Shown one piece after another: positions 1 through 34,294 of a DNA stretch of 34,294 nucleotides. Below the pieces are notes generated by a model. That model was not told the origin of the DNA and made no database searches. It was given only the letters and a program-made list of their open reading frames with translations. Position 1 is the stretch's first letter. Each line of letters starts with the position of its first letter. This stretch comes from Acidobacteriaceae bacterium (GTDB lineage Bacteria > Acidobacteriota > Terriglobia > Bryobacterales > Bryobacteraceae): positions 1 to 34,294 of the forward strand of contig JANYCV010000174.1 of NCBI GenBank assembly GCA_025360145.1, read 5' to 3'. The translations under genes were made by a program, and so were the position numbers.

Positions 1-10
1 CACTTGCACG

Positions 11-63
11 CGCTTCGGGCAGCGGGACGAAGGCGTCCCGCGCCGTCCAGGGGGACCGGCTAC
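11..63. repeat. Copy 1 of a REP-like dispersed repeat with perfect hairpin GCGGGACG-AAGG-CGTCCCGC
   Basis: cgcttcgggcagcgggacgaaggcgtcccgcgccgtccagggggaccggctac; near-identical to 22726-22779. Confidence 0.7.
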
Positions 64-158
64 CGAGCGGGTGCCGGAGCTATTAGCTGGATTCAGGAGT
101 TAAAACATTCTCGATGAAACCGATTTTCACCATCTTGCCTAAGGCGTCTGGAACCTGA

Positions 159-3125
159 CTAGAACGTGATCTTCGCCGCGAGCTGAATGATTCGCGGATC
201 GAACGTGTCGGTCGGAGAGAGGAAGCCCGCTGCCGGACTGAAGACGCGCGTCGTCCCATTGAAGTTGTACTGCGTGGTCAGAAGCGCGCTGTAGTTCGGA
301 TGATTGGCCAGGTTGAACGCCTCGAAAATCAGCTTCAGGCGCGTGCGTTCGCGGTAGAGCGCGATGTCCCGCGAGAAGCGGATGTCCACCGTTGCCAGAC
401 CCGGGCCTTCGAAGGTGTTGCGGCCGACGAACGGCGAGCGGTCGTTCCGCGTATTGCCGTCGTTGTTCACGTCGCTGTTGCCGCCGACGGTGGGAGTGTA
501 GAACCGGCCGCTCTGCCAGTTCGCCAGCGTCGAGAACTGATAGCCGGAGAGAAGCGCGCGCACAACTCCGTTGGCGGAGGACTTGGCGTAGTTGATATCC
601 CACACGCCGGAGAGGACGAACCGGTGACGCAGGTCCGCGTTTCCGTGGCCGCGGTCCAGGTTCGGCAGCAGCGTATCCTGCGCCACCTTGCCATCGTCTC
701 CGCCACCGACGACCACGGAGGTCTGATCGGGCACAGTGTCCAGAACCTTGGAGAACGTATACGAGGTCTGCACCTGGAAGCTGTTGGAGAAGCGCTTGGT
801 GAGTTGGACGAAGACGCCGTGATAGATGGAGTCGGCACCGCTGTCGAACTCGCTCACGCGGCGGAAATTCCTCATCGGGCGTAAATCGGGGTGGCGGAAA
901 TAAGAAGCTGCCGCGCCGCCGGCAAAGGTGCCTGCCGTGGCAATGGACGGGTAGAGATTGATATCGCGGGTCCGCGTGAGGTGTTCGCCGCGGACGCCCA
1001 GATAGCCCAGCGTGAGAGCGTAGTCTTTCGCGAATTGCCGTTCGAGATTCAAGCTCCACTGGTGTGTCAGCGGCTGCACATAGTCGGGCGCGAACACGTA
1101 GATGTCCGGCGTTCGCGCCACGGTGGGCGGAGCGCTCAGGATGGCCGGATAGGTGGGCATCAGCGCCGCTTGCGACGGGTTGGTGGAACTCAGGGAGTAG
1201 GTCTGAACCTGGATGCCGTTCTGTGAGGATGCGGTGCCAGTGAGGATGGAGGGCGTGCGGCCATAGTACATGCCGTAGCCGCCGCGGATCACTGTTGTGC
1301 CGCTGCTATCCAGTTTGTAGGCGAAGCCGAAGCGTGGTGCGATGTTGTTCTTGTCCCTATTGATCCGCGATGTGTCGAGGCCGGCGGCGAGAAGGTCGGG
1401 ATCAGTGTTCTTGACCTTGGGCTGCGCGTAGTTGAAGGCGTCGTAGCGGATGCCGTAGTTGAGTGTCAGGCGATCGGTAACGCGCCAGCTATCCTGGGCA
1501 AAGAAGGCGATCTCATTGACGTTCGGCTGGGTGAGCGCTCCGTCCGTTCCGGCGCCTGCGAAGCCTTGTGTAAAGCTCGCAGCTCTTCTGGCTGCGAAAT
1601 CGGCGTAGCTGTTGAACTGGTAGGATCCGCTGAAATTGCCCGGGAAGAAGTTGTCGATGCGCTGGAAATTCATGTCGACGCCCATCTTGTAAGCGTGGCG
1701 TCCGCGGTTGTAGGAGAGCGCCTCTACGATCTGGTAGGTCCGGGCGTTGGTGTAGCGCGGGCTGAAGCTATTTCGGCCGATGTTGAGTACGGTCGCGCCG
1801 CTCTGTCGAATCTGAGCTTCCGGCGCGGTGGAATTGGCGGCGCCGGGCTCATTGTCCCGCGTGAAGCTGAGGCGGGACTCGAGCACCGCCTTGGAGCCGA
1901 GGACGTAGGTGTGATTGCCGGCGAAATTATCGGTGCTGACATCGCTGTTGCCTGTATGTTCGGCGGCGCTGCTTTGACCCGTATTTTCAAAGTTGACGCC
2001 CTTGAAGCGATTCGCGTTGTAGCGCACGCTCAGGCGCTGGCTCGCGTTGATGTCCCAGTCGACTTTCCCGAGATACACGTTGTTGTTCAGGCTGTTGGTG
2101 TAGGGAGCGAGAAACGGTTGAAGTTGCTGGAGAGCCTGCTGGGAAAGCGTGTCCGCTGGCGCCGCGACAGTCAGGATCACGGGGTTCGGCGTTGTGTTCC
2201 GCTGGCCGTCGTAATCAAAGAAGAAGAACAGCTCATTCTTCTTGATGGGCCCGCCCACATTGCCGCCAAACTGATTGAAGTGGTAGGCGCGTTTCGGCCG
2301 CGCTGCCCGGTTGTTCGCCCAGGTATTGGCGTTGAGGCCCTTGTCGCGGAAGAATTCGAAGACCGTGCCGTGGAGTTCATTGGTGCCGGATTTGGTGATT
2401 ACGTTGATCACACCACCGCCGGCGCGTCCGGCTTCGGCACCGTAGCCGTTGGTGTTGACCTGGAACTCCTGTACGGCATCCTGGCTGAAGCTGTAAGGGT
2501 TGCGTCCGCCACCGGCACGTCCGGTAGACTGGCCAAAGAAGACGTTGTTGCTGTCGGCTCCGTCCACCAGGACGCTATTCGCGGTTCCACGCTGGCCTCC
2601 GAACGACAGATCGCCGCCGCGCGTGGCATCCCGTGAGACGCCCGGCGTCAGGAGAGTAAAATCGAGGAAATTGCGTCCGTTGACCGGCAGGTCCGCGACT
2701 GCCTTCTCATTGACCACGGTGCTGGTTTGCGAGCGCGTGGTCTCAACAATGGGCACCTCGGCGGTGACGCTAACCTGCTCCTGAGCGGCGCCGATTTCGA
2801 GCGAGATATTGAGGGTGGCTACCGCGCCTATGCCGAGTTGGACGCCAGTGCGCGTGCTCAGTTTGAAGCCTTGGACCTCGACTGAGACATCGTAGGTTCC
2901 AACCGGTAGGCGGGAAAAGTTATAGAGGCCGGCTTCGTTTGAGCCGGTGGTCCGGGTAAATCCAGTGGCCGCGTTGGAGACGGTGACTTTCGCACCGGCT
3001 ACGTTCGCGCCGCTCGGATCGACGATCGCTCCGTTTAGCGTAGCGCCACCGATGTCCGACTGCGCGGAACTGGCGCAGGCGAGCAGACACACGAGCAACG
3101 CTGAATAGAAAAGATTTTTTAACAT
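159..3125 (-). CDS. TonB-dependent receptor, Oar-like, with N-terminal carboxypeptidase-regulatory-like domain
   Basis: 988 aa; signal peptide MLKNLFYSALLVCLLACASSAQ; CarboxypepD_reg-like 'GAIVDPSGANVAGAKVTVSNAATG'; plug-like 'LPVNGRNFLDFTLLTPGV', 'DAVQEFQVNTNGYGAEAGRAGGGVINVITKSGTNELHG'; C-terminal aromatic residue (KITF*) typical of outer-membrane barrels. Confidence 0.93.
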   Translation of the reverse strand: MLKNLFYSALLVCLLACASSAQSDIGGATLNGAIVDPSGANVAGAKVTVSNAATGFTRTTGSNEAGLYNFSRLPVGTYDVSVEVQGFKLSTRTGVQLGIGAVATLNISLEIGAAQEQVSVTAEVPIVETTRSQTSTVVNEKAVADLPVNGRNFLDFTLLTPGVSRDATRGGDLSFGGQRGTANSVLVDGADSNNVFFGQSTGRAGGGRNPYSFSQDAVQEFQVNTNGYGAEAGRAGGGVINVITKSGTNELHGTVFEFFRDKGLNANTWANNRAARPKRAYHFNQFGGNVGGPIKKNELFFFFDYDGQRNTTPNPVILTVAAPADTLSQQALQQLQPFLAPYTNSLNNNVYLGKVDWDINASQRLSVRYNANRFKGVNFENTGQSSAAEHTGNSDVSTDNFAGNHTYVLGSKAVLESRLSFTRDNEPGAANSTAPEAQIRQSGATVLNIGRNSFSPRYTNARTYQIVEALSYNRGRHAYKMGVDMNFQRIDNFFPGNFSGSYQFNSYADFAARRAASFTQGFAGAGTDGALTQPNVNEIAFFAQDSWRVTDRLTLNYGIRYDAFNYAQPKVKNTDPDLLAAGLDTSRINRDKNNIAPRFGFAYKLDSSGTTVIRGGYGMYYGRTPSILTGTASSQNGIQVQTYSLSSTNPSQAALMPTYPAILSAPPTVARTPDIYVFAPDYVQPLTHQWSLNLERQFAKDYALTLGYLGVRGEHLTRTRDINLYPSIATAGTFAGGAAASYFRHPDLRPMRNFRRVSEFDSGADSIYHGVFVQLTKRFSNSFQVQTSYTFSKVLDTVPDQTSVVVGGGDDGKVAQDTLLPNLDRGHGNADLRHRFVLSGVWDINYAKSSANGVVRALLSGYQFSTLANWQSGRFYTPTVGGNSDVNNDGNTRNDRSPFVGRNTFEGPGLATVDIRFSRDIALYRERTRLKLIFEAFNLANHPNYSALLTTQYNFNGTTRVFSPAAGFLSPTDTFDPRIIQLAAKITF

Positions 3126-3203
3126 ATGGTCTATTTTAGCGCGAGAGTGTTACTTGCGGATGACCATGGCAACGTTGGAGTGGTGCTATTCCGAGTGGAA
3201 TGC

Positions 3204-3233
3204 AAAAAAGGCCGGAACTTGCGTCCCGGCCTT
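3204..3233 (-). terminator. Rho-independent terminator of rpoD
   Basis: Minus strand reads AAGGCCGG-GACGCAAGTT-CCGGCCTT followed by a T-run (TTTTTT overlapping the stem end); lies 22 nt past the rpoD stop. Confidence 0.85.
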
Positions 3234-3255
3234 AGTATCACAAGGGAAAGTAGAA

Positions 3256-4794
3256 TTATCGTGCGGCGAGCAGAGCGCGCAGGTGGCGGGCGCGTTCCGG
3301 CGATCGAAGCTGGCGCAGGGCCTTAGCTTCAATTTGGCGGATGCGTTCCCGGGTAACGTCGAACTCCTGTCCGATCTCTTCGAGGGTATGCTCCCGTTCA
3401 CAGCCGATGCCGAAGCGAAGGCGAATCACCTTTTCTTCCTTCGGCGATAGAGTCTTCAAGATGTTTGCGGTCTCATCGCGCACGTTGGAGTCGATTACGG
3501 CATCCACCGGAGAGCCCACCCATCGATCTTCGATCAGATCGCCAAGAGCCGACTCGCCGTCGCGTCCGACCGGGGTTTCCAGCGACACAGGATCGCGTGA
3601 TATGGTCTTCAGCTTCTGGACCTTTTCCACGGGAATGTCCATGCGGCGGCCAATTTCTTCATTTGTAGGAGCACGGCCGAGTTCTTTCTCGAGCTCACGC
3701 GTCGCCCGGAGGAACTTGTTCATGCTCTCGTTCATGTGAACTGGAATACGAATGGTTCGGGACTGGTCCGCAATGGCCCGGGTGATCGCCTGGCGGATCC
3801 ACCACGTTGCATACGTGGAGAACTTATAACCCCGGCGATACTCGAACTTATCGGCGGCACGCATGAGGCCGATATTGCCTTCCTGGATCAGATCGAGGAG
3901 ATGGAGCCCGCGGTTGACGTACTTCTTTGCAACGGATACAACCAGGCGAAGGTTCGCTTCCACCAGATCTTTCTTGGCGCGTTCGGCTTCCAGTTCTCCG
4001 TGCCGAATCACGGTAAGGGTGTGCTTTAGTTCAGAGATTGTGGCGCCGACGGTGGTTTCGCGCTTCCGAATCTCGCGTTTCAGTTCGCGAACGCGCGTCA
4101 GCAGTGCCGGAGAGCTTTTGTCTTCGAGCTTCTTGAGCTCGATATCGAGGTGGTTCATTTCGTCGGCCGCCCGGTCCAGTTCTTTGCCGAACTGTTTCCA
4201 GCGGACGTTGAGGAAGTGCGTGTTACGGATCGAACGGGATACTTCTACGCGGGCACGGGCCAGCTTTCCCATGGCGCGCTTGCGGAGTTTTTTGTTTGCC
4301 GGAGAGACCGCGTTGGCCTTTTCCGACACTTGTACTTGTTTCCTGGCCGAAGAGATGATCTCGGAGAAGTGCTGCCTGGCTTCGGCGCGGCGCCTATTAT
4401 CAGCGGGGCTCCCTTCTTCGATATCGACTCCACCCAGATCCACCAGATTATCGAGTTCTTCGGCTCCCTTCTTGATTTGCTCCGCCATTTCCAGAACGAT
4501 GTGCTGGATCAGCGGGGACCGGCTGATCGATTTTTGCATACGGAGCTTACCGCGCTCCATTTTGCGGGCTAAATTTACTTCACCGTCTCTGGTGAGAAGC
4601 GGGACAGCGCCCATCTCGCGGAGGTATACTCGTACTGGATCGTCGGTATAGATCGACTCTTCGACTTGGGCAGTAGCTTGAGGATCTTCCCCTTCAGCAA
4701 CTTCTTCCGGATGGAAGAAGTTGGGCTCCTCGTCGAATGGGATGCCCAGCGGCTCGTTATTATCACCTATGAATTGATCTTCAAATTGATCCAC
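3256..4794 (-). CDS. rpoD: RNA polymerase primary sigma factor (sigma-70)
   Basis: Region 1.2 '[22 protein letters not shown]', region 2 '[57 protein letters not shown]', region 4 '[39 protein letters not shown]'; GTG start preceded by GGGGGGAGGTGAG. Confidence 0.97.
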
Positions 4795-4944
4795 TTCGGA
4801 CTCACCTCCCCCCGTGAAATGTCAACTTGGACCGCTTGTCTCGGGGTCGACAAAACGACAAGCTCGTGCTCTATTTACGATAGACGACGCAACCGGCACG
4901 GCAGAGTACACGTGATTGTAAAATTTACACTGGGTGCGTCGTCA

Positions 4945-4973
4945 ATTATAGCATCAAACTAACCGCCTGTTAA
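4945..4973 (-). promoter_or_regulatory. Candidate sigma-70 promoter for rpoD: TTAACA-N17-TATAAT
   Basis: Minus strand TTAACA (4973-4968), 17-nt spacer, TATAAT (4950-4945); implies a leader of about 140 nt. Confidence 0.6.
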
Positions 4974-5071
4974 GTGTTATGTTTCACCGCTACTGACAAG
5001 ATGTTACAGAACGGATTCCGTTCCAGTTTTTCTTCCCGTCCGATACTTCCAGAATACGTGATTAGACGCTT

Positions 5072-5533
5072 CTAGCTGCGTTTGTGTCGCATCATCTCCT
5101 TCAATTCCTTCAAAAACGCCTCTACGTCTTGGAAATCCCGGTAAACCGAGGCAAATCGAACGTAGGCGATCTTATCGAGTGCTACCAGCCGGTCCATCAA
5201 CATTTCTCCTATTTCTGTAGTAGATAGTTCCCGATCCGGGGTTTCCGCCAGCCGCGATTCGACCACATCTATGATTTCGGCTAGCTTACTCATTCCGATA
5301 GGCCTTTTTTCACAGGCGCGAAGGAGTCCGTTCATGACTTTCTGCCGGTCGAACTTCTCACGGCGGCCGTCTTTCTTGATCACCATGTAGGGGATCTCGT
5401 CGATTCGCTCGTAGGTTGTGAATCGACGTGTGCAACCCAGGCATTCCCGCCGGCGACGGATAATTTCGCCCTCTTTACTTTCGCGCGAGTCGATCACTTT
5501 GTCTTCCCGATGACCACAAAATGGACAGTTCAT
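5072..5533 (-). CDS. nrdR: Transcriptional repressor NrdR (zinc ribbon + ATP-cone)
   Basis: MNCPFCGHREDKVIDSRESKEGEIIRRRRECLGCTRRFTTYERI ... ATP-cone 'VIKKDGRREKFDRQKVMNGLLRACEKRP'. Confidence 0.96.
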   Translation of the reverse strand: MNCPFCGHREDKVIDSRESKEGEIIRRRRECLGCTRRFTTYERIDEIPYMVIKKDGRREKFDRQKVMNGLLRACEKRPIGMSKLAEIIDVVESRLAETPDRELSTTEIGEMLMDRLVALDKIAYVRFASVYRDFQDVEAFLKELKEMMRHKRS

Positions 5534-6588
5534 TCAGGCAACCTCGATTCCAACTGCTTTAGATTCTTCCAGTTCAGACCTTCCCGCAGAGCTAGAAGTA
5601 TCCCGATGGGTACAATTACTACATACGTGGTAAACCAGATCAAAATGGCCATGGCGCTGGAAACTTCCAGCGTCAATCCGAAAAACTTGGTCAGGATGAG
5701 GATGGAAGCCACCTGCATGCCTCCTCCCACGCCAGGAATCTGGATTGCGCTGCCAAGGCCCACAAAACCACAGAATATCAGAGTATCTGTCACAGTGAAG
5801 TGGGTGGTAGCCGGGAATGCCATGAAAAGACAGAAGTTACTCGCCACGATGATCATCCATTCGAGGATGGTGTAGAAGACGAGTTGCGCCACGAAGGTGT
5901 GGCTCTTGGTGGACTCCATCCCGGCGGCAAAAGCGGTGACCAGTTGTTCGAGCTTCTTGTAGTAGTTCTCCGGGAGAAACGTGACAGCGGAAAGGAAGCG
6001 GCGTTGCATGGCGTCTGAAAAGTGCCGCACGCCGAGCAGGAATAAGAAGCAGAGGGTACAGATGCCTGCTACGAGGTAACCGCCGATCATAAGGATGAAC
6101 TCGAAGCTGGGGCCCAAACTGAGGTGGGCGGCCTGAACATGGCTCAACGCGTAACCGAATAGAAGGAGGACGACGAGGAGGTCGTAGATCCGTTCGAGCA
6201 GCCAAGCGGCCAACTGTGAAGAAAACGACACCTTCTCTTTCAAAGAGATGAGGTAGGGGCGAACGAGTTCGCCGGGGCGGCCGAACAGGACGATGGCCGT
6301 GAAGCCGATGCAGGTGGCTACAAGAATTCGCCAGAGGTTTGGCTGCGGACATACCGGGCGGAGCAGGACCTGCCAGCGGAGCGCGCGTCCTAAATAAGTC
6401 AAGAGGATTAGGATGACGGCGGCGGAGAGCCAGGGGAGGTCAAGCTGGGCGAAGGTCGCGGCGAACTGATCCCAGCGGAACTCGGAACCACGCAGCCGCC
6501 GGAAACCGAAAACGGCACCGATTACAACCGCAGCCGCCAACACGAAGGCGGCGATGCGCCAGCGTTTCGACGATGGCTGGTCAGGCAT
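5530..6588 (-). CDS. Lysylphosphatidylglycerol synthase TM-region/UPF0104-like membrane protein
   Basis: Many TM segments; 'LPWLSAAVILILLTYLGRALRWQVLL', 'PGELVRPYLISLKEKVSF', 'GLGSAIQIPGVGGGMQVASILIL'. Track ORF begins at 6639; internal ATG at 6588 (MPDQPSSKRW) preferred. Overlaps nrdR by 4 nt. Confidence 0.85.
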   Translation of the reverse strand: MPDQPSSKRWRIAAFVLAAAVVIGAVFGFRRLRGSEFRWDQFAATFAQLDLPWLSAAVILILLTYLGRALRWQVLLRPVCPQPNLWRILVATCIGFTAIVLFGRPGELVRPYLISLKEKVSFSSQLAAWLLERIYDLLVVLLLFGYALSHVQAAHLSLGPSFEFILMIGGYLVAGICTLCFLFLLGVRHFSDAMQRRFLSAVTFLPENYYKKLEQLVTAFAAGMESTKSHTFVAQLVFYTILEWMIIVASNFCLFMAFPATTHFTVTDTLIFCGFVGLGSAIQIPGVGGGMQVASILILTKFFGLTLEVSSAMAILIWFTTYVVIVPIGILLALREGLNWKNLKQLESRLPE

Positions 6589-6646
6589 TGATTGGCGGCG
6601 CTGCACTAGAATGGATAAGCAATTGCCCGAGTGTCTCACATTTGGG

Positions 6647-6674
6647 GGAACTTCCGATGATAAATCCTCGTTTT
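6647..6674 (+). promoter_or_regulatory. Candidate ECF-type promoter (GGAACTT-N15-CGTTTT) upstream of the ECF sigma gene
   Basis: GGAACTT at 6647-6653, CGTTTT at 6669-6674, about 28 nt before the ATG at 6703. Confidence 0.35.
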
Positions 6675-6702
6675 ATGAATTGGGAGCGCAAAGAAGAAAA
6701 CG

Positions 6703-7341
6703 ATGTCAGCCGCCGCAATACCGATGCAAGGGCAGGCTTGGCTGACAGGTGCGAACAAGGCAGCGGACAACTGTTTGGATTCTGAAGCGCAACTGATAGG
6801 ACGGTGCCTGACAGGCGAGGATGCGGCCTGGGAAGACTTGATAAAGGTCTATACGCGACGGGTGTATGCTGTCTGCTATCGCTTCACGGGAACCGATGGA
6901 GCGGCGCAGGACTTGACGCAGGAAGTGTTTCTGCGAGTGTTTAAGACGCTGAAGAGTTTCCGTTCGGGCGAGGGTTCGTTCGCGGTCTGGTTGAACCGTT
7001 TGACGCGGAATCTGCTGATCGATAACTATCGCAGGACGAAGCTGGAGCGGGCGACGGGTTCGATTGAAGACCAGCTATTGACACTGGAGCAAACGGCGGT
7101 TGGGTGGGGGCGTGCCGATAGCATGCTGGCGGGGCGCGAGGCAAGCGAGTTATTGCAGGGTGCTTTGCAGAAGCTGTCTCCGGATCTGAGAGAGACGGTG
7201 ATCCTGCGCGACATTGAAGAACTGGAGTACCGTGAGATTGCCAAGATCCTGAATATACCGGAAGGCACGGTGAAATCGCGGCTAAACCGGGGGCGGGCGG
7301 AACTGGCCCGAATCCTTCGCCGGCATAAGGTGGCAGTATGA
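6703..7341 (+). CDS. ECF sigma factor (sigma-70 family, RpoE-like)
   Basis: 'AAQDLTQEVFLRVFKTLKSFRSGEGSFAVWLNRLTRNLLIDNYRR' region 2 and 'LSPDLRETVILRDIEELEYREIAKILNIPEGTVKSRLNRGRAELARIL' region 4. Confidence 0.95.
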   Translation: MSAAAIPMQGQAWLTGANKAADNCLDSEAQLIGRCLTGEDAAWEDLIKVYTRRVYAVCYRFTGTDGAAQDLTQEVFLRVFKTLKSFRSGEGSFAVWLNRLTRNLLIDNYRRTKLERATGSIEDQLLTLEQTAVGWGRADSMLAGREASELLQGALQKLSPDLRETVILRDIEELEYREIAKILNIPEGTVKSRLNRGRAELARILRRHKVAV

Positions 7342-7949
7342 GGCCGGATGAGAATGCAGGCGTAGCGATGAACTGCAGCGACTTTGAAGAACTGTTGTGC
7401 GACTACATAGACGGCACGCTGGACGCAGGGCGGAAGCAGGCGGTGGAAGCGCATCAGCGGGAATGTGCGGCTTGCGCGGAGTTTGCCCGCGACGTGAAGG
7501 GTGCGGTGGCGTTCATGGAGCGCGCCGGGGATGTGGTCGTTCCTCCGGAGTTGCTTACTAAGATTGCGTTCCATATTCCGGAATCCGCCGGACGGACGGT
7601 GCAAGCAGGCGGAGTGCGTGCCTTGTTCGCAAAATGGCTGCAGCCGGTGGTGCAGCCGCGGTTTGCGATGGGCATGGCGATGACGATTCTCTCGTTCTCG
7701 ATCGTGGCGCGGTTTGCGGGAATTGAGCCGCGGCAATTGAAGGCATCTGACTTGAGCCCGGCGAAAGTCTGGGCGGCGGCCGACGATCGGGTACACCGGT
7801 CGTGGCAGCGGGCGTTGAAGTATTACGATAGCGTGCGGCTCGTCTATGAAGTCCAGTCGCGATACAAGGAATGGACGGAACAGGAAGACGAGGATCGAAG
7901 CACTACGGGTGCGGGAAGTAAGCCCGCGGAGGAGCAGAGCAGAAAATGA
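7338..7949 (+). CDS. Anti-sigma factor with zf-HC2-type zinc finger and one TM segment
   Basis: 'CSDFEELLCDYIDGTLDAGRKQAVEAHQRECAACAEF' (HxxxCxxC); TM 'FAMGMAMTILSFSIVARFAGI'; overlaps the sigma gene by 4 nt; ATG at 7368 is an alternative start. Confidence 0.88.
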   Translation: MRPDENAGVAMNCSDFEELLCDYIDGTLDAGRKQAVEAHQRECAACAEFARDVKGAVAFMERAGDVVVPPELLTKIAFHIPESAGRTVQAGGVRALFAKWLQPVVQPRFAMGMAMTILSFSIVARFAGIEPRQLKASDLSPAKVWAAADDRVHRSWQRALKYYDSVRLVYEVQSRYKEWTEQEDEDRSTTGAGSKPAEEQSRK

Positions 7950-8626
7950 ATTGCGCAAATCATCCAGAGGCAGCAACGGCATATTGCAGAACGTGCGGTA
8001 AGCCGCTATGCCCGGCGTGCCAGCGAACCAGCATGGGCACTGTCGTGTGCGAGGAACACTTCGTTCCCGAGGCGCCGCCGGTGCCCGATCCGCAGGCGGC
8101 CTACTCGCCTTACACGGCTCCGTCCCCGGGCGCAACACCTTATACTGCGCCAGCGGGGGACTCTGCGCCATCGCCCGGCCTGGCGTTTATTCTCGGCTTG
8201 ATTCCCGGTGTAGGGGCGATCTATAACGGGCAGTATGCCAAGGGCCTGATCCACGTGGTGATTCTGGGCACGCTGATCAGCATCCTCAGTTCAGGCGCGG
8301 CCGGCGGACTGGAGCCGCTGTTTGGAATGCTTACGGGGCTCTGGGTGATCTACATGCCGTTTGAGGCATATCACACGGCGAGCAAGCGGCTGCGGGGCGA
8401 ACCGGTGGACGAGTTTTCGAGCGTTATCCCGCTGAAGCATCAGACGTCGGGATTCCCGCTGGCTCCCATCATTCTGATTGGCTTCGGCGTGATCTTCCTG
8501 TTGAACAACCTGGAGATTATCCGGCTCTACCAGGTTCTGCGTTACTGGCCGTTGTTCCTGATTCTTTTGGGCGTCTATATGCTTTATACGCGGCTTGCGC
8601 CCGGCGGGGTGGATCGTGAACGCTAA
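7946..8626 (+). CDS. B-box-type zinc finger + DUF5668/TM2-like membrane protein
   Basis: 'MNCANHPEAATAYCRTCGKPLCPACQRTSMGTVVCEEHF'; 'GLAFILGLIPGVGAIYNGQYAKGLIHVVILGTLI'; 'APIILIGFGVIFLLNNLEIIRLYQVLRYWPLFLILLGVYMLYTR'. Confidence 0.85.
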   Translation: MNCANHPEAATAYCRTCGKPLCPACQRTSMGTVVCEEHFVPEAPPVPDPQAAYSPYTAPSPGATPYTAPAGDSAPSPGLAFILGLIPGVGAIYNGQYAKGLIHVVILGTLISILSSGAAGGLEPLFGMLTGLWVIYMPFEAYHTASKRLRGEPVDEFSSVIPLKHQTSGFPLAPIILIGFGVIFLLNNLEIIRLYQVLRYWPLFLILLGVYMLYTRLAPGGVDRER

Positions 8627-8804
8627 TCTGGCATGTGCGATTCGTGGTCCGATCATTCTGATCACGCTGGGCATTTTATTTGCGATTGACCATTTTGGAT
8701 CGTTCAGCTTTAGCCGGACATGGCCGGTATTGATCATCGTAATCGGACTGCTGAAGCTGTTTGAGCGGGCAGGTGCGCCGCGGGGCGGGGGGCTTCCACG
8801 ATGA
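8616..8804 (+). CDS. Small LiaI/DUF5668-like membrane protein (GTG start)
   Basis: VNANLACAIRGPIILITLGILFAIDHFGSFSFSRTWPVLIIVIGLLKLFERAG; overlaps the upstream stop by 11 nt and the next gene by 4 nt. Confidence 0.75.
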   Translation: MNANLACAIRGPIILITLGILFAIDHFGSFSFSRTWPVLIIVIGLLKLFERAGAPRGGGLPR

Positions 8805-10255
8805 AACGCGGCTCCATTGTCGCGCCGATCATTCTGATCCTGATCGGCGGAGTTTTCCTGCTGAATAACATCCGTCCTGATTTTTCGGTGCTGGATACGC
8901 TGGCGAGCTATTGGCCGTTCATTTTGATCGCCTGGGGAGTGCTGCGGCTGGCGGAGGTCCTGATTTCCGCAGCGCGCCAACCGCACCCGCAGCCGGGTTT
9001 TCAACCGGGTTCACCGCATGGGGTTTCGGGCGGTGAATGGGTATTGATTGTGTTCCTGTGCCTGCTGGGCTCCGGCGCCTTCTTCGTGAAAAGGCACGCG
9101 GGCCATTGGTCGCCTAACAGTATCCGATCCAAGATCATCGGCGATTTCGGCGACGCTTTCGACTACCCGATTGAGGAAAAGAAAGTAGCCACCGGAAAGG
9201 CTCCGCGGGTGTTGATCGAGAACTTCCGTGGAAATGCGCGGGTGGTGGGCACGGATGCATCCGAGGTGAAGGTCAGCGGGCGAAAGACGGTGCGAGCCTT
9301 GCAGCAGGCGGATGCCGACGATGCCAATCAGCGGTCGCCGATCGAACTGAGTAATCAGAACGAGCTGGTGGTGATCCGGATGAACCAGGACCGTGCGCCG
9401 GGGGATCGGACACTGACCTCCGATTTGGAGATTTCGGTGCCGCGAGGTTCCACGGTGGAAGGCCGGGGACGGTACGGGGATTTCGACATCAGCGAACTGG
9501 GCGGCAACGTGGAGATCATCAGCGACAACGCGGGGGTGCGGGTGCAGAATATCGGGGGCGGCGTGCGCGTGGATCTTCGGAAAAGCGATCTGATCCGCGC
9601 GGTGAACGTGAAGGGCCCGGTGGAAGTGAAGGGCCGCGGACAGAACGTGGAGATGGAGAACATTGAAGGGCCGGTGACGATTACTGGCGCCCATAGCGGC
9701 GATCTGCAATTCCGCAATCTGGCAAAGCCGCTGCGGTTCGACGAAGACCGGACGAATCTGCGGGTGGAGAAGACGCCTGGGCAGATCCGGATGGCGCGCG
9801 GTTATTTCCGCGGGACGAACCTGGTGGGCCCGGTGCAGCTTACGGCGCGCTCCAAGGACGTTGAGATTTCCGGGTTTACGCAAAGTCTGGATCTATCGAT
9901 TGAACGGGGCGATATCGATCTGAGACCGATGCACATGCCGCTGTCGAAGATGGATGTGCGGACCGGCAACGGAGAGGTTTCCCTGGCGCTGCCGGCGGGG
10001 TCTAAGTTCGATCTGCGGGCGACTGTGCAGAAGGGTGAGGCGCAGAATGAATTTGGAGATCCGATTCGAGCGGAGACGTCGGGACGAGGGGCTACGCTGC
10101 GGGGCAGGGCGGGCGACGGGCCGGCAATTGTGTTGAATGCGGACCATGGTTCGGTGATAGTCCGGAAGGGAGATGGATCGCTGCCTCCGCTGCCGCCTTT
10201 GCCGCCGGTGGCGCCCTCCGGGAAGATGCCGAAGATCGTGGTGGAACGCAATTAG
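8801..10255 (+). CDS. DUF5668 membrane domain + DUF4097-like beta-strand repeat (putative adhesin) protein
   Basis: 'APIILILIGGVFLLNNIRPDFSVLDTLASYWPFILIAWGVLRL' then beta repeats 'GDFDISELGGNVEIISDNAGVRVQNIGGGVRVDLRKSDLIRAVNVKGPVEVKGRGQNVEMENIEGPVTITGAHSGDLQFRNL'. Confidence 0.88.
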   Translation: MKRGSIVAPIILILIGGVFLLNNIRPDFSVLDTLASYWPFILIAWGVLRLAEVLISAARQPHPQPGFQPGSPHGVSGGEWVLIVFLCLLGSGAFFVKRHAGHWSPNSIRSKIIGDFGDAFDYPIEEKKVATGKAPRVLIENFRGNARVVGTDASEVKVSGRKTVRALQQADADDANQRSPIELSNQNELVVIRMNQDRAPGDRTLTSDLEISVPRGSTVEGRGRYGDFDISELGGNVEIISDNAGVRVQNIGGGVRVDLRKSDLIRAVNVKGPVEVKGRGQNVEMENIEGPVTITGAHSGDLQFRNLAKPLRFDEDRTNLRVEKTPGQIRMARGYFRGTNLVGPVQLTARSKDVEISGFTQSLDLSIERGDIDLRPMHMPLSKMDVRTGNGEVSLALPAGSKFDLRATVQKGEAQNEFGDPIRAETSGRGATLRGRAGDGPAIVLNADHGSVIVRKGDGSLPPLPPLPPVAPSGKMPKIVVERN

Positions 10256-10371
10256 GGCTTGCCACCGGCGGACTTCTATTCTGTTTTTAGAGAACTGCGG
10301 GCTGAACCACATGGTGGAAACCCTGGTGCTGAGAAACCTTTAGGCACCGGTCTGTTGAAGACGCCCTGTAA

Positions 10372-10530
10372 ACTGTTGATTCCACCACACCGCCCGGCGG
10401 CGTCTTCATCGCCATTGGTGGGCCGCAGGCCATGGGCACTCCCCTGAAAGTGGCCGCAACCGATTGGTTCCGCGTGCCAAGCGCTCCAGCTACTTTTATC
10501 CGTCGTGGTGAGCCGAACGAACATGCGTAA
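10372..10530 (+). pseudogene. Probable coding remnant (fragment, no start codon)
   Basis: 53-codon open frame after an in-frame TAA: TVDSTTPPGGVFIAIGGPQAMGTPLKVAATDWFRVPSAPATFIRRGEPNEHA*, high GC3; absent from the ORF track. Confidence 0.45.
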
Positions 10531-10604
10531 CTTGCTGACGTGTCTGTGAAAAAATCCGATTTGGCCCCATTTTGCGCGGCTTAAGCTACTGAAACCATTA
10601 GAAG

Positions 10605-11225
10605 TTAAAAATGGCTTTGGGATTCTTTCGTAAACCCTGACGCGGGCGGCTCTGTGGAGTCGCCGGATTGCGAAACAGAGCCAATTTCGGGCGGAGGCTC
10701 CGGGTGGCTTATCGCGGGCCGGATGGACGCCATCGGCTTTTGCGAAACAGAGCCAATTTCAGTTTTCTTCCTTTCTTTCTGGAGCTTGCGGAGTTCGGTG
10801 ATGGCGCGGTAGTAGGAGCGCTCGATTGTTGTCTTGTAGCGGCGGATGTGGTCGGACTGCTTGCTGCTGGAGTGGAAGCATTGGGTTAGCTGGCCGTCCG
10901 GATCGGGGCTACACTTGGCGACGGCCGCATTTAGTTTTTCGGCTACCAGAATGTCGTTGTCGTAGGTGCGGGTTTCCACGCGGCGGACCCGCATGAGACG
11001 CCAGGCGCTTTCGGCAATCTGCGTTATCAACATTTCTTCCGGCGTGTCCGCGGGTTTCCAGTCATCGGGCAGATCATGACGCAGGGCTTCGTATTCTTCG
11101 GCGTCCTCGCCTTTGATCACTACGTGCTTCGACGGCGGGCCGTGGCGGAGTGCGTTGTCGCGCATCTTTGCTTTCCCGGCTTCAGTCACCAGTCCGGTGC
11201 ATTCGGCGGCGGTTGTGGATGTCAT
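10605..11225 (-). CDS. Hypothetical protein with C-terminal EIGSVSQ repeats
   Basis: 206 aa; 'ITQIAESAWRLMRVRRVETRTYDNDILVAEKLNAAV', 'YKTTIERSYYRAITELRKLQKERKKTEIGSVSQ...PEIGSVSQ'; upstream of the ATG on the minus strand is AAAGGAGTACGACG (SD-like). Confidence 0.75.
   Translation of the reverse strand: MTSTTAAECTGLVTEAGKAKMRDNALRHGPPSKHVVIKGEDAEEYEALRHDLPDDWKPADTPEEMLITQIAESAWRLMRVRRVETRTYDNDILVAEKLNAAVAKCSPDPDGQLTQCFHSSSKQSDHIRRYKTTIERSYYRAITELRKLQKERKKTEIGSVSQKPMASIRPAISHPEPPPEIGSVSQSGDSTEPPASGFTKESQSHF
10668..10760. repeat. 21-nt exact direct repeat TTGCGAAACAGAGCCAATTTC at 10668-10688 and 10740-10760
   Basis: Identical 21-mers 72 nt (24 codons) apart, encoding EIGSVSQ twice on the minus strand. 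Confidence 0.95.
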
Positions 11226-11580
11226 CGTCGTACTCCTTTCTAAAATTACGTTTCTGACTTGAAGATAGCTTCGAGCGCGCGGAGCGGGACGGGATTTTTG
11301 GCTAAGTGATTGAATGCGGGGGAAATTGAGTTCTCAGTTTTTTGGGAACCAAAATATGGCGACCCTGCGGGCCGCCAGTCGCGGTGGTGAAAGAGGGGCG
11401 GGGCAAGTTGCAAGGAGGGTTACTTGTGGACCGCGCTGCGCTGGACAAGTGCCGCGTGTTCGGGATGCGATTTAGATCTCAACCGAATGTAGATGCCAGC
11501 GGACCGCACACAGCATCATCCGCGGTTCAAGCTTTCGCCATTTGAACAGGGCGGGCCGGCTAGATCCCGGCAGTGACTTT

Positions 11581-12273
11581 TTACTTGTCATCCGGCATGG
11601 CGGCCTTGCCTTGTAGCGTCTGGGACCGGATCATTTTAAGCTGCCCATTCACGCGCTCTTTCAAGACGCGCCGATACACTCCACGGGTTCCTGTCGACTG
11701 TTGAGTTTCGGAACGAACAAGAACCAACCTGGAGCCTTCAAGCGAGTATTCCCGCTTCTCGTATAACAGCCCGCCTTCTCCGTTTCTGCGAAACGCGGAG
11801 AGCTTGTGCGTACCCGGCTCAGGACGTAGGACAGGAAACGCTCCGAGGGCGGAGTAGAGGCCAGAATGCGCATCAAAAAGCCAATAAAGCGCCGTGGCAT
11901 TCGCAACGCCGCGCTCGATGATCAGCATCAAATCGGCGTTGCCGTCGAAATTGATATCCTGTCCGCCAAAGAAAAAGCTTTCTCCCTCAAAAACGGGCAT
12001 CGCTCCCGCCACGGGCAGGCGTTGAAGCGGCTTGGTATCTCCCTGCCGCGTCACCTCGATCGCCGTAATTGTCCGTCCCGCCGCGGGGTCAGATTTGATC
12101 TCAAACCGGAACGAGTATGGCGGCAGACGGGCAGATGGTTGAAACTTGCAGGGCTGGCAGTCCGTGACGTTAGCGGCCTTCGGCAGAGTAGTCGTCTCAG
12201 GCCGGGCACTTAGAGCGACTAGCATCGCCAGAGCGGTGACGCGAAGATAATAAGACAATTGGCTGAGAAACAT
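11581..12273 (-). CDS. Secreted protein resembling XAC2610/FG-GAP-type hypothetical proteins
   Basis: Signal-like N-terminus MFLSQLSYYLRVTALAMLVALSARP; 'FFFGGQDINFDGNADLMLIIERGVANATALYWLFDAHSGLYSALGAFPVL'. Confidence 0.7.
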   Translation of the reverse strand: MFLSQLSYYLRVTALAMLVALSARPETTTLPKAANVTDCQPCKFQPSARLPPYSFRFEIKSDPAAGRTITAIEVTRQGDTKPLQRLPVAGAMPVFEGESFFFGGQDINFDGNADLMLIIERGVANATALYWLFDAHSGLYSALGAFPVLRPEPGTHKLSAFRRNGEGGLLYEKREYSLEGSRLVLVRSETQQSTGTRGVYRRVLKERVNGQLKMIRSQTLQGKAAMPDDK

Positions 12274-12304
12274 AATCCCTTCTTAAGGTCGATCGCGGGA
12301 GTCC

Positions 12305-13093
12305 TTAAGGCAAAAGAAGACATTTCGCGCGGGCAAGCCGCGCAACGCGGTCGGCTAGTCCGTTTACGCCGCCGTTAATACGGCGCGTGATGCCGTTTAC
12401 ATTGTCGCTATCGGCGAGCGCATTCAGGCCGCGGGTGGCCCAGAACCAGCATGAACAATCGACGGCAATCCGCGGGTCCGACGCGAGTAGAGTATTCCGC
12501 GGCTTGGTGAGATAGTCCTGGCCCCGCGCCGCGCCGTAGGCTGCGTAGTTACTCCGTCCGGTGATTTGAATGAGACCACGTCCTTTGAACCGCACGCCGT
12601 CGCCAGGACTTGTATTCCCGAGGTCCTCACGGCCCTCATAGGCAGCTCCGCTGGCTATCTCCTCGCTAAAGCGGAAGCTTCCGCTTTCGTGGCCGAGCTG
12701 AGCTAGAAAGTGAGCTGTCCGAAGCGGCGTCGTAATCCCGTTCGCTTCCATGTTGTCGATCAACGGCTGGAAGTAGCGGGAGACTGCCGAGACGGTGGCT
12801 CCGGGCATGATTGCCAAAAGCTTCCCTTGCGTCAATCCTGGATCCAGACCGGCTTTCAGGCGCTGATAGGTTTCGCTGCCAGGCTCGATCAACTTGGTGG
12901 GGGTGGCTATTCCGACAACCCTGGTTTGAAAGAGGGCAATCGCACCGATGGTCGCCTTTCCGATCCCGCCGTCCTCTTTCAAAAAGGCTAGCGGAATAAG
13001 CGACCCAATGTTGAGATTCAGCAGAATCTGCACAATCCGCACGTCCTCTTTTCGGTTAATCCCTTTTTCGCCAACGGACTTAACGAGACACAT
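12305..13093 (-). CDS. GH19 chitinase/endolysin-like protein with N-terminal peptidoglycan-binding-like region
   Basis: 'AHFLAQLGHESGSFRFSEEIASGAAYEGREDLGNTSPGDGVRFKGRGLIQITGRSNYAAYG'; N-terminal 'GINRKEDVRIVQILLNLNIG...DGGIGKATIGAIALFQ'. Start at 13093 chosen for its AGGAG SD; track ORF starts at 13129. Confidence 0.88.
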   Translation of the reverse strand: MCLVKSVGEKGINRKEDVRIVQILLNLNIGSLIPLAFLKEDGGIGKATIGAIALFQTRVVGIATPTKLIEPGSETYQRLKAGLDPGLTQGKLLAIMPGATVSAVSRYFQPLIDNMEANGITTPLRTAHFLAQLGHESGSFRFSEEIASGAAYEGREDLGNTSPGDGVRFKGRGLIQITGRSNYAAYGAARGQDYLTKPRNTLLASDPRIAVDCSCWFWATRGLNALADSDNVNGITRRINGGVNGLADRVARLARAKCLLLP

Positions 13094-13172
13094 ATGCGCT
13101 CCTCTAGAGAGTTTCATTATATATAACAACAGGCATCGGCGACTTCTGCCGATTACGAGTCCGACGAGCTCA

Positions 13173-13370
13173 TCACGCCGCCACGTTCTTTATTCGCTCC
13201 GACGCTTTCATCACCGGGCTGACAGACTTGAAGTAACCGGGATTCATCGCATATGCCCCTGCGGCAAAATAGTATGGATCCGTAGTCTCAAATGCATTCG
13301 AGAACTGCGAGCGTCTCAGGAAATTCGCCCGGTCCCCGAACGATTCCTGGAAAAAGATGGACAGGCCAAG
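13173..13370 (-). pseudogene. 5'-truncated coding remnant
   Basis: 66-codon open frame directly after an in-frame TAA: LGLSIFFQESFGDRANFLRRSQFSNAFETTDPYYFAAGAYAMNPGYFKSVSPVMKASERIKNVAA*; absent from the ORF track. Confidence 0.5.
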
Positions 13371-13391
13371 TTAACCGCGGCCAAGATCATT

Positions 13392-13424
13392 AGCCGCTGA
13401 TGAACGCGGATGAACGCGGATTTT
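13392..13424. repeat. Short tandem repeat (TGAACGCGGA)x2 with flanking partial unit
   Basis: agccgctgaTGAACGCGGATGAACGCGGAtttt. Confidence 0.8.
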
Positions 13425-13522
13425 GGGGTGAGCCGCAGGATTCGATTTGTGCAGCGAATTCGTGGACACTACGCTCGTTGGTGTGGGGCGTCCCGGTATT
13501 TGGAATGCCCCAGTACAGTTCG

Positions 13523-13993
13523 CTACTGCTTTTCGTAAACGATTTTGGTTTTGGCCGGCTTGCCTTCGGCGTCAGTGCCTTTGGTGGTGAACGTCATGGT
13601 CTTGCCGTCTTTTGAAATTACGATTCGGCCGGTGGTGTGGTATTTTCCACCAGTTTTCTTATTTTCAGCGGTCAACGTGTTGGCATCGATTTGTTTAATT
13701 GAGGTGGTGTCCCACGGTGCACCCGTGACCGGGTATTCTTTCCCGTCATATTTGGCCGTATAACTGGAATTGATAGCCGTACCGTCTTTCGTTTGCCCGG
13801 TAGCGGTCGACTTTAGCCCACCGTCGGATGCTTCCCGCACCATCGTCAGGCTTGTGATAGGGTTTGTGGCTGGAGGCGTGTACTTCGTTTTGGCGACATT
13901 GCGCTTCCAAGTTCCAATGGAATTGTCAGCCCCAAACATTCCGATGGCCGCGATCGCTACTCCTATCATCAGCTTTGCTACGATTTTTCGCAT
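13523..13993 (-). CDS. Small secreted hypothetical protein
   Basis: Internal ATG at 13993 gives MRKIVAKLMIGVAIAAIGMFGADNSIGTWKRNVAKTKYTPPATNPITSLTMVREASDGG... (signal peptide); the upstream 77 codons of the track ORF look non-coding. Confidence 0.75.
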   Translation of the reverse strand: MRKIVAKLMIGVAIAAIGMFGADNSIGTWKRNVAKTKYTPPATNPITSLTMVREASDGGLKSTATGQTKDGTAINSSYTAKYDGKEYPVTGAPWDTTSIKQIDANTLTAENKKTGGKYHTTGRIVISKDGKTMTFTTKGTDAEGKPAKTKIVYEKQ

Positions 13994-14130
13994 TTCATTC
14001 CCTCTCTTTGTCCGTTTCAATTTCGTGGAAGTGGGTGTTTGAAGTTCAACGGCGTTGGTAAACAACGCTGACGGGATCAAGAACCTTCCGCTGATTGCTC
14101 CAGACACCCTACCCTCAATCAGCCACCGAG

Positions 14131-16386
14131 CTAATGCGACGATGTGTTTTTGCTGATGCGCTGGGGTTCGAGCGTCAGCGACAGTGCCATGGCGGCCCAG
14201 CTTGTTCCGGCGGCGGAGATCCACTGATCGTGGCCATACGGGAATCCACTTTCAAAGTAGGGCTGCAGCCAGATGGACCGTGTTTTCACGTGCCAGGAGC
14301 CGTCGGCGGCCTGGGTGCGCAGGAGGAACTTCACCCCGCTAGCGTAGACCGGGTCGGAGGCTGGCATCTTGCCGGCGGCGTTGAGCGCGTAAAGCGCTTG
14401 ACCCGTGGCATAGGCATCCGAGCCCATGGTGGGTAGCTGGCTCCAGCCGCCATCGGGGCGCTGGGTTGCGGTCAGTGTCTTGACGGCGGCGGCGACTGAG
14501 GCGGACTTTGAATTCGACCAAGCCAATCCCAGCAAGTGGAAAGCCTGGTCTTGGGTGGTGGCCGGTTTGGCGGCTTCGAGCCATGCGGCAGCTCGAGCGA
14601 TCACTCTGCCGGTGTCGGCCTTCTCGGCTGGCGGCCCGTAGGTCTTCAGCGCATAGATCGCCAGGGCGGCGGTCTGATACAGGCCGGTGTTCATCGGCGG
14701 CCGGCGGCTCTCGAATGCCTGCCAATTGCCTTCGGGCGTTTGCATCGCCTTTATGTACCGTATGGTTGCATCGGTGTACTCATCCCTCGGCACACCGTTG
14801 TTTGCGGAATCGAACATTTCCCAACCCATGCCAGTTACACCGACGACCACGAGATCCATGATACGTTCCGGATTCAGCGTGTGCATGCTTTGCGGAAGCT
14901 GCGGGATCAGTTTGGGGGCAGGTAGCCCACGATCGCGAGCGATGCCGGCCGCGGCCGAAGGCAGATCCTGCGCGTGGCAGGAGTTGCAGCCGCCGATGCG
15001 GATGAAGTTATGGCTCTGCTTTTCGAGGAGCGCCAGCGCGGGTTTCACCGCATCCGCGATGGACCTTTCCCGTCCGCTGCCGTCCGGAGCCGGTGCCACG
15101 CCGAGTAGTTTTCGTTCTTCCGCTGGGACGCCGAGCAGGCGGGCCACTTCGCTGTCTCCACGCTTGGAGGCGAGCATGCGGGCGGTTTCGTCGTCACCTT
15201 TGACAGTCTGGTCGGCGCCTTTCGCGAGGAGCAGCTTAACGATGCCGGCAGGCATTGCGTCGGCTCCCGCGGCGTACAGCAACGGAGAGTAGCCCCGAAT
15301 GTCCTGGACGTTCACGTTTGCGCCACTATCGAGCAGAAGCTTCACCGTCTCTTCGTTACCGGCTGTGGCTGCGTCGGCGAGCGCGGATTCGTTGCGCTTG
15401 GTTCTGGCGTTCGGGTCGGCGCCCTTTTCAAGGAGCAGCCGAACGGCTTGGGGCCTGCCGGTCTGGGCGGCGGCCATGAGCGCGGTTCCGCCCGCTGCAT
15501 TCTTTGCGTTCACGTCGGCTTTCTTCTCAATAAGAACGCGCATGGCTTCGAAGTTGGCTCGGGCGGCGGCGATGAGGGGAGTCATTCCCGCCAGAGTTTT
15601 TGCGTCCGGACTCGCGCCCTTCTCGAGCAGCAGGCGAAGGACCGGAACGGCATTCCCCATGGAGGCGGCCTGGTAGAGCGGAGTGCGGCCATCAATGCTT
15701 TTGGCGTTGACGTTGGCGCCGTGGTCGAGGAGCAGCCGGACCTTGGCCTCATCGTGCAGGGCCCAGAAGAGCGGGGTGGATTTTCGCTTGTTGCCAGCGT
15801 TTGAATTGGCGCCATGGTCGAGGAGCAGCTTCATTGTGGCGAGGTTGCCGAAGCTGGCGGCGTGGTGGAGCGGCGTGACGCCCGCGGTGTCCTGCGCATT
15901 GACGAGTTCGGGGCTGGTGGCGATAAGCCTTTCGACGGCTTTGGTGTCGCCGGAGCGGACGGCGGCGATGAGTGCAGCCAGTTTCGGATCGACGGGCTTG
16001 GCGGGACGGTCTTCCTCGACCTGGATGCGGAAGTCGGCGCCCTGGTCGATCCAGGCGCGGAGGACTCCGATCTCTTCGTCAGAGAGAGCACCGGTGGGGG
16101 GCATTTGCAAGCCGCCGTCGCCGTTAACCAGGCGGCGGATGAGTTTGCTTTCGGCGCTGTTGCCGGGCATGATGACGGGGCCATAATCGCCACCGCGGAG
16201 TGCGTTCTGGCGCTTGTCCAGACGAAGACCGGATTGCTGGGCTTCTTCGCCGTGGCAGGAGTGGCATTTCTGGGCTAAGATCGGCTGAACGTCCTTTTCG
16301 AAATCGACCTTAAAGTTGGCAGGGGCTGGAAGTTTGGTGTCGGCGAACGCCATGGACACGGTGATGAGGAGAAGGGTTGCGCGCAT
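14131..16386 (-). CDS. Exported multi-domain protein: planctomycete-type cytochrome c (PSCyt1-like) + ankyrin repeats + second CxxCH motif + terpene-cyclase/prenyltransferase-like alpha/alpha-toroid
   Basis: Start MRATLLLITVSMAFADTK at 16386; 'VDFEKDVQPILAQKCHSCHG'; about seven ankyrin repeats ('AGVTPLHHAASFGNLATMKLLLDHGAN...'); 'IGGCNSCHAQ'; QW-like 'QTPEGNWQ', 'QRPDGGWSQ', 'QAADGSWHV'. Confidence 0.9.
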   Translation of the reverse strand: MRATLLLITVSMAFADTKLPAPANFKVDFEKDVQPILAQKCHSCHGEEAQQSGLRLDKRQNALRGGDYGPVIMPGNSAESKLIRRLVNGDGGLQMPPTGALSDEEIGVLRAWIDQGADFRIQVEEDRPAKPVDPKLAALIAAVRSGDTKAVERLIATSPELVNAQDTAGVTPLHHAASFGNLATMKLLLDHGANSNAGNKRKSTPLFWALHDEAKVRLLLDHGANVNAKSIDGRTPLYQAASMGNAVPVLRLLLEKGASPDAKTLAGMTPLIAAARANFEAMRVLIEKKADVNAKNAAGGTALMAAAQTGRPQAVRLLLEKGADPNARTKRNESALADAATAGNEETVKLLLDSGANVNVQDIRGYSPLLYAAGADAMPAGIVKLLLAKGADQTVKGDDETARMLASKRGDSEVARLLGVPAEERKLLGVAPAPDGSGRERSIADAVKPALALLEKQSHNFIRIGGCNSCHAQDLPSAAAGIARDRGLPAPKLIPQLPQSMHTLNPERIMDLVVVGVTGMGWEMFDSANNGVPRDEYTDATIRYIKAMQTPEGNWQAFESRRPPMNTGLYQTAALAIYALKTYGPPAEKADTGRVIARAAAWLEAAKPATTQDQAFHLLGLAWSNSKSASVAAAVKTLTATQRPDGGWSQLPTMGSDAYATGQALYALNAAGKMPASDPVYASGVKFLLRTQAADGSWHVKTRSIWLQPYFESGFPYGHDQWISAAGTSWAAMALSLTLEPQRISKNTSSH

Positions 16387-16532
16387 TATAGGTTCCACGG
16401 AGAGCTGGGATTTGTACTTCCTGAGGAGAGTAGCATGATTCCGCGGAGAGGTCAATCCCCGTTTTTGTTGTCAAGCATCTAGCGGAAACTGTGTCACGTT
16501 CGGGCGTGAAATAATGAGGACCGGGGTGGAAT

Positions 16533-17657
16533 GTGAACCGGACGACAGCCGGACTTTTGTTTCTTGCGGGAACCGTGTTCGCACAGGATCTGTCGATCGA
16601 CGACGCATTGCGGATGGCGTCGGAAGGACGGCTGGCGGAAGCAGAAACGGCGCTGCGGGCGTTGACCGTTCAAGCCCCGAATGACGGTGATCTGCGCACC
16701 CGTTTGGGTCTTGTGCTGCTTAAAGAGAAAAAGCTGGACGAGGCAGCGGATGAACTCGGCAGGGCAACAACACTGGACCCGGCGTCCGTATTCGCATGGC
16801 TCGCCCTGGGAGACGTTCGTCTGCGGCAGGGCAACCACGCTGAAGCCGCCCGGAGTGCGAAGCGGGCTCAGTCGCTGGCGGGGAAATCCGCGGCGGGCTG
16901 GAAAGCTCTCGCTGTCTTGCAGGAAAGGATCGGAGACAACACTGGCGAGGTGCAGTCGTTGCGGTCCGCCATCCGGTTGGCGCCCGAAGACCGCAGTCTC
17001 TATGTCCGTTTGACAAATCTTCTAATCGAGCACCGGAACGCGGACTCCGCGCTTGCTGTCGCTACTGCCGCCTTAAACCGTTTTACAACCGACGCTGAAC
17101 TATTGCGGCTGCGCGGCTTGGCTCTGTACGGACTTGGCCGGAAAGAGGAAGCTCTTGACGCATTCCTGGCCGCAATGGATGCCGCGCCCGCGGACGAGGT
17201 GGTCCATGCGTCTGTTGAGACTTTAATCGAAGATGCAGGCGATCGACTGCCGCAACTGACGCAACGGCTGCGTCGATTCAGGGAGCAGCGGCCCGCGAGT
17301 CCGCTTGGTCCCTTTCTGCTGGCGCTTGCTTCCAGATCTCCCGAGGAGAAACAATCGCTTGTGCGGGAGGCGATTGGCTTGGAATCCAGTTTTTGGCCGG
17401 CGTACTTTGAGTTGCATCGATTGCTTCGCGGCCAGGGTGACAGTTTACAGGCCATCCAGGCATTGAAGGAAACACTCCGGCTTAATCCGAATCACGAAGG
17501 CGCGCACTTCGCGCTTGCGGAGCTTTACCTCGAAGCGGGAGATCGGGAGAAGGCGCGGGAACACCGGCTGCAGCATGATCGGTTGAGGGCAGGAGCCGCC
17601 ACCGAAGAGCGCCGGCGAGCCGCGGAAAACCAGCGCCTGCCGGTGGGGACTCAGTGA
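16533..17657 (+). CDS. Tetratricopeptide repeat protein (GTG start)
   Basis: TPR-like repeats: 'DALRMASEGRLAEAETALRALTVQAPNDGDLRTRLGLVLLKEKKLDEAADELGRATTLDPASVFAWLALGDVRLRQGNHAEAARSAKRA'. Confidence 0.88.
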   Translation: MNRTTAGLLFLAGTVFAQDLSIDDALRMASEGRLAEAETALRALTVQAPNDGDLRTRLGLVLLKEKKLDEAADELGRATTLDPASVFAWLALGDVRLRQGNHAEAARSAKRAQSLAGKSAAGWKALAVLQERIGDNTGEVQSLRSAIRLAPEDRSLYVRLTNLLIEHRNADSALAVATAALNRFTTDAELLRLRGLALYGLGRKEEALDAFLAAMDAAPADEVVHASVETLIEDAGDRLPQLTQRLRRFREQRPASPLGPFLLALASRSPEEKQSLVREAIGLESSFWPAYFELHRLLRGQGDSLQAIQALKETLRLNPNHEGAHFALAELYLEAGDREKAREHRLQHDRLRAGAATEERRRAAENQRLPVGTQ

Positions 17658-19378
17658 GCGTAAGCGGCCTGCGCGGTAATGCCCAGGCCCTCGCGCACCT
17701 GAATTTCCTGATTGGCCGCGACATCCGAAATCGATTCCCTTGCGCCGCTGGGCCAGACAATTTCGATGCGATCAACCTTGGTCGCGCTGCCCAGTCCGAA
17801 GTGCTGGCGGAAGTCGGATTGCGACAGATAGCTTGATCCGCTGGTCACTATCGACGTCTGTTTGGAGCTGCCAATTGACACGATGACCTTGGCGCCGATC
17901 GCGCTGCTGTTCGACTGGACGCCCGTCAACTTGACGAGAATCGAATTTCCCTTATGGCCAAAGTTTTTGAGGACGGTCGGCGGTGCGTTGGAGTTGACTA
18001 TCACAATCTCCGGATTCCCATCGCTGTCAAGGTCCGCGACAGCCAGGCCGCGGGAGCAGTGAGCCGCCGAAATACCCGCGCCGGCCAGCTTGCTCACATC
18101 CCGGAACGCTCCGTTACCCAGGTTCCAGTACAACAGTCTCGGCATTTCGTACGCGTCCGCGGCGTGCGCCTTTGCGAGTTCCGGATAGATATGGCCATTT
18201 GCAACGACCACGTCCTTGAATCCATCCTGGTCGATATCGACAAACTGCACTCCCCAGGCAACGTATCGCGTGTTCACTCCGTGCCCGGCGTTGACGGTCT
18301 GATTGGAAAAGAAGAGTTCGCCCAAATTACGGTAAATCGTGGTTGCCGTTTCATCTATGAAGTTGGTGCGAAGAATGTCCACCTTTCCGTCGTTATCGTA
18401 ATCGGCCACAGCCACTCCCATCCCGCCCTGTTCTTCCCCGTTGTCGCCATAAGCCACTCCGGCTGGCACCGCGATATTTTCGAATGTCCCGTCGTGTTTA
18501 TTGCGATAAAGAATGCTGGGAGTGGAATCGCAGGCAACGTAGATATCGGGCCAGCCATCGTCGTCGAAGTCCGCGGAAGTCACACTCAGACCATAGTGCG
18601 TGCCGGCGAGCGTGATACCGGCGGATGTTGACACATCGCGGAAACGGCCGCCGCCTTCATTGTGAAACAGACGGCCGCCACCGGTTTTAAAACCGCGAGG
18701 TCCGCAGAACACTTGCAGTCCGAGCCAGTTGCAGGCTGGGTTTGCGGTAATTCGACGGATCTGAGCCGGTGGGAACGAGACGTAGCTGGAGACAAACAGG
18801 TCGAGCCGGCCGTCGCGGTCGTAATCCAGAAATGTGCAGCCCGTGTTGAAAGTATTTGGGGTTGCCGGAAAGGGTATCGCGCGAAAGTGGCCCTTTTCGT
18901 TGTGCAGCAGTTGGTTTTCTCCGTACCTTGTGATCAGCAGGTCGGTAAAGCCGTCGTTATCGAAATCTCCGGCGCAGACTCCCTCAGACCAGCCGCTTGT
19001 CGCCAACCCGGCTTCGCGCGTAACGTCGCTGAATTTGCCGCTGCCGCCATTTTTGTAGAGCACGCTCGGACGCGACGTGCCGTCCAACCGCGCGCCGTTC
19101 ACCAGCAGAACGTCAATTTTTCCGTCGTTGTTATAGTCGAACAGGGCAACGCCGTTCCCGGTCATCTCAAGAATGTGCTTCTTGGTGAGCGCGCCGCCGT
19201 AGAAATTGGGGGCAGTGATTCCGAAAGTGGACGCGACGTCCCGCATGTCAATCTTGGGCGGGGGAACAGCGGAGTTTGTTTTAGGGGAACTGCGGGGAAC
19301 TGCTTTGGCCGTACCACCCATCCCCTGCTGCGCGGGAACGGGTAGTACAGCCAGCAAAACCAGCAAAAGACAGCGCAC
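17651..19378 (-). CDS. CRTAC1-like protein (FG-GAP/VCBS repeats + ASPIC/UnbV domain), GTG start
   Basis: Repeated 'DYNNDGKIDVLLVNGAR', 'DFDNDGFTDLLITRYGENQLLHN', 'DLDSDGNPEIVIVN'; ASPIC/UnbV-like 'HFGLGSATKVDRIEIVWPSG'. Confidence 0.93.
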   Translation of the reverse strand: MRCLLLVLLAVLPVPAQQGMGGTAKAVPRSSPKTNSAVPPPKIDMRDVASTFGITAPNFYGGALTKKHILEMTGNGVALFDYNNDGKIDVLLVNGARLDGTSRPSVLYKNGGSGKFSDVTREAGLATSGWSEGVCAGDFDNDGFTDLLITRYGENQLLHNEKGHFRAIPFPATPNTFNTGCTFLDYDRDGRLDLFVSSYVSFPPAQIRRITANPACNWLGLQVFCGPRGFKTGGGRLFHNEGGGRFRDVSTSAGITLAGTHYGLSVTSADFDDDGWPDIYVACDSTPSILYRNKHDGTFENIAVPAGVAYGDNGEEQGGMGVAVADYDNDGKVDILRTNFIDETATTIYRNLGELFFSNQTVNAGHGVNTRYVAWGVQFVDIDQDGFKDVVVANGHIYPELAKAHAADAYEMPRLLYWNLGNGAFRDVSKLAGAGISAAHCSRGLAVADLDSDGNPEIVIVNSNAPPTVLKNFGHKGNSILVKLTGVQSNSSAIGAKVIVSIGSSKQTSIVTSGSSYLSQSDFRQHFGLGSATKVDRIEIVWPSGARESISDVAANQEIQVREGLGITAQAAYAH

Positions 19379-19379
19379 T

Positions 19380-22300
19380 TTAGAAGCTTACTTTCAGGGC
19401 GAACTGGATCAACCGCGCATTAACCGACGTTGAACTGATCTGGCCGAAAGCCGCGGAATCGAGGCTGGTCTGCGGATTGGCGAAATTGGCATGGTTGAAG
19501 ATATTAAAGAATTCCGTGCGGAACTGCGTCACCAAACGTTCGCGGAATTTGAAATCCTTGAACATGGAAAAATCCACGTTACTCTGGCCTGGTCCGCGAA
19601 AGATACCGCGGCCCGAATTGCCGTAGCGGTCGCGCGGAGCCAGAGTCCATGCCGCCTTGTTGATATAGTTTTGAAGGTTGTCGCGAAGAGAGCCGCTGGC
19701 ATACGTGAGCGCGGATCCGGCGACTACGTCGGAATTGAACGCGCCGGCAACATCGGTCGCGATGCCGCCAAGATCGATGCCGCTGTTGCGATTGATGACC
19801 GTGAGAGGGTTTCCCGTCTGAATAACGAAGAACCCGTTTGCGGACCAGTTGTTGAACAGGAACTTACCTGCCATTGAGTGAAACTTGTTGGGCAGATCCT
19901 GCACGAAGGTCACAGCGAGCCGTTGCGTGCGGTCGAAATTTGCCGGGCCTTTCGCGCGGCTGAAATCATTCCAGGGAGTCCGGAAGATGCTTGTCTGGAA
20001 CCGCGAGCCATCGTCACCATTGCCTAGAGTCTTTCCGAAAGTGTAAGAGGCTTGCATGTTGGCCGTGCCAAGACGTTTGCGGAACGTGAACTGGAAAGAA
20101 TGATAAGTGGAACTGCCGCCTTGGCCGGTAGCGGTAATATCGCCGAAACCGGGGAACTGCCGCAGCAGCCCGCCGCCGGACTGCGGGATCAGAGGATTGA
20201 GATTGCGGCGGGCAATGAGGTGTGTGCCCTTGGTGCCGATATAGGCTGTTTCAAGCAGGACGTTATACGGAAGTTGTTTCTGGACGCTGAAATTGTACTG
20301 CCAGGCGTTGTCGGTCTTGGTGTTCGGCTCGATGGCCGTGATCACCAATGCGTCGGTCGTCTTGGTGGGAAAGGGAATCTTTGTGGCGTCATAGCCGGGG
20401 TCGACGAAAGCCCAGTTATCGGGCTGGCTGAGCGAGCATCCGCTGCCGGCCACCTTGCAGTCTTGCGTCACTCGCGTGAATACGGGCGGGTTGGAGAAAA
20501 AGCCCTGTGCGGTCTGGCCGCTGCGTTGATCGAAAAACAGGCCTGCGCCGGCGCGGATAACCCAATCGTTTCGGACCCGCCACGCGAGGCCGAGGCGAGG
20601 CGCAAAATTGTTCCAGTCGCCCTGGATGGTTGTGGGCGAAATGCCGTCGTGATTGGCCTGGATGAGCCCCGAATCCTTAAAAGAACCGACGCCCCGGTAG
20701 CGCTCGGGCAGAAAGCTGACGAAATCGAGGTCCGTTCCGTAAGGTTGCATGTGCGCTTCATAGCGGACGCCTGCGTTGATGGTGAGGTTTGGGGTAACCT
20801 TCCAGTCGTCGTTGATGAAAAGCCCCCACGTGGATTCGCGCATGTGCATTTGACCGGGGCCGGCCGCAAAGGTTTTCCGGCGCGGCTGGCTGAGCAGGAA
20901 ATCGGCGTATTCATCGCCGCTGGCCCCTCCATCGTAGAGCCAGGACCCGCGCGATTCCTGTGCGTTCTGCGGATTCAGTAGCGATATCTGATCTTCCACG
21001 CCGAAGCGGATGTTGTGCTTGGACTTTATCCAGGTGAAGGTCGCCCCTGCGGTGTAGCGTTTGATCAGATCGGTCCAGTTATTGGTGTTACCGAATGCCA
21101 CATAATTGGGAATATCGACGCGCGGAAGTCCGTCGATCAGTGTAACTCCGCTAATAGGTTTCAATCCCAGTGAAGCCGGGTCGACCTTGTTTTGGAAACT
21201 GATGAACTGGTCGGTATTGTCGAAACCGAAGCGGCCTTCCAGAATCACTGAGGGAGAGAACACGTGCGTGTGGGTCACCTGGCCCGAGTGTTTTTGGCGA
21301 TTGGCTTTCTGGCCGAAGCCGGGCAGGCCGGCGCCAAAAGGAGAATTATCCTTTTGCCAGCTTTCAAACCAGCGCCCGAAGATAGTGTCCTTTGTGCCGA
21401 ACTTGTGATCGATCCGGAAAGTGTACTGGTCGATATTCGTTGCAATAGCGCTGGCGGCAAAGAAGTTGTTGGCGCCGGACGCGAAATTCGGCGTGGGGAC
21501 GAACTGATCCTGAATGTTTTTTGAAACGCCGTTGATTCGGGAAGCTGGAATGATATTTTCGGGAAACGGCTGGCCAGTAGAGGGGTCGGTAATCCGTTTT
21601 GAGCCGAAATTCCCGATCCGCTGGTTAAGCGTGGGCACGATGCGGATGATGGACGCGCTGCTTGAATTCGCGTTCAATTGCCGCGAGCTTTCCCAGCCGC
21701 CAAAAAAGAAAGTCCGATCGCGGAATACGCGGCCGGCCGCATTGCCGCCGAACTGGTTCTGGTTGTTCTTTCCGCGAACCGGGCTGAAGAACGGGCGGGC
21801 GTTCAATTCCGTGTTGCGGAGGAATTCGTATACTCCGCCGTGCAGGGTATTCGATCCGGAACGGGTGGTGACGTTGATCACCGAACCCAGGTTGCGGCCG
21901 TACTCTGCGCTGTAAAGGCTGGTGAGAACCTTGAATTCGCTGAGGAACTCGATGCTGGGGGTGCCGTCTCCGTCGGGCGCATTATTCAACGGGTTGCTTG
22001 TGGGGACGCCGTCCACGAGGATATTATTCGATCCCCGCCGAGCGCCGTTGACGCTGACGCTGTCGCTTCCCGTGCCTGGGTTATCGGCATTGAAAATCGA
22101 GCCAATCACCCCGGCGGAAGTGCCCAGGATCTGGGTGAAGTTGCGGGTGGCAAGGGGGATCGACTGGATGGTCCGCTGTTCCACCACCTGACCGATAGTT
22201 GCCTTCTCGGTCTGTAAAAGTGGCGTTTCGGCAGTGACGGAGATCGTTTCTGTAACGGCTCCGACCGAGAGAATCAAATCGAGTCTGATCCGTTCCGTTG

Positions 22301-22589
22301 TATTGACGACAATATCGTTGCGCTGCAGCCGCTGAAAGCCAGGCTGCGCGATCAGCAGGCGGTAGGTCCCGGCGCGCATCAACGCAAACTGGAAATTGCC
22401 TTCGGCATCGCTTTCGGTTCGGATTTCGGTTCCCGTGTCCTGACGGACAGCGGTCACTTCCGCCCCGGCAATCACAGAGCCGGAGGAGTCTTTAATAACC
22501 CCGACCATAGATCCGGTAGTTTCTTGTGCCAGCACTGACACAGAGGAGATTAGGACGCTCAGCCCTAGAGCACAGAGAATAGTACGCAT
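19380..22589 (-). CDS. TonB-dependent receptor, Oar-like, with carboxypeptidase-regulatory-like domain
   Basis: 1069 aa; signal peptide; 'TGSMVGVIKDSSGSVIAGAEVTAVRQDTGTEIRTESDAEGNFQFALMRAGTYRLLI'; 'SVISVTTRSGSNTLHG'-type plug region (NVTTRSGSNTLHGGVYEF); C-terminal ...LKVSF*. Confidence 0.93.
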   Translation of the reverse strand: MRTILCALGLSVLISSVSVLAQETTGSMVGVIKDSSGSVIAGAEVTAVRQDTGTEIRTESDAEGNFQFALMRAGTYRLLIAQPGFQRLQRNDIVVNTTERIRLDLILSVGAVTETISVTAETPLLQTEKATIGQVVEQRTIQSIPLATRNFTQILGTSAGVIGSIFNADNPGTGSDSVSVNGARRGSNNILVDGVPTSNPLNNAPDGDGTPSIEFLSEFKVLTSLYSAEYGRNLGSVINVTTRSGSNTLHGGVYEFLRNTELNARPFFSPVRGKNNQNQFGGNAAGRVFRDRTFFFGGWESSRQLNANSSSASIIRIVPTLNQRIGNFGSKRITDPSTGQPFPENIIPASRINGVSKNIQDQFVPTPNFASGANNFFAASAIATNIDQYTFRIDHKFGTKDTIFGRWFESWQKDNSPFGAGLPGFGQKANRQKHSGQVTHTHVFSPSVILEGRFGFDNTDQFISFQNKVDPASLGLKPISGVTLIDGLPRVDIPNYVAFGNTNNWTDLIKRYTAGATFTWIKSKHNIRFGVEDQISLLNPQNAQESRGSWLYDGGASGDEYADFLLSQPRRKTFAAGPGQMHMRESTWGLFINDDWKVTPNLTINAGVRYEAHMQPYGTDLDFVSFLPERYRGVGSFKDSGLIQANHDGISPTTIQGDWNNFAPRLGLAWRVRNDWVIRAGAGLFFDQRSGQTAQGFFSNPPVFTRVTQDCKVAGSGCSLSQPDNWAFVDPGYDATKIPFPTKTTDALVITAIEPNTKTDNAWQYNFSVQKQLPYNVLLETAYIGTKGTHLIARRNLNPLIPQSGGGLLRQFPGFGDITATGQGGSSTYHSFQFTFRKRLGTANMQASYTFGKTLGNGDDGSRFQTSIFRTPWNDFSRAKGPANFDRTQRLAVTFVQDLPNKFHSMAGKFLFNNWSANGFFVIQTGNPLTVINRNSGIDLGGIATDVAGAFNSDVVAGSALTYASGSLRDNLQNYINKAAWTLAPRDRYGNSGRGIFRGPGQSNVDFSMFKDFKFRERLVTQFRTEFFNIFNHANFANPQTSLDSAAFGQISSTSVNARLIQFALKVSF

Positions 22590-22725
22590 AGTTTACACCC
22601 TTCCGCCTTTCCGAGAAGTATATGCTGGATAGAGACTTCAATCAAGGATATTCCGCTAACCGGGTATGTGCTTGACTCCAGTGGGTATGGTCTGGCAGCG
22701 TTTCGTGTGGCTGGCGCATTGGCCT

Positions 22726-22779
22726 CGCTTCCAGCAGCGGGACGAGGGCGTCCCGCGCCGGCCAGGGGGCCCGCCCTAC
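22726..22779. repeat. Copy 2 of the REP-like dispersed repeat (hairpin GCGGGACG-AGGG-CGTCCCGC)
   Basis: cgcttccagcagcgggacgagggcgtcccgcgccggccagggggcccgccctac; same orientation as 11-63. Confidence 0.7.
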
Positions 22780-22869
22780 CTGGGCTACTGCCGTAGTAAT
22801 TACCTGTGTCGAGCACGCACCGGTGAGTTCACCGGCGATCAATGCGATTTCCCGCCACACCGCCGCGGT

Positions 22870-24039
22870 CTAGCTGACCTTGTGTTTATTGATGAACTCT
22901 CGAGTTACTTCGCTGCTCATCCCAGGCGCCTGGGGCGCCAGCACCTCGCCATCCTTCATATCCTGTTTTCCGCCCGTTTCCATGTAGATGGCGTTGGGGA
23001 TTGCACAAAGTATGTTCATGTTCACGGGACCGCCGCCGTGGCTGGCGAGTTCGACACCAAAGGCATCGGAGATTGCGCCGATCTCCATCCATTCCGTGGG
23101 ACCGCCCGCGCGGCGATTGTCCGGCTGCACCACATCGGCACCTTTTTTCATCAACAAATCGGTGAAGTGATGTTTGTTGTAATGATTCTCGCCAGTGGCG
23201 ATCCGCATGTCGAGGGCCTGCGTGAGTTCGGCATAGCCTTCGTGATCCCAAGGCGGCAGGGGTTCTTCATACCAGAAGCATCCGAGCTCCTGATAGACAC
23301 GTCCGCGCCGAATGGCTTCCACGCGGCTGTAGGCCTGATTGGCGTCGACCATGATCCGGATATCCTTGCCGGCTGTCTTGCGGCCGACTTCGATCCGCGC
23401 CGCATCGTCTTCCAAGGAATAGCGCCCGACTTTCACCTTGAAGGCGCGATAGCCAAGTTCGAGAGTCTCGCTGATGGTTTTTTTGTATTGCGAATGATCC
23501 TGGTCATTCTCGCGATACCAGCCGCACATGGCATAGGCAGGCATGCGATCGCGCATAGCCCCGAGCATTTTGTAAACGGGCATACCGGCCGCTTTGCCGA
23601 GGATATCCCAGATGGCGATATCTACTACCGACAGGGCGAATTGGGTGATACCCTGCATGCCTTGATACTCGAGAGCCTTCCATAAATCGGAACGGATTCT
23701 CTTCGGAAACGCGGGATCCTGACCAATGAGGATCGGCTTGATTTCATGCTCGAGAATCGTCTGGACAACCCGCGGCGCGCCTGCGATAGCCGCGAAATTG
23801 GTGTAGCCCCAGCCGGTGATTCCTGCATCGGTGAGAATGCGCAGGACCACGCCGCCCGATGTTGAGCCAAAATTATGAATGGCGTCACCGGTAAACGCAG
23901 CGGGCGGCAACTGTAGCAGATCCGTTTCAATTCCCGTGATCTTGATCTGCTTCCTGACTTCGGCCGCGGCGGCAAAGCCCGGCGCTAGAGGTGCGGCGGC
24001 CAATGCCGCGATTAGACTTCTTCTTGAAAGTAAGCTCAT
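22870..24039 (-). CDS. Mandelate racemase/muconate-lactonizing (enolase superfamily) protein with N-terminal Tat/Sec-like signal
   Basis: 'AFKVKVG' (KxK), 'IMVDANQAYS', 'CFWYEEPLPPWDHEGY', 'IATGENHY', 'VQPDNRRAGG', 'ASHGGG'; N-terminus MSLLSRRSLIAALAAAPLAPGFAAAAE. Confidence 0.92.
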   Translation of the reverse strand: MSLLSRRSLIAALAAAPLAPGFAAAAEVRKQIKITGIETDLLQLPPAAFTGDAIHNFGSTSGGVVLRILTDAGITGWGYTNFAAIAGAPRVVQTILEHEIKPILIGQDPAFPKRIRSDLWKALEYQGMQGITQFALSVVDIAIWDILGKAAGMPVYKMLGAMRDRMPAYAMCGWYRENDQDHSQYKKTISETLELGYRAFKVKVGRYSLEDDAARIEVGRKTAGKDIRIMVDANQAYSRVEAIRRGRVYQELGCFWYEEPLPPWDHEGYAELTQALDMRIATGENHYNKHHFTDLLMKKGADVVQPDNRRAGGPTEWMEIGAISDAFGVELASHGGGPVNMNILCAIPNAIYMETGGKQDMKDGEVLAPQAPGMSSEVTREFINKHKVS

Positions 24040-24072
24040 TGTTCGTTACGCCGAGTACATCGCGGCAACCTC

Positions 24073-24301
24073 CTAATCTAATACTTTCGGAATGGTAAAT
24101 TCGATCACCCCATTCGTAACATGGAACGGAATGTTCGATTCAGCGCCCATCTGGCCCAATAGTCCGCCCATAGTCCCACATTCATTTCCACGGGATCGCG
24201 TAGGATTTGATGTCACTGGGCAACGTCCGGAGTGGCGCCGAAGAGCGATGCGGCACTCCGATTCCAGGTATCGCGAGGAATTGCTTGCGGCCGATTGCCA
24301 T
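24073..24301 (-). pseudogene. Frameshifted/internally deleted gene remnant
   Basis: Frame A: MAIGRKQFLAIPGIGVPHRSSAPLRTLPSDIKSYAIPWK* (24301-24182); frame B continues ...NECGTMGGLLGQMGAESNIPFHVTNGVIEFTIPKVLD* (to 24073). Confidence 0.45.
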
Positions 24302-24320
24302 GCGAATCCGTTCTCTCTAA

Positions 24321-27300
24321 CTAGAAGCTGGCGCGAATTCCAAGCTGGATCGTCCTTGGAGCATTGGTTTGCCCGTTGTTCGGGAGGATATTGCCGAAGT
24401 TGGCCGAAGTCGCGTCCAGATTGGGATCGTTACCGAAGATCGGGTGATTGAGCAGATTGAACGCCTCGGCTCGGAATTGAATCGTCAAGCGCTCTTTAAT
24501 CACCGTATTCTTGGCCAACGTGACGTTGTACTCCCGTCCCCAGAACGTGCGCAGGTTTCCGAAATATTGGGAAGCGGTACGTAACGAGAAAGCGGGCTGG
24601 ATTTGGAAAACAGGCTGCTCGCCGGGTTTCACATTGCGGACGGTGATTCCGTCGGCGTCAATCAGGCCGGTCTTGAACACTCGATCATATGTTGGGTTCT
24701 CCAGGCGCGGATCGCTCAGCAAGAATACGTTCGACGGAACAGTCATGGGCGCGCCGGATTGAAAAGTTGTATTCAAAGCTAGTTGCCAGCCGCCGATGAA
24801 GCGATCGACAACGCCATTGCCGCCATTTAGAAACGTCCGTCCACGGCCGAACGGCAGTTCGTACACGGCAGCGAGCACAAGGCGCTGCGGCCGGTCCCAC
24901 GGAACAAGGCTGCGGCCGGGTTGGCTATCTTGCGCGTTCAAATAGTTGACCGCCTGAAAATTTTTCGAAAGCGTGTAGGCAGCGATCAAGAGAAATCCGC
25001 GCGAGTAGCGGCGTTGCGCAGCGATTTGAAGCGAGTTGTACCAGAACTTACCGGTTGGCAGATCCTGCACGGTGACGGACCCAAATTCCGGGAACGGCCG
25101 CAGGAGTTGCTGTCTGGGCACAGTGGCCGTGTTGTAGCTGGTGCCTGGCAACAGGTTTTCAAACGGATTCGGAACGCGCTGATTCAGGTAATTCGGATTG
25201 CCGCCCTGCGTCACATCGCCCAGCGCGAGATCTTGTTTCGAGAGTTCGTTGAAGCCGCGCGTGGCTAGAATGCCGTTGGTGCGCGAGCCGACATAGGAAG
25301 CATCGACGTTGAAATTCCAGGGCAACTGTTTCTGAATTCCGAACGAATAGCTGTGTACGTATCCGGTGATCCCGGAAGGGTCGGAATAGGTCAGGTTTTG
25401 GCCGAGCAGCGTCTGCAAGCCTAAGCTCGATCCGGAAGGCGAAAGAATGCCGGCCGGGAACGGATTGGAAACAATTCCGGCCGCAGTGCGTCCGGCATCC
25501 GTTGTCGAGACGAAGGGAGTCGACTGGCTGAAGCCGAAATTCGCTCCAGTGGAAACAGTGTTTATATACGACATGCCCCAGCCGCCGCGCAAAACGGTGG
25601 TTGGATTGAGCTGAAACGCGGCGCCTAAGCGCGGCTGGAAATTATTCCAGTCCGTCTTAAAGGGCGATCTCGAAAGCCCGTTCTGGTTAACAAAGCCGAT
25701 GCCGCCATTTACCTTATAGCCGGGGAACTTGGATTGATCGATCCTGGATGAGATGGGATTCACCTGACCCGGGAAGAAGTTGCTGTTCAGGCTGTTGTAC
25801 TTTTCCGTCAGGGGTACATTGATGTCCCAACGCAGGCCGAAGTTGAGCGTCAGATGGCGGGTGAGTTTGATGTCATCCTGCACCCACGGGGCAACGTACA
25901 TCCACTGATAGTAGGGACTGGCGACAGAGATGATTTCCCCTGAGGCGGCCAGCCCCAGAAGGGCGGACGCCGCGGCGTTGCCGCTAAGGGCATCCTGCTG
26001 GAGATAGTTGCTTCGCGTGTAGGCACGGTCGAAGGCGAAGTTTCCACCCGTACCGACGGGTTGATAGTTCGCAAAACGCGACTGGCGCACATCGAGTCCC
26101 GTTCTAAGCGCGTGGCGCCCGTGGATGGTGCTGATGGTGGGGGCGATCGCATAGGCGGTGGTCGCGGCCAGCCAGATGTTGTTGTTTGAAGGGCCGAGAG
26201 TCTTATAGCTGTTAAGAGCGATGCTAGGGAAATGGTTGGGCTCTGGAAACTGGTTGACCAGGGACTTTGGGAGACCGATCTCGGTGGCGTTGTAGTCGCC
26301 CCAAGTAGTGGGTTTATAGTCTTGCACCCAGCGCAGGAAGGACGCGCGGATATCCAGTGTCGTGGTGGGGCTCAGGATGGTGAGCGAATCGAGAAGAAAT
26401 CCGTGGTTGGTCTTGAGTCCTTCGCGCAAATTCGCTGCAAAGCCGGGGAGTCCGTTTGAATTCTGATGGAGAGCCTGATTGTTCCAGACATAGCGTCCGT
26501 AGAAGCGCTGCCGTTCACTGACATTGTGATCCACCCAGCCCACAAAGTTGTGAAAGTCGTACCAGGTGGTGTTGTCTTTGAGGAAGAAATTGTTCTGCCA
26601 TGGCACCGAACCAGCGGTAACCGTGTTTGGAACCGGGTAGAGGCCCAGGATTTTCTGTCCCACCGGGTCGAAGCGATTCGCCGGGATTTTATTACCGGGG
26701 AAAACATCTCTGACCCAGTTGTTGCCAACCAGGCGGCCGGTGGTGGGATCGTAGATCGAGTTCAACTGGCCCGCCGCGTTGAACGTCCGTGAGAAATCGC
26801 CTGCCCGCTGTTCTAACGACGGTACCGACGACGTGTCATTTTGCGGAAAAATGGAATTCTGCTTGTAGCCTTCCCACGAGGTGAAGAAGAAAGTCCGGTC
26901 CTTGCCGTTATAGACCTTTGGTATCCGAACCGGGCCACCGAAGCTGAACCCATACTCGTCGAGGGTATTGTTATCGACAGGTAACCCTTTTACGTTGTTC
27001 GAGAACGAATTGGCGTTCAGGCCCGGACGCTTGAGGAACTCATAGACCGAGCCATGAATCTGGTTCGTTCCGCTCTTGGTGTTCATGTTGATTACACCGC
27101 CGCCGTTGTGGCCGTATTGCGCATCATAGGCGCCGGCGATTACTTTCAGTTCCTGCACAGCGTCAACCGGGGGAATGTACGCCACGCTCGGCTTCGCCTC
27201 ATAGACCATGGTGTTCGGGGCGCCGTCAAGGAGAAACTCGGTACTCAACGAAGTACTGCCATTGATGGACCAGGTGGTGAGTCCGGAATTGGAGAAAGGC

Positions 27301-27830
27301 GTCAGATCGTAGCGGGGATTCGTCGGCGTAACGCCTGGCGCGAGGGTAGCGAGAAGGATCGGCGTACGGGTGACCATCGGGAGTTCAGCCAAGGCTTTGG
27401 TTTCAACCACCGCACCGCGATCGGCCTTCTCCGCATCGAGCAACGGCATTTCCTCGCTTACCGTGATCGTCTCGGACTGGCTGCCAAGCTGCAGCGACAG
27501 ATCAAGCGTCGCGGCTTGATTTGTCGACAATTGAATGCTGTCGCGAACCGTGTTCCGGAAACCTGCTATTGCGGCAGCAAGACGATAATTGCCTGGGTTC
27601 ACAAACAGAAAGCGATACTGACCCTGCGCATTGGTATCGGAGTTGGCAACGCTGGCTGTCTCCGTGTTCGTTAGCTGAATTTTGACGCCTGCCAGAGGCG
27701 CACCGGATTGGTCCATGACGGTACCGCTCAAAGTAGCTCTGGTCTCCTGGGCAAGAGCCGTTCCAACCATGGCGGGAAGGACGACGGCAAGTGCAAGCAG
27801 GGCATTGCGGAATCTAAACGTGAGATTCAT
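24321..27830 (-). CDS. TonB-dependent receptor, Oar-like, with carboxypeptidase-regulatory-like domain
   Basis: 1169 aa; 'ATLSGTVMDQSGAPLAGVKIQLTNTETASVANSDTNAQGQYRFLFVNPGNYRL'; 'GGGVINMNTKSGTNQIHGSVYEFLKRPGLNANSF'; C-terminal ...LGIRASF*. Confidence 0.93.
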   Translation of the reverse strand: MNLTFRFRNALLALAVVLPAMVGTALAQETRATLSGTVMDQSGAPLAGVKIQLTNTETASVANSDTNAQGQYRFLFVNPGNYRLAAAIAGFRNTVRDSIQLSTNQAATLDLSLQLGSQSETITVSEEMPLLDAEKADRGAVVETKALAELPMVTRTPILLATLAPGVTPTNPRYDLTPFSNSGLTTWSINGSTSLSTEFLLDGAPNTMVYEAKPSVAYIPPVDAVQELKVIAGAYDAQYGHNGGGVINMNTKSGTNQIHGSVYEFLKRPGLNANSFSNNVKGLPVDNNTLDEYGFSFGGPVRIPKVYNGKDRTFFFTSWEGYKQNSIFPQNDTSSVPSLEQRAGDFSRTFNAAGQLNSIYDPTTGRLVGNNWVRDVFPGNKIPANRFDPVGQKILGLYPVPNTVTAGSVPWQNNFFLKDNTTWYDFHNFVGWVDHNVSERQRFYGRYVWNNQALHQNSNGLPGFAANLREGLKTNHGFLLDSLTILSPTTTLDIRASFLRWVQDYKPTTWGDYNATEIGLPKSLVNQFPEPNHFPSIALNSYKTLGPSNNNIWLAATTAYAIAPTISTIHGRHALRTGLDVRQSRFANYQPVGTGGNFAFDRAYTRSNYLQQDALSGNAAASALLGLAASGEIISVASPYYQWMYVAPWVQDDIKLTRHLTLNFGLRWDINVPLTEKYNSLNSNFFPGQVNPISSRIDQSKFPGYKVNGGIGFVNQNGLSRSPFKTDWNNFQPRLGAAFQLNPTTVLRGGWGMSYINTVSTGANFGFSQSTPFVSTTDAGRTAAGIVSNPFPAGILSPSGSSLGLQTLLGQNLTYSDPSGITGYVHSYSFGIQKQLPWNFNVDASYVGSRTNGILATRGFNELSKQDLALGDVTQGGNPNYLNQRVPNPFENLLPGTSYNTATVPRQQLLRPFPEFGSVTVQDLPTGKFWYNSLQIAAQRRYSRGFLLIAAYTLSKNFQAVNYLNAQDSQPGRSLVPWDRPQRLVLAAVYELPFGRGRTFLNGGNGVVDRFIGGWQLALNTTFQSGAPMTVPSNVFLLSDPRLENPTYDRVFKTGLIDADGITVRNVKPGEQPVFQIQPAFSLRTASQYFGNLRTFWGREYNVTLAKNTVIKERLTIQFRAEAFNLLNHPIFGNDPNLDATSANFGNILPNNGQTNAPRTIQLGIRASF

Positions 27831-28039
27831 GATTCACCTCTCAAAAGATGGCGGCGTTTACAAGACAGACAGCTTGGGGCGAAAAACTGAATAGCGGTCT
27901 CCCGACAGGAAACTACAAATCACAATCCGGCTTTGCTTGTTATATGTCAATGCGATTGCCGCTGTCAACGCGAGTTGAGAAGCTCAGCCCTCGGGCGGGC
28001 ATGGACGGGGCTAGGCCCAGGCGAAGGCGCTGGCCTTTG

Positions 28040-28252
28040 TTAAGGAATCGACATTGGGATCTCGGGAGCGAAGGGGGCGGAAAGAAATGTGAGCGCGGCG
28101 TTTTCACTTTTGTGGAGGATTTCGAGCTAGGCGTCGAGTTGATCGCCGTCGGCTGGGGTGACGTGGAATTCGCCGTTCCAGAGCCGGGTGAAGGCGGAGT
28201 TGGTTCACGGGATGCGGTTGGTGAGACAGGTTACGTGCTCGACCAAATGGGC
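28040..28252 (-). pseudogene. Candidate decayed gene with two in-frame stops
   Basis: AHLVEHVTCLTNRIP*TNSAFTRLWNGEFHVTPADGDQLDA*LEILHKSENAALTFLSAPFAPEIPMSIP*, strong third-position C bias on the minus strand. Confidence 0.35.
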
Positions 28253-28416
28253 TTAATTAAGCTGGACGAGAAAACTGGAAACTCGCGGAAGTACGCTCGA
28301 TATACTCCGTTTTGGGCTTAGGTTCATTTAAGGGCAACGGTTCAGAATGTAGCTGGCGATGTTGATGATAAATAAACAGTTTCTTATTTAAGGGTTTGCC
28401 TGTCTAGCGCATCGCG

Positions 28417-29733
28417 CTAACGGGCGATCACGATTAGCCGCACATCCATTACATTGGTTCCGGTGGGGCCGGTCTTGATCAGGTCGCCTAGTGGTTCAAA
28501 GAAATGGTAGGAGTCGTTGCGGTTGAGGAAATCGTTCGCGTCAAGCCCGTGCTTGATTGCGCGGGCTATGGTGGTGTTGTCGCAGAGGGCTCCGGCTGCG
28601 TCGGTGGGGCCGTCGGTGCCGTCGGTGCCGGCGCTTAGGATACAGACGCCGGGGAGATCCTGGATGTCGATTGCGGCGGCGAGCGCGAACTCTTGATTGC
28701 GGCCGCCTTTCCCTTGGCCTTTGATCGCCACCGTGGTTTCGCCTCCGGAGATGAGGCAGGTTGGGGCTTTGGACGGACGGCCGAACGTAACAATCTCCCT
28801 GGCAATGGCGGCGTGCATGCGGGCGATTTCACGGGTCTCGCCTTCAATGAAGCTGGAGAGGATCATGGGCCGGTAGCCGAGCCGTTTCGCTTCGGTGGCG
28901 GCGGCGTCGAGCGCCCGTTGATTACTGCCTACTACAATGTTCTGTGTTCGCGTTACCCGCTTCGGGGTTTCCGGGATGATACCGCGGATTCCTTCTTCGA
29001 TCCTTTGACGGATGGAGGCCGGGATCTGATCGGTGAGGGCGTATTTTTCGAGGATTGCTTGAGCATCGAAAAAGGTGGAGGAATCGGGCGCGGTGGGGCC
29101 GGAGCCGATCACGTCCAGCTTGTCGCCGATGACATCCGACAGGATCAGCGAGACTACGGTGGCCGGGTTTGCCAGAGCCGCGAGCTGTCCGCCTTTCAGG
29201 CTGGAGATGTGCTTGCGGACGGCGTTCATCTCGTTAATATTCGCGCCAGAGCGCAGCAGCAGGCCGGTGACCGCCTGCTTTTCGGCCAGCGTGATGGGCT
29301 GCGCCGGGAATGGAAGGAGCGCGGACGCACCGCCCGATACCAGAAAGAGCACGAGATCGTTCCTGGTGGCTTTGGCTGCGATGCGGCCAATCTCCTGCGC
29401 GCCGCGCACTCCGTTTTCGTCCGGCACGGGGTGGCCGCATTCGTTGAGTTGAATGCGGCGGAGCTTCGCGAGATGACCGTACTTTACATTGATGAACCCT
29501 TCGGTGATCTGCTTACCGAGCAGGCGCTCTACGGCCACTGCCATGGACGCGCTGGCCTTACCCGCACCCAGCACATAGATGTTCTCAAAAGAGGCGAGCT
29601 TGTAGCGCTGGTTGCCTACGCGCAGAATTCCATTTCGAACGGAGACGTGACGCAAAACGGCTTCGACTGGGCCGGCGGCTTTTAACGCTGCCTTCAGAAT
29701 GGCGAGCGCCGGTTTGCGTGGAGGAGATTTCAT
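28417..29733 (-). CDS. Glycerate 2-kinase/DUF4147 (GckA/TtuD-like)
   Basis: 'VLGAGKASASMAVAVERLLG', 'LFLVSGGASALLPFPAQPITLAEKQAVTGLLLRSGANINEMNAVRKHISSLKGGQLA', 'CLISGGETTVAIKGQGKGGRNQEFALAAA', 'SAGTDGTDGPTDAAGA'. ATG at 29733 preferred over GTG at 29751. Confidence 0.93.
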   Translation of the reverse strand: MKSPPRKPALAILKAALKAAGPVEAVLRHVSVRNGILRVGNQRYKLASFENIYVLGAGKASASMAVAVERLLGKQITEGFINVKYGHLAKLRRIQLNECGHPVPDENGVRGAQEIGRIAAKATRNDLVLFLVSGGASALLPFPAQPITLAEKQAVTGLLLRSGANINEMNAVRKHISSLKGGQLAALANPATVVSLILSDVIGDKLDVIGSGPTAPDSSTFFDAQAILEKYALTDQIPASIRQRIEEGIRGIIPETPKRVTRTQNIVVGSNQRALDAAATEAKRLGYRPMILSSFIEGETREIARMHAAIAREIVTFGRPSKAPTCLISGGETTVAIKGQGKGGRNQEFALAAAIDIQDLPGVCILSAGTDGTDGPTDAAGALCDNTTIARAIKHGLDANDFLNRNDSYHFFEPLGDLIKTGPTGTNVMDVRLIVIAR

Positions 29734-29739
29734 AATTCG

Positions 29740-29767
29740 GGTTTTCGTCACTCGGTTTTCGTCACTC
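29740..29767. repeat. 14-bp perfect tandem duplication GGTTTTCGTCACTC x2
   Basis: 29740-29753 and 29754-29767, spanning the aroK stop/glycerate-kinase leader junction. Confidence 0.95.
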
Positions 29768-30292
29768 GAAGATGGGGAGGCGGAGAATTTCCTGGAGGGC
29801 TGAGCGCGAATCGTCCTCGGTGATGATGACGCGGTATTCGGCCTTGGCGTAATTTTCGCGCCGCTGTTGGAACAGTTCGGCGAAGCGTTCGGCGTTGCGC
29901 GCGAGGGGACGGTGGCTGGCCAGGCTGACGCGCTTTTTCACGATCGGGAAATCGGCGTCGAGCCAGATGGTTACGCCGTTGTTTTCGAGCAGATCAATGG
30001 TGGCCTGTTGCGTGAATGCCCCGCCGCCCAGGGCGATAACCATGGGGTGGCCGGACTGGATGCGGCGGACGCACTGGCGGATAGCTTCAATCTCAAAGCG
30101 GCGGAACTCTTCCTCACCGCGTTGGGTGAACAGTTCGGTGATGGAGGTCTGGGCGGCGGCTTCCACATCGTCGTCGATGTCTGTAAAGCGCCACCCGATC
30201 TGGTCTGCCAGCATGCGGCCCACGGTGGATTTGCCGGAGCCCATAAAACCGATGAGGTAGATGCCAGGCGTTCGCTTGAGCTTGAGGATCAT
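29762..30292 (-). CDS. aroK: Shikimate kinase
   Basis: Walker A 'IYLIGFMGSGKSTVGRMLADQIGWRFTDIDDDVE'; 'FRRFEIEAIRQ', 'VIALGGGAF', 'RPLARNAERFAELFQQRRENYAKAEY'. ATG at 30292, overlapping the SDR gene by 4 nt. Confidence 0.93.
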   Translation of the reverse strand: MILKLKRTPGIYLIGFMGSGKSTVGRMLADQIGWRFTDIDDDVEAAAQTSITELFTQRGEEEFRRFEIEAIRQCVRRIQSGHPMVIALGGGAFTQQATIDLLENNGVTIWLDADFPIVKKRVSLASHRPLARNAERFAELFQQRRENYAKAEYRVIITEDDSRSALQEILRLPIFE

Positions 30293-31074
30293 CGGTTCGC
30301 TTGCTGCTCCCAATATATTTTTTCCAGACGGCTGTCGAAGGTTGCCGGGAACATGCGGCCCAGGGCGATGAGGAGCCACCCGGATTTCGGGGACACCACG
30401 GTGCGGGCGTTGCGTTCCAGGCCGCGGGCGATATCTTCGGCGCACTGCCGGGGAGAGATGGCCCACTTGCGGCCCAAGCCCGAGAGATCCGGCGGACGGC
30501 CGGCAAGCACGTGCCGCTGGAAGCCGGTTTTGACATAGCCGGGGCAGACGGTCATGGCGTGAATGCCTTCCCGGCGGAGTTCCATGCGAAGACCGTCGGT
30601 GATAGAACCCAGCGCGTATTTGGTGGCGGAGTAGAGGGTGAACCAGGGCAGGGTGATCTTTCCGCCAATGGAACTTACGTTAACGATGGCGCCGGAGCCG
30701 GATTTCTTCATGTGCGGGACCACCTTCTGAATGAGGTCGAGCGGAGCGAAGATGTTGAGTTCGAACATGGCTCGGACAGAGGCTAGATCGGCGCCATGGG
30801 CGGGCTGATAGAGGCCTACTCCAGCGTTGTTTATCAGGATATCAATGCGACCGTAGCGGGCTAACGTTCGTTCGACGAGCGCGGCGCGGGTAGATTCCTC
30901 GCGCAGGTCTCCGGGGGTTACCAGAGCGTCTTTGCCGCCCACCTCTTCAAGGCGGTGTTGAGAACGCGCGGTTAGCGAGAGAAGTGCGCCGCGGCTGGCA
31001 AAGGCGGAGGCGCAAGCGGCTCCAATGCCTTCGGACGCACCTGTGATGACCACCACTTTGTTGTCGATTTGCAT
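30289..31074 (-). CDS. Short-chain dehydrogenase/reductase
   Basis: 'VVVITGASEGIGAACASAFASRGA', 'ILINNAGVGLY', 'GAIVNVSSIGGKITLPWFTLYSATKYAL' (YxxxK). Confidence 0.94.
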   Translation of the reverse strand: MQIDNKVVVITGASEGIGAACASAFASRGALLSLTARSQHRLEEVGGKDALVTPGDLREESTRAALVERTLARYGRIDILINNAGVGLYQPAHGADLASVRAMFELNIFAPLDLIQKVVPHMKKSGSGAIVNVSSIGGKITLPWFTLYSATKYALGSITDGLRMELRREGIHAMTVCPGYVKTGFQRHVLAGRPPDLSGLGRKWAISPRQCAEDIARGLERNARTVVSPKSGWLLIALGRMFPATFDSRLEKIYWEQQANR

Positions 31075-31119
31075 CGAAAGGAAATTGCCGGATCTCTAGT
31101 GAAACGACATAATAGTAAC

Positions 31120-31752
31120 ATGCAAGACTCGCTGTTGCCGTTATTCCCGTTGCAAATGGTGCTCTTGCCGAGGACGCCTTTGCCGTTGCACATTTTTGAA
31201 GACCGGTATAAGGAGATGTTTGCCGAAGTGATCCGGACCAAGTCTGAGTTTGGCGTGGTGCAGGCGGGCGAGAAGGGTATTGTGAATACGGGATGCTCGG
31301 CTACGGTGGAGAAGGTTCTGACGGAATACCCGGACGGACGGATGGACGTGCTGGCGCTGGGGCGGCGGCGGTTCGAGATCATGCGGTTGAACGACGAACG
31401 GGCTTTCCTGCGGGGGGCGGTGCAGTTTTTCGACGATGACGATGCGGTCCCGGCTGAGAGGGAGATGCAGATCCGGGCGCTGGAAGGGTTCACCGAGCTA
31501 CAGGCGCTAAGCGGGGGGCACGTTTTCGGCGAGCCGAAGCTGGGCGATCCGCACTTAAGTTTTCAGTTGGCGCAGTTGGTGGAAGATCTGAATTTCAAAC
31601 AACTGCTGCTGGCTACGCGTTCCGAGGCTGAAAGGATCCGGCAGCTTGCCGGATTTCTGCCGGAGTATGCCTTGCGCCAGAAGCATGTCTCGCATATGCG
31701 GGAAGTGGGGCCGCGGAACGGACATAGCAAACTGAAGCCGGGGAATCCGTGA
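31120..31752 (+). CDS. LON peptidase substrate-binding-domain protein
   Basis: 'LLPLFPLQMVLLPRTPLPLHIFEDRYKEMFAEVIRTKSEFGVV...GCSATVEKVLTEYPDGRMDVLALGRRRFEIM'; ATG at 31120 preferred to the 31069 track start. Confidence 0.88.
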   Translation: MQDSLLPLFPLQMVLLPRTPLPLHIFEDRYKEMFAEVIRTKSEFGVVQAGEKGIVNTGCSATVEKVLTEYPDGRMDVLALGRRRFEIMRLNDERAFLRGAVQFFDDDDAVPAEREMQIRALEGFTELQALSGGHVFGEPKLGDPHLSFQLAQLVEDLNFKQLLLATRSEAERIRQLAGFLPEYALRQKHVSHMREVGPRNGHSKLKPGNP

Positions 31753-32432
31753 GACAGCACTTGATCGTCGATGCCGACGATACGCTTTGGGAAAACAACA
31801 TTTACTTCGAGCGGGCGTTCGACGACTTCATCGACTTCCTGGACCATTCGACGCTGGGGCCGGAAGAGGTGCGGACGGTTCTGGATGAGATTGAGCTGGT
31901 GAACAACAAGACGCACGGCTACGGGTCTAAGAATTTTGCGCGGAATCTGGGTCTGTGTTACGAGCGGCTGGTGGAGCGCGAGGTGACGCCGGAGGATCTG
32001 CCTACGATCATGGCGTTTGCCGAGCGGATTATTCAGCATCCGCTGGAGTTGATTGACGGGGTGGCATCGACGCTGGAGTACCTGGCTTCGCGGCACGATT
32101 TGACGCTGTTCACCAAGGGGCATCCAGAGGAACAGAAGCTGAAGATCGACCGGTCCGAGCTAGGCATTTACTTCGGGCACACGGCGATTGTGAAAGAGAA
32201 AGATGCGGGTTCCTATGGGGCGCTGGTGCGGGAGCGGGAGATGGACCCGCGGCTGACGTGGATGATTGGGAATTCACCGAAGTCGGACGTGAATCCGGCG
32301 TTGGCTGCGGGGTTGAACGCGGTTTATGTGCCGCATGAACGAACCTGGCACCTGGAGAAGGCGGAACTGGATACTGGCGTGGGCAGGCTGCTGATTGTGG
32401 AACAGTTTTCGGATCTTCGCGATCATTTTTAG
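31749..32432 (+). CDS. HAD-superfamily hydrolase (GTG start)
   Basis: 'LIVDADDTLWENNIYFERAFDDF', 'LTLFTKGHPEEQKLKIDRSELGIYF', 'WMIGNSPKSDVNPALAAGLNAVYVPH'; overlaps the upstream gene by 4 nt. Confidence 0.88.
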   Translation: MRQHLIVDADDTLWENNIYFERAFDDFIDFLDHSTLGPEEVRTVLDEIELVNNKTHGYGSKNFARNLGLCYERLVEREVTPEDLPTIMAFAERIIQHPLELIDGVASTLEYLASRHDLTLFTKGHPEEQKLKIDRSELGIYFGHTAIVKEKDAGSYGALVREREMDPRLTWMIGNSPKSDVNPALAAGLNAVYVPHERTWHLEKAELDTGVGRLLIVEQFSDLRDHF

Positions 32433-32450
32433 GCTTCGTTCGCATCTACC

Positions 32451-32831
32451 TTGCGGGGTGATGCGATGCGGGATCGGTTTCGAAAGTTCTCCAACGCCAC
32501 GGCGGACAAGATGGGAAGTCCCGGGGCGTTCCTGCTGGGAGTGCTGATTGTACTGGTTTGGGCACTGACCGGACCGTTGTTTCATTTCTCGGACACGTGG
32601 CAACTGGTGATTAACACCGGGACCACGATCATCACGTTTCTGATGGTGTTCCTGATTCAGGCGACGCAGAACCGGGATGCGCGGGCGATGCATTTGAAGC
32701 TGGATGAGCTGATACGGGCGGTGACTGAGGCGCGGACGGGAATGGTGGCGCTGGAAGAATCGCCGGACGAAGTGATTGACGAGCTGAGGCAGGAGTTTTC
32801 GCAGATGCGGGAGGATGAGGCGGGGAAATAG
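32451..32831 (+). CDS. Low-affinity iron permease-family small membrane protein
   Basis: 'RFRKFSNATADKMGSPGAFLLGVLIVLVWALTGPLFHFSDTWQLVINTGTTIITFLMVFLIQATQNRDARAMHLKLDELIRA'; ATG at 32463/32466 is also possible. Confidence 0.82.
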   Translation: MRGDAMRDRFRKFSNATADKMGSPGAFLLGVLIVLVWALTGPLFHFSDTWQLVINTGTTIITFLMVFLIQATQNRDARAMHLKLDELIRAVTEARTGMVALEESPDEVIDELRQEFSQMREDEAGK

Positions 32832-32850
32832 GTATTGGGTCAGTTTGAGA

Positions 32851-33159
32851 TTATGCTGCCCAAGTACGTCCGGCCCAGCCAGCGAGGGCGCCAAAAATCA
32901 GGCCGGTGACAATGATCGGCCCGTATGCCTTGGTGATAACCGCATCTGGGATACTGACCAGGAGACCGACAAGCGCACCTGCTAAGGCCGGATGCATTGG
33001 CAGCGTTACATTGGCAGCGAGAAATCCGATGGCGAACCGGCTAAAGAACGCGCCCGTCAAAGCCGTGGTCTTGTCGGGAAACTTCATCGGGAGCATGAGC
33101 AGGACATCAACGACCCCGGCAGCGAGCCCTAGCAGGATTCCGAGCAAGAACCGATTCAC
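32851..33159 (-). CDS. Small hydrophobic membrane protein of unknown function
   Basis: 102 aa; repeated hydrophobic segments 'FLLGILLGLAAGVVDVLLMLPM', 'PALAGALVGLLVSIPDAVI', 'PIIVTGLIFGALAGWAG'. Confidence 0.65.
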   Translation of the reverse strand: MNRFLLGILLGLAAGVVDVLLMLPMKFPDKTTALTGAFFSRFAIGFLAANVTLPMHPALAGALVGLLVSIPDAVITKAYGPIIVTGLIFGALAGWAGRTWAA

Positions 33160-33235
33160 CGCAAAATCATACCAGACTGACCCGCTACCGGGAAATAGTC
33201 CTCTAGAATCCCCGCCATTCGCCGATAAGCATTCT

Positions 33236-33466
33236 ATGTCGGCACTTGGATCCGCACTCGAAATTATTCAGCGGGCTTCCGCCTCGGTGGATCAGGCGGC
33301 TTCCCGGCTGGCGCGGCCTGTGGACGTCAGCGGGGAGGGAGATATAGTGGATCTCAGCGCGGAGATGATAGCGCTGTTGCAGGCAAAGAACGCCACTGAG
33401 GTCGGAGTGAAGATTGCTCAGACCGTGGACGATCTGCAGCAGTCGACCTTGAACGTTTTGGGTTGA
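33236..33466 (+). CDS. Short protein resembling the C-terminus of flagellar rod/hook proteins
   Basis: MSALGSALEIIQRASASVDQAASRLARPVDVSGEGDIVDLSAEMIALLQAKNATEVGVKIAQTVDDLQQSTLNVLG*; 'VDLSAEMIALLQAKNA..VGVKIAQTVDDLQQ.TLNVL' matches the FlgB/C/E/G C-terminal pattern; internal ATG of track ORF 32906-33466. Confidence 0.6.
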   Translation: MSALGSALEIIQRASASVDQAASRLARPVDVSGEGDIVDLSAEMIALLQAKNATEVGVKIAQTVDDLQQSTLNVLG

Positions 33467-33472
33467 GAGCGG

Positions 33473-33514
33473 CACCTCCACCTCCACCTCCACCTCCACC
33501 TCTACCTCTACCTG
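33473..33514. repeat. Hexanucleotide microsatellite (CACCTC)x5-TACCTC-TACCTG
   Basis: Direct read; begins 7 nt after the stop of the 33236-33466 ORF. Confidence 0.95.
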
Positions 33515-33691
33515 TTCCTGCCTGCCTCCAAGGGTCTGATTGACTGCAAATTCCAGGAAGCGGCTGGCGGCGATCTTAATCTAGCCGACTACGACCCGGC
33601 TGGTGGCTCATCTGACGGGTGTGGCACGTTTTGCCGTCGTACAATTATCACTTGCTGCAAATCCGGGCAGTTAGTTATACAATTTCAGACA

Positions 33692-34294
33692 ATGAAAACT
33701 CCACGCAGCGTCTTGTATCCCGCTTGTATTTTTGGATTGATGTTCAGCTTCGCTTGCAGCCAGCCGAAGCCTGAGGAAAAGAAAGAAGAGAAGAAGGAAG
33801 TCTCCTTCCCGGTGGTTGGGAGCGTTGTGCGCGCCGATCCGGGGCTGGATGCGCTGGTGCCGGTAGGGGCCAAGATCGAGAAGATTGAAGGCGGGCGGAC
33901 GTTCACGGAAGGTCCGATCTACATGCGTGATGGGTTCCTGCTGCACAGCGATGTTCCCGAGAATACGATTTTCAAATGGACGCCGGATGGAACGGCTTCC
34001 ATATTTCGCAAGCCGAGCGGTTTCGATGGGGCGGGCGCGCCGGCGGGGGCGTTTATCGGCTCTAACGGCATCACGATGGATAAAGAGGGCCGGCTGGTTA
34101 TTTGCGAACACGGGAACCGCCGGGTGACGCGGCTGGAGAAAAACGGTACGGTGACGGTGTTGGCGTCCGAATATCAAGGCAAGAAGCTGAACAGCCCGAA
34201 CGATGCGGTTTATAAGTCCGATGGCGCGCTGTACTTCACCGACCCGCCTTACGGATTCCCGACGCAGGACAAAGATCCGCGAAAGGAGCTGAAG
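33692..34294 (+). CDS. SMP-30/gluconolactonase-family lipoprotein, 3'-truncated by the window end
   Basis: ATG at 33692: MKTPRSVLYPACIFGLMFSFACSQPKPEEKKEEKKEVSFPVVGSVVRADPGLDALVPVGAKIEKIEGGRTFTEGPIYMRDGFLLHSDVPENTIFKWTPDG...NGITMDKEGRLVICEHGNRRVTRLEKNGTVTVLASEYQGKKLNSPNDAVYKSDGALYFTDPPYG; lipobox-like FSFAC; not in the ORF track because no stop lies in the window. Confidence 0.88.
   Translation, partial: MKTPRSVLYPACIFGLMFSFACSQPKPEEKKEEKKEVSFPVVGSVVRADPGLDALVPVGAKIEKIEGGRTFTEGPIYMRDGFLLHSDVPENTIFKWTPDGTASIFRKPSGFDGAGAPAGAFIGSNGITMDKEGRLVICEHGNRRVTRLEKNGTVTVLASEYQGKKLNSPNDAVYKSDGALYFTDPPYGFPTQDKDPRKELK

Follow-up and report, generated by a model that had tools for sequence, protein, structure and literature searches.

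Alpha/alpha toroids have been described in cyclases, prenyltransferases, complement thioester domains, glycosidases and transcobalamin, and CxxCH motifs bind haem covalently. We found neither a report nor a solved structure of a toroid with covalent haem in the open-licence literature and the PDB. PSCyt1 proteins are known, planctomycete-specific cytochromes c with no assigned function (PMC5615132). The sCache_heme domain (DUF3365/Tll0287) is a non-haem sensor fold that gained a short cytochrome-derived CXXCH piece, and NO binding has been demonstrated for domains of this kind (PMC12889525). An ankyrin protein, Cj1386, delivers haem to catalase (PMC11442138). Here, we analyzed a gene whose product has the order signal peptide, PSCyt1, about 8-9 ankyrin repeats, CNSCH and a single alpha/alpha toroid. 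Each of these folds is already known, and the combination of haem and toroid is, as far as we searched, undescribed: no account of it was found in open-licence papers. Pfam and NCBIfam give only partial squalene-cyclase matches to the toroid module, and none of the curated families searched describes a CxxCH-toroid.

The gene lies in a window (the whole stretch of DNA analyzed) of 34,294 nucleotides from an Acidobacteriaceae bacterium of soil (GCA_025360145.1, contig JANYCV010000174.1). The earlier note had placed it correctly at 14131-16386 and had left out the strand, which is minus. The frame encodes 751 amino acids and has 0 internal stops. Its anatomy, established computationally, is the following.

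14131..16386, minus strand: whole gene P0001, 751 aa, with ATG start and stop; homologues have equal length and domain order
16342..16386, minus strand: probable Sec signal peptide MRATLLLITVSMAFA, residues 1-15, from the sequence and a family-wide hydrophobic N-terminus
16039..16305, minus strand: PSCyt1 class I cytochrome c domain, residues ~28-116 (Pfam PF07635)
16252..16266, minus strand: haem motif 1, CHSCH, residues 41-45; C41, C44 and H45 invariant in 55/55
16102..16104, minus strand: Met95, expected distal ligand of haem 1, in a QMPP motif; M95 and P96 invariant in 55/55
15127..15984, minus strand: ankyrin solenoid, residues ~135-420, 8-9 repeats including caps (Pfam Ank families; helix pairs in the model)
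14932..15060, minus strand: haem helical hairpin (helix, CNSCH, helix), residues 443-485, in the AlphaFold2 model
14974..14988, minus strand: haem motif 2, CNSCH, residues 467-471; C467, C470 and H471 invariant in 127/127 toroids
14167..15060, minus strand: alpha/alpha toroid together with its haem hairpin, residues 443-740 (AlphaFold2, Foldseek, Pfam SQHop_cyclase_C)
14722..14742, minus strand: QW-like motif 1, QTPEGNW, residues 549-555; Q549 in 119/127, W555 in 118/127
14443..14463, minus strand: QW-like motif 2, QRPDGGW, residues 642-648; Q642 and W648 in 126/127
14293..14313, minus strand: QW-like motif 3, QAADGSW, residues 692-698; W698 in 127/127, D695 in 126/127
14215..14265, minus strand: conserved loop QPYFESGFPYGHDQWIS, residues 708-724, running into the last toroid helix; seven residues invariant

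The signal peptide was called from the sequence and a comparison of hydrophobicity, not from a dedicated predictor. A hydrophobic N-terminal stretch is found in 53 of 55 full-length relatives versus 86 of 1100 internal control windows, which supports the previous suggestion of an exported protein. The 751-aa protein is thus probably secreted, and its most likely location is the periplasm. A CxxCH motif, the probable signal peptide and cytochrome assembly genes are present. The latter are encoded in the window's own genome (an assembly 74 per cent complete, in 651 contigs), which makes the attachment of haem to the protein plausible.

The N-terminal cytochrome had been read as a PSCyt1-like domain with a CHSCH motif, and PF07635 indeed matches residues 41-99 above its curated cut-off (E 6e-17, 62.4 bits against 22). 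The predicted class I axial pair of H45 and M95 is invariant in all 55 full-length members. Judged from sequence, the Cys, Cys, His and Met of haem 1 are those characteristic of a class I cytochrome c with His/Met ligation, a ligand pair typical of electron-transfer haems. The ankyrin repeats extend across residues 139-412 (Ank_2 E 4e-62, above the curated cut-off of Pfam), and their helix pairs are seen in the AlphaFold2 model, with pLDDT above 90 in most blocks. The repeats had been recognized before, but their number, put at about seven, was slightly low: the predicted structure adds a capping repeat at each end of the 7 full-consensus repeats, resulting in 8-9. We also considered an anti-phage system and an Ank effector. 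Both were discarded, as the PADLOC matches were confined to the ankyrin repeats and the NCBIfam matches were generic to ankyrins and far below cut-off.

The second haem motif of the earlier note is confirmed as CNSCH at residues 467-471. For the residue types considered in an alignment of 127 toroids, its two Cys, its His and the Trp of the third QW motif (W698) are invariant. A broader set reached down to members with 15-20 per cent identity to the module of the window, and there the only fully invariant columns of the module are C45, C48 and H49. The CxxCH is present in 136 of the 137 toroids that we collected, the single exception starting at a contig end. Since both haem motifs are invariant in the 55 full-length sequences, their presence is not due to chance. 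Furthermore, CxxCH is kept while PSCyt1 and ankyrins vary, which makes this motif the core of the module. By its pattern of conservation, the core unit is haem 2 with the toroid, and PSCyt1 and the ankyrins are variable add-ons. The three QW-like motifs proposed before are real and conserved across the 127 toroids. In the loop at residues 708-724, Q708, P709, Y710, F711, P716, Q721 and S724 are invariant in the 55 full-length members.

A haem lacking a fixed distal ligand may be five-coordinate, bound to water, or filled by a variable residue. Among the 127 aligned toroids, no second invariant His, Met or Cys was found for haem 2: no column of His or Met exceeds 64 per cent, and the best candidates are M733 (81/127), H699 (69/127) and M654 (67/127). 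The alignment suggests that the distal site of haem 2 is open or variable. A ligand that changes between members (Tyr, Lys, or a His from elsewhere) could occupy the sixth position.

AlphaFold2 gave a pLDDT of 91.4 and a pTM of 0.91 for the toroid module (59 sequences), and 87 and 0.86, respectively, for the full-length protein (55 sequences), in models built without haem. The CNSCH is placed between two long helices (443-463 and 474-485) which run into the toroid, and the haem hairpin would then be the first helical pair of the toroid. The Pfam profile SQHop_cyclase_C matches residues 617-736 (E 1e-8, above the curated cut-off), and it is matched in 59 of 59 toroids. When the toroid was searched with Foldseek against the PDB, the top matches were the monodomain class II cyclases 8PAK and 8PAJ (E about 1e-7 to 1e-6; for 8PAK, E 2.7e-7 and TM 0.55). 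They were followed by drimenyl diphosphate synthase, squalene-hopene cyclase, MstE (E about 1e-4) and lanosterol synthase, and lower down by complement C4, GH105, transcobalamin and farnesyltransferase beta. With TM-scores of about 0.5-0.55, the fold class is shared and the match is not close. Apart from the Foldseek matches, a weak one in the PDB, to 9y6s (E 0.16), was set aside as chance level. Hence, Pfam, AlphaFold2 and Foldseek agree on the squalene-cyclase-type alpha/alpha toroid that had been proposed from the motifs, and the structure prediction returned it with confidence. A profile of the haem hairpin matched, in the PDB, only a short stretch around the CxxCH of cytochromes (profile residues 38-63), and no solved PDB chain was found that matched both the hairpin and the toroid parts. 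The sequence of the hairpin suggests a piece derived from a cytochrome; convergence on a short motif is also a possible cause of the likeness.

To place the module among bacteria, we scanned the GTDB representative genomes and obtained 344 relatives. The best 80 of the 344 are mostly from Acidobacteriota (Bryobacterales, Solibacter, Sulfopaludibacter and others), and also include Planctomycetota and a few Verrucomicrobiota; the complete order of cytochrome, ankyrins, CxxCH and toroid is seen in 54 of these 80. The relatives were drawn from public genome assemblies, of which many are metagenome-assembled. The module is a common one among Bryobacterales and their relatives in the Acidobacteriota, and it was found in 27 of 61 genomes when the window's own genome was taken with 60 relatives. 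Across the phylum of the window, it was found in 9 of 297 sampled genomes. For the phylum to which a planctomycete locus belongs, the corresponding number is 24 of 294, many of the copies there being stand-alone proteins of ~350 aa; for that of a verrucomicrobial locus, it is 3 of 289. The 137 collected toroids comprise 61 cytochrome-ankyrin-toroid proteins, 40 toroids alone or cut, 14 ankyrin-toroid, 9 with another extension before the toroid, 8 toroid-ankyrin and a few others. The ankyrin and cytochrome labels switch several times on the tree, a count that contig ends inflate. The architecture, once viewed as an isolated oddity, is thus found in the same order in 61 of 137 toroids. It had also been asked whether this might be a common fusion that was already characterized. 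The fusion is recurrent, with its 344 relatives, but no published description was found in the open-licence literature. We give about even odds to the CxxCH-toroid being an undescribed family of c-type haem proteins, in which a terpene-cyclase-like toroid would have acquired a cytochrome-derived CxxCH hairpin and turned into a periplasmic haem enzyme or sensor of Acidobacteriota and Planctomycetota, later joined to ankyrins and PSCyt1 in several orders.

Several other loci deserve mention. The window's own genome has two more CxxCH-toroid loci, on contigs C225 and C286. The former (L002, G000:C225:1071-3005, plus strand) encodes a 644-aa paralog in reversed order, with the haem-toroid first and the ankyrins after it. 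The latter (G000:C286:1294-4305) is fragmented across frames, with a stop inside one piece, and has the appearance of a degenerating copy or of a fault in the assembly. In a separate giant protein of the same genome (L217, G000:C420, ~9216-9527, minus strand; 1335-aa frame), a single CxxCH (HCMSCHTQSGVWGPAG) precedes QW-type repeats, and apparent HEAT-type helical repeats come next; this protein is possibly a second haem-toroid, more distantly related. L216 and L218 (G000:C181), which are close together, encode exported or lipoprotein toroids with QW motifs and without CxxCH, possibly haem-less relatives. Finally, L087 and L095, from assemblies labelled Pedosphaera and Opitutaceae, are placed deep within the Acidobacteriota clade on the tree, reflecting either horizontal transfer or mis-binned contigs.

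In a comparison of 79 loci, no conserved neighbourhood was found that would hint at a substrate or a partner, and the next largest cluster of genes was common to only 6 of them. Next to the gene in the window lies a divergent TPR gene, and then a gene encoding an UnbV/ASPIC FG-GAP protein beside an Oar-type TonB receptor (upstream and co-oriented, 17651-22589, minus strand); no clear link to the flanking genes was seen in the window. A gene with a Glyco_hydro_19 match (chitinase or endolysin-like) is found at 12305-13129 on the minus strand, near genes without Pfam matches at 10605-12273. At L190-L194 (~6900-9600), a gene resembling FAD-dependent (flavoprotein) monooxygenases is located directly upstream of a stand-alone toroid, on the same strand; the stand-alone toroid at L191 occupies 8297-9304 and has ~336 aa. 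The pairing of monooxygenase-like gene and toroid is seen in five closely related Planctomycetota genomes, but the whole region is syntenic in these genomes, and the adjacency therefore says little.

A working terpene or hopanoid cyclase, or a lipid-modifying enzyme with a redox accessory, is one conceivable reading, given the likeness of the toroid to class II cyclases in both profile and fold; redox-linked modification of hopanoids or lipids had been put forward for this protein. However, the catalytic acid motif DxDD is present in 0 of 59 toroids. In the best profile alignment, T610-T-Q-D613 stands opposite the DIDD of a real squalene-hopene cyclase from the same genome; owing to the similarity among the repeats, other registers are possible, yet none gives DxDD. 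Two full squalene-hopene cyclases are encoded elsewhere in the same genome (656-663 bits, cut-off 431), whereas the toroid protein, which has a single toroid and is probably exported, scores 32.7 bits against the NCBIfam squalene-hopene cyclase equivalog (cut-off 431.1). No hopanoid gene was recognized near the locus in the window. The lack of DxDD, the two true cyclases elsewhere and the lack of a hopanoid gene nearby make a cyclase role highly improbable. A prenyltransferase was rejected as well. The Prenyltrans profile PF00432 gives 11.9 bits (cut-off 26.5), and the CxxCH holds the only invariant Cys and His of the 127 toroids, leaving an Asp/Cys/His zinc site of the prenyltransferase kind unsupported. 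Hence, neither the catalytic acid nor the zinc ligands that were to be looked for in the toroid were found. A haem-based action of the protein on a hydrophobic ligand is conceivable.

We propose that this protein is periplasmic and redox-active and bears two haems, one serving as a relay and the other, on a cavity fold, being reactive or sensing; we put the probability of this reading at about 0.5. Haem 1 would pass electrons to the respiratory pool or a partner, or accept them from there, and the ankyrins would serve to dock a partner protein and to keep both haems in place. Haem 2, its distal position open or variable, would bind or convert a small molecule at the toroid, such as peroxide, a diatomic gas, or an organic compound lodged in the cavity of the toroid. 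The reactive or sensing role is proposed because haem 2 has no invariant second His or Met. In relatives without PSCyt1, a separate cytochrome could act as the relay; as such relatives are many, the core seems to need no built-in one. Pure scaffolding, another option of the earlier note, is unlikely because both haem sites are strictly conserved. The protein might also be a haem-based sensor or regulator, in which haem 2 binds NO, CO or O2 or reports the redox state, the toroid shifts and the ankyrins signal. This would suit the lack of an invariant distal His or Met, the lack of fixed metabolic neighbours, and modules that stand alone or are variously fused, as in sCache_heme (PMC12889525). 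However, no signalling output domain was recognized in an architecture scan for cytochrome, ankyrin and toroid parts, and the added His/Met cytochrome better suits electron flow; we regard a sensor as possible but doubtful. Both haems could otherwise be relays for electron transfer only, with the toroid as a mere scaffold docking a partner or a ligand. Two c-haem sites in one exported protein, a class I His/Met haem 1 and the occurrence of PSCyt1-like segments by the dozen in the window's own genome are in line with this. Yet haem 2 has no conserved second ligand, and polar or charged residues of the toroid are conserved besides the QW motifs (D657, D695, R562, R703 and Q721), so pure electron transfer is in our opinion unlikely. 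Periplasmic haem handling, where the protein would carry or protect haem for another haem enzyme, has in Cj1386 a precedent for the link between ankyrins and haem, but Cj1386 is cytoplasmic and binds haem via a Tyr (PMC11442138), whereas the CxxCH is invariant here. We find this explanation very improbable.

If haem is indeed attached, a large set of proteins that now score only as squalene-cyclase-like would need reinterpretation as haem proteins, and for PSCyt1 a defined redox partner would become available for testing. The two-haem redox protein proposed here can be compared with four known systems. The squalene-hopene cyclase family (PF13243/PF13249, TIGR01507) is similar to the toroid over the QW part, but its members have two toroids and DxDD, whereas the 751-aa protein has one toroid and no DxDD. 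The cyclases 8PAK and 8PAJ (myxobacterial squalene-hopene cyclase family) and MstE likewise consist of a single alpha/alpha toroid of ~345 aa with QW-type motifs. In contrast to them, the 751-aa protein has no DxDD, is probably exported, carries a putative c-type haem hairpin at the toroid's N-terminal end, and is additionally fused to ankyrins and a cytochrome. The PSCyt1 proteins belong to the same phylum group and share an N-terminal PSCyt1, a CxxCH and a conserved Met-Pro-Pro; their usual partners are reported to be other planctomycete-specific domains and carbohydrate-binding modules (PMC5615132), instead of the ankyrins and toroid found here. The sCache_heme domains resemble the CxxCH-toroid in having a non-cytochrome fold, a strictly conserved CXXCH, and both stand-alone and fused forms, and they are sometimes fused to a cytochrome c domain, as is the toroid here (PMC12889525). 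Their fold is a Cache domain, whereas the module described here is by Foldseek and Pfam an alpha/alpha toroid, not a Cache domain. As far as is known, sCache_heme would thus be a parallel to the CxxCH-toroid and not its homolog.
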